Below, piece after piece: positions 1 through 64,000 of a stretch of DNA of 64,000 nucleotides. A model generated the notes under the pieces. That model searched no databases, was not told the DNA's origin, and was given only the letters and a program-made list of their open reading frames with translations. Both the position numbers and the translations under genes were made by a program. Source of the DNA: an uncultured Roseobacter sp. (GTDB lineage Bacteria > Pseudomonadota > Alphaproteobacteria > Rhodobacterales > Rhodobacteraceae); the NCBI RefSeq assembly GCF_947499265.1, contig NZ_CANMNK010000010.1, positions 1-64,000 on the forward strand, read 5' to 3'. How positions within the stretch are numbered: the stretch's first letter is position 1; every line of letters starts with the position of its first letter.

Positions 1-1520
1 CCTTCGCGAATGATCCGGCCCTTGCCGATCTCCAACACCTCGCCGCGCTCGGGCAAGGCCACGCCTGTGCCATTGCCGCGCGGGTAGCGGAAGGCAATCG
101 GACCGGTGTCATGCGCCGCTGCCGTAGCGACCATATGCACTAGTTCCGCCTCATCCGCTGCGGCCATCACCACCATGCCCGGTAGGGCGCTCAGATAGCC
201 AATGTCGAAGGCCCCGGCATGGGTGGCCCCATCGGCCCCCACCAGACCGGCCCGGTCGATGGCAAAGCGTACGGGCAGCCCTTGCAGCGCCACATCATGC
301 ACCACCTGATCGTAGCCGCGCTGCAGGAAGGTCGAATAGATCGCGCAGAAGGGTTTGAGCCCGCTGGCCGCCATCCCGGCGGCAAAGGTCACGCCGTGCT
401 GTTCGGCAATGCCCACATCGAAGACGCGAGACGGGAACCGTTTGGCCATGCGGTCCACGCCCGTCCCGCTGGGCATCGCGGCAGTGACCGCAACGATATT
501 GGGGTCTTCGGCAGCCAGCGCCGTCAGCGCATCGCCAAAAACGCCCGTGTAGGAGGGGGCATTCGCCTTGGCCTTGGCCTGCACCCCGGTGCCGACGTCA
601 AACTTGCTGACCCCGTGGTACTTGTCGGCGGAGCCTTCGGCGGGCGCATAGCCCTTGCCCTTGACCGTACAGCAATGGATCAGCACCGGGCCGGTGGCCC
701 GTGTCCGCGCGCTGCGCAAGACGCTGAGCAATTGGCCCATGTCGTGACCGTCGATGGGGCCGATGTAGTCAAACCCAAGCTCTTCGAAGAAGGTGCCCTT
801 GCTTTCCAGCCCGGTGACCATCTCACGCGCCCGGCGCGCCCCTTCGCGCACCGGTTTTGGGGCCAGCTGTTCCATGCCCTCGGCAACTGCTGCCAGACCG
901 CCAAACGGCCCGATGCGCGATAGATCGGCCAAGCCGGAGAGATAGGACGACATCGCGCCTACCGGAGGGGCAATCGACATCTCGTTATCATTGAGAATGA
1001 CAAAGAGACGCCGCCCTTCGGCGCCGGCGTTGTTCATCGCCTCATAGGCCATGCCCGCGCTGATCGATCCGTCGCCGATCACCGCGACAGCATCGCCCGT
1101 GGGCCGCCCCATATCGCGCCCGACGGTGAACCCCAGGGCGGCGGAGATGGAGGTGCTGGAATGTGCCGCGCCAAAAGGATCGAATTCGGATTCGCTGCGT
1201 TTGGTAAAGCCGCTGAGGCCCCCACCCTGTCGCAGAGTGTGCATCCGGTTACGACGGCCGGTCAGGATCTTGTGCGGGTAACACTGGTGCCCCACATCCC
1301 AGATCAGCTTGTCTCGGGGCGTGTCAAAAACCGCGTGAATGGCAACCGACAGCTCCACCACCCCAAGCGAGGATCCCAGATGCCCCCCGGTCTGGCTGAC
1401 GGCTTCGATCACTTCCGCGCGCAGCTCATCGGCAACGGAGCAAAGCTCCCGGTCGGACATCTCTCGCAGGTCCGCAGGTCCTGCCACGCGGTCAAGGGTC
1501 GGGGTCACTGGTTTGGTCAT
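1..1520 (-). CDS. dxs: 1-deoxy-D-xylulose-5-phosphate synthase (partial, C-terminus outside window)
   Basis: This enzyme condenses pyruvate and glyceraldehyde 3-phosphate with thiamine diphosphate, the first step of the MEP isoprenoid pathway. It supplies precursors for carotenoids and the bacteriochlorophyll tail. Translation from ATG at 1520 gives [20 protein letters not shown], followed by the family motifs [31 protein letters not shown] and the ThDP-binding [15 protein letters not shown]. About 506 codons are present; Dxs is usually about 640 residues, so the C-terminal part of the transketolase-like region is missing. It lies downstream of pufC in the same direction, the usual place in Roseobacter-type clusters, but a terminator-like hairpin separates the two. 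Confidence 0.95.
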
Positions 1521-1584
1521 GGCGCACATCTCCGATTTGTCGAAGGGTGCGAAGCTCTTGCCAAAACCTCGGGATCACCCCCCG

Positions 1585-1628
1585 GAAAAAGAAAGGCGTC
1601 GCATCCGGCCTGAACCGGTTGCGACGCC
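1585..1628 (-). terminator. Rho-independent terminator after pufC
   Basis: Arms GGCGTCGCA (1595-1603) and TGCGACGCC (1620-1628) pair perfectly over 9 bp, with an inner CCGG/CCGG pair. On the minus strand the stem is followed by TTTCTTTTT. It lies 120 bp past the pufC stop and before dxs, so it should end or attenuate the puf transcript. Confidence 0.8.
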
Positions 1629-1748
1629 AGGTTCCTGTAGCCAACAGGAAGGGAACCGGGGTGCCTAAGACCCCGCTGCCCGGATCAAGGAAGCCAATGA
1701 TCCGTGCACGGCTGTGCCTTAGGGCAACGCATCACGCTGCCCAAAGGC

Positions 1749-2864
1749 TCATTCATAGACCGGCGCCTCAGTCGTCGCGAGCTCAGGCCAGTCTGCGATC
1801 ACATTCAGACCCTGCATCGGCTGCTGGTATCCTTTGTGACAGGTCTTGCATGCTGCTTTCGGCGCATCGGCATAGATCGGGCCGAGACGTTCAGCAGGAT
1901 AGGTATCTTTGAGCGGCACCAGATAGTCGGTGTTCAGCTCTTGTACCATCAGGATGCCCAGCGAGGCGGTGCCCCACTGCGGTGTGTTCTCCGTGCCGTC
2001 ATAAAAGGCGCGGCTGTTGTGACAGAAGACACAGTTCACCCCGAGGCTGTTGGCGAAGTAGTTCATCAGCGAATAGGTGCGCTCGGTATCCTGGATGGAG
2101 GCGTAATCCTCGCCGCCCGGCACCCCCGCCTCGCGGCTTTCCAGCGAGTGCACAGCGATTGTTTCGCCGTCCAGCAGGTATTTTTCAAGCGCGTCCGATG
2201 GCAGGGAAGTGGATTGGCTCAGCGAGGTGACGCGGTTCTGATTGGATGACCAACCCGCTGATGCCTGGTTTACCGGGCTGATCTTGAACCAGACCTCGGA
2301 AGGCACATGTTCGCCGCGGTGGCAGGTATAGCAATTCACGCCGACCTGCTTTTCAGCGTTCACATGGCCGTCCCAGTTTTCGTTGATGTTCTGGGTCATC
2401 TGGATCATCCGGCGCGCGACCACTTTGGTATAAAGCGTGTCTTCACCGTAGGTCTCAAGGTCACCCTCGCCGTGGCAGTAAACGCAACCTTCCTCGGGCG
2501 AAACCCATTGGGTCATGGCGTTCATCACCCGGTTGAAGTTGTCTTCGGTCAGATCGCCCAGCACCTGGACATTTTCGTAGATGTCCTTGGCCAGATCCTC
2601 GCCCCCTTCGGGCACATAGGGCTCCTCGGTGTAGTAATCCTCAATTGTTGGGTCGGGCACCGTGCGCACAACGTCGAACTCGGGCACCGACATGCCGGTG
2701 CCCCGCGGCCCGGTCTGCAGCGAGGTCGTTTGCGCCGGGTTGCCCGCGGTCACGATCAGCGCAGCGGCAAAGACCGCCCCGCCGATGGCGCCAACCAGGA
2801 TCGCCGGGCCAAAGATATTGGTCGGGTTATCCGCATTCCATTTGTCAAACCACTTGGGAAACAT
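1749..2864 (-). CDS. pufC: Photosynthetic reaction centre tetraheme cytochrome c subunit
   Basis: PufC sits on the periplasmic face of the reaction centre and re-reduces the photo-oxidised special pair. The 371-residue product carries four CxxCH heme sites: CVYCH (127-131), CYTCH (178-182), CVFCH (278-282) and CKTCH (339-343). Residues about 20-40 form one hydrophobic segment without a lipobox cysteine, so it is probably held by an uncleaved N-terminal membrane anchor rather than a lipid. It starts 3 bp after pufM; the end of pufM (GGAGGAG) provides the ribosome binding site. It takes the place that pufX has in Rhodobacter. Confidence 0.97.
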   Translation of the reverse strand: MFPKWFDKWNADNPTNIFGPAILVGAIGGAVFAAALIVTAGNPAQTTSLQTGPRGTGMSVPEFDVVRTVPDPTIEDYYTEEPYVPEGGEDLAKDIYENVQVLGDLTEDNFNRVMNAMTQWVSPEEGCVYCHGEGDLETYGEDTLYTKVVARRMIQMTQNINENWDGHVNAEKQVGVNCYTCHRGEHVPSEVWFKISPVNQASAGWSSNQNRVTSLSQSTSLPSDALEKYLLDGETIAVHSLESREAGVPGGEDYASIQDTERTYSLMNYFANSLGVNCVFCHNSRAFYDGTENTPQWGTASLGILMVQELNTDYLVPLKDTYPAERLGPIYADAPKAACKTCHKGYQQPMQGLNVIADWPELATTEAPVYE

Positions 2865-2867
2865 GGG

Positions 2868-3860
2868 TTACTCCTCCTTCCCAATAAAGGCTTCGTAGGA
2901 ACCGTAATCCGCGTAGCCATATGATCCATCATACATCGGCGCGAAGTTGTGCTCCTGTGCCCAGATGAACCAGTTGTCGACCACGGTGCCGGTCAGCAGA
3001 ATTCCGATGCCGCCCGTGATCGGGGTCAGCACCGCGAACCACCAGGCCCATCGGTGGATGCCCTCCATCGTGGCGTTAAAGCCCATGGTCCAGCGCCAGA
3101 AGAGCGCGGCGCGTTCCGTGGCGGTGCCGCGGTCATAGATCTGTTCCAGCTCGCGGTCGCCGCCGTAACGGGTGACCGCCAGGATGGTGCCGCCATGCAT
3201 ACAGAAGAGCAGCACAGAACCATAAAGGAACACGATCGAGAGACAGTGGAAGGGGTTGTAGTAGAGATTGCCGTAGCGGATCGAAAACGCCGTGGTCCAG
3301 TCAAGGTGCGGGAAGATGCCATAGGGCACCGCTTCTGACCACGATCCCATCAGGATCGGGCGGAAAAGACCCAGCACCAGGAACAACCAGACGGCGGCAG
3401 CAAAGCCCCAGAAGATATGCTTGCCCATCTTGTGCTGCTGCGCCAGCAGGTAGGCGCGCAGGAGCCATGTCAGCACCGACACCAGCAGAAAGAAACTGGC
3501 GATGATGTACCAGCCGCCGTCGTTCAGCGGCGGCATGGTCAGCCCGTATTCCGGCGAGGGCGGCTCCAGCGCCAACCAGAAGAGTTGCCGGATGAACTGC
3601 GGGATCGACCAGCCGACCTGCGCCAGCATGTTGAAACCCACGATCACGAACCACGCGATCCCGGTGGCAAAGGCGACCATGCTGGTCCAGCCCCAGTAGT
3701 AGGGGCCGATCTGACCATTGCCCACCAGACCGGCAAGCGTGTTGAAGAAGGGCTTGCCGACACGCTCGTCGATCATGTTGTTTTCGTTGTCCATGCCCCA
3801 TTCAGGCGTGCCCTGGACCTGCACTTGGGTGAAGATGTTCTGATACTCAGGTGTCCACAT
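2868..3860 (-). CDS. pufM: Photosynthetic reaction centre M subunit
   Basis: This is the membrane subunit that with L binds the special pair, bacteriopheophytins and quinones. The 330-residue protein has the five-helix pattern and conserved stretches such as [20 protein letters not shown] and [20 protein letters not shown] place the start at ATG 3860: it has GGGAGG 9 nt upstream. An in-frame GTG at 3866 would leave only about 3 nt after that site. The gene begins 2 nt after the pufL stop, so L and M are translated as a coupled pair. Confidence 0.96.
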
Positions 3861-3862
3861 GA

Positions 3863-4711
3863 TCACATCCCTCCCACGGCGATGGGTTCACCCCAGATCG
3901 GCAGGTCAAGCCACCAGTTCCACCATTCGGGCCAGCCCGCCGTCCAGACCGGACCGGAGATGATGATGCAGACGGCAGAGAAGAAGACCGCGTTGATCGC
4001 CAACAGATACCCCAGACGGTGAATGCCCAGCGTCCCGATGGAATAGCCGATGAAATCGCGAAAGAATGTGTCTTCGTCGTCCGGCGTCTTGGCCTCTTCG
4101 CCTTTCTCGGGATTGGCCGCCGACAGGATCAGCCCGCCGTGCAACGCCAGCGCCAGCGTGGTGGTGAAAAAGAGCGTCACCGCCAGCATATGGGCCGGGT
4201 TGTAGTGGAAGTGCAGATAGGCGTAGCCGGTGTTGCTGACCCAATCGAGGTGGCTGAAGATCCCATACGGGAACCCATGCCCCCAGGCCCCCATCAGCAG
4301 CGGGCGGAAAATGACCAGCGTCACGTAAGCCAGAATCGCAAAGGCAAAACCGACGGGCACGTGATAGCCCATGCCCAGCTTGCGGCAGATCTCAACCTCG
4401 CGCAGCGCCCAGGAGATGAACGCGCCCGTCGCGCAGATCGTGATGATCTGCCACAGGCCACCCTCCAGCAGCGGTGCGAGGCCAAGCCCATAGCTCAGGT
4501 CCGGCGGGGCGATGTTGATCAGCCAGGGATTGAAGGTTCCCTGCTGGCTGGCGCCCCAGAATATCAGAATTGTCCCTAACAGGGCGAAGAACGCTGTCGT
4601 GACACCGAAGAAGCCGACGTAAAAAGGCCCCACCCAGAAGTCGAACAGATCGCCCCCAACCAGCGTCCCTCCGCGGACGCGATATTTTCTTTCGAAGCTG
4701 AGCAATGCCAT
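3863..4711 (-). CDS. pufL: Photosynthetic reaction centre L subunit
   Basis: This is the partner of PufM in the type-II reaction centre core. From ATG 4711 the product begins [15 protein letters not shown] and is 282 residues, the normal family length. It contains the conserved [18 protein letters not shown] opening and the [25 protein letters not shown] region with the bacteriochlorophyll and iron histidines. An in-frame ATG at 4717 exists, but only the 4711 start has GGAG at proper spacing (7 nt). A 260-bp structured spacer separates it from pufA. Confidence 0.96.
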
Positions 4712-4769
4712 CTTCATTCTCCGCGTATGTGCGGCGCACCCGTCATCGGGCGGCGGCCGTCAGATTTAA

Positions 4770-4866
4770 GCGTTTCTCGGAATATCTGATAAATCCATTG
4801 TCGCTTAACGTGTTGAAATCTTTGATTTCAGGCGACGTTAAGTGCTGCAGATCTTTCCGAAAACGC
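4770..4866 (-). promoter_or_regulatory. Nested intercistronic stem-loop between pufA and pufL
   Basis: Four nested arm pairs are visible: GCGTTT/AAACGC with CGGA/TCCG (4770-4781 with 4856-4866), ATCTG/CAGAT (4784-4788 with 4848-4852), CTTAACGT/ACGTTAAG (4804-4811 with 4835-4842) and TGAAATC/GATTTCA (4814-4820 with 4824-4830) around a TTT loop. In Rhodobacter a stem-loop at this position blocks 3' decay and raises the pufBA to pufLM mRNA ratio; the same role is inferred here. The 4712-4971 spacer contains no convincing gene. Confidence 0.75.
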
Positions 4867-4971
4867 TATCCTTTGTTCTGGGTTCGCCGCGGGCAGGCAC
4901 GCACATCTTTCCGCCCGCAGCCTTTTCTTCGTCGGTCTGCCAAAGACGCGCCTTGCCGCACGCCTTTTGGG

Positions 4972-5130
4972 TTATTGACCGCCAGCGGCAGCTGCCGCTT
5001 CGAACCAGTTCAGCCCGCTGCTCAGAACCACCAGGTGGATCATTGCAGCCAGCAGGAAGAGGAAAACGCCCTGCGCCACAAAAACGCGACGTGGGTCGAA
5101 GATCAGCCAGATCTTGTAGAACTTTGCCAT
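4972..5130 (-). CDS. pufA: Light-harvesting 1 (B870) alpha polypeptide
   Basis: This small LH1 ring subunit binds bacteriochlorophyll and carotenoid around the reaction centre. The 52-residue product starts [20 protein letters not shown] and has one membrane helix with the [10 protein letters not shown] histidine that ligates bacteriochlorophyll. It ends in an Ala/Gly-rich tail. It lies 12 bp after pufB and before the stem-loop spacer that precedes pufL. Confidence 0.96.
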
Positions 5131-5142
5131 CTCTATCTCTCC

Positions 5143-5295
5143 CTAACCGAACCAGGGACGCCAGATGTAAGTCGCCAAATGTGCGACCACAGCAACTGCC
5201 GAAAACAGCCAGAGGCCGCTCATGTAGACAGAATGCAGTTCTTGCGCCTGTTCGTCTGTAAGACCTGTGAAGGACAGGTCGGTGTTATCAGCCAT
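5143..5295 (-). CDS. pufB: Light-harvesting 1 (B870) beta polypeptide
   Basis: This is the LH1 beta subunit, 50 residues, [20 protein letters not shown] to the C-terminal WRPWFG. The conserved His39 in VVAHLATY is the bacteriochlorophyll ligand, and WRPWF is the typical beta C-terminus. A strong GGAGGA site lies 7 nt before the ATG, consistent with the high expression LH1 needs. It is followed directly by pufA. Confidence 0.96.
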
Positions 5296-5350
5296 AAATA
5301 TTCCTCCGGAACGTTATGCTGACGCCGCGCACCCCGCGGCCGGGTCCTTT

Positions 5351-5371
5351 GGGGGTTGCCCCCCTCGGGGG
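5351..5371 (-). promoter_or_regulatory. GC hairpins in pufQ-pufB spacer
   Basis: The 182-bp spacer between pufQ and pufB holds two mutually exclusive short stems: GGGGG (5351-5355) with CCCCC (5359-5363), and CCCCC (5360-5364) with GGGGG (5367-5371). They could influence processing of the puf mRNA ahead of pufB. No gene is seen in this spacer. Confidence 0.4.
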
Positions 5372-5477
5372 TCTGTCCGCCTTTTTGAGGGGCGGTCAGT
5401 CTTTCACCTCGACAGGCGCACAACAGTCGAGAGGTCGGGTCGCACACTCGGCCTTGCCGCCTCATGTGCGATAGGGT

Positions 5478-7388
<1,911 letters not shown>

Positions 7389-8969
7389 CTATACCATCTG
7401 CGCGGCTTTCGCCGCCCTTGCTTGCTTTTCGAGTTTCTTCTGATGTTGCGCGCGGAAGTCGGGGCGCAGATTTGGACTGCCTTCCCAAACACCCGCGGTG
7501 TCGCCTTCACCCACATCTTCGAAGAAGGCTTTCATATGCGCCATGCGATCCTTGTTGCCGATGGCGGCATTGATCACCTCGGCCAGCGATCCCGCACCGG
7601 CAACACCCATCAGGGGCCGCGCTGAAATCAGGTTGGTGAAATAGAGGCCGGGAATGCCCAGCTCCTTAGCCTTCTGTACCACCGGGGTTGTGCCAATGGC
7701 CAGATCCGGCTGCACCGCTTCCATCGCCGCACAATCATCTTCCAATGAGGCTCTGAACTGCACCTTGGTGCCTTTTGCCGCCAGCCATTCTGCATCCGCT
7801 TCGGACCAGGGCGACTTCGCACAGGCTGTCCCCACATAGGGCACCGTTGCACCGCTTTCGATCAGCAGACGCGCCACCAGCAACTCGGAGCCCTCATAGC
7901 CCGAGAGCGTGATCGTGCCCGCGATGGGCTTGCCCGCAAGCGCGCCCTTGATGGCTGGCAGGACCGCGTTTTGCGCCGCTGCAATCTTCTCAGATGAAAC
8001 ACCGTAGGCCGCGCCGATCCCCGCCAACCAGTCCGCCGTTCCGTCATGCCCCACAGGGGCGGAGCCAACGACCGTCCGGCCCGCCGCCTGAAACTGGCGC
8101 ACGGCATCGGTGTAGAAAGGATGGATCGCCGCCACGACGCCACAATCGAGCGCCGCGTAAAGCTCGCGCCACTCACGACACGGCACAACCGGTCCAGCAG
8201 CCAACCCCATGGGGGCCAGCATCTGGCCAATCATCATCGGATCCGCCGGGAACATCTCGCCCAGCATGGCAACCGTCGGGCGATCATGCTTGCCCCCCTG
8301 CGGCCGCGCCACAGGCCCGGCCTCGATCTCCTTGCGGGCGTATTCCAGCATCGCCCCGGCCAATACGTCCTTGGCCTCGGCATGGGTCGGCACACCGAAC
8401 CCCGGCACGTCGATGCCGACAATGCGCACGCCGTTGATCTCTTCCGGCAGCAACCGCAGCGGCACGCCGGAGGCGGTCGGCACACAGAGGTTGGTGACCA
8501 CAATCGCATCATAGCGATCCGGATCCGCCAACTCATGCACGCTTTCGCGAATATCCTCAAAGAGCTTGCCGGTGACCAGCGTCTCGGAATTGAACGGCAC
8601 ATAGCCCACCGACCGGCGCGCACCATAGAAATGCGACACGAAGGTCAGCCCATAGACGCAGCAGGCCGAGCCCGACAACATCGTCGCCACCCGCTTCATC
8701 CGCAGGCCCACCCGCAGGGAGCCAAAGGCCGGGCACATCGATTGGGGTTTGTCATGCGGACCCATCGGATAGTCGGCCTTGAACTTGTCGAGCAGGTCAG
8801 ACCCGCCCGCAATGCGAGCCGCCTCCGCCATATCGCCGCCGGAATGACATCCCATGCCGTCCTGCGCGATATCGGGTACCTCGCCTGCCACACGTGACAC
8901 GTCGCCATGGGGGTGACCCTTGATCACCTCCACCTCGGCGGCATCGTCATATGTGACTTCCTTGTTCAC
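7389..8969 (-). CDS. bchY: Chlorophyllide a reductase subunit Y
   Basis: This is the second catalytic subunit of chlorophyllide a reductase, sharing a 4Fe-4S cluster with BchZ. The 526-residue product has the conserved GCHSGGDMAEAAR, YPMGPHDKPQSMCPAFGSLRVGLR and SGSACCVYGLTFVSHFYGARR motifs. The start is GTG 8969 with GGAG 9 nt upstream. The reading frame is open back to the stop of the small orf upstream, and the first 38 residues are less conserved, so a later ATG (codon 39, DGM) is possible. Confidence 0.95.
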   Translation of the reverse strand: MNKEVTYDDAAEVEVIKGHPHGDVSRVAGEVPDIAQDGMGCHSGGDMAEAARIAGGSDLLDKFKADYPMGPHDKPQSMCPAFGSLRVGLRMKRVATMLSGSACCVYGLTFVSHFYGARRSVGYVPFNSETLVTGKLFEDIRESVHELADPDRYDAIVVTNLCVPTASGVPLRLLPEEINGVRIVGIDVPGFGVPTHAEAKDVLAGAMLEYARKEIEAGPVARPQGGKHDRPTVAMLGEMFPADPMMIGQMLAPMGLAAGPVVPCREWRELYAALDCGVVAAIHPFYTDAVRQFQAAGRTVVGSAPVGHDGTADWLAGIGAAYGVSSEKIAAAQNAVLPAIKGALAGKPIAGTITLSGYEGSELLVARLLIESGATVPYVGTACAKSPWSEADAEWLAAKGTKVQFRASLEDDCAAMEAVQPDLAIGTTPVVQKAKELGIPGLYFTNLISARPLMGVAGAGSLAEVINAAIGNKDRMAHMKAFFEDVGEGDTAGVWEGSPNLRPDFRAQHQKKLEKQARAAKAAQMV

Positions 8970-9041
8970 GCCGTCATGCTCCAGAAAAGCGCGCCACTGA
9001 AATGGCCGCGCTTGATCGCAGGTTGCGAGATGGCAAACGGA

Positions 9042-9200
9042 TCAATGCTCTTCATTCGGATTCCCCACCGTGCTGGGCTCCGCCGTCCGCGGCAGGAAAC
9101 CGATATCTTTCAGCAGCCGCTTGATCTGATCGGCCCGCGCCGTGCGCAATTTCTGATCGATCTCGCTTTTCAAGAAATGGTCCTGATGCTCATGCTTCAT
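9042..9200 (-). CDS. Small orf between bchX and bchY, unknown function
   Basis: A 52-residue orf, [20 protein letters not shown] to VGNPNEEH, starts inside the last codons of bchX: the string ATGAAGCATGA carries both its start and the bchX stop, an 11-nt overlap. It is charged and helical-looking (KSEIDQKLRTARADQIKRLLKDIGFLPR) with no membrane segment or cysteine. It sits between two subunits of chlorophyllide a reductase, and the overlap implies translation coupled to bchX. I do not recognise a family. Confidence 0.6.
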   Translation of the reverse strand: MKHEHQDHFLKSEIDQKLRTARADQIKRLLKDIGFLPRTAEPSTVGNPNEEH

Positions 9201-10224
9201 CGTAGACAACCTCCAGTGACGGCTTGGGCGCTGCATTCTTGCCGCGCATGTCCATGTCGGTCGCCGGTTCCAGCACGATGTCGCCCCCCGTCTCGGAGGC
9301 ATCGAACAGACCCAGCAGACCATCCTGATCCAGCGGCGTGGGCCGCATCGGCGGCGCTTCCGCGACGTTCTCTCCCAGCTCGGCAAAGAGCGATCCCCAT
9401 TGGGATTTGTCGGTGCCGACAATCTGATAGTTTGCGGATTTCTTGCGCAGGTCATCATCCTGCGGGATCGCCGCAAGGATCGGGATATCGACCGCCTTGG
9501 CAAAGGCTGCCGCCTCGCCGGTGCCGTCGTCCTTGTTGATGACCAGACCGGCCACGCCCACATTGCCGCCGAGCTTGCGGAAGTATTCCACCGCCGAGCA
9601 GACGTTGTTGGCCACATAGAGCGACTGCAAATCGTTGCTCGCCACAAGGATCACCTTCTGCGCCATGTCGCGGGCAATCGGCAGGCCAAACCCGCCGCAG
9701 ACCACGTCGCCCAGGAAATCGAGCAGCACATAGTCGAAGTCCCAATCATGAAAGCCCAGCTTCTCCAGCAGCTCAAACCCGTGGATGATGCCACGTCCGC
9801 CACAGCCACGTCCGACCTCCGGCCCGCCAAGCTCCATTGCAAAGACTCCACCGCGTTTGAAACAGACATCGCCGATCTTCACCTCTTCGCCTGCAAGTTT
9901 CTTGCGGGTCGAGGTTTCGATGATCGTCGGGCAGGCCTTGCCGCCAAAGAGCAGCGAGGTGGTATCGGACTTCGGGTCGCAGCCGATCAGCAGCACGCGT
10001 TTGCCCTGCTCCGCCATCATGTGGCTGAGGTTGGCCAGCGTGAAAGATTTGCCGATCCCGCCCTTGCCGTAGATCGCGATGATCTGGGTCTTGGACGTGG
10101 GCTCGCCCTGCGGCACTTCCAGCGTCGGCTCCGCCGATGCCTCGTCGCGCAGGCGTTTGTCGAACTCCTTCAGATTTGGCACATCGCCCGACGCCGGGCG
10201 CTTTTCGTCAATACCATCTTTCAC
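9190..10224 (-). CDS. bchX: Chlorophyllide a reductase iron protein (BchX)
   Basis: BchX is a NifH-like ATPase that delivers electrons to BchYZ. The 344-residue product has the P-loop YGKGGIGKS near residue 52 and the two cluster-binding cysteines in GRGCGGRG and DVVCGGFG. It starts with GTG at 10224, overlapping the bchC stop (GTGA), and its end overlaps the small orf downstream. The N-terminal extension before the P-loop (about 45 residues) is usual for BchX and longer than in BchL. Confidence 0.97.
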
Positions 10225-11162
10225 GCCGCGTCCTTCCAGTTCAGAATCATTTTCAGGCAGGCCGGATCAGAGAAGGCCTGCGCGTAGGCCGCCGGGGCCT
10301 CCGAGGCAGGAGAGGTATGGGTGATCAGCCCGTCCAGGCTGAGCGTGCCACTCTCCACCAGAGCGCGGGTCGCCGCGAGATCTTCGCGCGTCCATTCCGC
10401 GGCAACGCGGAACCGCGCCTCTTTCATGAAGGCGGGCGGAAAGGCGAAGCTGATCGGGGTCGTGTAGAAACCGGCCAGCACGATCTCGCCGCCCTTGCCG
10501 ATACGTCCGACCAGATCATTCAACACCTCGACACTGCCGGAAGCGTCATAGATCGACATGTAGTCGCGCCGCGCGTCCTCCTCGGGGGACATCACCGTGT
10601 ATCCTTGTGCGCCATCCCGGCGGGTCGGATCGATTTCCCAGACCGTGGGGGCGGGTGCGCCGGCGGCAATTGTCAGCCGCGCCAGCAGGCGCCCCAAGAC
10701 GCCGTGACCGACGATGAGGTCTGGCATGCATTTGTTCAGACCGGCCATCGTGTGGCGCGCGGTTGCGGCCAGCGCCAGCAAGGCACCCTGCGCACCGAGG
10801 CCCGCATCGATTCGCGTGACCCGGTCCGGGGCTGTCACAACCCGGGAAGCCGCGCCGCCAAACAGTCCAAACGCGCCATCATAGCAATTCGCCCCGGGAA
10901 CAAAGACATGATCGCCCGGGCGATAGCCTGATGTGGGTGCCGCTTCGATCACTTCGCCCACGGCTTCATAGCCGGGCACCAGCGGATATCCCATGCCGGG
11001 GAAGGGTGGCATTTCACCGGACCAGAAGAGTTTTTCGGTGCCCGTGGAAATCCCGGAATGCTGAATGTCGACCACCAGATCATCCGGCCCCGGCGCTGTC
11101 AGCGTGAGGCAATCTACGTCCAGATCACGCGGACCTTTCAGAAGAACTGCGGTGGTATCCAA
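10221..11162 (-). CDS. bchC: 3-hydroxyethyl bacteriochlorophyllide a dehydrogenase
   Basis: BchC oxidises the 3-hydroxyethyl group to acetyl, a late step towards bacteriochlorophyllide a. The product is 313 residues of the zinc-type alcohol dehydrogenase/MDR superfamily, with [36 protein letters not shown] and a [11 protein letters not shown] nucleotide-binding region. I use the TTG start at 11162: it has AGGAG 6 nt upstream and gives the expected [12 protein letters not shown]-terminus. Three PpsR boxes lie directly upstream (11199-11276), so this is the first gene after a strong redox-controlled promoter region. Confidence 0.94.
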
Positions 11163-11198
11163 GTCTCTCTCCTCACCTGCGCTGCGGACCCCGATCAG

Positions 11199-11216
11199 TG
11201 TCAGAGACTCATTACA
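11199..11216. promoter_or_regulatory. PpsR box 1 upstream of bchC
   Basis: TGTCAGAGACTCATTACA fits TGT-N12-ACA. It lies 37 bp upstream of the bchC start codon and is the closest of three boxes. Confidence 0.75.
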
Positions 11217-11232
11217 CAGACTGTTATCTCTC

Positions 11233-11250
11233 TGTCAGTTTAAGCTGACA
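11233..11250. promoter_or_regulatory. PpsR box 2 upstream of bchC
   Basis: TGTCAGTTTAAGCTGACA is a nearly perfect palindrome of the TGTC-N10-GACA type and the best match in the window. It is centred 42.5 bp from box 3 neighbours on each side on average, close enough for cooperative binding. Confidence 0.85.
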
Positions 11251-11258
11251 TATTTTTG

Positions 11259-11276
11259 TGTCAACTAGATTAGACA
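11259..11276. promoter_or_regulatory. PpsR box 3 upstream of bchC
   Basis: TGTCAACTAGATTAGACA fits TGTC-N10-GACA. It lies in the crtF-bchC gap, 8 bp after box 2, so the pair may bind a PpsR tetramer side by side. Confidence 0.85.
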
Positions 11277-11295
11277 CTTTTTGGAGGTCTGGAGA

Positions 11296-12417
11296 TCAGG
11301 GCTTGCGCGCGGTCAGAACCCGCGTGACGTAATTGCGCGCGGGGGCCGGGCTTTGGATGCCTTCAAACCCAGCCGCCGCGCAGAGATTGCCAATCTCATC
11401 CGCCGACCGCGCGCGACCCGTCTGCATCGCCAGCGTGTAGAAGGCAAAGTAGACATCGCCGGCGGCATCCGGCCTGGCACCGCCGCCCATGGGTTCGGAA
11501 ATGATCAGGCGTCCGCCCTTGGGCAATGCCGCGTAGACCGCGCTCAGCAGACCCGCCACGGTCTCATCCGCGTGATCATAAAGCACACGGATCAGGGAAA
11601 TTGCATCGGCCCCCTCGGGCAGTGCATCATCGCGAAACGAGCCGGGGTGGATCGTCACGCGATCACCCATCCCCGCCGCCGCAAAACGTGCCTGCGCCGA
11701 GGGCGTAACTTGTGGCAAATCAAAAAGGGTCATGCGCAACCCCGGTGTCGCCCGGCCCACCGCCTCCAGAAACGCGCCGGTGCCGCCCCCGATGTCCATC
11801 AGCTGGTGCACATCCTTGAACGAGACTGCGCGCAGCGTATCTTCGGCCACCAACCGCTGGCTCTGCGCCATCAGGTCGGAATAGGTTTCCGCCACACCCG
11901 GATCAATCTCGCCGCGCGCGCCAAACACATAGGGCCAGAATTCAGAGAGTTCGGTCCGCGCCGGTCCGCGCAGCAATCCAACCGGATCAGCCAGATCCGC
12001 ATAAAACGCGCGGTGATGCCGGATCATCGCCTCCAGCCCCGGCACACCCATCAAAGCGGCCCCCTTGCGCGCAAGGCCAAAGCGTCCCAAGCGGTCCCGC
12101 TTGAGGAGTTTCAGCGCCGCCGCCGCCTGCAGCAGGACCTGCATCCGCTCTGCCGGGACATCCGTGGCTCGCTCGAGTGTTTCCGCCGATTGAGGACCGG
12201 CCCGCAGGCGTCGGAAAATGTCGAGCTCGACCAAAGCCATCAGCACCTGGCTCTGCACGAAGCCCTGCACCACATCAAAAAGTGCGGCGCCATCCTTGCG
12301 GGCCTGACCGCGTGTGAGGGGGAATTTGCTGGCCCAGCTTTGGAAACCGGGGCGCGCGACCAACTGGTTCAGCCAGCCACCGCGCCATTTCGACACCTCG
12401 CTGGTGGCGTCAGACAT
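11296..12417 (-). CDS. crtF: Demethylspheroidene O-methyltransferase
   Basis: CrtF methylates the 1-hydroxyl group of demethylspheroidene, giving the methoxy end of spheroidene. The 373-residue protein has an N-terminal dimerisation region and a SAM-binding motif LMDIGGGTGAFLEAV, followed by FDLPQVTP and LIRVLYDHADE, typical of this methyltransferase group. The start is ATG 12417, overlapping the end of crtE by 8 nt (ATGTCTGA). It is downstream of crtE and upstream of bchC in the superoperon. Confidence 0.95.
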   Translation of the reverse strand: MSDATSEVSKWRGGWLNQLVARPGFQSWASKFPLTRGQARKDGAALFDVVQGFVQSQVLMALVELDIFRRLRAGPQSAETLERATDVPAERMQVLLQAAAALKLLKRDRLGRFGLARKGAALMGVPGLEAMIRHHRAFYADLADPVGLLRGPARTELSEFWPYVFGARGEIDPGVAETYSDLMAQSQRLVAEDTLRAVSFKDVHQLMDIGGGTGAFLEAVGRATPGLRMTLFDLPQVTPSAQARFAAAGMGDRVTIHPGSFRDDALPEGADAISLIRVLYDHADETVAGLLSAVYAALPKGGRLIISEPMGGGARPDAAGDVYFAFYTLAMQTGRARSADEIGNLCAAAGFEGIQSPAPARNYVTRVLTARKP

Positions 12418-13294
12418 TGCTGCGGGTCGCGCTGACATTTGGCGCAACGGGGGTCAGACGTTCGGCGTAGGTGCGCACCATCGCGGCGAGCTGTGCCTCG
12501 CCCGGACAGGACGGGATCGAGGCAATCGCGCCGCCCAGAATGTCCTTGAGCCGGGAAATCGCCCCCTGCACACCCAGCAGCGACACCGCATTGGGCCGCC
12601 CGTGCAGATCGTCCTGACCCACCGGCTTGCCCAGCGTTTCGGCGTCATAGAGCGCATCGCGCAGATCGTCGGCCACCTGAAAGGCCTCGCCAATGCGCGC
12701 GCCCAGTTCAAACCAAGGCTCGGCCTCCTGGCCCGCCGATACCGCGCCCATCTGCGTGGCGGCGATAAAGAGCGCGCCGGTCTTGGCCTGATGGTAGGCG
12801 GAAAGATCGATCTCCGTTTCGCTTTCCCAGCCTTGCCCGGCGCAGATCCCACCGGGCATGCCGGTGCGTTGCGCCAGAATCATAATCAGCTGCGCCACCC
12901 GCTCGGGTGCGATGGCGGAGTGCCGCGCCAGGGTTTCAAAGGCCAGCACAATCAGGCTGTCCCCCGTCAATACGGCCAATGGCTCAGAGTAAGCTCGGTG
13001 CACGGAAGGCTTGCCGCGCCTGATCTCGGCGTCGTCAAAACAGGGCAGATCGTCATGGACGAGGCTGGCGCAGTGGATCATCTCCAGCGCCGAGGCCGCC
13101 GCATCCGACAGCTTCGGCTGGTCATCACGGCACGCCATGGCGACCGACATCAGGATGGTGGGGCGAATGCGGGCACCGCCCGGGGCGGTTGCGTAACCCA
13201 GTGCCGAGGCCAGCCGCGGCGGCACAGCACCTCTGCCCTGCCCGACGGCCACTGCCGATGAAATTGCTGTCTCAATTCGGGTGCTCATGCCCAT
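12410..13294 (-). CDS. crtE: Geranylgeranyl diphosphate synthase
   Basis: CrtE builds C20 geranylgeranyl diphosphate, used for phytoene and for the bacteriochlorophyll tail. The 294-residue protein has the first aspartate-rich motif in HDDLPCFDD and the second in QVADDLRD, plus GGARIRPTILMS near the N-terminus. ATG 13294 has AAAGGAG 6 nt upstream. It is the first gene of the crtEF-bchCXYZ-puf unit and is divergent from crtD across a spacer with two PpsR boxes. Confidence 0.96.
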   Translation of the reverse strand: MGMSTRIETAISSAVAVGQGRGAVPPRLASALGYATAPGGARIRPTILMSVAMACRDDQPKLSDAAASALEMIHCASLVHDDLPCFDDAEIRRGKPSVHRAYSEPLAVLTGDSLIVLAFETLARHSAIAPERVAQLIMILAQRTGMPGGICAGQGWESETEIDLSAYHQAKTGALFIAATQMGAVSAGQEAEPWFELGARIGEAFQVADDLRDALYDAETLGKPVGQDDLHGRPNAVSLLGVQGAISRLKDILGGAIASIPSCPGEAQLAAMVRTYAERLTPVAPNVSATRSNV

Positions 13295-13318
13295 GCGAGG
13301 CTCCTTTCACCAGCAATG

Positions 13319-13336
13319 TGTCATTAATTTCCGACA
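13319..13336. promoter_or_regulatory. PpsR box 1 between crtE and crtD
   Basis: TGTCATTAATTTCCGACA matches TGTC-N10-GACA. It is in the 94-bp divergent spacer of crtE and crtD and can serve both. Confidence 0.85.
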
Positions 13337-13342
13337 CCAAAG

Positions 13343-13360
13343 TGTAAATCATACTGGACA
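13343..13360. promoter_or_regulatory. PpsR box 2 between crtE and crtD
   Basis: TGTAAATCATACTGGACA matches TGT-N12-ACA. It follows box 1 after 6 bp, the same tandem arrangement as upstream of bchC. Confidence 0.8.
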
Positions 13361-13388
13361 GTTTGCCGCTTCGAGTCAACAATCCCAT

Positions 13389-14939
13389 ATGGCGATTGCA
13401 AACCCTGCACATAGACCTCGGCGACCCTCCGCCATCGTGATTGGCGCAGGCATTGCCGGGCTGGCCGCTGCCCTGCGGTTGGCGCGGGGCGGTATGAAAG
13501 TGACCGTGCTGGAACGCCACGCCCACACCGGTGGCAAGATCAGAACCGTCGCCAGCCCAGCAGGACCAGTCGACGCGGGGCCGACCGTCCTGACCATGCG
13601 GCATGTTTTCGATGATCTCTTTGCAGCCGCCGGCGCGCGGCTCGACGATCATGTCACGTTGATCAAGCAGGACATTCTCGCGCGGCACTTCTGGTCTGAG
13701 GGCGGGCAACTGGACCTCTATGCAGATCTCGAGGCCAGCGTAGCGGCCATTTCCGATTTCGCCGGTAACAAAGCAGCGGATGAATTCCGCCAGTTCAACG
13801 CGCGCACAGATCGGTTGTTTCGCGCCTTTGACGCACCCATGATGCAGGCCGCAACGCCGCGGATGATGGAGCTGGTGGGCCATGTGCTGCGTCAGCCCGG
13901 CCTGATCCCCGCCATGGCCCCCCTCTCAACCCTGTCGCGCATGTTGGAACGGCAGTTCAGCGATCCCCGGCTGGCGCAGCTCTTTGGCCGCTATGCCACC
14001 TATGTCGGCGGGGCGCCTCACCTCAGCCCGGCACTCCTGTCGCTGATCTGGCAGGCCGAAGCCGCCGGGGTATGGGTGGTGAAGGGCGGGATGCATAAGC
14101 TGACCGAAGCGCTCACACAGCTCGCCATGGATCAGGGCGTTTCCCTGCGCACCAACACACATGTCGATAGGATCATCGTCAAAAATGGTACGGCGGCTGG
14201 TGTTGAGATGGACCATGGCACCACGATATCGGCGGATACGATCCTATATGCGGGCGATCCCTGCGCGCTGGCCACCGGCAGCATGGGCGACGATCTGAAG
14301 ATCGTGGCACCGCAAACGGCGACGCTGCCCCGCTCGTTCTCCGCCCGCGTCCATAGCTTCGCAGCGACCCCATCCGGGCCGGAACTGGCGCATCACAACG
14401 TGTTTTTCGCTGATGCACAGCGCTCTGAATTCGACGATCTTGTGGCAGGTCGCATGCCGCGAGATCCCACCTTGTATCTTTGTGCCGAGGACCGCGGACA
14501 AGGCACCCCGACACCCAAACTGGAACGCTTCGAGATCATCTCGAACGCACCCCCAACCGAAACCCACACCCCCCCAATGGATTTGGACAGATGGCATCAT
14601 CAGATCATGCAGAGGATGGCGGATTTCCGGGTGACTATGTCGCCGACCCCCACCCTCTCGACAATAACGACACCGCAACACTTCGCCGCGATGTTTCCCG
14701 AAACCCAGGGCGCGCTCTACGGCCAAAGCCCGCACGGGCTGACGGCCTCTCTCAAGCGGCCAACGGCGCGGACCCCGATAAAGGGCCTGTGGCTGGCGGG
14801 CGGCGGAACGCATCCGGGAGCGGGCGTGCCGATGGCGACCCTCTCCGCCCGGCACGCGGCAGAGGCGATCTTGAGCGGCCAAACTTCGACATCCACGTCG
14901 GCCCGAACGGCTATGCGTGGTGGTATGTCGACGGCCTGA
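13389..14939 (+). CDS. crtD: Hydroxyneurosporene/methoxyneurosporene desaturase
   Basis: CrtD introduces the C3,4 double bond in the spheroidene branch. The 516-residue flavoprotein has the dinucleotide-binding motif VIGAGIAGLAAALRLARGG near the N-terminus and the C-terminal LAGGGTHPGAGVPMATLSARHAAEAIL typical of CrtI/CrtD desaturases. I chose ATG 13389, which puts the FAD motif about 15 residues in; the longer open frame from 13281 overlaps crtE and the PpsR boxes. CrtD rather than CrtI is assigned because a better CrtI lies at 17.3-18.9 kb and crtC follows. Confidence 0.93.
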   Translation: MAIANPAHRPRRPSAIVIGAGIAGLAAALRLARGGMKVTVLERHAHTGGKIRTVASPAGPVDAGPTVLTMRHVFDDLFAAAGARLDDHVTLIKQDILARHFWSEGGQLDLYADLEASVAAISDFAGNKAADEFRQFNARTDRLFRAFDAPMMQAATPRMMELVGHVLRQPGLIPAMAPLSTLSRMLERQFSDPRLAQLFGRYATYVGGAPHLSPALLSLIWQAEAAGVWVVKGGMHKLTEALTQLAMDQGVSLRTNTHVDRIIVKNGTAAGVEMDHGTTISADTILYAGDPCALATGSMGDDLKIVAPQTATLPRSFSARVHSFAATPSGPELAHHNVFFADAQRSEFDDLVAGRMPRDPTLYLCAEDRGQGTPTPKLERFEIISNAPPTETHTPPMDLDRWHHQIMQRMADFRVTMSPTPTLSTITTPQHFAAMFPETQGALYGQSPHGLTASLKRPTARTPIKGLWLAGGGTHPGAGVPMATLSARHAAEAILSGQTSTSTSARTAMRGGMSTA

Positions 14940-15808
14940 GCGATTGCGGCACCCGCGCGGTTTCCGTCATCGGGTTCATCGGCTCAGTGTTCTCCCCCTG
15001 GTACCGCTGGTCCGGGCGCAAGAACCCGCAGGACCATGTGTGCATCAACGTGGCCACCTATGGCCCCGGCGGGCGGTTCACCATGACCGACCGGGGGGCC
15101 TCCGCGCTGCGCCAGACCAATTCGCGGTTTGAGGTCGGTCCTTCGATGATGCGATGGGACGGCGCAAATCTGATTGTCGACATCGACGAGGTGTCCGGGC
15201 CACCGCTGATCAACCGCATCCGGGGGCAGATCAGGGTCATCCCCTCCGCGCTGACCAATGTCGAACTGCCCCTGACCGAAGACAATGCGCATATCTGGCG
15301 CCCCTTCGCGCCGACCTCCCGGATCGAGGTCGCCATCGACCGGCCGGGATGGCAATGGGAGGGCACGGGCTATTTTGACGCCAATTTCGGCACGCGCGCG
15401 CTGGAAGAAGACTTCAGCTATTGGACCTGGGGGCGGTTTCATACCAAATCGGGCGCAACCTGTTTCTACGACGCCACGCGGCTGGATGGTTCGGAGCTTG
15501 CCGCGGCCTTCCAGTTTGACGCGCAGGGACATGCGCGTGCGATCCCCCTGCCCCCAAAGGCACGGCTGCCCCGCAGCCTCTGGGCGGTGAAGCGGGAAAC
15601 GCGGGCTGATGCGGGCTTCAGGCCCCGCCAAAAGCTCAACATGCTGGACGCGCCATTCTATTCCAGGTCCGCGGTGGAAACTCAGTTGAACGGTGAAAAG
15701 GTCACCGGCGTGCACGAAGCATTGGACCTGCGCCGCTTCCGCAATCCGCTGTTGAAACCGATGTTGGCCGTGCGGGTGCCGCGGCGCAAGACCTGGCAAT
15801 TCGACTGA
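14789..15808 (+). CDS. crtC: Hydroxyneurosporene synthase (carotenoid 1,2-hydratase)
   Basis: CrtC hydrates the C1,2 double bond of neurosporene-type carotenoids. The conserved region starts GYAWWYVDGLSD and continues IGFIGSVFSPWYRWSGRKNPQDHVCINVATYGPGGRF. The start is uncertain: no ATG lies near the conserved N-terminus. GTG 14789, inside the 3' end of crtD, is the nearest ordinary start and gives 339 residues; the frame stays open to ATG 14480. Either way crtC overlaps crtD by at least 150 bp in another frame. Confidence 0.88.
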   Translation: MAGGRRNASGSGRADGDPLRPARGRGDLERPNFDIHVGPNGYAWWYVDGLSDCGTRAVSVIGFIGSVFSPWYRWSGRKNPQDHVCINVATYGPGGRFTMTDRGASALRQTNSRFEVGPSMMRWDGANLIVDIDEVSGPPLINRIRGQIRVIPSALTNVELPLTEDNAHIWRPFAPTSRIEVAIDRPGWQWEGTGYFDANFGTRALEEDFSYWTWGRFHTKSGATCFYDATRLDGSELAAAFQFDAQGHARAIPLPPKARLPRSLWAVKRETRADAGFRPRQKLNMLDAPFYSRSAVETQLNGEKVTGVHEALDLRRFRNPLLKPMLAVRVPRRKTWQFD

Positions 15809-15809
15809 T

Positions 15810-16301
15810 CTAGGACGGTGCCGGGGGCGGGTGCCGCGCCACGTCGGGGTTCAACCACCAGACGCCCGCATTCAGCGCCGCCGCAATCGTGACCCAGAGC
15901 AGATAGGGCGCAAAGAGCAGGCCTGCGAGCCAGTCCAGCTGCCACATCGACAGCATTGCGCTGAGTACGGCGAGCCAGAGGAATGATACCACGGCCATGC
16001 CGAGCCGGATATTTTTCAGACCAAAGAAAACCGGGGTCCACAGGCCGTTCAGCGAAATCTGGAACGCCCAGAAGGCCATGGCGATGCCGTTGCCCGCCAG
16101 CATGGCAATCCGGGCCCCGGCGATGGACATGCATACGTAAAGCACCATCCATGTGACCGGAAACACCCAGTCCGGCGGCGTGAACCAGGGCTTGTTGAGC
16201 GCGCGGTACCAGGACCCCGGCGCGAAAAGGCCGCCCGTGACACCCGCCGCGAGGCAGGCGGCCAAAAACACACAGAATAAGAGCCAGAAAGTAGGCATCA
16301 T
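15810..16301 (-). CDS. tspO: TspO/MBR-family tryptophan-rich sensory protein
   Basis: TspO is an outer-membrane or membrane protein that binds porphyrins; in Rhodobacter it lowers photosynthesis gene expression in oxygen. The 163-residue product has five hydrophobic segments and the signature residues WYRALNKPWFTPPDWVFPVTW and the tryptophan-rich later helices. Its ATG overlaps the crtB stop (TGATG), so it is the last gene of crtI-crtB-tspO. It converges on crtC with a 1-bp gap. Confidence 0.95.
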   Translation of the reverse strand: MMPTFWLLFCVFLAACLAAGVTGGLFAPGSWYRALNKPWFTPPDWVFPVTWMVLYVCMSIAGARIAMLAGNGIAMAFWAFQISLNGLWTPVFFGLKNIRLGMAVVSFLWLAVLSAMLSMWQLDWLAGLLFAPYLLWVTIAAALNAGVWWLNPDVARHPPPAPS

Positions 16302-17335
16302 GACATCTCCACGCGTTGCCCGGTGCGGTGTGCCCGCTGCGCCTGCCGCCGCTGCTCCAACGTGCTTAGAACCGAAATCAGCGCATCACTACGCGAGGAT
16401 TTCACAGGGCCGGCAGCGGCGGCATCGACCAGAAACCGCACCTCCGCCAAGGGCTGCGCATAAAGGACCGCAGAGCGCGGCATGATCATGCTGGCCGCGC
16501 TCAGCAGCATCGATTGCCCCAGCCATCCGATCTTTTGCACCTTGCTGGTGCGCGCGCGGGCGGAAATGGAATCGTATCCCATCGCCGTCAGTTGCCCGCC
16601 AATCCCTGCATAAATGAAACGCGCGCCATAGATGCCGGGACGGCAGCGGCGCGGCAAGGCGCCGACACCGGCCTCGGACCGGATGTAAAGCCTATTGGCC
16701 TCCATCACCAGGCGTTTGACCATCATGCGGATGGCCTTGGCCGGTTTCGGATTATCCAGAAACGCCTCGACATCGATGCCTGCCGCCTCCAGCCAATCCG
16801 TCGGCAGATAGATGCGTTTTTCCAAGGCGTCCTCGCCGACATCCCGCGCAATATTGGTCAGCTGCATGGCAACCCCAAGATCACAGGCCCGCGCCAGCGC
16901 ATCCGCATCGCGGACCCGCATCAGGACACACATCATCGCGCCCACCGCCGAGGCAACGCGCGCGGAATAATCCCGCACGCCTGAAAGCGTCTGATAGCGC
17001 CGCCCCTCGGCGTCCCAGGCGAGCCCCTCCAGCAAAGCATCCGGCAGGGCGCGGGGCATCTCGAAATCCTCGACAATGGCGGCAAAGGCCCGGTCTGGCG
17101 CCGCGTCATTGGGACGTCCGGCATAGACCGCATCCAGCCGGTCGCGCAGGCGCAGCACCGCCTCCGCCTTTTCGGCTTTCAGATCCACTTCGTCATCCGC
17201 CAGACGGCAAAATGCATAAAGCGCCAGCGCCGGGTCACGCACCCGCGCGGGCAGCAGCTTTGACGCCGCATGAAAGGACAGGGAGCCATGACGGATCGCC
17301 TCGCGGCAATGCTCCAGATCATCCGCGGCTATCAT
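16298..17335 (-). CDS. crtB: Phytoene synthase
   Basis: CrtB joins two geranylgeranyl diphosphates head to head into phytoene. The 345-residue protein carries the squalene/phytoene synthase motifs: YAFCRLADDEVD, RRYQTLSGVRDYSARVASAVG and the second aspartate-rich region LTNIARDVGEDA. Its ATG overlaps the crtI stop (ATGA), so the two are coupled. Confidence 0.96.
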   Translation of the reverse strand: MIAADDLEHCREAIRHGSLSFHAASKLLPARVRDPALALYAFCRLADDEVDLKAEKAEAVLRLRDRLDAVYAGRPNDAAPDRAFAAIVEDFEMPRALPDALLEGLAWDAEGRRYQTLSGVRDYSARVASAVGAMMCVLMRVRDADALARACDLGVAMQLTNIARDVGEDALEKRIYLPTDWLEAAGIDVEAFLDNPKPAKAIRMMVKRLVMEANRLYIRSEAGVGALPRRCRPGIYGARFIYAGIGGQLTAMGYDSISARARTSKVQKIGWLGQSMLLSAASMIMPRSAVLYAQPLAEVRFLVDAAAAGPVKSSRSDALISVLSTLEQRRQAQRAHRTGQRVEMS

Positions 17336-18876
17336 CTCACGCCCTCCACGTCCGGCACCAGCGTGCTCAGAACTTCCGCCGTTGAAATCACCCCCGGCAC
17401 GCCCGCCCCGGGATGGGTGCCCGCCCCCACAAGATAAAGGCCCTTCGCCTCTTCGGAGACATTATGCGGCCGGAACCACGCACTTTGCAGAATGCGCGGT
17501 TCGATGGAAAATCCAGACCCATAGGGGCTAAGGTACCGGTCGCGGAAGGTTTCAGGCGTAAACACGACCTCGGTGCTGATTTTCTCGCCCAATCCGGGCA
17601 GCAGCTGATCCTCCAGCACCTGTAGCATCTTGGCTTTGTAGCGCGGCTCTTCCACCGCCCAATCGACCCCGTTGTCGTGACCCAGATGCGGCACCGGGCT
17701 CAGCACGTAGAAACTGTCATCCCCCGCCGGCGCGACGGAGGGGTCCGTGACGGAGGGCCGGTGCACATAGAGGCTCATATCGTCACACAGCTTGCCCTTG
17801 ATGAAGATATCCTTGAGCAATCCGGTGTAGCGCGGCCCGTTCAGGATGGTGTGATGACCCACGTCCGGCCACTCGTGCGCTGTGCCCTTGGTGCCGAAAT
17901 ACCAGACAAAGAGACTCATCGAATACCGTGTGCGTGCCAGTCTTTTGGGCGTCCAGCGTCGCCGCTGGTGGTTGCGCAGCAGGGTGTTGTAGGTATGGCC
18001 CGAATCCGCATTGGACACGACCACATCCGCGCCCATCTCCAGACCGGAGGCCAGTTTTACACCGGTCACGGCCCCCTTATGCACGACGATTTCATCCACT
18101 TCCGTGTCCATCAAAAGCGCACCACCCTGATCCTCGATCACATCCGCCATCGCGCGCGCCATGCCGGCCAGACCGCCCATGGCGTAGTGCACGCCGAATT
18201 CCTTTTCGAGATAGGCGACCAGGATATACATCGAGGTCACGTGCAGCGGGTCACCGCCAATGAACAGCGGGTGAAAGCTCAGCGCCATCCGCAGTTTTTC
18301 GTCTTTCACACGGGCCGCGGCATGGGCATAGACCGACCGGTCCGCGCGCAGCATCGCAAAGGTCGGCAGCACCTTGATCAGCTCCCAGAGCTGATGCATT
18401 GACCGCCGCCCCAGATCCTCGAACCCGAACCAGTAGCGTTTGGCACTGTCGTCGAGGAACTTTTCAAAGCCCGCCACGTCGCCCGGCGCCAGCCTGGCCA
18501 CCTCCGCGCGCAGTTTCTCGGTGTCCTGCTGGGCCACGAACCGCGTGCCATCCAGCCATCGGATTTCGTAGAAGGGATCAAGCGCTTTCAGCGTCACATC
18601 CGCATCAAAATCACGCCCGCAGGCGGCCCAAAGCTCCCGGTAAAGCTGCGGCACCGTCACAATTGTGGGCCCCAGATCGAAACGGTGGCCGTCCTGCCAG
18701 ATGGCTGATCCCCGCCCGCCGGGCACGTCAAGCTTGTCGATCACGGTCACCCGGTAGCCCTTCACGCCCAGCCGCATCGCGGCCGCCAGACCCCCCAGCC
18801 CGGCGCCGATTACGATCGCCCGGTTGCGCGGCCCGTCGCCGGTGCCGACAGATTCGATAGGATCCACACGTGTCAT
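17332..18876 (-). CDS. crtI: Phytoene desaturase
   Basis: CrtI desaturates phytoene, in this branch to neurosporene (three steps). The 514-residue flavoprotein has an N-terminal VIGAGLGGLAAAMRLGVKGY nucleotide-binding motif, DVPGGRGSAIWQDGHRFDLGPTIVT, and the C-terminal YLVGAGTHPGAGVPGVISTAEVL signature. ATG 18876 follows an in-frame GTG (18879); no clear ribosome site decides between them. It is divergent from crtA across a spacer with two PpsR boxes. Confidence 0.96.
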   Translation of the reverse strand: MTRVDPIESVGTGDGPRNRAIVIGAGLGGLAAAMRLGVKGYRVTVIDKLDVPGGRGSAIWQDGHRFDLGPTIVTVPQLYRELWAACGRDFDADVTLKALDPFYEIRWLDGTRFVAQQDTEKLRAEVARLAPGDVAGFEKFLDDSAKRYWFGFEDLGRRSMHQLWELIKVLPTFAMLRADRSVYAHAAARVKDEKLRMALSFHPLFIGGDPLHVTSMYILVAYLEKEFGVHYAMGGLAGMARAMADVIEDQGGALLMDTEVDEIVVHKGAVTGVKLASGLEMGADVVVSNADSGHTYNTLLRNHQRRRWTPKRLARTRYSMSLFVWYFGTKGTAHEWPDVGHHTILNGPRYTGLLKDIFIKGKLCDDMSLYVHRPSVTDPSVAPAGDDSFYVLSPVPHLGHDNGVDWAVEEPRYKAKMLQVLEDQLLPGLGEKISTEVVFTPETFRDRYLSPYGSGFSIEPRILQSAWFRPHNVSEEAKGLYLVGAGTHPGAGVPGVISTAEVLSTLVPDVEGVR

Positions 18877-18895
18877 CACTTTCGTACAGTAGATG

Positions 18896-18913
18896 TGTCC
18901 AGTTCACTTGACA
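18896..18913. promoter_or_regulatory. PpsR box 1 between crtI and crtA
   Basis: TGTCCAGTTCACTTGACA matches TGTC-N10-GACA. It is 20 bp upstream of the crtI start. Confidence 0.85.
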
Positions 18914-18942
18914 ATTGTGTTCTTTCCATTCGGTGATTTGCA

Positions 18943-18960
18943 TGTCAGACTTAGTTGACA
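18943..18960. promoter_or_regulatory. PpsR box 2 between crtI and crtA
   Basis: TGTCAGACTTAGTTGACA matches TGTC-N10-GACA. It ends 22 bp before the crtA start. With box 1 it brackets the divergent promoter region. Confidence 0.85.
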
Positions 18961-18982
18961 CTTCAGAACACATCCGTGCGCA

Positions 18983-19699
18983 ATGACCGAGACACCCGTT
19001 GTATCTTTGAGCTTTTTTCGCTTTGCCCGGCCCACGGCGCGGCTGTGGGCTTTGGCGATGATGGGCGCGGCGCGTTTCGCCCTGCCAAAGGTGCCCGGCA
19101 TCGGCTTCTGGAAGCTTTGCGGCTCCGGCACGGGCGAGGGCTTCACCCCCCTGCCCAATACCGGCGTCTATGCGATCCTGGCAAGCTGGCCCGATGAACC
19201 AACGGCGCGACAGCAAACCACCCAGGCCAGCATATACAACCGCTACCGCGCGCGGGCCGTCGAAGATTGGACGATCTATCTGGAAACAACATCCGCACGC
19301 GGCAACTGGTCCGGGCGGATGCCTTTCCATGCCACCGACAAGTCACCGCAGGGGCCCCTCGCCGCCCTGACACGCGCGACGGTCAAACCATCCGTCACCG
19401 TCAAATTCTGGAAACGTGTGCCGGACATCAGCCGCATGATCGGATCGGATCGAAATGTGGCGTTCAAAATCGGCATCGGCGAGGTGCCCCTGCTGCACCA
19501 GATCACGTTTTCGATCTGGCCAAATGCCGCCGCGATGGCCGGATTTGCCCGCACCAACGGCCCGCATGCCGCCGCCATTCAGGCAGTGCGCGAGGGCAAC
19601 TGGTTTTCCGAAGAACTCTACGCCCGTTTCGCCATTCTGGGAGAATCGGGATCCTGGGGCGGAAAGAGCCCCCTCGACGCATTGGATCTGACTGCATGA
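18983..19699 (+). CDS. crtA: Spheroidene monooxygenase
   Basis: CrtA adds the keto group that turns spheroidene into spheroidenone, the red carotenoid of aerobically grown cells. The 238-residue product has the family stretches VVSLSFFRFARPTARLWALAMMGAARFALPKVPGIGFWKLCGSGTGEGF and VAFKIGIGEVPLLHQITFSIWP. It is the first gene of crtA-bchI-bchD-bchO; its stop overlaps the bchI start. The start at ATG 18983 has only a weak ribosome site. Confidence 0.94.
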   Translation: MTETPVVSLSFFRFARPTARLWALAMMGAARFALPKVPGIGFWKLCGSGTGEGFTPLPNTGVYAILASWPDEPTARQQTTQASIYNRYRARAVEDWTIYLETTSARGNWSGRMPFHATDKSPQGPLAALTRATVKPSVTVKFWKRVPDISRMIGSDRNVAFKIGIGEVPLLHQITFSIWPNAAAMAGFARTNGPHAAAIQAVREGNWFSEELYARFAILGESGSWGGKSPLDALDLTA

Positions 19700-20700
19700 A
19701 GACCCCCTTCCCTTTCTCCGCCATCGTCGGTCAACACGCGATGAAGCAGGCGATGATCCTGACGGCTGTGGACCCCGGCATCGGTGGCGTTCTGGTCTTT
19801 GGCGATCGTGGCACGGGCAAATCCACCGCCGTGCGTGCGCTCGCCGCCCTGCTGCCGCCCATTCGCATGGTTGAAACCTGCCCGGTGAACTCCCCCAAAA
19901 GCACAGAATGCCCCGATTGGGCCGAGTTAGGCTCGAAAAAACTGGTCTCGCGCCCTACCCCGGTGATCGATCTGCCGCTGGGGGCGACCGAAGACCGGGT
20001 TGTGGGCGCTTTGGACATCGAACGCGCGCTGACACGGGGCGAAAAGGCGTTTGAGCCAGGGCTGCTGGCGCGCGCCAACCGCGGCTACCTCTACATCGAT
20101 GAGGTCAACCTGCTGGAAGATCACATCGTAGATCTGCTGCTGGACGTCGCGCAATCCGGGGAAAATGTCGTGGAACGCGAGGGCCTCTCGATCCGGCACC
20201 CGGCGCGTTTTGTGCTGGTCGGTTCTGGCAACCCCGAAGAAGGCGAATTGCGCCCACAACTGCTCGACCGTTTCGGGCTTTCCGTGGAGGTGCGCTCGCC
20301 AAATGACGTGGCCGAGCGGGTCGAGGTGATCAAACGGCGCGATGCGTTCGAGAGCGATCACGCGGCCTTCATGGCGCATTATGAGGCCGAGGATACCAAG
20401 GTGCGGGAGACCATTCTGAAAGCCCGCAAGCGCCTGCCGAAAATCAGCACACCCGCTTCCATTCTGGAAGACTGCGCCACGCTCTGCATTGCGCTCGGCT
20501 CCGACGGATTGCGCGGCGAATTGACCCTGTTGCGCACCGCGCGCGCGCTGGCCGCCTATCAAGGCAAAAGAAAACTCAGCCGGGATCATCTGCGGGAGGT
20601 TGCCCCCTCCGCCCTCTCACACCGCCTGCGCCGGGACCCGCTGGACGAAGCAGGCTCCGGCACCCGCGTGATGCGCACGGTGGCGGAGGTGCTGGGGTGA
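19696..20700 (+). CDS. bchI: Magnesium chelatase subunit I
   Basis: BchI is the AAA+ ATPase subunit of Mg-chelatase, which inserts magnesium into protoporphyrin IX. From ATG 19696 the product is 334 residues. The Walker A motif GDRGTGKS is at residues 36-43 and the Walker B region is GYLYIDEVNLLEDH; SGNPEEGELRPQLLDRFGL carries sensor and arginine-finger residues. The start overlaps the crtA stop (ATGA) and the end overlaps bchD by 4 nt, so the unit is coupled. Confidence 0.97.
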   Translation: MKTPFPFSAIVGQHAMKQAMILTAVDPGIGGVLVFGDRGTGKSTAVRALAALLPPIRMVETCPVNSPKSTECPDWAELGSKKLVSRPTPVIDLPLGATEDRVVGALDIERALTRGEKAFEPGLLARANRGYLYIDEVNLLEDHIVDLLLDVAQSGENVVEREGLSIRHPARFVLVGSGNPEEGELRPQLLDRFGLSVEVRSPNDVAERVEVIKRRDAFESDHAAFMAHYEAEDTKVRETILKARKRLPKISTPASILEDCATLCIALGSDGLRGELTLLRTARALAAYQGKRKLSRDHLREVAPSALSHRLRRDPLDEAGSGTRVMRTVAEVLG

Positions 20701-22349
20701 GCGCACAGACCGACAGCTGGGATCGTGCCGCGCTGTGCATCGCCCTGCTGCGTTTCGCGCCCGGATACCTCGGCGGCAGCATTATCCGAATGCGCGCGAG
20801 CCCTCAGCGGGACGCGGTGATTTCATCCCTCGAACCGCTTCGAATGCGACGCCTCCACCCGACCATATCCGATGAGCAATTGTTTGGCGGGTTGGACCTT
20901 GCCGCGACGCTGAACTCAAGTCAAGTTATTGAAAATAAAGGTATATTTGAGACCTCTTGCTCCGCCGTTCTGGCGATGGCAGAACGATGCCCCTCTGACC
21001 TTGCGGCCAAATTGGCGCATCAGCTGGACCGCGACATCGGCCATTGCATCGTCGCATTGGATGAGGGCGCTGAGCAGGACGAGGCCACGCCCCCTGCCCT
21101 TTCCGAACGCCTTCCCTTTCACATCGCCCCCGAGGGCCGGATACCTGCGGATTGGGCGCCTGTCCCCGCGGGGACATCCACGGTTGATCCCGCAACCGTG
21201 ACCAGCGACCCGGATGATTTGACCGCCTTGACCATCCTCGCCGCGCACTTCGGCATCGACAGCCTACGCGCACCGCTCCTCGCGTTGCGCGTCGCGCGCA
21301 CCCATGCAGCCTTTCACGCCCGCACGATCCTTGCGCGTGACGACCTGGAAACAGCGGCCAGCCTGGTTTTCCCCCACCGGGCGACGCGGGTTCCGCAGGA
21401 AGCTGAAACCGAAAGCACGCCCCCGCCGCCAGAACCGGAAACCGAGACAGACAGCGGTGCACAGGAGTCGCTGGAATTGCCTGACGGTGATATGTTGGTC
21501 GATGCCGTCCGCGCCTTGCTTCCTCCCGACATCTTGGCAGGCCTTGTCCCCGCGGGGACATCGCGCCGAACAGGCGGTGACGGGGCCGGTCAAAAGCGCA
21601 AGGGCAACCGGCGCGGACGGCCCCTGCCCTCGCGTCCCGGACGTCTCGATGGTCGCAGCCGCATTGATCTTGTCGCCACTCTGCGCGCAGCCGCTCCCTG
21701 GCAGCCGATCCGCAGGCAGGCACAGCCCGACACCAGCGGCCTGCTGATCCGACCCGCCGACATTCGCCTCAAGCGCTATCAGGAGCAGTCTGATCGCTTG
21801 CTGATTTTTGCTGTGGACGCCTCGGGCTCCGCCGCCGTGTCGCGCCTGAACGAGGCGAAGGGTGCGGTAGAGCTGCTGCTCGCCGAAGCTTACGCCGCGC
21901 GGGATCACGTGGCGCTGATTTCATTCCGGGGCGCCGAGAGCGAAATCCTGCTGCCACCAACGCGCTCGCTGGTGCAAACCAAGCGGCGTCTGGCCAGCCT
22001 GCCCGGCGGCGGCGGCACGCCCCTTGCGACCGGGCTGCAGCAAGCAGCCCTGCTGGCCACGCAAAGCCAGAGCAAAGGCCTGACGCCAACGATTGTTGTG
22101 TTGACGGACGGACGCGCCAATGTGGCGCTCGACGGCAGCACAGATCGCACCCGCGCCGCCGAAGATGCCGATAAAATGGCGCGCCTGATCCGGTCACAAG
22201 GGTTTCTGACGCTGGTCATCGACATGTCCGCACGGCCACAGGCAAGCCTCAAGACGCTGGCAGGCCATTTTGACGGGCCTTACCTGGCGTTGCCCCGCGC
22301 GGACGCACAGGCCCTCACAGGCGCTGTGAGCGCCGCTCTGAGCGTCTGA
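20697..22349 (+). CDS. bchD: Magnesium chelatase subunit D
   Basis: BchD pairs with the BchI ring and contacts BchH. The 550-residue protein has a degenerate AAA+ N-terminal part without a Walker A, an acidic/proline-rich linker around residues 235-260 and a C-terminal VWA domain with the MIDAS motif DASGS. Two copies of a 16-bp palindrome lie in its coding region at 21161 and 21545, both read as V-P-A-G-T. The first falls before the linker and the second just after it, so they sit in segments that can tolerate change. Confidence 0.96.
   Translation: MSAQTDSWDRAALCIALLRFAPGYLGGSIIRMRASPQRDAVISSLEPLRMRRLHPTISDEQLFGGLDLAATLNSSQVIENKGIFETSCSAVLAMAERCPSDLAAKLAHQLDRDIGHCIVALDEGAEQDEATPPALSERLPFHIAPEGRIPADWAPVPAGTSTVDPATVTSDPDDLTALTILAAHFGIDSLRAPLLALRVARTHAAFHARTILARDDLETAASLVFPHRATRVPQEAETESTPPPPEPETETDSGAQESLELPDGDMLVDAVRALLPPDILAGLVPAGTSRRTGGDGAGQKRKGNRRGRPLPSRPGRLDGRSRIDLVATLRAAAPWQPIRRQAQPDTSGLLIRPADIRLKRYQEQSDRLLIFAVDASGSAAVSRLNEAKGAVELLLAEAYAARDHVALISFRGAESEILLPPTRSLVQTKRRLASLPGGGGTPLATGLQQAALLATQSQSKGLTPTIVVLTDGRANVALDGSTDRTRAAEDADKMARLIRSQGFLTLVIDMSARPQASLKTLAGHFDGPYLALPRADAQALTGAVSAALSV
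21161..21176. repeat. 16-bp palindrome A (putative parS), inside bchD
   Basis: TGTCCCCGCGGGGACA, a perfect 16-bp palindrome, is read in bchD as V-P-A-G-T-S. It is the first of six copies spread over 4.4 kb around parAB. Confidence 0.85.
21545..21560. repeat. 16-bp palindrome B (putative parS), inside bchD
   Basis: A perfect copy of TGTCCCCGCGGGGACA, read in bchD as V-P-A-G-T-S in the same frame as copy A, 384 bp away. Confidence 0.85.
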
Positions 22350-22354
22350 GCGGT

Positions 22355-23218
22355 ATGCGCTGGCCGCCCCCTTCGGATTGGCCCAATGTGGCGCTCTCGC
22401 GGCAAGTGCTGGCAGCCCCACATCGCTGGCACGTACAAGAGACCGGACAGGGCCCGACGCTGCTGCTGCTGCATGGCGCCGGGGGCAGCACGCATTCCTT
22501 TCGGGCGATACTCCCGATCCTTGCCGAAACCCACCACGTCGTTGCGATTGATCTGCCCGGACAGGGCTTTACTCAGCTGGGTGCACGCCATCGTTGCGGG
22601 CTGGATACGATGGCGAAAGACATTGAAACCCTCTGCCAGCGCGAAGGCTGGCACCCTGCGGCCATCGTCGGTCATTCCGCAGGCAGCGCTCTTGCCCTGC
22701 AACTGTCCCAGACAGTGCTGTCCCCGCGGGGACAAGCCCCGCAGATCGTTGGCATCAACCCGGCGCTGGACATGTTCGACGGCATTGCCGGGGTTCTGTT
22801 TCCCGCCATCGCGAAGATGCTGGCGGCCATCCCGTTCAGCGCCACCATCTTCTCGGCCACTTCCGCGACACCGAGCCGAATACAGGCCCTAATAAGGGGT
22901 ACAGGCTCTATTCTCGATCCGGAAGGGCTGGAATTGTATCGACGCCTTGTTGCGGATCGCGACCATGTGGATGCAACGCTTTTGATGATGGCGCAATGGT
23001 CTTTGGAAGAACTGACCCGGGACCTCCCAGAGCTGACCGCCGAAATACTGTTCATCACCGGTGACCAGGACAGCGCCGTACCGCCCAAAGTGGCAAGGGT
23101 CGCTGCTGAGCGCATTCGCAACGCCAAACTCATCGAGATCGCGGGCAAGGGTCATTTGGTCCATGAGGAAATTCCCCAGGAAATCGCAGAGACAATACTG
23201 GATTGCCTAAGCGATTAG
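22355..23218 (+). CDS. bchO: BchO, alpha/beta hydrolase associated with Mg-chelatase
   Basis: BchO is an alpha/beta-hydrolase-fold protein always found behind bchID, assigned as a Mg-chelatase accessory protein; the reaction is not established. The 287-residue product has an oxyanion-region LLLLHGAGGSTHSF, the nucleophile elbow VGHSAGSAL and the late histidine in GKGHLVHEE. It carries one 16-bp palindrome at 22719, here in a different frame (S-P-R-G-Q). Its stop overlaps the parB stop by 4 nt, so the photosynthesis gene and the partition gene meet tail to tail. Confidence 0.93.
   Translation: MRWPPPSDWPNVALSRQVLAAPHRWHVQETGQGPTLLLLHGAGGSTHSFRAILPILAETHHVVAIDLPGQGFTQLGARHRCGLDTMAKDIETLCQREGWHPAAIVGHSAGSALALQLSQTVLSPRGQAPQIVGINPALDMFDGIAGVLFPAIAKMLAAIPFSATIFSATSATPSRIQALIRGTGSILDPEGLELYRRLVADRDHVDATLLMMAQWSLEELTRDLPELTAEILFITGDQDSAVPPKVARVAAERIRNAKLIEIAGKGHLVHEEIPQEIAETILDCLSD
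22719..22734. repeat. 16-bp palindrome C (putative parS), inside bchO
   Basis: A perfect copy of TGTCCCCGCGGGGACA inside bchO. It is read in another codon phase than the bchD copies, which argues that DNA sequence rather than peptide is what is kept. Confidence 0.85.
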
Positions 23219-24273
23219 TCCTTCAACCGATCCAGAAAGGCCCGCGCCGCCGCTTCGAGTTTGCGCGGTTCGATGGCGCCGAAATCATGATCCAGCGTGA
23301 CCTCGAATTTCCCCGCAGACGCCGTGCACTTGGCGACACCTTCGGGCCGGTTCAGCTTGATTGTCGTCCGGGCAGAGGTCTTTGCCGGTGTCGGTTTGCT
23401 TGATTTTGGTTTGGCCTGGCCACCGGTCACGGCGCTGCGCAACAGCGACAGCTCCAGGGCGGCGTCACGCGCGGGTTGACTGTTCAAAACGGCGCGCACC
23501 TGTCCGGCAAAACGCGGGTTTTCCTCCAGCAGCTTCACCAGGCTCAACCCGGTTGCACGCGGGATCGCTTCGGGGAATTTCAGATCAGACCCCAACACGG
23601 TCAAGAGCTGCGCGAAATGCCGGATATAGCTGCGCTTCTGACGTCCGGCGGAGGCATAAAGCGCCTCGATCGCGGCGGCAACGCTCTGACGGCTGCGACT
23701 GGCGTAGGACATCGCCAGCTGCGCCATCTCGGCAAAGGAAATGTCACGCCGCACAAGGTTTTCATCGACCATCCGACGGTAGAGATGATCCAGCTGCGCC
23801 CCCCGGGCCTGCAGCGTCGCCGGGATGTTGGTGAACCGCGCATCCCCGGTTTCCTTGCGCAACTCGCGGAACGCGCTGAGACGCCGAAATCCCTGGATCA
23901 GCTCATAACCGCCTTCGACCTCCTCGACATGGATCGGGTTGGACAGACCCACCGCCTGGATCGAGGCTTTCAACTCGTCCAGATCCGGATCACGGTCCGC
24001 CGCCCGGTCCCGCACCAGCTTGGTCATGCGGATATCATCCAGAGGCACCAGACCCACAATCTGGCCATTCTTTTTCAAGGCGACATATTCATGGGCGAGC
24101 CGGTCGTTTTCTGCTCTGATGTCGGCCTCGGCGGCCTGTCGCGCGCTCAGGGCCTCTGCATTCTCGGTGATCGCCGCCGCCATCGGGCCACGACGAGCAG
24201 GGGCCTCATTTTCTGTCCCCGCGGGGACAGCGTCATCATCAAAGTCGATATCAAAGACGCGCCGTTTGCTCAT
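23215..24273 (-). CDS. parB: ParB-family plasmid partition protein
   Basis: This centromere-binding protein is for plasmid segregation. The 352-residue product has a ParB/Spo0J nuclease-like domain (residues about 65-160, with VGLSNPIHVEEVEGGYELIQGFRRLSAFREL), then an HTH region around SYASRSRQSVAAAIEALYASAGR, and a Lys/Ala-rich stretch before a C-terminal domain. It starts 4 nt inside the parA end (coupled) and holds palindrome D near its 5' end. RepB is an alternative name in RepABC-like systems, but no RepC lies next to it; the initiator here is DnaA-like. Confidence 0.92.
   Translation of the reverse strand: MSKRRVFDIDFDDDAVPAGTENEAPARRGPMAAAITENAEALSARQAAEADIRAENDRLAHEYVALKKNGQIVGLVPLDDIRMTKLVRDRAADRDPDLDELKASIQAVGLSNPIHVEEVEGGYELIQGFRRLSAFRELRKETGDARFTNIPATLQARGAQLDHLYRRMVDENLVRRDISFAEMAQLAMSYASRSRQSVAAAIEALYASAGRQKRSYIRHFAQLLTVLGSDLKFPEAIPRATGLSLVKLLEENPRFAGQVRAVLNSQPARDAALELSLLRSAVTGGQAKPKSSKPTPAKTSARTTIKLNRPEGVAKCTASAGKFEVTLDHDFGAIEPRKLEAAARAFLDRLKD
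24214..24229. repeat. 16-bp palindrome D (putative parS), inside parB
   Basis: A perfect TGTCCCCGCGGGGACA near the parB 5' end, read on the minus strand as V-P-A-G-T-E. Confidence 0.85.
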
Positions 24274-25574
24274 CTCTCATCCTCCAGCTGGTCCCATGCC
24301 GCGCAGAGGTGGGTTCGGAATTCCGCATAGGCCTGATCAAACGACGCGCGGGCGCGGCGCCAGGTTTCACGGGTCATGTCGCGGTAGTCGATCTCGTAAA
24401 TCGAGGACAGGAAGCGCCCCGATTGCTCCACCGCGCGGGTCATCTCGATCGGGTGTTCGGTGACCCTATCGCCGAAAACTTTCAAAAAGGCCTGCTGCAT
24501 CGCGCGGTGCAGGTCGTTGTTGGGTTCAAACCGGGTCAACAGGAACCGCAGATCCAGAAAGGCCTTGGGCAGGTTCATTGTCCCCGCGGGGACAAGCCCG
24601 TTGAAGCGACTGAGATCTTCCAGGGCCTCAGACAGCTGCCCGATGAAGGAGGTGGTGGAATCATATTCCCAATAGCCCGGACCGGAGGGGATATAGAGCA
24701 TGTCAGCGGCAAAGACCGCGTTCATGGATTGATACCCGATGGCGGGGGGGCAATCGAACAGGATCAGGTCATAGGCATCGGCTGGCAGCTGATCAAGGAA
24801 CCGCGACACTGCGGCAAAGAACGACCATTCCGGGTTGAGGTGCCGGTACTGGGCGGAGGCAAACTCCACAAAAGCGGCATTGGCACAGGACGGTACGATA
24901 TCGATGGTCGGCCAGTTGGTGGGTTTGATGAAGTCAGCGGCGCGCAGATCGGCAAGCCCCATGTCGGTTATCGAGGCGGGCAGCCGCCGCTGGGGCAGGG
25001 AGGTGCCGCTTTCAGCCCCCTGCGACGCGCGATTCATCCGCTCGGTTTCGGCGGCCAGATCGCGGGCCATGATCCCCCAGACGGTGTATTCTTCGGCCAC
25101 ATCGCTGAGGCCCATGGAATGGCTGAGCGTGGCCTGCGGGTCAAAATCAACGCAAAGCACGCGGTAGCCATCGAGGGCGGCGGCATGGGCGAAGTGCAGC
25201 GCGACGGTGGATTTGCCGGCACCGCCTTTGAAATTCGCAATCGCCGCGCGCATCGCCCGTTTGCCAGCAGGCCGGTAAGGCATCAGCGATCTGCGGTTCA
25301 CCTTGAGCCTGCGGCGCAACTCGTTGATCTCTTCCAGCGCATACCAATGCTGGCGGCCATCGGCCTCGACCGTGCCTTGCGGCAGGGTAGGGTCCGCCGC
25401 CAGGCGACCGCGCATTGTCGATTGGTTCACCTTGAAGATCAGCTCCGCCACTTCCCAGCTGGAAAACCGCCGCAGCGTCTTTTCATTTTGCGGGCTATAG
25501 GTCTGCTGTCGGATGAACCCCTGCATTTTGAGGGATTGCGCCTGCAGCCGTGCCAGATCGGTATGTGTAAACAT
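24270..25574 (-). CDS. parA: ParA-family partition ATPase
   Basis: This Walker-type ATPase moves plasmid copies apart. The 434-residue protein belongs to the long ParA class: an N-terminal DNA-binding region (RRFSSWEVAELIFKVNQSTMRGRL, residues about 35-58) and the deviant P-loop ANFKGGAGKST (113-123), then CVDFDPQATLSHSMG and DLILFDCPPAIGYQ. Long ParAs usually repress their own promoter. Palindrome E is inside the gene and palindrome F lies 20 bp upstream of its start. Confidence 0.94.
   Translation of the reverse strand: MFTHTDLARLQAQSLKMQGFIRQQTYSPQNEKTLRRFSSWEVAELIFKVNQSTMRGRLAADPTLPQGTVEADGRQHWYALEEINELRRRLKVNRRSLMPYRPAGKRAMRAAIANFKGGAGKSTVALHFAHAAALDGYRVLCVDFDPQATLSHSMGLSDVAEEYTVWGIMARDLAAETERMNRASQGAESGTSLPQRRLPASITDMGLADLRAADFIKPTNWPTIDIVPSCANAAFVEFASAQYRHLNPEWSFFAAVSRFLDQLPADAYDLILFDCPPAIGYQSMNAVFAADMLYIPSGPGYWEYDSTTSFIGQLSEALEDLSRFNGLVPAGTMNLPKAFLDLRFLLTRFEPNNDLHRAMQQAFLKVFGDRVTEHPIEMTRAVEQSGRFLSSIYEIDYRDMTRETWRRARASFDQAYAEFRTHLCAAWDQLEDER
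24579..24594. repeat. 16-bp palindrome E (putative parS), inside parA
   Basis: A perfect TGTCCCCGCGGGGACA, read on the minus strand as V-P-A-G-T-M within parA. Confidence 0.85.
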
Positions 25575-25593
25575 GGAATGCCTGTCATGCTCA

Positions 25594-25609
25594 TGTCCCC
25601 GCGGGGACG
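25594..25609. repeat. 16-bp palindrome F (putative parS/operator), upstream of parA
   Basis: TGTCCCCGCGGGGACG differs from the consensus only at the last base. It is the sole copy outside genes and lies 20 bp upstream of the parA start, so it could also act as the parAB operator. Confidence 0.8.
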
Positions 25610-26090
25610 CTAATTCTTGTTTTTTCCAGATTTACGCGGATTTGGTAAAAAAGGCAAAAGAGAATATGCTTGGAATGCAAATATTCGCCAAGGCTGCAGA
25701 TGTTGGAATTTCAAAGGCTTTCGCAGACGATGTACGATTCGCATTCAAAGCTGCGGTACACAGGGCTCCATACGCCAACGGTCTAAATATGGGTGTCATC
25801 TTTTTGCGCGCCACAGCCTATGGGGTGACAAAACAAGGCAATTAGGGGTCATCTAGAATGTCCCCCAATACCATTAAACCTATATTTTCTATTTTGATTT
25901 GGGTTTGATCGGGCGCAATTTCCACTGAAGGCTTGACAGAATCGGGTAATCGGACGCAAATCAGGGTACGTTACTGAAAAGCGGCTGAAACACTGATCCA
26001 AGCCGCCACAAGAGGTTGATCCATCAACCCAACTCCGAGGCAGCGTAACTCTCATCAGACTTACGCATCTATCACATGAGGGCAGGATAT
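25610..26090. other. parA-rep intergenic region, candidate plasmid origin
   Basis: About 480 bp without a convincing gene separate the divergent parA and initiator genes. It is clearly more A+T-rich than its surroundings (for example 25616-25700 and 25860-25910). It holds inverted repeats GCGGCT/AGCCGC (25981-25986 with 26001-26006) and GGTTGAT-CC-ATCAACC (26014-26029). An origin and the two promoters are expected here; no iteron array or clear DnaA box is visible. Confidence 0.5.
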
Positions 26091-26771
26091 ATGCTTTCCA
26101 CGAAACCGGTGGGTCGTGGGGCGTCTGCACGTAAATATGATCTCTTGACCGCGTTGGGGGCATTTGCCCTTGCGCAGGGCAAACACGATCAACGCAGAGC
26201 ACTTCGACTGATGACATTGATTACCGCGCGTTACAATTGGGCGCGTGATGAGCTGGCTGTCGGGCAACGCGAAATCGCGCGCCTGTGGTCGGTGGACGAA
26301 CGCACGGTCAAACGCGAGATGGCGCTTCTGCGATCCAAGGGCTGGCTGGTCGTCAAGCGCCAGGGCGCGCGGGGCAGGGTGACGCAATACGGATTGGGCA
26401 TCGACCGCATTCTGGCCGACAGCGCACCGACATGGGGCTGTGTCGGTTCTGATTTCGAGATTCGGATGGGGCAGGGGGATGCGCCGCCCGCCGTCGTGCC
26501 GCTGCCAGTGCGTGGGACGGTTGCCGCACCGGATGTCTCGACGGGTACGGAATGGGCGCTGGCACAAGCGCTGCTGCATGCGGAGGACGCCGGGACTTAT
26601 GCCAGTTGGATCGCGGCGCTGGAACGCGTTGAAAGGGCAGGGGGGCGGTTGACGCTGCGCGCCCCCTCACGGTTTCATGCGGGCTACGTGCAGTCGCATC
26701 TGGAGCGCCGGGTGCTGGCAGCCTGTCAGGACGTGGATGCGGATGTTGCCGAAGTGCGCATTGTCACGTGA
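26091..26771 (+). CDS. DnaA-like plasmid replication initiator
   Basis: The 226-residue protein has an N-terminal region with a helix-turn-helix (ELAVGQREIARLWSVDERTVKREMALLRSKGWLVV) and a C-terminal part (ALAQALLHAEDAGTYASWIAALERVE...LRAPSRFHAGYVQSHLERRVLAA) that resembles the DnaA N-terminal domain. This is the plan of the DnaA-like replicases of Roseobacter plasmids. I choose ATG 26091 (AGGG/AGGA upstream) over ATG 26076, which lacks a ribosome site. It is divergent from parAB, the usual layout of this replicon class. Confidence 0.85.
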   Translation: MLSTKPVGRGASARKYDLLTALGAFALAQGKHDQRRALRLMTLITARYNWARDELAVGQREIARLWSVDERTVKREMALLRSKGWLVVKRQGARGRVTQYGLGIDRILADSAPTWGCVGSDFEIRMGQGDAPPAVVPLPVRGTVAAPDVSTGTEWALAQALLHAEDAGTYASWIAALERVERAGGRLTLRAPSRFHAGYVQSHLERRVLAACQDVDADVAEVRIVT

Positions 26772-26929
26772 AGAGAGGGCGATATGGCCTCTGCGTCACA
26801 GGTACGTCGCCTATGCCTACTGCCTCGCGGCATCCGCTGGTATCGCATGATCAGAGCACAGTTGATTTACTAAAGCTTGATATATGCGGCGATGATGTGC
26901 ATTTCTGACTGGGAAAGGAGACCGTCGCA

Positions 26930-27103
26930 ATGCCGAAGAACAACAGCGCCACTGTCAAACGCAACGCCAGTGCTGGCAAATTCACCGTCCGCAAGGAAAG
27001 TGGCGACATCTCCGTGCATGCGTCTGGTGAGAAAACGCCAAGGACGGTCAGCTCCTCCATCAGCCGGAACAAGGACGCGCTCAAGCGGTTGGCAAATCGC
27101 TAA
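26930..27103 (+). CDS. Small putative antitoxin upstream of Doc
   Basis: The 57-residue orf MPKNNSATVKRNASAGKFTV to DALKRLANR has a clear AAAGGAG 9 nt before the ATG. It is basic, with a Ser/Thr-rich middle, and I recognise no antitoxin family. Its role is inferred from position: it overlaps or abuts a Fic/Doc-family toxin gene in the same direction, beside plasmid maintenance genes. Confidence 0.6.
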   Translation: MPKNNSATVKRNASAGKFTVRKESGDISVHASGEKTPRTVSSSISRNKDALKRLANR

Positions 27104-27485
27104 GCGGCACTATCGGATCAAGCTCGGTGACGTTCTCGAAGCGCATGAGCAATCGCTGGAAGCTTTTGGCGGTCTGCCCGGCATCTGCAATCTGGACAGC
27201 ATTCTGGGCGCCATTGGTAGGCCATACCACGGCTATCACCACACGATCCATGCCAAGGCTGCGGCATTGCTGCATGGCATCGCGACCTCACACGGGTTCA
27301 ATGACGCCAACAAACGCACCGCCTGGCTGGCGGCAGAGGTTCTGTGTTGGAACAGCGCATACCGCCTGGCCCTGCGCGCCGAGGACCGGATTGACGATGT
27401 GGTTGTCGATGTGGTGACAGGTGCCATGTCGCAGGCCGACCTGGAGAAATGGTTCAAAGCGCGTCTGTCGAGGGAGGGTGCCTAG
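27018..27485 (+). CDS. doc: Doc (death-on-curing) family toxin of a TA pair
   Basis: Doc toxins are Fic-fold kinases that phosphorylate EF-Tu and arrest growth in plasmid-free cells. The recognisable domain starts at RIKLGDVLEAHEQSLEAFGGLPGICNLDSILGA and includes the active-site motif HGFNDANKRTAWLAAEVL (HxFxDANKR). The start is unclear: the nearest in-frame ordinary start is ATG 27018, 84 nt inside the upstream orf in another frame, giving 155 residues; typical Doc is about 125. Translation coupled to the antitoxin is likely. Confidence 0.75.
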   Translation: MRLVRKRQGRSAPPSAGTRTRSSGWQIAKRHYRIKLGDVLEAHEQSLEAFGGLPGICNLDSILGAIGRPYHGYHHTIHAKAAALLHGIATSHGFNDANKRTAWLAAEVLCWNSAYRLALRAEDRIDDVVVDVVTGAMSQADLEKWFKARLSREGA

Positions 27486-27600
27486 GCCGGGCGTCAGTTT
27501 ATATCCCTTGGCCCTGGATGCTGGCCCACCAGCTCTTGCCGGTCTTGCCCGCGCAGTCTGCTCATCCGGACAACGGTGGCCAAGACGAAAGACTGGACGT

Positions 27601-27633
27601 AGAAAAGCCGCCACCCCGTGACGGAGCAGCGGC
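27601..27633 (-). terminator. Rho-independent terminator after cycA
   Basis: On the minus strand the stem GCCGC-TG-CTCCG / CGGGG-TG-GCGGC around a TCA loop is followed by TTTTCT. It lies 20 bp past the cycA stop, ending the roughly 16-kb bchF-to-cycA unit. Confidence 0.8.
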
Positions 27634-27652
27634 CTGATCGCTTAGCGTCGGA

Positions 27653-28066
27653 TCAGCTTTGTGGGCCGACGGAGGCCAGATAGGCCGCGACGTCTTCGCC
27701 ACCTTTCTTCAGCTTGAACGACATCCGCGATTTGGCTTTGGAATCGTCCAGATAGGTGCGCAGGAAGGCGCGCGGGTCTGCGGTGTATTCAGCCAGGTTC
27801 GCTTCGTCCCAGACCAGCCCGGCTTCACCGGCCGCGGCCAGATCGTCACCGTATTTGAAGTCAGCAGTGCCTGCCGTGCGGCCGATGACACCGTAGAGAT
27901 TGGGGCCGGTTTTGCCGCCCTTGACGATCTCCGTGCCATCATCCGCCACGATCATGTGGCAGGATTTGCACTTGTTGAATGTTTTCTCACCCTCTGCCGC
28001 ATCGCCTTCCGCGAAGGCGGGTGCTGCGAAGCTGAGTGCTATGATGGCTGCAAAGGTACGTGTCAT
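27653..28066 (-). CDS. cycA: Cytochrome c2
   Basis: This periplasmic electron carrier works between cytochrome bc1 and the reaction centre (here via PufC) or oxidases. From ATG 28066 the product is 137 residues with a signal peptide (MTRTFAAIIALSFAAPAFA, cleavage after residue 19), the heme motif CKSCH at 33-37 and a methionine ligand in the KSRMSF region. It is the last gene of the superoperon, 73 bp after hemA. Confidence 0.95.
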   Translation of the reverse strand: MTRTFAAIIALSFAAPAFAEGDAAEGEKTFNKCKSCHMIVADDGTEIVKGGKTGPNLYGVIGRTAGTADFKYGDDLAAAGEAGLVWDEANLAEYTADPRAFLRTYLDDSKAKSRMSFKLKKGGEDVAAYLASVGPQS

Positions 28067-28105
28067 CGTTATCTCCTTAGTTGCTTGGGATACAACGTAG
28101 GAGAT

Positions 28106-28136
28106 AGCGACAAGAGTCAACAGTCACATTGTCGCT
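28106..28136. repeat. Inverted repeat in hemA-cycA spacer
   Basis: AGCGACA (28106-28112) and TGTCGCT (28130-28136) are exact inverted copies 17 bp apart, 40 bp upstream of cycA. It may be an operator or an RNA hairpin giving cycA separate control; it does not fit the PpsR or FNR consensus. Confidence 0.4.
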
Positions 28137-28139
28137 AGT

Positions 28140-29354
28140 TTAGGCGACCGCGTGGGAAATCGCGCATTGCTTCCAGAGCTCTTTGAGCGCGAGCACCAGA
28201 TGTTCAATGTCGTCGATGCTGTGCAGCGGCGAGGGCGTAAACCGCAGCCTTTCCGTGCCCTTTGGGACGGTCGGATAATTGATCGGCTGCACGTAGATGC
28301 CGTATTGCTGCATCAGGTAATCCGCGATCATCCGGCATTTGACCGGATCCTTGATCATCACCGGGATGATGTGGCTGGGATTGTCCATATGCGGGATCCC
28401 CTCCTGATCCAGCCGCTTGCGCAGATAGGCGACGCGTTCGCGTTGCAGCTTGCGCTCGACGCTGGACCCTTTGAGGTGCTGGATCGAGGTCTGCGCCGCA
28501 GCGGCCACAGCGGGCGGCAGGGCGGTGGTAAAGATAAATCCGGAGGCAAAGGAGCGGATGAAGTCGCAAAGCGCCTCAGAGCCCGTGATATAGCCGCCCA
28601 CGACGCCGTAGGCCTTGCCCAGGGTCCCTTCGATCAGGGTGATGCGGTCCGCCAGCCCCTCACGCTCCGAAATACCGCCGCCACGGGGCCCGTAAAGGCC
28701 AACGGCGTGCACTTCGTCCAGATAGGTCATGGCGCCGTGCTTTTCGGCGACCTCGACGATCTCCTTCATCGGGCAGATGTCACCATCCATGGAATAGACG
28801 CTTTCGAAGGCGATGATCTTGGGCGCATTGGCGGGCAGGGCGGCCAGCTTGCGATCCAGGTCCTCGGGATCATTGTGCCGCCACAGCACCTTGTTGGCGC
28901 GGGAATGCCGGATGCCTTCGATCATCGAGGCGTGGTTCAGTTCATCCGACAAGATCACGCAATCGGGGATGCGGGCGCCCAGCGTGCTCAGCGCGGCCCA
29001 GTTGGACACATAGCCCGAGGTGAAGAGCAGCGCCTGCTCCTTGCCATGCAGGTCGGCCAGCTCCGCCTCCAGCAGCTTGTGATTGTGGTTGGTGCCGGAA
29101 ATATTCCGCGTCCCGCCAGCCCCGGCGCCACAATTGTCGATCGCATCCTTCATGGCCTGCGTGACTGCGGGATGCTGACCCATGCCCAGATAGTCGTTCG
29201 AACACCAAACGGTGACCTGATCGGGGCTGTCTGCGTCATGGCATTTCGCGGCAGGGAAAGCCCCCGCCTTGCGCTCCAGTTCCGCAAAAATCCGGTAATT
29301 TCCGTCGTCCTTCAGCGCGTCGAGTTGCGATTGGAACAGTGCATCAAAGTCCAT
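28140..29354 (-). CDS. hemA: 5-aminolevulinate synthase
   Basis: HemA condenses glycine and succinyl-CoA to 5-aminolevulinate, the entry to tetrapyrroles. From ATG 29354 the 404-residue PLP enzyme shows [49 protein letters not shown] and the PLP lysine in EGTLGKAYG. Its start overlaps the end of puhE by 11 nt (ATGGACTTTGA). Having hemA inside the photosynthesis superoperon ties precursor supply to pigment demand. Confidence 0.97.
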
Positions 29355-30165
29355 GATGTCCCCCTTGGTGGTGTTGTGGTGTTTTCTGTGTCGGTTTGGG
29401 CGCGGGAAGCATCCAGCGCCAGAGTTTTTCATCCGGGATCGGCAGCACCATCATCCAGTGCTCCAGCAAAGCCAGCGCGGTGATGGCGGTCAGCAGGGAA
29501 AAGCCCACAATCGCGCCGGGTCCGTCGGCGACATAAAGCCGTTCCAGCCAGCAGGCGGTGGCAAAGGTCAGCGCCGAGACGGAGACCGGGAACAGCCAGT
29601 TCATCGCGCGGTGGCGAAAGTGGCTGGGCAGATGCGACAGCGCTTCGGGCAGGAAGTCGATGTTGATCTTGGGCACCCCGAAAAACAGGTTCAGCTTGGC
29701 TGAGATGCGGGCAAAGAACAGCACCGCAAAGGTCCAGGTGGCGAATTGATTGGCGGCGCCGAGGTTCCAGTCGACCAGGAACATGATGATCAGCGTCGCC
29801 ACCAGCAGCATCTCGTGATAGGCGAGCGTGCCCCAGGCGCGGATGAACCGCTCCCATTCAGGGACGAATTTCGGTAGCGGGTGCGCGTTCGGGCCGGTGA
29901 TGATGCCGGTCAGAAACGCCAGTTCCACCCAGCCCCAGATGGCCAGCGCCGAGACAAAGCCCAGATAGGCGCCGAAGGTTGATGTGTCGTGCAGCGAGGC
30001 CCAGTAGCCCCAGACCCCCAGCCCCAGAAACGGCAGCGCGAAGAGGACAGCGCGTTTGCGCGCCGCCAGCCCGCCCCGGTCTGCCGATTTCACCACCCAC
30101 AGGATCGCCCCGGTGGAAAACCACCAGATGAAAAGGGCGAAGAGGGCAGGGGTCCAGAAGCTCAT
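29344..30165 (-). CDS. puhE: PuhE, photosynthetic complex assembly protein 2
   Basis: PuhE is a polytopic membrane protein that moderates bacteriochlorophyll production and complex assembly in Rhodobacter. The 273-residue product has about seven hydrophobic helices, with [20 protein letters not shown] first and [22 protein letters not shown] late, and a His-rich tail. Its start overlaps the acsF stop and its end overlaps hemA. Confidence 0.92.
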
Positions 30166-31313
30166 CAGTATGCGGGCTCCAGTCTGGTGGAGGTGGGCAC
30201 CTGATGCTTTTTCGCGGGGATCGTGATCAGCGAGACAAAGGCGCTGACCGCCCGCACCTGCGCGCCGATCTTGGCAAAGAAGCGACCCTCTTCTGTGGCT
30301 TTCGCCAGATCGGCATTGGCCTTTTGCATTTTCTCCAACCCGCGCTGCCAGCGCGGATGGTCGATGTCCAGCGTGATCGGGAAAATCTGTTCGCTGAGCT
30401 TGGAGGTCTTGGTGAAGACCTCATGCGCGTACCAGTCGGGATCAACGCCCAATGCGTCATGGAAGGCCGGGCGCTGGTGGTCGCGCACATACATCGTGGA
30501 ATAGACCGCCGTGAGGAAGAATTTGATCCAGTAGACATTCATGCCCTGGGTCAGTTTGGGTTCCGTTTTCATCAGCAGCGCGAAGGCTTCGCCGTGGCTG
30601 AACTCATCATTGCACCATTCCTGGAACCACTTGAAGATCGGGTGGAACCGGTGTTCGGGGTGCTTCTCCAGATGCCGGAAGATGGTGATGTAACGCGCAT
30701 AGCCGATCTTCTCAGAGAGGTAGGTGGCGTAGTAGATAAACTTTGGTCTGAAGTAGGTGTATTTCTTCTTCTGCGTCAGGAACCCGAGGTTCACCGCCAC
30801 ACCCGCTTCGCGCAGCGCATCGTTGATGAAACCGGCATGCCGCGCCTCATCCCGCGCCATCAGCTGGAAGAGTTGTGTGATGTCCTTGTTGTTGCCGCGC
30901 CGCTTCATCTCTTTGTACAAAACGCAGCCTGAAAACTCGGCCGTGCAGGAGCTGATCAGGAAGTCGATGAATTCCTTTTTCAGGCCGGGCTCCATGCCGT
31001 CCCAATCCACGTGGTCCCAGTCTTCGTTTTTCTTGAAGTGGCCCTTGTTGGGGTCAGAGACCATCTGGGCGATCAGCTTGTCCCAGTCCTCGCGGACCGG
31101 CGAGACGTCAATCGCATCCATCTCGTCAAAGTCGGTGGTGTAGAACCGCGGCGTCAGCAGCGTATTCTGCATTGCCACTTCGGTGGCCGATTTGCTGTCG
31201 AGAACGGATTGCGCTTCCTGCAGCTTCAGGCTCTCTTCGGCGTCCGTGATCTCGGAGGTATGTTTGGCGGTGGCTTTCGGCGCGTCGGCGGCGCGTGGGG
31301 TCTGGACGTTCAT
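30165..31313 (-). CDS. acsF: Mg-protoporphyrin IX monomethyl ester oxidative cyclase (aerobic)
   Basis: AcsF is the di-iron, oxygen-dependent cyclase forming ring E. The 382-residue protein carries carboxylate/His iron-ligand motifs in SSCTAEFSGCVLYKE, MARDEARHAGF and WCNDEFSHGEAF. No bchE (radical-SAM anaerobic cyclase) is in the window, so pigment synthesis here depends on oxygen. The start overlaps the stop of the small upstream gene (ATGA). Confidence 0.97.
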   Translation of the reverse strand: MNVQTPRAADAPKATAKHTSEITDAEESLKLQEAQSVLDSKSATEVAMQNTLLTPRFYTTDFDEMDAIDVSPVREDWDKLIAQMVSDPNKGHFKKNEDWDHVDWDGMEPGLKKEFIDFLISSCTAEFSGCVLYKEMKRRGNNKDITQLFQLMARDEARHAGFINDALREAGVAVNLGFLTQKKKYTYFRPKFIYYATYLSEKIGYARYITIFRHLEKHPEHRFHPIFKWFQEWCNDEFSHGEAFALLMKTEPKLTQGMNVYWIKFFLTAVYSTMYVRDHQRPAFHDALGVDPDWYAHEVFTKTSKLSEQIFPITLDIDHPRWQRGLEKMQKANADLAKATEEGRFFAKIGAQVRAVSAFVSLITIPAKKHQVPTSTRLEPAY

Positions 31314-31606
31314 AGCGTGACCTCCTCGGAGAAGGAAAATTCACAAAGCTCCATGACCTCGAAATCGCCCGTCAGGCGGGTCCAGAGCTGCTCAAGCTTG
31401 CTGGCGCGGATGATCGTGGCTTCGCGCTCCTCGGTGACGATCTCGCCGAAGGGGGCCATGATTTCGCCGCCGTGCACCTGTACCTCGTCACCTGGATAGA
31501 TGACGGCACCGTTGTTGAAACGGACATGTGCGTGCAGGCTTTCGAATTTGTGGCTGATTTCGACGGTGCAGGGGGCACGTTCGAAATCCTTTGTCAGTAG
31601 TCCCAT
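31310..31606 (-). CDS. Conserved small protein of the puh operon, unknown function
   Basis: A 98-residue soluble protein, MGLLTKDFERAPCTVEISHK to FSFSEEVTL, lies between puhC and acsF and overlaps acsF by 4 nt. It looks like a beta-rich small domain (AHVRFNNGAVIYPGDEVQVHG). Orfs of this size occur at this place in other Rhodobacterales clusters. I know of no proven role; a link to AcsF is suggested only by the overlap. Confidence 0.8.
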   Translation of the reverse strand: MGLLTKDFERAPCTVEISHKFESLHAHVRFNNGAVIYPGDEVQVHGGEIMAPFGEIVTEEREATIIRASKLEQLWTRLTGDFEVMELCEFSFSEEVTL

Positions 31607-31625
31607 GAGTGGCTTCCTCCTCGGG

Positions 31626-32093
31626 TTAGGGTTGGTCCAGCAGTCTGGCGAAGACGCGGGAATTGGATGCGCCGAAGCCCATGAGCTCGGCAGACCATCC
31701 GGTGACGGGGTCGAAAAGGGAGAGGCGATTGCCCTCCCGGAGTTGTAGCAGAACCGGCGCGCTCATATCCGCGCCGATCTTGCCGCGTTCGCGGGCGATG
31801 ACACGTTCCACACCGGCAACAAACCCCCCCTTGTCGGAGGGGAAGTCGGCGATCATCGTGCCATGGGCATCCAGCACGCGGGCCGCCCCGGAGGCATCGC
31901 CCGACAGGTGAATGGCGCGTTCCTTGATGATGGCCGCGACGGGGGGCGTGTTCTGCACCGGGCGGCCGGTGAGGGTGGCCAGGCTGACGATCACCAGAAC
32001 GCAGGCGACAAGGCCAAACATGACACGCACCAGGATGCGCGGGACCAATTCGTCCGGTTTGGCATGAATGCGGGGGTGGGTTTGTGTGTTCAT
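31626..32093 (-). CDS. puhC: PuhC, photosynthetic complex assembly protein
   Basis: PuhC helps LH1-reaction centre assembly. The 155-residue product has one N-terminal membrane helix (VRVMFGLVACVLVIVSLATLTG) after a basic cytosolic tail, and a periplasmic domain with GFVAGVERVIARER and LLQLREGNRLSLFDPVTGWSAEL. It is 6 bp after puhB and is usually found between puhB and acsF. Confidence 0.92.
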   Translation of the reverse strand: MNTQTHPRIHAKPDELVPRILVRVMFGLVACVLVIVSLATLTGRPVQNTPPVAAIIKERAIHLSGDASGAARVLDAHGTMIADFPSDKGGFVAGVERVIARERGKIGADMSAPVLLQLREGNRLSLFDPVTGWSAELMGFGASNSRVFARLLDQP

Positions 32094-32099
32094 GGCCCG

Positions 32100-32786
32100 C
32101 TACTCCGCCGCAACGGCCGTTTGGGGCAGGACCCGCGCCACTTTCGGCACGGCGATGCGTGCCTCCGCGGCCTCGGCCAGCAGGGCGGCGACCTTTTCAG
32201 CCTCCGGAATGCAGCGCAAGGCGGGCTGTGTGCGTTTGATATGCCAGGGGCGCACATGCGGCCAGCAGACCAGATAGCTGAGCCGGGTCTCCCCCATGGT
32301 TTCCAGCGCGATGGTGCCGGTGCCGCGCTTGCGCAGATCGAGCATCGCATTGCTGACCTGGGTGTAGGGCAGGTTCAGCGTGACCGTGAGGGCCGCCCCG
32401 ATGCGCATGACCACGCGGGCATCGGTGACCGTGTACATGGTGGCGCGCGCCTGAACGTAGGCCACCAGCATCAGCAAGCCGCAGACCACGACCCCCAGCA
32501 GCAGGAAGGGCACGGCAGAGCCAATCGCCTGACCCATCGGCAGCAGATCCACCACCGAGGTGAAACGCCAGATCGCCAGCAGGGCGAAGTACCCGGCCAC
32601 CCATTTGAGGCTCAGAGATTCGATGCTCAGCGCCCACCAGTCGGGACGACCCTGCCAAAGGATTTGCTCCCCCTTGGGCGGCTCCTCGGGTAGCCCCTCG
32701 ATGGGTTCGATCTCGAAATCGTCGTGCCCTTGGACACGCGGTAAATCGTCGTGCCCCTGGGCGGGCGATGATGGCGTATGAGACAT
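32100..32786 (-). CDS. puhB: PuhB, reaction-centre assembly protein
   Basis: PuhB is a membrane protein with a PH-like (bPH2) domain that acts in reaction-centre assembly. The 228-residue product has the ILWQGRPDWWALSIESL entry motif, helices around residues 60-110, then TMYTVTDARVVMRIGAALTVTLNLPYTQV, typical of this domain. It follows puhA after 73 bp. Its N-terminus repeats the words QGHDDLPRVQGHDDFE. Confidence 0.93.
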   Translation of the reverse strand: MSHTPSSPAQGHDDLPRVQGHDDFEIEPIEGLPEEPPKGEQILWQGRPDWWALSIESLSLKWVAGYFALLAIWRFTSVVDLLPMGQAIGSAVPFLLLGVVVCGLLMLVAYVQARATMYTVTDARVVMRIGAALTVTLNLPYTQVSNAMLDLRKRGTGTIALETMGETRLSYLVCWPHVRPWHIKRTQPALRCIPEAEKVAALLAEAAEARIAVPKVARVLPQTAVAAE

Positions 32787-32859
32787 GGCGAGTATCTCCT
32801 TGATGCGGTTTCGGTCAGCGCGCGGGGCAAGGCAAGCCCCAGGCGCGGTTCAACGTGGT

Positions 32860-33627
32860 TCAGAGCTTGGGCTCGGCGCGGTCGCCGGCAAAGAGCTTGC
32901 CGCCGCCATAGTAGCCGGAGATCTTGTCTTCCTCGAGCAGCGTCACCTGACGCGGGCTGGCAATCGTCGGGATTGTGGCGAAGTGCTTGCCGTAAAGCGC
33001 GTGCACCGCGACGCGGTTGGATTTGATCTTGGCAAAAGTGATTGGCATCAGACGATTGCCGGACCCCCATTTGCTATCAAGTTCCATTTCCAGATAGCGG
33101 ACGAGCTGCTCCGGCTCATCCAGCCACATGTCGACGATCTTACCGACGATCTCCCCGTCCCCGGCAACAACCGGCAATCCGCGCGGATCGCGCCCGGCAG
33201 CGACGTGGAAGCCCTCGGCGCCGGACATTGGCACGATTTTCGGATGACCGTGGCCGTCGAGCTCAGGATGATCCTTGCGCGGTGCCCAGGATGCGGGGCC
33301 GACCCCATCCAGCATCGGATCACCGGTAGGCTCCAGCGGGTAGCCATTGCCGGGACCGGTGCGTTTCAGCGCAATATCCTCACGCTCCGGCGCCTGTCCG
33401 CTGGGTACGGTCACCTCACCGCGGCCATGCGGCAGTTTGAAGGTCTTGTCCTCGGGCAGGGGCCACATGCTGGGGTTGGACGACTTGTTGCCCTCATCGT
33501 CTTCCAGAGGATAGCCTTCACGCATGTTTTCACGCTGGATCCAGATGATCAGGATCGCGAAGAAGATGTAAAAGAGCCAGAGCGACAGGCTCGCCAGATC
33601 AAATTCGCCAAAGAATGTTCCAGTCAT
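32860..33627 (-). CDS. puhA: Photosynthetic reaction centre H subunit
   Basis: PuhA caps the cytosolic side of the L-M core and shapes proton entry to the secondary quinone. From ATG 33627 it is 255 residues with one membrane helix ([20 protein letters not shown]), then the conserved [12 protein letters not shown] and a soluble PRC-barrel-like domain. AGGAGG 7 nt upstream fixes the start; the longer frame to 33669 has none. Confidence 0.97.
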
Positions 33628-33649
33628 GTTTTTTCCTCCTGAAACGGGG

Positions 33650-35092
33650 TCATGTTGGGAAATCGGCAAGGCCCAGGGGGCGTTGCGCGGGTTCTGGTTG
33701 GGTCAGGGGGCCGCTGCGGCGGACAAGCGGTCCCAGGATCACGAGGGTGACGAACAAAAGGCCGATCTCGACGTGGTACACAAAGGAATAACCGGTGGCG
33801 GGGGACACCAGGCCTTCGCCCAGGACGCCGGACATGGCGATGGAATCGATCCAGTCACGCAATGACCCGCCGATGGCGATAGAGAGCCCTGCGGCGGTGG
33901 CCTGTGCGGCACCCCAAGCCCCGAGCGCCAATCCGCGCCCCGAGGTCCCGGTTTCGGGCAGGGTCATGCAGGCGGTCAGCGTGGCAACGGCAAAGAGCCC
34001 GCCGCCAAAGCCAATGAGCCCCGCGCCCGCGAAAAAGAGCTCTGGCGAGTTCATCGGGGCCGCGAAAATGACGATGGAGAAGGCCCAGATGCCCGCCAGG
34101 ATGCCAGCGCCTGCAAGCCGGAAGGAATTGGACCCTGCGGCCAGACGTTTGCCCGCCAGCGCAAAGCCCGCCAGCGCGCCCAGCGACCACATGGCGGTCA
34201 GGAGGGTCGTGGAAGATACTGATAATCCGAGGATTTCTCCGCCGTAGGGTTCCAGTAGCACGTCCTGCATGTTGAAGGCCATGGTGCCGACAAAGATGCA
34301 GGCGAGCAGGCGACCAGCCTGTCCGCCACTGATGAAATCGGTCCAGGCATCGGAGAACTTGGGGCGCGGGGCCGCGCGTTCTTCGCGGCTCATCGGTTGC
34401 AGGCTCTCCTGCTTCCAGAGGGCGATCAGGTTCAGCACGATGGTGACCACCGCGGTGGCCTGCACCACCTGAATGAGCTTGATCGATGTGAAATCGCGCA
34501 ACAGAAACCCAATGATCAGGGAGGAGATGCCCATGCCCACCAGGAACATGACATAGAGCAGCGCCACGACCCGCGGCCGCGTTTCATCCGTTGCCCGGTC
34601 GGAGGCCAGCGCCAGACCCGCCGTTTGGGTCATATGCATGCCCAGGCCGGTCATCAGGAAGGCGAGCGCGGCGAGCACTTCGCCTGCGAAGGGCACCTCG
34701 ATGTAGACATCACCGCCCAACACCAGCAGCGCGGACGGCATGATCGCCAGCCCCCCGAACTGCCACAGCGAGCCGAACCAGATGTAGGGCACGCGTTTCC
34801 ACCCGATGGCAGAGCGGTAGGTATCCGAGCGGAACCCCAGCAACGTGCGGAACGGGGCAATCAGAACCGGCAGGGCGATCATCACGGCGACGATCATCGC
34901 CGCGACGTTCAACTCGACAATCATCACCCGGTTGAGGGTGCCTAGCAGCAGCACCGCAGCCATGCCGACGGAAATCTGAAACAGGGACAGGCGCAGCAGT
35001 TGGCCCAACGGCAGATCGGCACTCGCGACGTCAGAAAACGGCAGCGCGTTCAGCGACAGTTGCTTCAGCCGAGGGGCGACGCTGCCCTTCAT
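33650..35092 (-). CDS. lhaA: LhaA, LH1 assembly factor (BCD-family transporter-like)
   Basis: LhaA is a 12-helix MFS-like protein that promotes LH1 assembly, probably by handing over bacteriochlorophyll. From ATG 35092 it is 480 residues, beginning [20 protein letters not shown], with [25 protein letters not shown] and [35 protein letters not shown] second family member (bch2) is at 47.2 kb. The upstream open frame to 35263 is a shadow of bchM. Confidence 0.93.
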
Positions 35093-35831
35093 GCCCGCAC
35101 CTCCATCGCCTGAGAGATGTAAAATCCGGAGGAGACCCGCTCCACCGGGCGGACCAAGCCGCGCACGCCCTGCGCTCTGGCGGCCTGCGCCAGCGGCTGA
35201 TGCGCGTGCGGGACCATCACCGGGCTGCGATCCGACCGCGGGAAGAGCTTGCCCGCATACCACATCGCCATCAGCATCCGTGTGCGCGGGGCGACGGTAA
35301 AGACAATCGTGCGGTTGGTGCGTTTTTCCAACCCGGCCAGCGCCGTACCGATGTCGGCTGCATCGTAGTAGATCAGGCTGTCCATCGCGACCACGTGATC
35401 GAAGCGGCCCAGCGAGGCGCTCAGCATATCACCCGAGGTGAAGGTCACCTGTTTGCGATACTCCGGCGGCAGGCGCAGCTCTGCAATGTCCACCAGCTGT
35501 GGTGAGATGTCGATTGCCGTCACCTCGGCCCCCCGCGCGGCCAATTCCGCGGTCATCTGCCCGGCACCGCATCCCGCATCCAGCACCCGCTGGCCGGAGA
35601 GGTCCGCTGGCAACCGGCTCAGCATCAGCGCGCGCATCTGGTCGCGCCCACGCCGCACGGTTTCGCGGATTTTCGACACTGGCGCGTCCGAGGTCAGCCG
35701 CTCCCAGGTCTTGGTCGCGGTCTTGTCAAAATAGGTCTCTACCCGGTCACGTGTCGCATCATAGCCGGGCCGTGCGTTTGTGGCGGGCTCGGGTGCAGTA
35801 GGCTGTGACGGGAAGGGAGCGAGGTCGCGCA

Positions 35832-35832
<1 letters not shown>
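35089..35832 (-). CDS. bchM: Mg-protoporphyrin IX O-methyltransferase
   Basis: BchM methylates Mg-protoporphyrin IX with SAM ahead of the cyclase. The 247-residue protein has the SAM-binding motif VLDAGCGAGQMTAEL and the following VTAIDISPQLVD, plus HVVAMDSLIYYD. The ATG at 35832 overlaps the bchL stop (TGATG) and its end overlaps lhaA (ATGA). Confidence 0.96.
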
Positions 35833-36743
<911 letters not shown>

Positions 36744-36763
36744 TCAAAGGGGCGCGCACCCCC

Positions 36764-36790
36764 TGCTTCTTCTGGCTTAAAATATCCCCG
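36764..36790. repeat. Dispersed repeat, copy 2 (bchH-bchL spacer)
   Basis: TGCTTCTTCTGGCTTAAAAT followed by ATCCCCG matches copies at 7211 and 40565. Next to it is a CGGAG/CTCCG hairpin (36792-36804). It is the largest gap within the bchN-to-bchM part of the superoperon. Confidence 0.6.
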
Positions 36791-36825
36791 CCGGAGGCTC
36801 CGACGGTTGATTTTCCAAGAATCGC

Positions 36826-39800
36826 TCATTGCGCAGCGATCCCTTCGAGTTGGTCCTCCAGCGCGTCAGCCGCGTCTTGCAGCGCGGCCAGCGTTTCGGC
36901 ATCCGGGGACCAGTAATTGCGGTCGTGGGCTTCCAGCAGGCGGTTGGCCATGCGGCTGGAGGCGGTGGGGTTCAGATCGGCAAGCCGCTGGCGCATCTCG
37001 GCATCCAGCACGAAGGTTTCTGAAATCCGCTGGTAAACCCAATCATCCACCTGCCCGGTGGTGGCGGACCAGCCCAACGTATTGGTCACATGCGCCTCGA
37101 TCTGGCGCACGCCTTCCGGTCCGTGTTTCAGCAGCCCCTCAAAGAACTTCGGATTGAGGCTGCGCGCGCGGGTTTCCAGCGCGACCTGATCTTTCAGCGT
37201 GCGGACCTTGCCCGCGCCACGGGTCTGATCCCCGATATAGACGGCAGCATCCGACCCTTTGGCGCGTTTCACCGCGCGGGCGATCCCGCCAAGCGTGTCG
37301 AAGTAGTGATCGACCGTGGTGACCCCCAACTCGACCGATTCGAGGTTCTGATAGGCCACATCCACTTCCGCGAGGGTCGATTGCAGTAGTGCCGCATTCG
37401 CCGCTGCCTTACCGTCGGTGCCATAGGCAAAACTCTTGCGCGCCTCATAGGCATCGGCCAATTCGTCCTCATCGCCAAAGGCTGAGCTGTCCACCAGCCC
37501 GTTCACGTTCGAGCCATAAGCCCCTTCGGCGTTGGAGAAGACGCGCAGGGCGGCCTCTTCCATCGCGCAGCCGGTTTTCTCTGCGTAGGCCAGCGCGTGG
37601 GCGCGGATGTAATTCTGCTCCAGCGGCTCCTCGGCGCAAGCGCATTTCAGCGCCGCTTCGGCCAGCATGCGCGTCTGCAAGGGCAGCAGATCGCGGAAGA
37701 TGCCCGAGAGGGTCATGATCACGTCAATGCGCGGGCGCCCGAGGTCTTCCAGCGGAATGAGATCAGCGCCGGAAATCCGCCCGAAGCTGTCAAAACGCGG
37801 CGTGCACCCCATCAATGCCAACGCCTGCGCAATCGGGCCGCCGTCGGATTTGATGTTGTCGCTGCCCCAGAGCACCAACGCCACCGTGCGCGGCAGGCTG
37901 TCATGGGTCTCCAGCAGCAGTTGCGCCTGCTTTGCGCCGTCCTGACAGGCAAAGGCGGTGGGCATCCGGAAGGGATCAAAAGCGTGGATATTGCGGCCCG
38001 TGGGCAGGATTTCAGGCGACCGGATCAGATCACCGCCCGCCACAGGCGCCGTGAAATGCCCGGCGAGCGCTGCCATCAGCGCGTCAAGCTCGGTTTCCTG
38101 CTGCAACAGGTGATCAACGCGTGCCCGCGTCTCCTCATCCACATCCGGCAGAATGCGCAGATACTCAGCCCGTTCCGTATCGCTGAGCCGCTCGCCCACC
38201 ACATGCAGGCCCTCGGGGATCAGCGCGTCCTCGGTTTCCAGCAGCTTGATCCAGAGTGTCTCGGCAGGCACCCCACCCATATCGACGGCGGCGGCCTGCT
38301 CAGCGATCAGCGCTTCCAACTCGTCGCGTTCGGCCGCATCGGGTGCCGTGCTGCGCCAGCGGGTCAGGCTGTCCTTGAGTTCCGCAAGCCCTTTATAAAG
38401 CCCCGCCGTCGCCAGCGGCGGCGTCAGGTGGCTGATGGTCACCGCATTGCTGCGCCGCTTGGCCAGCGTCGCCTCAGACGGGTTGTTGGCCGCATAAAGA
38501 TAGACGTTCGGCAGATCGCCGATCAGCCGGTCCGGCCAATCCGCACCCGAGGGCCCCGCCTGCTTGCCGGGCATGAATTCTAGTGCGCCATGCATCCCGA
38601 AATGCAGCAGCACATCGGCCTTCAGCGTGTTTTTCAGCCAGAGATAGAAGCTCGCAAAGGCATGTGTCGGCGCAAAGCCTCGCTCGAAGAGCAACCGCAT
38701 CGGGTCACCTTCATAGCCAAACCCGGGCTGCAGCCCGACAAAGACCTTGCCGAACTGCTTGCCAAGGACAAAAACCCCACGCCCGTCCGATTGCACACGG
38801 CCCGGCGCGGGCCCCCATTGTGCTTCGATCTCGTTCAGCCAGGGGGTGTTTGCGACAATCTCATCGGCGCTCACATGGGCCTCAACATTGGCCTCCTGCC
38901 CGTATTGCGCCGCGGTGCCTTCCAGAACCTCGGCGCGCAGGGCATCAACAGAAGCCGGCACTTCGACATCGTATCCTTCGGCTTTCAACCGGTTTAACGT
39001 ATTGAAAAGGCTTTCAAAAACGCTGAGGTAGGCCGCGGTGCCAGCAGCCCCCGCATTGGGCGGGAAGCCAAAGAGCACGATCCCGACGGTGCGATCAAAG
39101 GCCTCCGACCGACGCAGCTTGGCCTGACGTTCCGTGCGCGCGACCAAAGCCTCAACCCGCTCCGGACAGGGGGCCATCGCCTTGGCCTGCTCGGTGCAAT
39201 CGCAACTCCGATTACAACCGTGGCATCCGTTCTGACCATGGCGCCCGGCGAAGACGGTGGGCGTCGTGGCCCCGTCGAGCTCGGGCAGCGCGATCAGCAT
39301 GGTGGTCTCGATCGGTCCCAGCCCCTGGGCCGAAGCTGACCATTGATCAAGGGTCTGAAATTCCAGCGGGTGTGCGGCGATGTAGGGCACGTCCAGCGCT
39401 TTGAGCACGTCAATTGCCGCCACATTGTCATTGTAGGCCGGCCCGCCGACCAGCGAGAAACCCGTCAGGGACACCAGCGCGTCAATTTTCACGCCCTGCG
39501 CATCGCGGAAATAGGCGTCAATCGCCGGACGTCCGTCCAGACCGCCCGCAAAGGCGGCCAGAACCCGGATACCCCGCGCCTCGAAACCCCGGATCACCGC
39601 GTCATAATGGGCGGTATCAGAGGACAGCACGTAAGAGCGCATCATCAGCAACCCAACCGTCATCTGCGCGGCTTTCGGGGCCGGAACGGCAGCGGCATCC
39701 GTGGTGATGCGCCTGGGCAGGTCGGGATGGTAGAGACCGGCATCCGGGTATTCGATGGGCGCTGCGGCATCGGGTGCCGCTTTCCAACCGGTGTCTTTTG

Positions 39801-40387
39801 CATAGCGCCCCAGCAGAAAACGCACCATCGCCTCGACGTTATCGTCTGACCCGCCCAGCCAGTATTGCATGGTCAGGAACCACGCGCGCAGATCCTGGCT
39901 CTTGCCCGGGATGTACTTGAGGATTTTCGGCAGGCGGCGCAGCAGCGCCATCTTTTGCGCGCCCGACGAACTCGACGGTTTGGACGATCCGCGCAACCGT
40001 TTCATCAGCTTCATGGTGCCCGATTGCGGTGCCATCATATCGAGCGCGCCCATCCGGGTGAGCTTCACAATCGCCGCATCGGCAATCACGCCGATCATCG
40101 CATCACAGTGATCGCGCCGGGCTTGCAGACTGGGCAGGATGCGCGAAATATGTTCTTCGAGAAAGAGCAGGTTGGCGATGATGATATCCCCGGTCTCCAC
40201 CGCTTCTCTCGCCGCTTCAAACGCGCCGGGCGTCTCACCCCATTCCGCCGCTGCATGGATCGACAGCGACAGCCCGGGGTAATCCGTGCTCAGCCGGTCC
40301 ATCGCGCGCATCGCCGGACCCGCCGCATGGCTGTCCAGCGTCAGGATCACGACGCGATACCCGGGCAGACGCCCGTTTATGCCCCGG

Positions 40388-40398
<11 letters not shown>
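36826..40398 (-). CDS. bchH: Magnesium chelatase subunit H
   Basis: BchH binds protoporphyrin IX and is the catalytic subunit of Mg-chelatase. From ATG 40398 it is 1190 residues, the family length, opening [20 protein letters not shown]. Conserved regions include [16 protein letters not shown]-type ([21 protein letters not shown]) and [23 protein letters not shown] near the C-terminus. Its start overlaps the bchB stop by 11 nt (ATGCGCGATGA). The cysteine-rich [10 protein letters not shown] segment is about residues 400-415. Confidence 0.97.
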
Positions 40399-43742
<3,344 letters not shown>

Positions 43743-43799
43743 CGCGCGGATCACCTCTCCCGTTTTCTACCCTCAACGGTAGCTTTTTTGTCGGAAAAG

Positions 43800-43817
43800 T
43801 GTCAACTATAACTTACA
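43800..43817. promoter_or_regulatory. PpsR box upstream of bchF
   Basis: TGTCAACTATAACTTACA fits TGT-N12-ACA. It is 58 bp upstream of the bchF start. Confidence 0.8.
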
Positions 43818-43943
43818 CATGTGACGCGTCTGATTTACACATTGCTCAGACGGTCTTTCGGCACAAATATGCGTATAGGCCTTTAAATCTTAACGAAATA
43901 GCTGGATTTACCCTATATTTATGGTCCAAATCCAAGGTGAAAA

Positions 43944-43961
43944 TGTCAATTTGATTTGACA
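43944..43961. promoter_or_regulatory. PpsR box upstream of ppaA
   Basis: TGTCAATTTGATTTGACA matches TGTC-N10-GACA and sits in a longer 8-bp perfect inverted repeat, AATGTCAA/TTGACATT (43942-43963). It is 96 bp upstream of ppaA and suggests feedback control of ppaA-ppsR. Confidence 0.8.
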
Positions 43962-44057
43962 TTATGGTGTTCAGGGCAGAGATTTGATGCCAATAGCGAC
44001 TTCAATTGGGCTTTTGCTCTTTCAAATCCAAATTATACTGTTCGCTCAGGTGGTACT

Positions 44058-44837
44058 ATGTCGCAAGATGACCAGTCAGACACGCGAGGCCTGCAACAGA
44101 GCCGGCCAAATGAAGTGGGCGTTTTTGCGACCCGCGTCATCTCGGCGTTGCGCGAACGTCAGGTTGTCTGCAGCGATGGGGTCCGCCAATTCGTGCTGGA
44201 TCATCTGGTCCGCGCCATTCTGACCCCCGGTGACTGTGATCCGGCGCAGCTGTTTGAAGAGTTGCGCGGCCATCGTCTGAGCGTTGATGCCGTCATAGAC
44301 CTTTATATTCCGCGCGCGGCCTGCTGCCTGGGTCAAAGCTGGGTCGATGATGACATTACCTTTGCCGATGTCACAGTTGGGGCCTTGCGGTTGCAGGCGT
44401 TTTTGGAGGAAGCCTCCGCGCAGTCACGGCTGGAGCTTGTCACCAATGATGCACGCCTGCGCGCCATTGTGGTTCTGCCGCGCGGGGAGCAGCATTTTCT
44501 GGGGGTGAGCGTTGTGGCGGCCCAACTGCGCCGCATGGGCTGCGAGGTGTCGGTTTCCTTTGATGAATGCCTGGACGCGCTCAGCGCGCGGGTGATCGAA
44601 GAGCAGCCCGATATGGTGTTGATCTCCTGTTCGCGCCGCGAGACCCTTGAAACCATCAAGGAGACGGTGCAAGTAATCCGGCAGGTGCCAATGGGGCCGA
44701 TGATCGCTTTGGGCGGCGCGGTGATGTTGGATGCCGACGATTTGAAGGAACGTACGGGCGTTGACATAGTGACTGGTACTGCGAAGGACGCTGTTGCGTT
44801 CTGTTCAAAACGCGCGCATGCGCTCTCCCGATTATGA
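44058..44837 (+). CDS. ppaA: PpaA/AerR, cobalamin-binding antirepressor of PpsR
   Basis: PpaA (AerR in R. capsulatus) modulates PpsR/CrtJ in response to light and oxygen through B12. From ATG 44058 it is 259 residues: a four-helix region (LSVDAVIDLYIPRAACCLGQSWVDDDITFADVTVGALRLQ, about 75-115) then a Rossmann B12-binding domain with EQHFLG, whose His146 fits the cobalamin-ligand place. Its stop overlaps the ppsR start (ATGA). The longer frame to 43956 would run through the PpsR box. Confidence 0.92.
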   Translation: MSQDDQSDTRGLQQSRPNEVGVFATRVISALRERQVVCSDGVRQFVLDHLVRAILTPGDCDPAQLFEELRGHRLSVDAVIDLYIPRAACCLGQSWVDDDITFADVTVGALRLQAFLEEASAQSRLELVTNDARLRAIVVLPRGEQHFLGVSVVAAQLRRMGCEVSVSFDECLDALSARVIEEQPDMVLISCSRRETLETIKETVQVIRQVPMGPMIALGGAVMLDADDLKERTGVDIVTGTAKDAVAFCSKRAHALSRL

Positions 44838-46255
44838 CAACCGACGGAAATACGTTCTGGAGCAGCGGCGCTGTTCCCTTGATAGAGCCGGAGTTCTTGA
44901 GCAGCATCATCGGGGCTGCCTCGGACATCGCGCTTGTCGTTTCCGCCGAGGGTATCATCCTTTCCGTTGTTCTGAACGCTCAGAGCGACTCTTTCGGCAA
45001 TCTCAAGCATTGGGAAGGGCGCCCGGTCGTCGACTTTCTGACGCGTGAATGTGTACCGAAATTCGAAACCGCTCACGAAGCCTATATGGCGGGCGAGGTG
45101 CCGCGCAAACCGTTGGAGCTGAACCACAGCGACAATGCTGTCTGGCAATATCCCGTGCGCTATACGTTCCACCGCTTCGGGCAGGAAAATGCCGCGCTGT
45201 TGCTGGGCCGCGATCTGCGACCCATCGCGGAGACGCAGCAACAATTGGTGCAGGCGCAGATTGCGCTGGAGCAGGGCTATGAAGCGCGGCGGGAATTCGA
45301 TGCGCGATTTCGCGTGCTGCTGGCCAATTCCGATGAGGCCACCGTTTTTGTCTCGGTCCGGTCGGGTCGGGTAGATGATGCCAATGAAGCGGCTGCACAT
45401 CTACTTGGCGTCAAACTGGAGTCGTTGAAGGGCAGCAGTTTTGCACAGCACTTCGCGGATCGCTCCAACGTGGAACTGACCGAGAGCCTGATGAACGCGA
45501 CCCTGTCCGAAGAGGGCGGGCGCGTGACCTTGAAGGCCAGCCGGGGCCGCCAGACGCTTGTTGTCAAGCCGGTGGTGTTCCGCGCGGGCGGTCAGCGCGT
45601 TCTGCTTTGCCGTATTGCCAGCGACGAGGGGACAGAGAAGTCGCCCGATGTCGCGGCGGCCCAGGCGCTGGATCTGTTCCGCACGGGCAGTGATGCAATG
45701 ATCTTCATGACCGGCAAGGGCGTCATCACCTCGGTGAATGAAAGCTTCCTGGATGTCATTGGTGCTGCCCATCTGTCTGATGTGGTGGGGCGCAGTTTTG
45801 CCGATTTTCTCGGGCGCGGTCAGATTGACCTGAGCGTTTTGACAGATCACCCGAAAAAGGGCGGGCAGATGCGGATCTACGCGACCAAGTTGATCAATGA
45901 TCTGGGCGCGCGTCTGACGGTCGAGATTTCAGCGACCCATCTGGAAGAGGCCAATGACGTTGTGATCGGCTGTGTGATCCGCGATGTCAGCCGCGTCGAA
46001 GCCGCCCGTCCGCAGTCCAGCGTTCCCAGTCCCATGGCCCCTGAATCCGCGCGCAATGTGATGGATCTTGTCGGGTCGGCCTCGCTCAAGGATATCGTGG
46101 CCGAAACCACGGATGTGGTTGAGAAAATGTGCATCGAAACCGCAGTCGAACTGACCGGCAACAACCGGGTGGCGGCGGCCGAGATGTTGGGGCTGTCTCG
46201 GCAAAGCCTCTATGTGAAACTCCGCAAATACGGGTTGCTCAGCAAAAACGGCTAA
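44834..46255 (+). CDS. ppsR: PpsR/CrtJ, redox-responsive repressor of photosynthesis genes
   Basis: PpsR represses bch, crt and puc genes in oxygen by binding TGT-N12-ACA. The 473-residue protein has PAS-type regions (about 20-130, 155-260, 280-385) and a C-terminal Fis-type HTH (ELTGNNRVAAAEMLGLSRQSLYVKLRKYGLL, about 439-470). Cys259 and Cys433, the latter just before the HTH, correspond in order to the two redox cysteines of R. sphaeroides PpsR (251 and 424). It lacks its own ribosome site and is coupled to ppaA. Confidence 0.96.
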   Translation: MTTDGNTFWSSGAVPLIEPEFLSSIIGAASDIALVVSAEGIILSVVLNAQSDSFGNLKHWEGRPVVDFLTRECVPKFETAHEAYMAGEVPRKPLELNHSDNAVWQYPVRYTFHRFGQENAALLLGRDLRPIAETQQQLVQAQIALEQGYEARREFDARFRVLLANSDEATVFVSVRSGRVDDANEAAAHLLGVKLESLKGSSFAQHFADRSNVELTESLMNATLSEEGGRVTLKASRGRQTLVVKPVVFRAGGQRVLLCRIASDEGTEKSPDVAAAQALDLFRTGSDAMIFMTGKGVITSVNESFLDVIGAAHLSDVVGRSFADFLGRGQIDLSVLTDHPKKGGQMRIYATKLINDLGARLTVEISATHLEEANDVVIGCVIRDVSRVEAARPQSSVPSPMAPESARNVMDLVGSASLKDIVAETTDVVEKMCIETAVELTGNNRVAAAEMLGLSRQSLYVKLRKYGLLSKNG

Positions 46256-46299
46256 ATCTGTCTGCGCAGCCTTTCGGTCCCTCTTGCGCCGACTCAAAG

Positions 46300-46317
46300 T
46301 GTCAGCCATAGTTTACA
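46300..46317. promoter_or_regulatory. PpsR box touching the bchG start
   Basis: TGTCAGCCATAGTTTACA matches TGT-N12-ACA. It ends one base before the bchG ATG, so PpsR bound here would cover the very start of the gene. Confidence 0.8.
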
Positions 46318-46318
46318 C

Positions 46319-47227
46319 ATGTCTGTCACTCAGGTCATACAGTCGCGCCGTTATCCTGAACCAGCAGCCGCGCTGCGACTCATCAAACCCATCACGTGGT
46401 TCCCGCCGATGTGGGCCTATATCTGTGGCGTGATTTCGTCAGGTGTCGCGCCCGCCGGGCACTGGGGCGTCGTCATTCTGGGCGTTATCCTTGCGGGCCC
46501 GATTGTTTGCGGCATGAGCCAGGCGGCCAATGACTGGTGCGACCGGCACGTGGACGCCATCAATGAACCTGACCGTCCAATCCCCTCCGGGCGCATTCCC
46601 GGCAAATGGGGCTTATGGATCGCTTTGGCGATGTCCGTTCTGTCCCTTTTTGTCGGCTGGCAATTGGGCCCTTGGGGTTTTGGCGCCACCGTCGTGGGCG
46701 TGCTGGCGGCCTGGGCCTATTCCGCGGAGCCGGTGCGGCTCAAACGGTCGGGCATCTGGGGGCCGGGGCTCGTTGGTCTGAGCTATGAAAGCCTGCCTTG
46801 GTTTACTGGTGCCGCCGTATTGAGCGCGGGCGCGCCATCGATTTACGTGATCACAGTGGCACTGCTCTATGGCATTGGCGCGCATGGGATCATGACGCTG
46901 AATGATTTCAAGGCCCTCGAAGGTGACCGGCAAACCGGCGTGCAATCCCTGCCAGTGACGCTTGGCCCCGAGCGCGCGGCCAAGGTGGCCTGCACCGTCA
47001 TGGCGGTGCCACAAGTCATTGTCGTGGCGCTGTTGCTCTTCTGGGACAAGCCGCTGCACGCTTTGGGTGTTGCCGCTGTGCTTTGCGCGCAGTTCTGGGC
47101 CATGACCGTGATGTTCAAGGATCCCAAGGCCAAGGCACCCTGGTACAACGGTACCGGCGTCTTGCTATATGTCAGCGGCATGATGATCACGGCATTTGCC
47201 GTGCGCAGCCTTGGGGGTGCACTATGA
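46319..47227 (+). CDS. bchG: Bacteriochlorophyll a synthase (esterifying prenyltransferase)
   Basis: BchG attaches the geranylgeranyl tail to bacteriochlorophyllide a. The 302-residue UbiA-type membrane protein has the aspartate motifs NDWCDRHVDAINEPDRPIPSGRIP and NDFKALEGDRQTG and eight to nine helices. The ATG at 46319 gives the family N-terminus (LIKPITWFPPMWAY follows), yet no Shine-Dalgarno precedes it because the PpsR box occupies that place. It leads bchG-bch2-bchP-idi. Confidence 0.96.
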   Translation: MSVTQVIQSRRYPEPAAALRLIKPITWFPPMWAYICGVISSGVAPAGHWGVVILGVILAGPIVCGMSQAANDWCDRHVDAINEPDRPIPSGRIPGKWGLWIALAMSVLSLFVGWQLGPWGFGATVVGVLAAWAYSAEPVRLKRSGIWGPGLVGLSYESLPWFTGAAVLSAGAPSIYVITVALLYGIGAHGIMTLNDFKALEGDRQTGVQSLPVTLGPERAAKVACTVMAVPQVIVVALLLFWDKPLHALGVAAVLCAQFWAMTVMFKDPKAKAPWYNGTGVLLYVSGMMITAFAVRSLGGAL

Positions 47228-48513
47228 GGCTCAGCTGGATCGCGATTGTCAGGTTGGGACTGGTGCAGATGTGCCTCGGGGCGATTGTGGTGCTGACCAC
47301 CTCGACCTTGAACCGCCTGATGGTGGTGGAACTGGCTTTGCCCGCGGTGCTGCCCGGCCTTCTGGTGGCGCTGCATTACGGCATCCAGATCACCCGCCCG
47401 AACTGGGGGTTTCTCTCCGACACGGGCGGCAATCGTACCCGCTGGATCATCCGTGGCATGGCGGCGCTGGCCCTTGGGGCGATGCTGGCGGCCTATGGTG
47501 TCGCGGTGATGGAGGCGCAGTTCGCCTTTGGTTTGCTGCTCTCGGTCGTCGCTTATGCTCTCATTGGTCTGGGGGTCGGCGCGTCGGGCACATCGCTTCT
47601 GGCGCTGCTTGCAACGGCGACGGCGCCCGCGCGCCGGGCAGCTGCGGCAACCATCACCTGGCTGATGATGATCGCGGGCATCGCTGTCACGGCGGGCGTG
47701 ATCGGCGCGCTGCTTGACCCCTATTCGGTGAGCTTGCTTTTGAAGATCGTGGCCGTGGTGACGGGGGGTGCCTTCCTGCTGACCTGTCTGGCGGTCTGGG
47801 GCATTGAAGCGCGGGTGGAGGCGGCACCGGTTGCCACACCGATGCCCTTCCGCGAGGGGCTGGCCGAGGTCTGGGCCGAACGCAAGGCGCGCAATTTCAC
47901 CCTGTTCGTTTTTCTGTCGATGACTGCCTATTTCATGCAGGAGCTGATCCTGGAACCCTATGCGGGTCTGGTCTTCGGCTTCACGCCGGGTCAATCCACC
48001 TCGCTTTCGGGCGCGCAAAACGGGGGTGTCTTTCTGGGCATGGTGCTGGTTGGCATCATGTGCACCGGTTTCAAACTGGGCAGCCTGCGCGCTTGGGTGA
48101 TCGGCGGCTGCATCGGGTCGGCCGCGATGCTGGTCGGGTTGACTCTGATGGGTCAGATCGGCGTGGGCGCGCCGCTGATGCCCGCCGTTGTGGGCCTTGG
48201 ATTTTTCAACGGCGTCTTTGCCGTTGCCGCCATCGGATCGATGATGGCTCTGGCCGGGCAGGGCCGCGAGGCGCGCGAGGGGACCCGCATGGGCCTTTGG
48301 GGTGCTGCACAAGCGCTGGCCGCCGGGTTTGGCGGGTTGCTGGGGGCCGCATTGGTTGACGTGATGCGGGCGGCGGTCACGGGCACGGACGCCACAGCCT
48401 TCGGCACGGTATTTCTGATCGAAGCAGCGCTCTTTGTGGCGGCTGCATATATGGCACTGCGGGTGATGGAACGCCCCGCCGTGCCGAACGGGTCTTTGGT
48501 TCCGGGAGAATGA
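47224..48513 (+). CDS. Bch2, BCD-family (PucC/LhaA-like) membrane protein
   Basis: The 429-residue product from ATG 47224 is a 12-helix MFS-like protein of the bacteriochlorophyll delivery (BCD) group, with LVQMCLGAIVVLTTSTLNRLMVVEL and WGAAQALAAGFGGLLG. It is a paralogue of lhaA and is usually called bch2 or orf428 between bchG and bchP. The start overlaps the bchG stop (ATGA). Its transport role is inferred. Confidence 0.9.
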   Translation: MRLSWIAIVRLGLVQMCLGAIVVLTTSTLNRLMVVELALPAVLPGLLVALHYGIQITRPNWGFLSDTGGNRTRWIIRGMAALALGAMLAAYGVAVMEAQFAFGLLLSVVAYALIGLGVGASGTSLLALLATATAPARRAAAATITWLMMIAGIAVTAGVIGALLDPYSVSLLLKIVAVVTGGAFLLTCLAVWGIEARVEAAPVATPMPFREGLAEVWAERKARNFTLFVFLSMTAYFMQELILEPYAGLVFGFTPGQSTSLSGAQNGGVFLGMVLVGIMCTGFKLGSLRAWVIGGCIGSAAMLVGLTLMGQIGVGAPLMPAVVGLGFFNGVFAVAAIGSMMALAGQGREAREGTRMGLWGAAQALAAGFGGLLGAALVDVMRAAVTGTDATAFGTVFLIEAALFVAAAYMALRVMERPAVPNGSLVPGE

Positions 48514-48516
48514 GCC

Positions 48517-49695
48517 ATGTATGACGTAGTGATCGTAGGCGGCGGCCCCTCGGGCGCCACGGCAGCGCTGGATCTGGTACAGTCGGGCCACAAGGTGGCG
48601 CTGCTGGACCGGGAAGGGCGGATCAAACCCTGTGGCGGCGCAATCCCACCCCGCCTGATGCAGGATTTTCACATCACCGAGGATCAACTGCTGGCCAAGG
48701 TGAACACCGCGCGGATGATTTCGCCCACTGGGCGCCATGTGGATATTCCGATTGAAAACGGCTTTGTCGGCATGGTGGACCGCAAGGATTTTGACCCCTT
48801 CCTGCGGTCCCGGGCGGCGGCGGCTGGTGCGGATTATATCACGGGCACCTTCGTGCGGATCGAGCGGGATGCGCAGGGACCATCGGTGATTTACCGCGAC
48901 AAGGTGGACGGATCCGAGCATGCCCTGGCCTGCAAGCTGGTGATCGGTGCGGATGGCGCGCGCTCCAAAGTGGGGCGCGCGGAAGTGCCCGGCGGCGACA
49001 CAATCCCCTATGTGCTGGCCTATCATGAGATCATCAAGGCGCCGCCGAAATCCGATGTCTATGACCCCATGCGCTGTGACGTGATTTATGATGGGGAGAT
49101 TTCGCCCGATTTTTACGGCTGGATTTTCCCGCACGGCGACAGCGCGAGTGTCGGCATGGGTACTGAGATTTCTTCTGTCGATCTCAAGCAGGCCACTGCC
49201 GCACTGCGTGACAGCGCCGGTTTGACCGATTGCGAGACCCTGCGCCGGGAAGGGGCCCCCATTCCGCTGAAACCCCTCGACCGCTGGGACAACGGCAAGG
49301 ATGTCGTGCTGGCCGGGGATGCCGCCGGCGTTGTCGCCCCGTCATCTGGCGAAGGGATTTATTATGCGATGGTGGGGGGCCGCGTGGCCGCCACCGCCTG
49401 TGCCGCAACACTGGCCTCGGGCCGGGTGAAGGACCTGCGGCTGGCGCGCAGCCTCTTCATGAAGGAGCATAAAACGGTATTCCGCGTGCTGGGCTCGATG
49501 CAGAACGCCTATTACCGCAGTGACGAACGGCGCGAGCGGTTTGTGTCCCTTTGCCATGACATTGACGTGCAGCGGCTGACCTTTGAGGCCTATATGAACA
49601 AGAAGCTGGTCAAGGCACGGCCCATGGCGCACCTGAAAATCGGCATCAAGAACCTTGCGCATCTGACCGGACTTGTGGCACCGACGCGCGTATGA
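48517..49695 (+). CDS. bchP: Geranylgeranyl bacteriochlorophyll reductase
   Basis: BchP reduces three double bonds of the geranylgeranyl tail to phytyl. The 392-residue FAD protein has DVVIVGGGPSGATAALDLVQSGHKVALLDR at the N-terminus, KPCGGAIPPRLM, and VLAGDAAGVVAPSSGEGIYYAMVGGR. It starts 3 bp after bch2 and overlaps idi by 4 nt. Confidence 0.96.
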   Translation: MYDVVIVGGGPSGATAALDLVQSGHKVALLDREGRIKPCGGAIPPRLMQDFHITEDQLLAKVNTARMISPTGRHVDIPIENGFVGMVDRKDFDPFLRSRAAAAGADYITGTFVRIERDAQGPSVIYRDKVDGSEHALACKLVIGADGARSKVGRAEVPGGDTIPYVLAYHEIIKAPPKSDVYDPMRCDVIYDGEISPDFYGWIFPHGDSASVGMGTEISSVDLKQATAALRDSAGLTDCETLRREGAPIPLKPLDRWDNGKDVVLAGDAAGVVAPSSGEGIYYAMVGGRVAATACAATLASGRVKDLRLARSLFMKEHKTVFRVLGSMQNAYYRSDERRERFVSLCHDIDVQRLTFEAYMNKKLVKARPMAHLKIGIKNLAHLTGLVAPTRV

Positions 49696-50231
49696 CGATC
49701 ATGATCCCGGCCTGGGTAGACGGCACATTGACACCGGTGGAAAAGCTTGAGGCGCACCTGAAGGGGCTGCGCCACAAAGCGGTGTCGGTCTTTGTGCTCG
49801 ATGGCGACGCGGTGCTGATGCAGCAGCGTGCGATGTGTAAATATCATACGCCCGGGCTGTGGACGAATACCTGCTGTACGCATCCCGAGTGGGACGAAAC
49901 GCCGCTGGACTGCGCCGTGCGCCGCTTGAACGAAGAGATCGGCGTGACCGGCGTACAGCCCGAGCACCGCCACCACCTGGAATATCGCGCGGATGTCGGC
50001 GGTGGATTGACCGAGCACGAAGTCGTCGATGTTTACGTAGCACAAGCGGATGCCGATCTGTCAGTTACGTGCAATCCGGATGAGGTCATGGCCGTGGAGT
50101 GGGTGCGCTTTGCCGATCTCAAGCGTCAGGTGGACGAGACCCCGGAACGGTTCACGCCGTGGCTGCGCATTTACCTGCGGGATCATGGGCAGACGATTTT
50201 TGGCGATTTGGCTCTGGCATCCGCGTCCTGA
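49692..50231 (+). CDS. idi: Isopentenyl-diphosphate delta-isomerase (type I)
   Basis: Idi interconverts IPP and DMAPP, balancing the isoprenoid supply. The 179-residue Nudix-type enzyme shows the catalytic cysteine in TNTCCTHP, the Nudix-like RRLNEEIGVTG and the glutamate in PDEVMAVEWV. It ends the plus-strand pigment unit, overlapping the bchP stop (ATGA). It marks the right limit of the photosynthesis genes. Confidence 0.95.
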   Translation: MTIMIPAWVDGTLTPVEKLEAHLKGLRHKAVSVFVLDGDAVLMQQRAMCKYHTPGLWTNTCCTHPEWDETPLDCAVRRLNEEIGVTGVQPEHRHHLEYRADVGGGLTEHEVVDVYVAQADADLSVTCNPDEVMAVEWVRFADLKRQVDETPERFTPWLRIYLRDHGQTIFGDLALASAS

Positions 50232-50342
50232 GACGAACATATCGTGGGATTTGTGACGGCGCGTGGCCGACTGACATGAATCAATAATACCCCATCGATT
50301 TTGATTATTTTTCCGGCCAGTGAAAACACGGAAAAAGACTCG

Positions 50343-50543
50343 ATGGACTTCAAGACAGACAATGGCGCTGCGGGCGATATGCGCGCTGGTAGATTTCTGA
50401 CAGACCCAGATGCACCCGAGAGTGCCGCCAAACTGCGCCTTGAGCGGCGACAGGGTTGGGGATACGGCGCCTGCCCAGACGTGCCGCCTCTGAACAGGGC
50501 AAGCGAGATATCCTTTGCCCTTGGCGATGATCTCGGAGGATAG
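50343..50543 (+). CDS. Small orf upstream of cbpM, unknown function
   Basis: A 66-residue orf, MDFKTDNGAAGDMRAGRFLT to FALGDDLGG, stops 4 bp before the cbpM start; its last codons (GGAGGA) form the cbpM ribosome site. It is slightly acidic with no helix-spanning segment or known motif. CbpM normally follows a J-domain gene (cbpA), but no J-domain is seen here. It may be an unknown partner or a leftover. Confidence 0.5.
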   Translation: MDFKTDNGAAGDMRAGRFLTDPDAPESAAKLRLERRQGWGYGACPDVPPLNRASEISFALGDDLGG

Positions 50544-50547
50544 CGCG

Positions 50548-50847
50548 ATGAAAAAGGCAACCCTGCGCAACGACTTTGTCGATACCCTTTCCCTCGCGGA
50601 TCTATGCCGGTTTTGCCGGGCGGATGAAGCCTGGGTGGTTGATCTGGTGGAACACGGTGTTCTGGCCCCCCAGGGGTCCTCGGTTGAAAACTGGCAATTC
50701 TGCTCCGTCAGCATCGTGCGTGCGAAAAAGGCGCGGCGGTTGAACCGCGACCACGGGATCAACACCGCCGGTGTGGCGATGGTTCTGGATTTGCTCGAAG
50801 AACGGGCGAAGATCCTGCGGGAGCTTGCACGCAGCAATGTGCTTTGA
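50548..50847 (+). CDS. cbpM: CbpM-like chaperone modulator (MerR-type fold)
   Basis: CbpM proteins bind the J-domain of CbpA and limit its co-chaperone and DNA-binding activity. The 99-residue product opens MKKATLRNDFVDTLSLADLC, then LVEHGVLAPQGSSVENWQF and ARRLNRDHGINTAGVAMVLDLLEE, matching the small MerR-like CbpM plan. The start is fixed by GGAGGA 8 nt upstream. It converges with arcC 14 bp further on. The usual cbpA neighbour is absent. Confidence 0.75.
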   Translation: MKKATLRNDFVDTLSLADLCRFCRADEAWVVDLVEHGVLAPQGSSVENWQFCSVSIVRAKKARRLNRDHGINTAGVAMVLDLLEERAKILRELARSNVL

Positions 50848-50861
50848 TCGATAAGCTGGTT

Positions 50862-51806
50862 TCAGGCCCGCTGATACGCCGCTGATTGATCGGGTGCGCT
50901 TGTCTCGGCGTCTTCTGCAAGACTGACCCGGGTGCCGGTGGTCCCGTCGATCAGTTGCATGGTATCCGCCAGATTGCCAATGGCCGCAAACCCACCGGTT
51001 GCCCGGGCGAATTCGCAGGCCGCATCGACCTTTGGCCCCATCGACCCGTTCGGAAATGAGAATGCCGCCATTTGGTCCGGGGTTGCATGGGTGATGAGGG
51101 CCTGCTCCGGCGTGCCCCAACCGGTAAAGACACCTTTCACATCCGTCAGCATCAGAAATGCATCCGCCTCCAGATCGCGGGCCAGAAGCCCACTGGCGTG
51201 ATCCTTGTCGATCACCGCCTCCACGCCGATCATCGTCCCATCATTCTTCTGAACCACCGGAATGCCGCCACCGCCCGCGCAGATGATCACCACGCCCTGA
51301 TCCAGCAAGATCCGGATCACGTCGATTTCCAGAATACGTTTGGGACGCGGCGAGGGCACGGTGCGGCGAAAGTGGGGCCCGTCCTGACCAATGGTCCAGC
51401 CCCGCTCGGCGCCAAGCTGGGTCGCTTCCTCTTCGGTGTAGATGGCGCCGATAAACTTGGTCGGGGTCTGAAAGGCGGGATCGTCCGGATCAACCTCGAT
51501 CTGGGTGAGCAAGGTCGCGTATTTGGCCTCCGGCCTATAGGCATTGTCCAACTCCTGCTGCAGGACATAGCCGATCATGCCATCCGTTTCGGCCCCGAGC
51601 ACATCGAGCGGAAAGGCCGCGCCCTGCAAGGCCAGATAGCCGACCTGCGGGCCGTTCCCGTGGGTGATCACCACCTCATGCCCGGCCTCCAGGAGCTGTG
51701 CCAGCGCTTTGGCGGCGACGCGGATGCTGGCGCGCTGGCTGTCGCCGGTCAGTGTTTCGCCGCGGATGGAAAGGGCGTTTCCGCCCAAAGCAACAACAAT
51801 ACGCAT
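50862..51806 (-). CDS. arcC: Carbamate kinase
   Basis: ArcC makes ATP from carbamoyl phosphate, the energy-yielding last step of the arginine deiminase pathway. The 314-residue product has IVVALGGNALSIRGE, VITHGNGPQVGYLALQ and IICAGGGGIPVV, typical of the amino acid kinase fold. It directly abuts arcB (no gap) and is last in arcDABC. Confidence 0.96.
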   Translation of the reverse strand: MRIVVALGGNALSIRGETLTGDSQRASIRVAAKALAQLLEAGHEVVITHGNGPQVGYLALQGAAFPLDVLGAETDGMIGYVLQQELDNAYRPEAKYATLLTQIEVDPDDPAFQTPTKFIGAIYTEEEATQLGAERGWTIGQDGPHFRRTVPSPRPKRILEIDVIRILLDQGVVIICAGGGGIPVVQKNDGTMIGVEAVIDKDHASGLLARDLEADAFLMLTDVKGVFTGWGTPEQALITHATPDQMAAFSFPNGSMGPKVDAACEFARATGGFAAIGNLADTMQLIDGTTGTRVSLAEDAETSAPDQSAAYQRA

Positions 51807-52808
51807 TCAGGACCCCAAAGTTGCGACGAGAACCGCCTTTATCGTGTGCATGCGGTTTTCGGCCTGATCAAAAACGATGGACGCGGCACTTTCAAACACG
51901 TCCTCGGTCACTTCCATCGCGTCCAGACCGAAGACCTCGCGAATATGTGCACCGATCTCCGTGTCACAATTATGAAACGCCGGCAGACAATGCATGAATT
52001 TTGTCTGGGGGTTGCCAGTCATCGCCATGACGTCCGGGGTCACCTGATAGGGCATCAACAGCTTGATCCTGTTGGCCCAGGCGCTTTCCGGCTCCCCCAT
52101 GGAAACCCAGACGTCGGTATATAGAACATCGCATTCGCTGACACCCTGCTGCACGTCTTCGGTCAGCAAAATGCGCGCGCCGGTGCTCTTGGCCTCCGCC
52201 AGTGCCAGAGTGACGATGGCTTTGTCTGGCCAGAGCGATTTCGGTCCGCACAACCGCACGTCCATCCCCAGTTTCGCGGCTCCGATCAGCAGGCTGTCGC
52301 CCATGTTGTTGCCAGCGTCCCCCAGAAAACAGAACGCAATCTGGCCGAGCGGTTTGTCGACCTGCTCGGTCATGGTCAGCACATCCGCCAGGATCTGTGT
52401 CGGGTGGAATTCATCCGTCAGACCATTATAGACCGGCACGCCGGACCATGCCGCCAGCGTTTCGACAATGACCTGACCAAAACCGCGGTATTCGATGGCG
52501 TCATACATCCGCCCCAGAACCCGCGCGGTGTCCTTGATGCTTTCCTTCTTGCCGATGTGGCTGCCGGTGGGGCCCAGATAGGTGACATGGGCCCCCTGAT
52601 CATGGGCGGCCACTTCGAAGCCGACGCGGGTGCGGGTCGAGTTTTTCTCGAAGATCAGCGCGATCTCGCGCCCCTTCAGTATCTGCTGTTCGGTTCCGGC
52701 GTATTTTGCGGCTTTCAGGTCGGCGGCAAGCTTCAGCAGAAACCGGATTTCCGTGCCGCTGAAATCCCGCAGGCTCAGGAACGAACGGTTTTTGAGGTTA
52801 TATGCCAT
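51807..52808 (-). CDS. arcB: Ornithine carbamoyltransferase (catabolic)
   Basis: It splits citrulline to ornithine and carbamoyl phosphate in this context. From ATG 52808 the 333-residue enzyme starts [20 protein letters not shown] and carries the carbamoyl-phosphate motif STRTR ([16 protein letters not shown]), [11 protein letters not shown] and MHCLPAFH. Context between arcA and arcC favours arcB over biosynthetic argF. Confidence 0.95.
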
Positions 52809-52812
52809 AGGT

Positions 52813-54036
52813 CTACTCCACAGGATCACGGGCGATGGGGCAGGTCATGCAATGGCCACCGCCGCGCCCCCGGCCCAGTTCTGCACCCCGAATGGTGATA
52901 ACCTCGACGCCCGCCTTGCGCAGGAGGGTGTTGGTATGCACGTTGCGGTCATAGGCCAGCACGACACCGGGCTCCAAGGCGACGACGTTGTTGCCGTCGT
53001 CCCACTGTTCCCGTTCCTGTTCAAAGCGATCACCGCCGGTGGCAATGGTACGCAGCGATTTGAGCCCCAGTGCCTCTTCGACCATGTCGAAGATGTTGCC
53101 GGGGTCTTCCTTGACGCGCAGCCCGCGTTTGTCGTCGGGGTAGAGGGCATAGCACCTGATCTTGTCGGCTACCCGGGTGAAACTCGTCACCAGATCGCGG
53201 TCACAGAAGGAGAAAACCGTATCAAGGTGCATGGCAGCCCGGGATGCGGGCATCTGGCAGGCGATGACCTGCTCTGCCACCTCGTGTTTGAAAAGTGACA
53301 CCGCCAGCTGGCCGACCGCCTGTGGGGTGGTGCGTTCCCCCATGCCGATCAGCACGCATTTGTTGCCGATGGGCATGACGTCGCCGCCTTCAAGGGTGGC
53401 GGGCCCGTAGTCCTGATCGGGATTGCCCCACCAGATGTTTGTCTTGCCGGCAAAACGGGGATGGAACCTGTAGATGGCCGCGGCAATGAGGGTTTCCTGC
53501 TGGCGCGCGGGCCAGTGCATCGGATTCAGCGTGACGCCGTCATAGATCCAGCTGCTGGTGTCGCGGGTGAAGATGAGGTTGGGCAGGGGCGGCAGCACAA
53601 AACCATCCGGCCCCAGAAACCTGCCAAACATGCTTGTGGGCTCAAATGGCAGCTCATGCACAGCAATGCCGCCAGTCAGGAACCGCGTCAGCCCAAGCGC
53701 GGGCATCTCGTCCAGCCAGGCACGCAGATCATCCAACATGCCGACGCCAATGTGATCCTCGGTGATCTTGCGATCCAGCAGCCAGCGGCGCGCTTCGGGG
53801 TCGCTCAGAATATCGGTGAGCAGATCGTGCTGGTCGAGCACCTCGATGTCACGATCCCGCATCTTGTCGCAGAGGGTAAAGTGGTCTTTGCGCGCTTCTT
53901 CGACCCAGAACACATCGTCAAAGAGCAGCGCGTCGCAATTGCTGGGCGTGAGCCTTTCATGCGCAAGACCGGGCCGTGACACCATTACGGTGCGCAATTT
54001 TCCAACCTCCGAGTGGACACCAAGGGGGACAATCAC
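52813..54036 (-). CDS. arcA: Arginine deiminase
   Basis: ArcA hydrolyses arginine to citrulline and ammonia. From GTG 54036 the product is 407 residues, [20 protein letters not shown]..., with [38 protein letters not shown] and the catalytic cysteine in GGGHCMTCP near the C-terminus. The GTG overlaps the arcD stop (GTGA); the open frame to 54114 is inside arcD. All core catalytic motifs are present. Confidence 0.95.
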
Positions 54037-55475
54037 AGCAGCACTGCCGCGCTGAGCAGTCCGGTTGAAATGAGCGACAGGATGATCAGAAGCGGCCAGA
54101 TGAACCGCAGCCACTTGTTGTAGGGCACCCGCCCGATGGCCAGCCCGCCAACAACAACCGCATAGGTGGGGGCCACAAGGTTCGTGATCCCGATGGCCGT
54201 CTGAAAGGCGGTGACGGCAAGGTCACGGCTGACCCCGGCGAAATCCGACAGCGGGGCCAGGATCGGCATCGTGAGCACGGCGAGGCCGGAGGTCGAGGGC
54301 ACCAGAAAGCTCATCAGAGCTTCGATGCCAAAGAGGGCGGTGATGAAAGTGACCTCGGACATGCCCGAAATCCAGCCCTCAAAGGTATGCAGAAACGTAT
54401 CCGTGATATGGCCCTGATGCATGATGATCACGATGCCGCGCGCGAGGCCGATGATCAGGGCCACGCCCAGAAGATCGCGCGCGCCGTCGATGAAGGCGTT
54501 CACCACGGATTTTTCGCCCATCCAGGCCACTGTGCCGGTCACGATGGCCGCGCCCAGAAACAGGGCCGACATCTCCGCCATCCACCATCCTTGCGAAGCG
54601 ACGCCCCAGACCATGGTTGCGAAGGTGGCCACAAAGAGCACAAGGACAATGATCTGAACCCCGGTCAGCTTGTCCGGTGCGGTGGCATCCCGGCGCTGCA
54701 GGAAATGCGCCTCATTCGCGGCTTTCATGTCTGCAACAAGTGATTGTGACGGGTCGCGCCGGACGCGTTCGGCATAGCGCATCACAAATGCGACCGCAGC
54801 CAGCCAGGACAGGCCGAGAATGGCAAAGCGCAGCAGGATGCCTTCGGTGAAGGCAACGCCCGCCGCATCAGAGGCGATTGCGGTTGAAAACGGGTTGATC
54901 GTGGAGCCGATCACACCCACACCGGCGCCCAGCATGATCACCGCCACACCGGTCAGCGCGTCATATCCGGCCGCGATCATGATCGGAATCAGCAACAGGT
55001 AAAAGGCCAGCGTTTCCTCGGCCATGCCATAGGTCGTACCGCCCGCTGCAAACAGCGCCATCATAATCGGGATCATCCATTTTTCGCGCCCTGCGAGCCT
55101 GCGCATGGCCAGGGAAATGCCGGTATCGATGGCACCGGTCGCCGTGACCACGCCCAGAAACCCGCCAACGATCAAGACAAAGAGCGAGACATCGATGGCA
55201 TTGGCCTCATAGGTCGCGGGGTCATAAAAGCCGGCGATGGGGGCCATCACCACGCTGATGAGGTTTTGCGGTGCGGCTTCGACCAACTGATAGGTGCCCG
55301 GCACCGGCACGTCTTTTCCCAAAAGCGCGTTGGCGGCACGCTCATATTCGCCCGCAGGTACAATCCAGGTCAGCACCGCCATGACCCCGATCAGGGCAAA
55401 AAGGATCGTATAGGCGGTAGGAAACCAGCCGATGGACGGGTGTTCGGTTGAAGCGCTCTGCGAGGTCAGGGTCAC
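54033..55475 (-). CDS. arcD: YfcC/ArcD-family amino acid antiporter
   Basis: The 480-residue membrane protein has about 12 helices and belongs to the YfcC group (motifs [64 protein letters not shown]). Members beside arcABC act as arginine/ornithine exchangers; that role is inferred from the operon. It is the first gene, with an FNR-type box 68 bp upstream. Confidence 0.88.
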
Positions 55476-55542
55476 ATGAAAATCCTCTCGACGGTTGCCA
55501 TTTCAACCTGTGAGGAGGATGGGTCAGACCCGCGCGAAGCGA

Positions 55543-55556
55543 TTGAGATTGATCAA
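55543..55556. promoter_or_regulatory. FNR-type box upstream of arcD
   Basis: TTGAGATTGATCAA fits TTGA-N6-TCAA with one change from TTGAT-N4-ATCAA. It lies 68 bp before the arcD start and fits low-oxygen induction of arginine fermentation. Confidence 0.7.
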
Positions 55557-55575
55557 TCCCGCACGCGGTTTCAGA

Positions 55576-56232
55576 TCATTTTTTCATGCGGTCCCGGGAT
55601 TTTCGATAGAGGCGTTTGTTAAGGTCGATGAATTGCCCAAGGCTGCGGCCCAGCAAGCCGGTGGGTTTGCGCAGCAGGTAGAGATAGCCGGTGATGCTGG
55701 CAATGGCGCTGCCCACGGCGTTGATCATCAGATCGCCCATGGTGTCATCCAGCCCGGATTTCTGCATGTTCAGGCCGAAGGTCTGGTCCATCAGATACTC
55801 GAAGATTTCCCAGACCGCGCCGATCATCATGGCAACGCAAAAGGTCACGAATGCAATGGCCGAGGGCGGGGCTGCAAACCGGTCGCCTTCAAACAGCATG
55901 AAAACAAAAAGGAACCCGGTCAGGCCAAACCCAATGGCGGAGAAGGCGTGCAAGGCCAGGTCCCACCACCATAGCCGTTCGTAGAAGTCAAACGCCTCCC
56001 CAAGGAAGATAGAGGCAAAGAAAAAGACGGTTGTCGCGAGCAGGAAGGGCACCGGCAGGGTCAACGACCACCGGGAGGCGAGCGTCGGTGGCACCAGCGA
56101 CAGCGCCAGTGTTGCCAGGGTGACAAAGGCCAATGACCACCGCGCAAGGCCAAGGGCGACAAAGACTGCGAGCAGCAACATGGCCCAGATGGTCAGCATG
56201 ACTGGCGTGAAATTTTTCCGGTCTCGTATCAT
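55576..56232 (-). CDS. DUF2238/YjdF-like membrane protein
   Basis: The 218-residue protein has about six hydrophobic helices and the pattern FYERLWWWDLALHAFSAIGFGLTGF and GAVWEIFEYLMDQTFGLNMQKSGLDDTMGDLMINAVGSAIAS, seen in the DUF2238 group. The function is not known. It is alone upstream of the FNR box, ending 20 bp from it, and divergent from the hydrolase gene. Confidence 0.75.
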   Translation of the reverse strand: MIRDRKNFTPVMLTIWAMLLLAVFVALGLARWSLAFVTLATLALSLVPPTLASRWSLTLPVPFLLATTVFFFASIFLGEAFDFYERLWWWDLALHAFSAIGFGLTGFLFVFMLFEGDRFAAPPSAIAFVTFCVAMMIGAVWEIFEYLMDQTFGLNMQKSGLDDTMGDLMINAVGSAIASITGYLYLLRKPTGLLGRSLGQFIDLNKRLYRKSRDRMKK

Positions 56233-56285
56233 GACCCTGCGTCCCCGACGTTAAAAATCCGTTCCCCGATCCCTATATATGCACG

Positions 56286-56996
56286 ATGACGGAAACCGTA
56301 ATACGCATCGCCAGCTACAATATTCGCAAGGCGCGTGGCCTCGACCAGAAGCGGTGCCCGGAGAGAACCCTCAGAGTGATCAACCAGCTGGATGCCGATA
56401 TCGTCGTGCTGCAGGAAGCGGACCGGCGGATGGGCATGCGCAAACCGGCCATCCCCCGGGCGCTGATCGCGGCGGAAACGGATTTCACCATCGCAGAGGC
56501 CAGCACCAACGGCGTCAGCCTGGGCTGGCACGGCAATGCGGTTCTGGTGCGCGATGCCACAAAGGTGTTGAATGTCGCGCGGTTGTCCTTTCCCGGGTTG
56601 GAGCCGCGCGGGGCCGTCCGCGTGGATCTGGATGTCGGTTCCGGCGTCAGCATGATTGCCGCGCATCTAGGGCTGCGCCGCCGAGACCGTCGCGCCCAGC
56701 TGGGCACGCTGTGTGACGCATCAAGAGATAGCGCGCATACCGTGATCGCCGGGGATTTCAATGAGTGGTCACATCGCCGGGGGCTGGAGCCATTGCAGGG
56801 AAGATTTGACACCTACGCGCCGGGTCGAACATTTCACGCGCGCAGGCCCCTGGCGGCGCTTGACCGCATAGCGCTCAGCAAAGGGATAGAGCTGCGTGAT
56901 GCCGGGGTAGAGCAAGGTGATCTGGCCAGACGGGCATCCGATCATCTGCCCATTTGGTCTGATATCGCAGTCCCGTCCGCCGCGGCTACTTGCTGA
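56286..56996 (+). CDS. Endonuclease/exonuclease/phosphatase-family protein
   Basis: The 236-residue protein shows the EEP fold motifs: ASYNIRKARGLD at the start, VVLQEADRRMG with the metal-binding glutamate, VIAGDFNEW and the C-terminal SDHLPIWSDI. No signal peptide is evident. Substrate (DNA, phosphodiester or lipid) cannot be told. Its last 11 bp overlap the end of the convergent usp gene. Confidence 0.9.
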   Translation: MTETVIRIASYNIRKARGLDQKRCPERTLRVINQLDADIVVLQEADRRMGMRKPAIPRALIAAETDFTIAEASTNGVSLGWHGNAVLVRDATKVLNVARLSFPGLEPRGAVRVDLDVGSGVSMIAAHLGLRRRDRRAQLGTLCDASRDSAHTVIAGDFNEWSHRRGLEPLQGRFDTYAPGRTFHARRPLAALDRIALSKGIELRDAGVEQGDLARRASDHLPIWSDIAVPSAAATC

Positions 56997-57825
56997 ACAT
57001 CACCGGCAATCGCGAATAGCGCAGCAGCGCGTAGGTCGTCGCCCCGATCACGAAATCATAGGCCTTCGAGTGACCAAACGCGCCGGTGACGATCAGGTCG
57101 GCCCCTTTCTCAAACGCCACCTGGTTGAGCACGGCTGCAATGCCTTCGCCCCCTGTCTCGCGGTGCTCCAGCGTTGGTTTCAGCCCATGTCGTGAGAACA
57201 TCTCTGCCACATCGATCCCATCCGCATCCGCCATGGGATCTTGCGACACATCTCCGACACGTAACACGGTCAGGGGCGCGCCTTCATCCGCAACCGCCAG
57301 CAGATCATGCGCCGCACGGGCGGCTTCGCGCGTATCGCTCCAACCCAGCAGCAGGTTCGCGCCGATGGCCGGGCCGTCGTAGCCAAGCGGGACTACAATG
57401 ACTGGACGGCCGCTCTCGCGAATGACCTGAGTTTGTGCCTTGCGCTGGTCGTATCTGTCAGCTTCGTCGTCTTCATGCGCCATGATCACCAGATCAGCAG
57501 CACGGGCGCTTTCGACCATGCGCTCATTGGCGGAGACGGCTTCGGCCCGCACCAGACGGAATTCGCTTTGAAAATCTTCGTTTTCGGTGTGCTGGGCGAA
57601 AATTGCCTTGATCGCTTCGGCTTCCTTTTTCTGACTTTCGTTGAAGGCGGCAAAGGCAGGTTCAGGAATGTGAATTGCGATCCCGGGATAGACCACCAAA
57701 GCCTCGACAGTGTGTAGCCCGATCAAATGCGCGTCGTGCTTGCGCGCCAGGGGAACGGCCAGTTTCATCAGCGTTTCCGCGTGGGCGGTTGTTGTCAGGC
57801 AAACGAGAAGTGTCTTGAGGCCCAT
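56986..57825 (-). CDS. Universal stress protein, two UspA domains
   Basis: The 279-residue product has two Usp-like halves: MGLKTLLVCLTTTAHAETLMKLAVPLARKHDAHLIGLH... with VIRESGRPVIVVPL, then LLLGWSDTREAARAAHDLL... with GADLIVTGAFGHSKAYDFVIGATTYALLRYSRLPVMFS. I use ATG 57825 (AAAGGA 8 nt upstream) rather than ATG 57834. It follows hsp20 across a strong hairpin, so the two may share a transcript in part. Confidence 0.9.
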   Translation of the reverse strand: MGLKTLLVCLTTTAHAETLMKLAVPLARKHDAHLIGLHTVEALVVYPGIAIHIPEPAFAAFNESQKKEAEAIKAIFAQHTENEDFQSEFRLVRAEAVSANERMVESARAADLVIMAHEDDEADRYDQRKAQTQVIRESGRPVIVVPLGYDGPAIGANLLLGWSDTREAARAAHDLLAVADEGAPLTVLRVGDVSQDPMADADGIDVAEMFSRHGLKPTLEHRETGGEGIAAVLNQVAFEKGADLIVTGAFGHSKAYDFVIGATTYALLRYSRLPVMFSK

Positions 57826-57849
57826 TGTATTCATCCTTTGGTTCCTTAG

Positions 57850-57877
57850 GGCAGGGGCGTCGGGGGACGCCCCTGCC
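57850..57877 (-). promoter_or_regulatory. 12-bp perfect hairpin between hsp20 and usp
   Basis: GGCAGGGGCGTC (57850-57861) and GACGCCCCTGCC (57866-57877) form a perfect stem with a GGGG loop. No T-run follows on the minus strand, so it is more likely a partial terminator or stability element that sets hsp20 above usp. Confidence 0.55.
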
Positions 57878-57881
57878 AGTT

Positions 57882-58367
57882 TCAGGTCTTCTTGATATCG
57901 ATTTTGTGGAAATCAGCCTTGGCCGCTGCTGGTTTTGCGATGCGCAATTTCAGAATGCCATCCGTGAATTTCGCCTCTACCGCGCCGTTTTCGGGCGAAA
58001 ACCCGAGCGGGATCTGACGGCGGAAACTGCCATATCGGCGCTCGATGAGGTGATAATTGTCTTCGGTCACTTCGTGGTCCGCGCTTTTTTCACCCTTGAG
58101 CGTCAGCACATCGCCGGTGATGGATGCATCAAGGTCTTCCTCCTTGACGCCCGGGATTTCGGCGCTGATTTCAACCGCGTCCTCCTTTTCCACCACATCG
58201 ATGGCGGGGAAAACCGATGCCGCGAATGTCGCCTGCGCCCCGGTGTCCGGCATCGGGAAGCCCGTGCGAAACTGGTCAAACAGGCGGTTCACTTCCTTTT
58301 GGAAAGAAGGAAAGAGGGAGGACCCGTCCGCGTCAGAGCGCAGCTCGGGCAGGAATTGGCGTGACAT
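57882..58367 (-). CDS. Small heat-shock protein, Hsp20/alpha-crystallin family
   Basis: The 161-residue chaperone starts at ATG 58367 with AAGGAG 7 nt upstream. The alpha-crystallin domain covers about residues 50-155, with PAIDVVEKEDAVEISAEIPGVKEEDLDASITGDVLTLKGEKS and GSFRRQIPLGFSPENGAVEAKFTDGILKLRIAKP. The C-terminal I-x-I-type tail is short (HKIDIKKT). A perfect FNR-type box is 74 bp upstream. Confidence 0.95.
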   Translation of the reverse strand: MSRQFLPELRSDADGSSLFPSFQKEVNRLFDQFRTGFPMPDTGAQATFAASVFPAIDVVEKEDAVEISAEIPGVKEEDLDASITGDVLTLKGEKSADHEVTEDNYHLIERRYGSFRRQIPLGFSPENGAVEAKFTDGILKLRIAKPAAAKADFHKIDIKKT

Positions 58368-58441
58368 CACAAGTCTCCTTTCTGAAAACCCGACACGGAT
58401 TTGTGTCGTCGATGTCCTAGCAAACCGTTGTCTGGGCGGCA

Positions 58442-58455
58442 TTGATACCGATCAA
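58442..58455. promoter_or_regulatory. FNR-type box upstream of hsp20
   Basis: TTGATACCGATCAA is a perfect TTGAT-N4-ATCAA site. It lies 74 bp upstream of the hsp20 start and downstream of the FixK-like regulator gene. Confidence 0.8.
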
Positions 58456-58529
58456 TCAGCCAGCGAATCCTCGACCCATGATGCGTCCAGCCTCATGCGC
58501 GCGGTTCTCCTATTTCAAAGGTGGGTCCG

Positions 58530-59204
58530 CTACTCGCGATCTCCAAGCGACAACGCGAGCAATGCGGTGGGTCGCAAGATGATGACCGTGTGGATGTTGT
58601 CGATTGCGATGATCTTGCTTTTGCGCAACTGGGTGAATGTGCGGCTGACCGTCTCCGTTGTCAGACCCAGGAAATCGGCAATGTCGGTGCGACTCATGGG
58701 CAGCTCGACATGTCGGTATGCACCGCAGTCCCGGCCAACACGGTCCGACAGAACACATATGAAAGAGGCAACCTTTTCAATCGCTGATTTGCGCCCCAGC
58801 ATCATGAAGTGGTCTTGCATGGCGCTGATTTCGCGCAATGCGGCCTGCAGCAGTTTCTGATGCAACTCCGGATCGCCATCACCGCATTCCAGGTTGGATC
58901 GGCGGTATGGCTGCAGGCGCGCGGTGACCAGCACGTCGCAATCGGTGTGATGCAGACCATCGGAGGGAAATCCAACGATATCGCCGGGGTACCCGAACGA
59001 AATGACCTGACGGCGACCGTCTTCCAGCATCCGTGTGAGACGCAGGACGCCGGTAATGACCTGATAGAGCCACACCACGCTGTCGCCCTCGAAATAGAGG
59101 TATGAACCGGCTTTCAGGCGCGCCTCAGCGGGAATTGTATGGGCATTTCGGAGCGGGGTGACGTCGGCATTTGCGGATGGTTGAGTTGGAATCGTCACGT
59201 ACAT
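58530..59204 (-). CDS. CRP/FNR-family regulator, FixK-like (no Fe-S cysteines)
   Basis: The 224-residue protein has a cyclic-nucleotide-binding-like domain (about 30-140, YLYFEGDSVVWLYQVITGVLRLTRMLEDGRRQVISFGYPGDIVGFP), a dimer helix and a Crp-type HTH (MSRTDIADFLGLTTETVSRTFTQLRKSKII). The E-x-x-S-R recognition pattern fits TTGAT half-sites. The four-cysteine cluster of true FNR is missing (the first cysteine is after residue 85), so oxygen is not sensed directly; this is FixK/Dnr-like. Three FNR boxes lie in the same block. Confidence 0.88.
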   Translation of the reverse strand: MYVTIPTQPSANADVTPLRNAHTIPAEARLKAGSYLYFEGDSVVWLYQVITGVLRLTRMLEDGRRQVISFGYPGDIVGFPSDGLHHTDCDVLVTARLQPYRRSNLECGDGDPELHQKLLQAALREISAMQDHFMMLGRKSAIEKVASFICVLSDRVGRDCGAYRHVELPMSRTDIADFLGLTTETVSRTFTQLRKSKIIAIDNIHTVIILRPTALLALSLGDRE

Positions 59205-59376
59205 CCGTCTATGCCCCTAATGACTGAGCGGGCAACTTGGACAGGCTGTGTAATTTAACTTACTCTGTGTCTGCACGGTTTTGTATCATTTTGTATGAAG
59301 CACGATCTGGCATTGAACATGCGCATGAAATTGTTGTGAATAGAGGGCGGCTCGACCGGAGCCGGAGACGCCTGTA

Positions 59377-60150
59377 ATGACAGATCAAACAATCCTCGTC
59401 GTTGAAGACGACACCAAAATCAGAACTCTTTTGCGCAACGTGATGGAAGACGAAGGGTATTCTGTGCTTGAGGCGGATTCCGCCGTGGATGTGCTGGAGA
59501 CGATCAAATCGACGCGAATCGATCTGATCACGCTTGACATTCATCTGGGCTCTGAGAATGGTCTCGAACTGGCCAAGGAAATTCGGCGCATCTCGGATAT
59601 TTCGATCATCATGCTGACCGGCAAGGGCGACGTGATAGACCGCGTCGTCGGTCTTGAAGTCGGGGCAGATGACTACATCACCAAGCCGTTTCACGTCCGC
59701 GAAGTGATTGCGCGGATCAGAAGTGTTTTGCGCCGGGCAGGGGATAAATCAACGGCACGTCAGGACGCGCATGCGCCCGGGGCCCAGGACGCGGAGGGTG
59801 GCGCGCACTTTCGGTTTGATGGCATGACGGCCTTTCCAGACCGCCTTGAAGTGCTCGACCGAAAGGGTCTGGATTGTCGTTTGACCAGCGGCGATTTCAA
59901 ACTCTTGTCGGTGTTTTTGCACCGTCCCAAGCGGGTGCTGTCGCGGGACCAGTTGATGGATCTGACCGGCGGTGCGGAGTGGAGCCCGTTGGACCGCACA
60001 ATCGACAATCAGGTCGCCCGTCTGCGCAAGAAGATCGAACGTGACCCTTCCGATCCCAAACTGATCAAAACCGTCCGCGGCGTGGGCTATACATTTGCCT
60101 GCGACGTGCAGACCGTTCAGCCATCCGATCCGCCGGCCAAAAGCGCTTGA
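59377..60150 (+). CDS. OmpR-family response regulator
   Basis: The 257-residue protein has a receiver domain (about 5-115; acidic pocket VVEDD, phospho-acceptor aspartate in LITLDIHLG, lysine in YITKPF) and a winged-helix DNA-binding domain (about 155-245, LTSGDFKLLSVFLHRPKRVLSRDQLMDL and KTVRGVGYTFA). It converges with the hybrid kinase gene and the two coding regions overlap by 34 bp, which fits a paired system. Confidence 0.93.
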   Translation: MTDQTILVVEDDTKIRTLLRNVMEDEGYSVLEADSAVDVLETIKSTRIDLITLDIHLGSENGLELAKEIRRISDISIIMLTGKGDVIDRVVGLEVGADDYITKPFHVREVIARIRSVLRRAGDKSTARQDAHAPGAQDAEGGAHFRFDGMTAFPDRLEVLDRKGLDCRLTSGDFKLLSVFLHRPKRVLSRDQLMDLTGGAEWSPLDRTIDNQVARLRKKIERDPSDPKLIKTVRGVGYTFACDVQTVQPSDPPAKSA

Positions 60151-61670
60151 AGCCTGATCGCCAAATCGGTCTGACGATAGGGCTTATGCAGGATGTCATA
60201 AATCCGCCCGTGCGCCATGGCGTCTGTGACCACATCGCTGGCATAGCCTGAGGTCAGCAATACCTTGAGCTTGGGGAATTCCGCATTCACTTTGGCGGCA
60301 AGATCGTATCCGTTCAATGTGCCTGGCATGACCAGATCCGAGAACAGAACATCCGCGCGCATCCCGTTTTTCAGCATCCGGTAGGCTTCATCGCCATTGC
60401 TGGCTTCGGCTGTTTCAAACCCCAGATCGCGAATGCGCTCCACCGACAATTTGCGCACTTTCGGATTGTCTTCGACGACCAATACGGTCTCGCCGCGGCC
60501 GCGCGGGGATAGCGCGTCGTCTCGTTCCGCCGCCTCCTGCCCATCTTTTTCGGTCTTGGTGTTGGAAAGCGCCGGGAAATAGAGGCCGAAACTGGTGCCA
60601 TGGCCAAGCTCGCTATAAAGCGTGATATGGCCTCCGGATTGCCGGACAAACCCGTAGACCATGGCCAGCCCAAGCCCGGTGCCGCCGCTGGCAGCCTTGG
60701 TCGTGAAAAAGGGTTCAAACGCTCTTTTTTGCGCCTCGACGGTCATGCCCGCCCCATCATCGCTCACCGACAGCCTGACGTAGTTGCCGTGTTGGATGTC
60801 GGTTTCCTGCGCCATATAGGTGTCATCGATGGTGACGTTGGCAACTGACACCAGCAATTCGCCCTTTGCTCCCATGGCGTCCCGAGCGTTCAAGGCCAGG
60901 TTCATCAGCGCGGATTGGAGCTGCACCGGGTCGATCATCACGGCGTTCAGTTCCTTGGCAAAGTCGGTTTTGATGCGGTAGGTGGCTCCGAGCGTCCGTT
61001 TCAGGATCGACAGCGTATCTTCGCAAAGCTCCCGCAGGTCCGCCTTGATCGGTTTGAGGTTGCTGCGCCGTGCAAAAATCATTAACCGTTCGGTCAGATC
61101 CGCCCCCAGTTGCGCCGACTCCAGTGCGTCCCGGATCAGCGAGGCCTGCCGGTCGTTTGCCCCGCGCATTTCCAGCAATTCCAGGTTGCCAATAACGACC
61201 GTCAGCAGATTGTTGAAATCATGGGCGATGCCGCCGGTCATCTGGCCGATGGCATCCAACCGCTGGGATCTGGCCAGGGCATCCTGGGTGGCCGAGCGAT
61301 AGGTCAGATCGTGCAGAATGCCGATGAACCTCTGCTTGCCCTCAACCTCCGCTGACCCAACCGAGATGTGCAGCGGGAAGACCGATTTATCCTTGCGCTG
61401 ACCCTCGACATCCCGCCCGACACCGATGATGCGCTTTTCGCCGGTGTCCAGATAATGCGCCATGAAATCGTCGTGCAGTGAGGCGAGCGCCTGTGGCATC
61501 AGGATGTTGACGCTTTGGCCAATGAGTTCGGAGGCCTCATACTGGAAAAGCCGACACGCCGCTGGATTGACCCGCACGATGATACCGGCGTCATCCGAGA
61601 TGATCATGGCATCAACCGCCGCCTCCAGGATGGCGTGTAAAAGGGCGCTGTCTTGAGCTTTGCTGTCCAT
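60117..61670 (-). CDS. Hybrid sensor histidine kinase with FixL-like heme-PAS domain
   Basis: The 517-residue soluble protein has a PAS domain (about 8-125), a HisKA H-box with His150 (GGIAHDFNNLL), an HATPase (about 240-370, VSDDGAGM and GTGLGLAMVYG) and a C-terminal receiver (about 390-510, VVEDNPKVRKL, phospho-aspartate in LFSDLVMPG). In the PAS, LHDDFMAHYLDTGEKRIIGVGR aligns with FixL: His66 takes the place of the heme ligand (His200 of B. japonicum FixL) and Arg86 that of Arg220; Arg206 is His72 here. An oxygen sensor is inferred. Confidence 0.9.
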   Translation of the reverse strand: MDSKAQDSALLHAILEAAVDAMIISDDAGIIVRVNPAACRLFQYEASELIGQSVNILMPQALASLHDDFMAHYLDTGEKRIIGVGRDVEGQRKDKSVFPLHISVGSAEVEGKQRFIGILHDLTYRSATQDALARSQRLDAIGQMTGGIAHDFNNLLTVVIGNLELLEMRGANDRQASLIRDALESAQLGADLTERLMIFARRSNLKPIKADLRELCEDTLSILKRTLGATYRIKTDFAKELNAVMIDPVQLQSALMNLALNARDAMGAKGELLVSVANVTIDDTYMAQETDIQHGNYVRLSVSDDGAGMTVEAQKRAFEPFFTTKAASGGTGLGLAMVYGFVRQSGGHITLYSELGHGTSFGLYFPALSNTKTEKDGQEAAERDDALSPRGRGETVLVVEDNPKVRKLSVERIRDLGFETAEASNGDEAYRMLKNGMRADVLFSDLVMPGTLNGYDLAAKVNAEFPKLKVLLTSGYASDVVTDAMAHGRIYDILHKPYRQTDLAIRLQALLAGGSDG

Positions 61671-61729
61671 AATCACTCATTTCCCAAACGCGAGCCTGCC
61701 AAATGGTTATCGATCGGCGCAAGCCTCAA

Positions 61730-61743
61730 TTGATATTCGTCAA
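61730..61743. promoter_or_regulatory. FNR-type box between kinase and attachment-protein genes
   Basis: TTGATATTCGTCAA fits TTGA-N6-TCAA (one change from TTGAT-N4-ATCAA). It is in the middle of the divergent spacer, 60 bp from the kinase start and 57 bp from the attachment-protein start. Confidence 0.65.
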
Positions 61744-61799
61744 AGATCTCTGCCTTCGATCTGCAAAAAAGTGCTGTGAGAGGTGTTTGGGAGACAGTG

Positions 61800-62237
61800 A
61801 TGAAGCCAGTGGTGACATGGGTTGTTCTGGCCAACGCACGGGCTGCGCGTGCGCTTGAAAACCGCGGCCCCGGCAAAGGGCTGGTGGATCTGAACGGCAT
61901 GAATTGGCTGGCTGAGCCGGCGACGGTGCCGCGCGATAGGGCGGGTGTCGGGCACAGCAGCGCGGGGCCGGGTATCTCGGCGGTGGAACAAAGCGATCCG
62001 CAAATTCACGCTGACAAGAGGTTCGCACAAACCGTATCTGAAAAGCTGTCAAAAGCGTTCACGGCCAAGAAGTTCGACCGGCTGGTCATTGTTGCCGGGC
62101 CTCGGATGATGGGGTTGATGCGCAGCAGTCTCGATCATCGGGTTCGCGCCAGAGTGATCGGTGAGATTGCCAAGGACCTGTCAGCACTGCCCCTGGATGT
62201 CGTCGAAACGCATCTTGGGGAGATCATCGTTGTCTAA
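61800..62237 (+). CDS. Host attachment protein family (Host_attach)
   Basis: The 145-residue protein begins MKPVVTWVVLANARAARALEN at ATG 61800 (GGAG 6 nt upstream) and ends with the family-type half FAQTVSEKLSKAFTAKKFDRLVIVAGPRMMGLMRSSLDHRVRARVIGEIAKDLSALPLDVVETHL. The fold is related to eRF1-like domains. The name comes from a plant-attachment factor and says little here; members often sit with stress genes, as in this block. Confidence 0.88.
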   Translation: MKPVVTWVVLANARAARALENRGPGKGLVDLNGMNWLAEPATVPRDRAGVGHSSAGPGISAVEQSDPQIHADKRFAQTVSEKLSKAFTAKKFDRLVIVAGPRMMGLMRSSLDHRVRARVIGEIAKDLSALPLDVVETHLGEIIVV

Positions 62238-62274
62238 CGCCGCCCCGGCAAATTCCGCGAAAGGAAGTGACTGA

Positions 62275-62721
62275 ATGTTCAGACAAATCATCGTCGGTCT
62301 CGACGGTTCGGAGAAAGCCAAAAAGGCGGCGCAAATTGCCTGTGATCTGGCAAAGCACTATGCGGGCAATGTGACATTGATCCACGTGCCGCATGCTGAA
62401 TCCGCAGCCTTCATCGTCGGCGAGGTTGCGGGGTATCACGCGGCGGTGTCGCATCCGAATTTTGCAGAGATTGAAAAGGCAGGGCAGCAGATACTGGATG
62501 AGGGTTTGAAAATTGCGTCGGATATCGGGTGCAAATCTGTTCAGACACACATGCCACACGGCGACGCAGCAACCGAAATCCTGCTGCACGCGGATGAGAT
62601 TGGTGCCGATCTGATCGTCACCGGCAGGCGCGGGTTAAGCGGTATTTCCAGCCTGATCCTTGGCAGTACCACGCAGAAAATCAATCGCCTGGCGAAATGT
62701 GCCTGCTTGTCAGTGGCCTGA
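62275..62721 (+). CDS. Universal stress protein (single UspA domain)
   Basis: The 148-residue UspA-fold protein shows IIVGLDGSEKAKKAAQIACDLAKHY and the ATP-binding type motif IVTGRRGLSGISSLILGSTTQKINRLAKCACLSV (G-2x-G-9x-G-S/T). It follows the attachment-family gene by 37 bp with AAAGGAAG upstream, so the two are probably one unit. Confidence 0.93.
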   Translation: MFRQIIVGLDGSEKAKKAAQIACDLAKHYAGNVTLIHVPHAESAAFIVGEVAGYHAAVSHPNFAEIEKAGQQILDEGLKIASDIGCKSVQTHMPHGDAATEILLHADEIGADLIVTGRRGLSGISSLILGSTTQKINRLAKCACLSVA

Positions 62722-62795
62722 GATCGGACCCCCGCGCACCGCCACCTAATACCCATTGTTCCTGCCAGTTCACCTTCCGGATTTAGGCACCAAGT

Positions 62796-63833
62796 ATGCA
62801 CATCCCGGCCACCACCCTGACCCAGAGTATTTTCTGTTTTGCCTTTTGCGCCGCCATTGTCTGGTTCTCAGGGGCGCGCCTTGCCTATCTGGTCGATGAT
62901 CTGGCGGACCGCTTCAAAATGGCCAAATCGTTGATGGGGTTGTTGGTGCTGTCACTGGCCACGTCTTTGCCGGAGGTGGCGACGACGTTGAGTGCGGCCA
63001 TACAGCAGTCCAGAGATCTGGTGCTGAACAACCTCTTCGGCGGCATCGCACTACAGACCGCCATTCTGGCCATGTCGGATTTCTGGGCGCGCGGGGCCAT
63101 CACCAATTATCCACGCAAAGCCAATCACGCTTTGGAGGCCACCTTATTGGTGTTCTTGCTCTCCGTGGCCCTGATCATCGTCAATCTGGGCGAGACCTTC
63201 GTGCTGTGGGGCGTCGGGTTGGGCAGCTGTCTGATCGCATTGCTTTATGTTGCGGCGATCTGGCTGTTGCGCCGCTATGACGCCAGCAGCGATTGGGTGC
63301 CGGTGGATTTACCGGATCCCGACCCATTGCCCTTTCCAGCGCCTTCCGGTCTGGCGGAGTCCGGGAATGCTTCCTTGATTTGGCAATCCCTCGCCGCTTG
63401 CGCCGCGATTTTGCTGTTTGGCCTACTGATCGTCGTCTTTGCACAGCGCATTGCGGATCAATCGGGGTTGGGCACCGGGTTTGTGGGCGTCACACTTTTG
63501 GCGGCGGCCACCTCATTGCCAGAGCTGACCACCAGCATCACGGCGGTGCGGATCGGGGCCTATACCATGGCGATTTCAAATATCTTCGGCAGCAATCTGA
63601 TCATGCTGGTACTGGTTTTCCCCGCCGACATTCTGTTCCGCGCGGGTCCGATCCTGCAGGGGACACCACCGATGGTCAGTCTGGCGTTGTCCTTCGGCAT
63701 CGCCGTTACCGCGATCTACCTCATTGGACTGATCGTGCGCCGCAAGCCGAAACTGGGGTTCGTCGGCCTTGATTCAATCCTCGTTCTGCTCACATTTCTA
63801 GCCAGTATGGCCGCCTATTATTATGTGCGCTGA
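62796..63833 (+). CDS. Sodium/calcium exchanger family (CaCA) membrane protein
   Basis: The 345-residue product has about ten helices in two halves, each with an alpha-repeat: LMGLLVLSLATSLPEVATTLSAAI and VGVTLLAAATSLPELTTSITAVRIGAYTMAISNIFGSNLIM. The first repeat partner reads LNNLFGGIALQTAILA instead of the usual GSN, so its ion selectivity may differ. Its last 13 bp overlap a convergent P-type ATPase gene. Confidence 0.9.
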   Translation: MHIPATTLTQSIFCFAFCAAIVWFSGARLAYLVDDLADRFKMAKSLMGLLVLSLATSLPEVATTLSAAIQQSRDLVLNNLFGGIALQTAILAMSDFWARGAITNYPRKANHALEATLLVFLLSVALIIVNLGETFVLWGVGLGSCLIALLYVAAIWLLRRYDASSDWVPVDLPDPDPLPFPAPSGLAESGNASLIWQSLAACAAILLFGLLIVVFAQRIADQSGLGTGFVGVTLLAAATSLPELTTSITAVRIGAYTMAISNIFGSNLIMLVLVFPADILFRAGPILQGTPPMVSLALSFGIAVTAIYLIGLIVRRKPKLGFVGLDSILVLLTFLASMAAYYYVR

Positions 63834-64000
63834 CCCCGCGCGAACAATAGTTTCAGCGCTTCGGGGACAACCAGTATCGGCAGGGCAAAAATGGCGATCC
63901 ACTGCCATTCCGCCGCGCCGATGGGGACCGTGCGCAATAGGACCTGCAGGGGTGGCCAGTAGACCGCTACGATCTGCGCGCCAAGGGTCAGTGCCAGGGC
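63821..64000 (-). CDS. Cation-transporting P-type ATPase (C-terminal fragment)
   Basis: The last 59 codons of a gene read from outside the window: ALALTLGAQIVAVYWPPLQV followed by WQWIAIFALPILVVPEALKLLF and a stop at 63821. This matches the final helices of Ca2+/cation P-type ATPases (Cation_ATPase_C). The assignment rests on this short end and on the neighbouring exchanger. Confidence 0.75.
   Translation of the reverse strand, partial: ALALTLGAQIVAVYWPPLQVLLRTVPIGAAEWQWIAIFALPILVVPEALKLLFARGQRT

Follow-up and report, generated by a model that had tools for sequence, protein, structure and literature searches.

A palindrome array, putative parS, within bchD, bchO, parB and parA of a Roseobacter DnaA-like plasmid stretch

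Petersen et al., in 2011, are reported to have proposed that conserved palindromes probably serve as centromere anchors. Photosynthesis plasmids carry DnaA-like I modules, according to passages of PMC6052148 and PMC6739100, and the former text places these modules at one central position within the photosynthesis cluster. The photosynthesis clusters of Rhodobacteraceae are thought, in the same passages of PMC6052148, to have shifted between chromosome and plasmid several times, with the direction argued from trees. That parS can lie inside genes is already known from repABC plasmids, for which sections of PMC9040568 describe 16-bp palindromes with parS inside the open reading frames cas3, casA and casB, and propose that in-gene parS, in some cases beside the module, is selected even in coding sequence. 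For DnaA-like I plasmids, copies inside bchD and bchO, or their chromosomal decay, were not found mentioned in the main article texts searched. Here, a 16-bp palindrome that recurs in both photosynthesis and partition genes can, from comparison of related sequences, be assigned with high probability as parS to the ParAB system of the DnaA-like plasmid itself.

The array and its genes

The window is the whole stretch of 64,000 nucleotides that was analysed. When it is scanned from end to end, TGTCCCCGCGGGGACA is matched exactly at palindromes 1 to 5 of Table 1, while the sixth copy, TGTCCCCGCGGGGACG, has a single change at one end base, and all six fall inside 21161-25609, a span of about 4.4 kb. 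The next closest match in the window, at 63831, has three mismatches. With up to three mismatches allowed there are seven matches, to be compared with a maximum of three over 100 shuffles of the window. An earlier note on this DNA had counted five exact copies and one changed copy, with no other in the window, five of the six in coding regions, and the peptide VPAGT at four of these with SPRGQ in bchO; the scan and the translation agree with it on each count. The replicon-wide search which it proposed gives zero further copies at 0-1 mismatch when extended to the whole assembly of 5.23 Mb (28 contigs), where two matches with two mismatches lie on other contigs. Chance was assessed by 2000 synonymous-codon shuffles per gene with the protein held constant, and as many exact copies as the real gene contains were reached in 0 shuffles for bchD (two copies), 4 for bchO, 1 for parB and 0 for parA (one copy each); the sixth copy is intergenic.

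Table 1. Genes and palindromes of the array, in window coordinates
Feature	Position	Strand	Details
bchD	20697..22349	+	Mg-chelatase subunit D; VWA and AAA-lid domains; relatives annotated magnesium chelatase subunit D; holds palindromes 1 and 2
bchO	22355..23218	+	alpha/beta hydrolase fold; Abhydrolase domains; relatives annotated BchO; holds palindrome 3
parB	23215..24273	-	DNA-binding partition protein, presumed palindrome reader; ParB_N, Foldseek to ParB/Noc
parA	24270..25574	-	partition ATPase; AAA_31 and CbiA domains; holds palindrome 5
DnaA-like replication protein	26076..26771	+	DnaA_N just under cut-off; homologues adjoin the same parAB
Palindrome 1, putative parS	21161..21176	.	in bchD (VPAGT); exact
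Palindrome 2, putative parS	21545..21560	.	in bchD (LVPAGT); exact
Palindrome 3, putative parS	22719..22734	.	in bchO (LSPRGQ, different codon phase); exact
Palindrome 4, putative parS	24214..24229	.	in parB (VPAGT); exact
Palindrome 5, putative parS	24579..24594	.	in parA (LVPAGT); exact
Palindrome 6, putative parS	25594..25609	.	about 20 bp upstream of parA start; one mismatch; possible operator

The genes bchO and parB are convergent and overlap by 4 bp. The earlier note had counted bchO among the Mg-chelatase genes, which must be corrected, as BchO has an alpha/beta hydrolase fold and is no Mg-chelatase subunit. ParB appears, from profiles and from its AlphaFold model, to combine a ParB/CTPase N domain with a helix-turn-helix, with CTP binding as a prediction. 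Its ParB_N profile match (1.1e-5, 25.8 bits) is slightly under the cut-off of 26.3, a profile match to Spo0J 1vz0 has 7e-6, and Foldseek matches the model to nucleotide-bound ParB and Noc structures with a best E of 7.5e-8, at TM-scores over the whole model of merely 0.20-0.24, from which it follows that the domains match and not their arrangement. Residues G128, R130, R131 and A134 are unchanged across nine ParBs, and R211 is the first residue of helix two in the predicted helix-turn-helix. The parA gene, which overlaps parB, encodes a Walker-type ParA (AAA_31 4.9e-24, CbiA 4.3e-18), with 92-97% identity in 12 other parB-linked Roseobacter stretches. Divergent from parAB stands the DnaA_N-type replicase (2.9e-5, 24.1 bits against a cut-off of 24.6), as in DnaA-like I plasmids, a group number that is taken from parts of the literature on relatives (PMC6052148, PMC6739100).

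Linkage, constraint and decay

Consider the bchD loci of relatives, which were picked by BchD score, with the linked, lower-ranked G025, G116, G139 and G335 plus G037 deliberately added and G142 skipped, by which the parB-linked fraction is enriched. With parB on the stretch, 26 of 28 loci have the palindrome in bchD or bchO (25 in standard form, and G105 as a concerted variant); where the retrieved stretch, with flanks of 1.5 kb at some loci, lacks parB, the number is 0 of 83 at 0-1 mismatch, four Roseobacter genomes included. Absence of the 16-mers from bchD and bchO of relatives without parAB, on which the earlier note had let its reading depend, thus extends over all 83 loci. Among 12 independent pairs, 10-11 go in the same direction, none in the opposite one, and 1-2 show no difference (p 0.001-0.002). 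The palindrome is linked to parB in cis: 10 of the 83 loci have a same-family ParB on another contig or far off and yet no site in bchD or bchO, and in two of these ten, G001 and G037, that ParB is of the same palindrome class. The parB-linked exceptions are G116, where the cluster is adjacent, and G247, whose parB has 42% identity and is some 15 kb distant.

The position of palindrome 1 has at most one mismatch in 12 of 12 compared parB-linked Roseobacter loci and 3-10 mismatches in four chromosomal ones. That of palindrome 2 is common to 19 of the 28 parB-linked loci (at most two mismatches), with 2, 6, 8 and 8 mismatches in four chromosomal Roseobacter loci, and the alignment column of palindrome 3 has 0-1 mismatch in 20 of 28, in addition to the variant of G105.

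Plasmid stretches that lack bchD have the same palindrome next to this parAB, with sites ahead of parA, within parA and parB, and close behind parB; the bchD and bchO copies are part of the same set as the copies at parAB. When counts are limited to loci with at least 3.5 kb behind parB, a copy within 300 bp behind it is found in 40 of 51 bchD-less loci against 4 of 24 with bchD, while one at a distance of at least 900 bp is found in 5 of 51 against 22 of 24. Counted with unequal flanks, a copy at most 600 bp upstream of parA occurs in 20 of 24 bchD-bearing loci and 24 of 26 others of the same class, and the copy in parB in 18 of 26 bchD-less loci of that class. Here and in relatives the palindrome forms a cluster of several copies near parAB and is rare elsewhere in the genome, with Tateyamaria as an exception.

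Some genomes, of Tateyamaria and a Pseudorhodobacter MAG, have tens of scattered copies, which means that the word is not always plasmid-bound; the spread of copies along contig C1 of T. omphalii was assessed by eye.

Between plasmids, the sites are held at the level of bases. In six plasmid pairs only 0-2 of 48 site bases differ (0-4%), against 27-30% elsewhere in the genes (p 6e-5 to 9e-8), and the parA site codons, nearly fixed synonymously, take ranks 2, 3, 5, 7 and 12 of 316 when ordered by synonymous bias over 49 parA genes; the single testable parB site codon shows no significant constraint (p 0.12). Plasmid-pair constraint, parA bias and codon shuffles together uphold the suggestion of the earlier note that the DNA and not the peptide is conserved. 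When the plasmid of R. litoralis is compared with the chromosome of R. denitrificans, which has no such parAB, the sites differ at 9 of 48 bases and the rest by 19% (p 0.56). When R. denitrificans is set against its three remaining plasmid relatives, the difference is 19% within the sites and 26-29% outside them (p 0.08-0.17), and its loss of constraint is therefore visible against the sister alone. Its words at all three bchD/bchO positions are degraded, with 3, 2 and 4 mismatches, and at an additional bchD site, which R. litoralis shares with G266, it has 6. We offer only R. denitrificans as a probable carrier of fossil sites, with G394 (5 mismatches in bchO) and G396 (7 in bchO, and 6 with LVAPGT in bchD) as weaker candidates; G409 has no clear site remnant. 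In 80 parB-less loci the homologous bchO position is slightly nearer to the palindrome than other positions of the same phase (mean rank 0.37, p 1e-4, three further loci being gapped there), a statistic that ignores relatedness; general bchO fossils in chromosomal loci were dropped for this reason and because an older peptide could explain the rank.

If the centromere consisted of the parA and parB copies only, those in bchD and bchO would be functionless inherited passengers. Many related stretches indeed have just two to four copies, at parAB, and G116 has none in bchD or bchO. This reading is improbable, since it does not predict the constraint between plasmids and its loss in R. denitrificans, nor that bchD palindromes across loci fall into about eight position groups and three codon phases, nor the one variant shared by all copies in G105.

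Palindrome sequence and ParB lineage

The site sequence varies with ParB lineage, as expected of parS: on the ParB tree the palindrome label changes 26 times, against 55.7 in shuffles (11 labels, weak ones counted separately). The four copies of G105, one ahead of parA and one each within parB, bchO and bchD, all have the form GTTCCCCGCGGGGAAC. Where one palindrome base is G, ParB has R at residue 211 in 51 of 51 loci, and where it is T, residue 211 is non-R in 54 of 55. This agreement of 105 of 106, with G105 as sole exception, stems from only 2-3 independent changes and loses significance once phylogeny is corrected for; the association of ParA columns is nearly as strong (0.79 against 0.87 bits).

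The reader might then be the ParA N-terminal region or the DnaA-like protein, with the palindrome as an operator or origin element, as the copy just upstream of parA and the variation of ParA columns with palindrome class would allow. We consider this very improbable, as the in-gene copies are scattered across 4.4 kb and the word differs in G105, where ParA is 88% identical to that of the window and ParB 49%.

A mobile REP-like palindrome, inserted at several places, deserves scarcely any credence: the scattered copies of Tateyamaria and the Pseudorhodobacter MAG would fit it, as would the many BchO outside Roseobacter that have 3-6 fewer residues at this place, but the bchD palindrome-2 and bchO sites have the same length as in four chromosomal Roseobacter copies, the bchO site is present in G081 and G105 even at the shorter length, complementarity between the flanks of parAB-linked copies extends over one base at most, and the copies of the window's genome are confined to the surroundings of parAB. 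The operator of the photosynthesis repressor PpsR/CrtJ has the motif TGT-N12-ACA; the palindrome does start with TGT, end with ACA and sit in photosynthesis genes, but its spacer is 10, the motif has zero matches in 20600-26800, and the palindrome is missing from bchD and bchO in the 83 parB-less loci and present on plasmid stretches without listed photosynthesis genes, so that this origin can practically be discounted. The same holds for VPAGT as the selected thing and the DNA word as a by-product, for the peptide, encoded by four of the five in-gene window copies, gives way to SPRGQ and CPRGD in further phases, is common to three unrelated proteins (BchD, ParB and ParA) with nearly fixed parA codons, and is altered or lost in chromosomal Roseobacter copies.

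Proposed mechanism and relation to known systems

We are confident in the account as a whole, according to which the palindromes are parS of the plasmid's own ParABS system and the in-gene sites are under selection beside parB. The ParB, with its predicted CTPase-type fold and helix-turn-helix, would recognise each 16-bp palindrome, load there as a clamp and slide to neighbouring DNA, and the six sites over 4.4 kb would form a single partition complex, moved by ParA at division. The outer sites may well be needed. Because bchO converges on parB with a 4-bp overlap, there is no free DNA behind parB, and outer sites would for this reason have evolved inside bchO and bchD, by point change where VPAGT or SPRGQ was tolerated. 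Selection would retain the word as long as the cluster adjoins this parB, and in R. denitrificans, with the cluster on a chromosome without this parB, the sites would have drifted.

On the best tree of BchD+BchO the linkage to parB switches 14 times, and well-supported branches force 12 of these switches; these changes indicate moves of the photosynthesis cluster. The suggestion of the earlier note that segregation is tied to the photosynthesis genes holds on each plasmid; as a permanent tie it fails, given these 14 changes and the decayed sites of R. denitrificans. Clamps from the bchO and bchD sites might also slide over bchIDO and damp or gate transcription by ParB dose. If so, Mg-chelatase output would be coupled to the state of plasmid segregation, and a cluster that leaves the plasmid would escape partition and regulation together, with decaying parS fossils as the record; as a whole, this reading is unlikely.

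The in-gene putative parS appear to be a physical mark of cluster moves, held by selection only beside the plasmid's partition genes, and the degraded sites that R. denitrificans has in its chromosomal copies of the two genes bchD and bchO give base-level evidence for the origin of that cluster on such a plasmid. The array suggests how a centromere adapts once a gene occupies its non-coding space, and the same scan can be applied to every chromosomal photosynthesis cluster.

The closest known relatives are the DnaA-like I plasmids of Rhodobacterales with parAB and a DnaA-like replicase, such as pRLO149_94 of R. litoralis, which has the same parA, parB and surrounding gene order. Chromosomal ParB-parS and Noc-NBS, as portrayed in portions of PMC7383237, are alike in that a palindrome is read by a ParB-family helix-turn-helix with few specificity residues, such reading being predicted here; they differ in site sequence and in being chromosomal and not plasmid systems. 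From repABC plasmids the window differs in replicon type, since bchO instead of a repC in one operon abuts parB and the replicase is DnaA-like and divergent, and in that the genes concerned are photosynthesis genes, for which linkage, constraint and decay were tested here; the variant of G105 nevertheless fits the repABC consensus GTTNNNNGCNNNNAAC given in the relevant section of PMC9040568.

The palindrome as a probable part of a partition system

The array of six palindromes claimed by the earlier note lies in the window where it had been placed, and counting the 16-mer over the whole 5.23-Mb assembly, where the note had proposed a count over the replicon, gave no further copy at 0 to 1 mismatch. 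Five copies are in coding regions (two in bchD, one each in bchO, parB and parA), as had been said, and the sixth is intergenic. When each gene was shuffled synonymously 2000 times with its protein held fixed, the observed exact count was attained by 0 shuffles for bchD, 4 for bchO, 1 for parB and 0 for parA.

Positions of the features, with the size of the compared plasmid
Feature	Position	Setting
Palindrome 1	21161	bchD
Palindrome 2	21545	bchD
Palindrome	22719	bchO
Palindrome	24214	parB
Palindrome	24579	parA
Palindrome	25594-25609	~20 bp upstream of parA
Putative Fic/Doc family protein, by eye	26877-27485 (+)	adjoins replication gene
L190 (Leisingera methylohalidivorans plasmid), 12 exact or one-off copies	11107-12153	behind parB, no annotated genes there; spacing 55-136 bp
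L038 (Dysgonamonadaceae MAG), same 16-mer three times	350-491	apparent repeat array; spacings 84 and 42 bp
R. litoralis plasmid with the cluster	93,578 bases	

Among 108 relatives of parB, surveyed with surrounding stretches of 2.7 to 41 kb, 82 stretches contain the palindrome core or a close variant of it (GTCCCCGCGGGGAC, TTCCCCGCGGGGAA, TTACCCGCGGGTAA, TTACCCATGGGTAA and TTATCCGCGGATAA being counted) in two or more exact copies, 24 give weaker support, 1 has another word and 1 has none. Many palindrome-bearing stretches lack bchD, and the palindrome classes track the ParB tree, requiring 26 label changes vs 55.7 in shuffles. Judged by these comparisons of sequence, the palindrome is very probably part of the partition system, a putative parS. 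At ParB residue 211, the first of the second helix in the predicted helix-turn-helix, all 51 loci whose 14-mer core begins with G have R, and 54 of the 55 whose core begins with T have another residue; this match amounts to only 2 to 3 independent changes and is not significant when relatedness is counted, and ParA columns are associated with palindrome class nearly as strongly as those of ParB. Foldseek matched the model of ParB to structures of ParB and Noc with bound nucleotide, at low whole-model TM-scores. The array on L190 resembles an intergenic centromere belonging to this family. In the window (25594-25609) and usually in the Roseobacter stretches, the copy upstream of parA departs from the word by one and the same base at the outer end, sometimes with further changes, a pattern that suggests a second role, e.g., as an operator.

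The pair bchD-bchO is opposed to parA and parB, the ends of bchO and parB share 4 bp, and a DnaA-like replication gene lies divergently past the region upstream of parA. The Fic/Doc-like frame beside it is possibly an addiction module. The order parA, parB, bchO, bchD is common to plasmids of R. ponti, R. litoralis, Thalassococcus sp. S3 and T. omphalii, and DnaA-like I modules are described (PMC6052148, PMC6739100) as occupying one fixed place within the photosynthesis clusters of plasmids. A 1.07-Mb contig (L213, G397:C10) carries a photosynthesis cluster with parAB, the DnaA-like gene and the sites; it is either a large replicon or the product of a recent integration.

Copies in bchD and bchO and the linked parB

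The bchD comparison comprised 111 loci, from 110 genomes of family and genus searches and the T. omphalii plasmid. BchD was present in 164 of the 394 genomes of the family search, and mostly the highest-scoring of these were taken (G142 was skipped); G037 and four lower-scoring genomes known to have parB on the same contig were added. With parB on the stretch, the standard word (0 to 1 mismatch) occurs in bchD or bchO at 25 of 28 loci, G105 has a variant, all four of its copies being GTTCCCCGCGGGGAAC, and G116 and G247 (parB 42% identical and ~15 kb distant) lack the word. One test by which the earlier note was prepared to give up its reading was the comparison with relatives whose cluster is chromosomal and lacks this parAB. 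Of 83 loci with no parB on the stretch, 0 carry the word in either gene; 3 have a match with at most 3 mismatches to the standard word or the variant. At 10 of the 83, a ParB of the same family, in two cases of the same class (G001 and G037), is encoded elsewhere in the genome, from which follows that presence in trans does not bring sites. Supported branches gave 12 independent pairs, of which 10 to 11 agree, 0 disagree and 1 to 2 show no difference (p 0.001 to 0.002). Within Roseobacter, 13 of 17 bchD-bearing genomes carry parB, and no 0-1-mismatch copy was found in the clusters of the other 4. On this sequence pattern, the bchD and bchO copies are of the same set as the parAB palindromes.

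Displacement, constraint and scatter

Behind parB, a copy lies within 300 bp in 40 of 51 stretches without bchD (all with at least 3.5 kb there) and in 4 of 24 with bchD; the corresponding numbers for a copy at 900 bp or more are 5 of 51 and 22 of 24. At 21 of 27 measured loci bchO touches or overlaps parB. The most economical interpretation has convergent bchO occupying the space behind parB and the outer sites arising through point changes within bchO and bchD. No length change vs chromosomal Roseobacter copies was found at the bchD palindrome-2 and bchO sites; many BchO proteins outside Roseobacter are a few residues shorter at the site, which in G081 and G105 is present at the shorter length. 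The bchD sites fall into about eight position groups and all three codon phases, and therefore probably arose repeatedly.

Constraint was measured over the 48 bases of the window's three bchD/bchO sites vs the rest of the genes. In six plasmid-borne pairs of the R. litoralis group, 0 to 2 of 48 site bases differ vs 27 to 30% elsewhere. R. litoralis and its tree sister R. denitrificans, whose cluster is chromosomal, differ at 9 of 48 site bases (19%) and 19% elsewhere; for R. denitrificans against the three other relatives, which are plasmid-borne, the values are 19% and 26 to 29% (p 0.08 to 0.17). R. denitrificans was identified through a different contig of its genome, 6 kb of which match NC_008387.1 at 100%. 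Its chromosomal genes retain a degraded word at each of the three positions (3, 2 and 4 mismatches), and these remnants agree with the re-entry of the cluster into the chromosome that Brinkmann et al. argued from the tree (PMC6052148). The five site codons of parA hardly vary among 49 plasmids (e.g., GTC 48/48, GGG 48/49) and rank 2, 3, 5, 7 and 12 of 316 in synonymous bias (p 8e-5); the sole testable parB site codon shows no significant bias.

Of 20 Tateyamaria genomes (G411-G414 and G417-G432; loci L386-L420), the 14 with this ParB type have 2 to 95 exact copies, 12 of them 22 to 95, and the 6 without it have 0. G417 (T. omphalii DOK1-4, judged by the place of its ParB) has 55, at least 45 on contig C1 and at least 5 on photosynthesis plasmid C4 among the matches listed. 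Several scattered copies lie within long reading frames. The site at L391 (putative glmM, by eye), a locus picked because the site is present, recurs with at most 1 mismatch in the 8 other genomes of its subclade, with flanks 12 to 17% different; copy-rich G422 and G423 lack it. The scatter suggests either a plasmid ParB that acts on the host chromosome in the manner of Noc or tolerated decoys. Pseudorhodobacter PARRP1 (G415) has 67 copies at 0 to 1 mismatch, some closely paired; in the loci fetched from it (L020, L042, L047, L054, L097, L098, L107) and from Cypionkella (L060, L114), 7 of 8 copies lie outside reading frames of at least 150 aa. The G415 ParB shares 44% identity with that of the window, and since its place and score coincide with those of the G247 ParB, G415 and G247 are probably one genome.

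Proposed working and known systems

Petersen et al. reportedly treated palindromes of DnaA-like modules in 2011. In the literature searched, no mention of parS or palindromes within bchD/bchO was found; the three "pars" strings in PMC6052148 are forms of parsimony. Relative to that literature, the degraded remnants and the displacement of sites are new. ParB proteins of known systems are loaded at parS, from where they spread by CTP-dependent sliding (PMC7053999, PMC8367383); by fold and arrangement the window's ParB should do likewise, from six loading points within 4.4 kb. That it binds and loads there, and that the outer copies are needed, we infer from sequence. Sliding ParB might disturb transcription of bchD/bchO, an effect raised in the earlier note. 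That parS can lie in coding sequence is known from cas genes of repABC replicons, where selection has been proposed (PMC9040568); there the host genes are cas, whereas in the window the putative parS lie within bchD and bchO.
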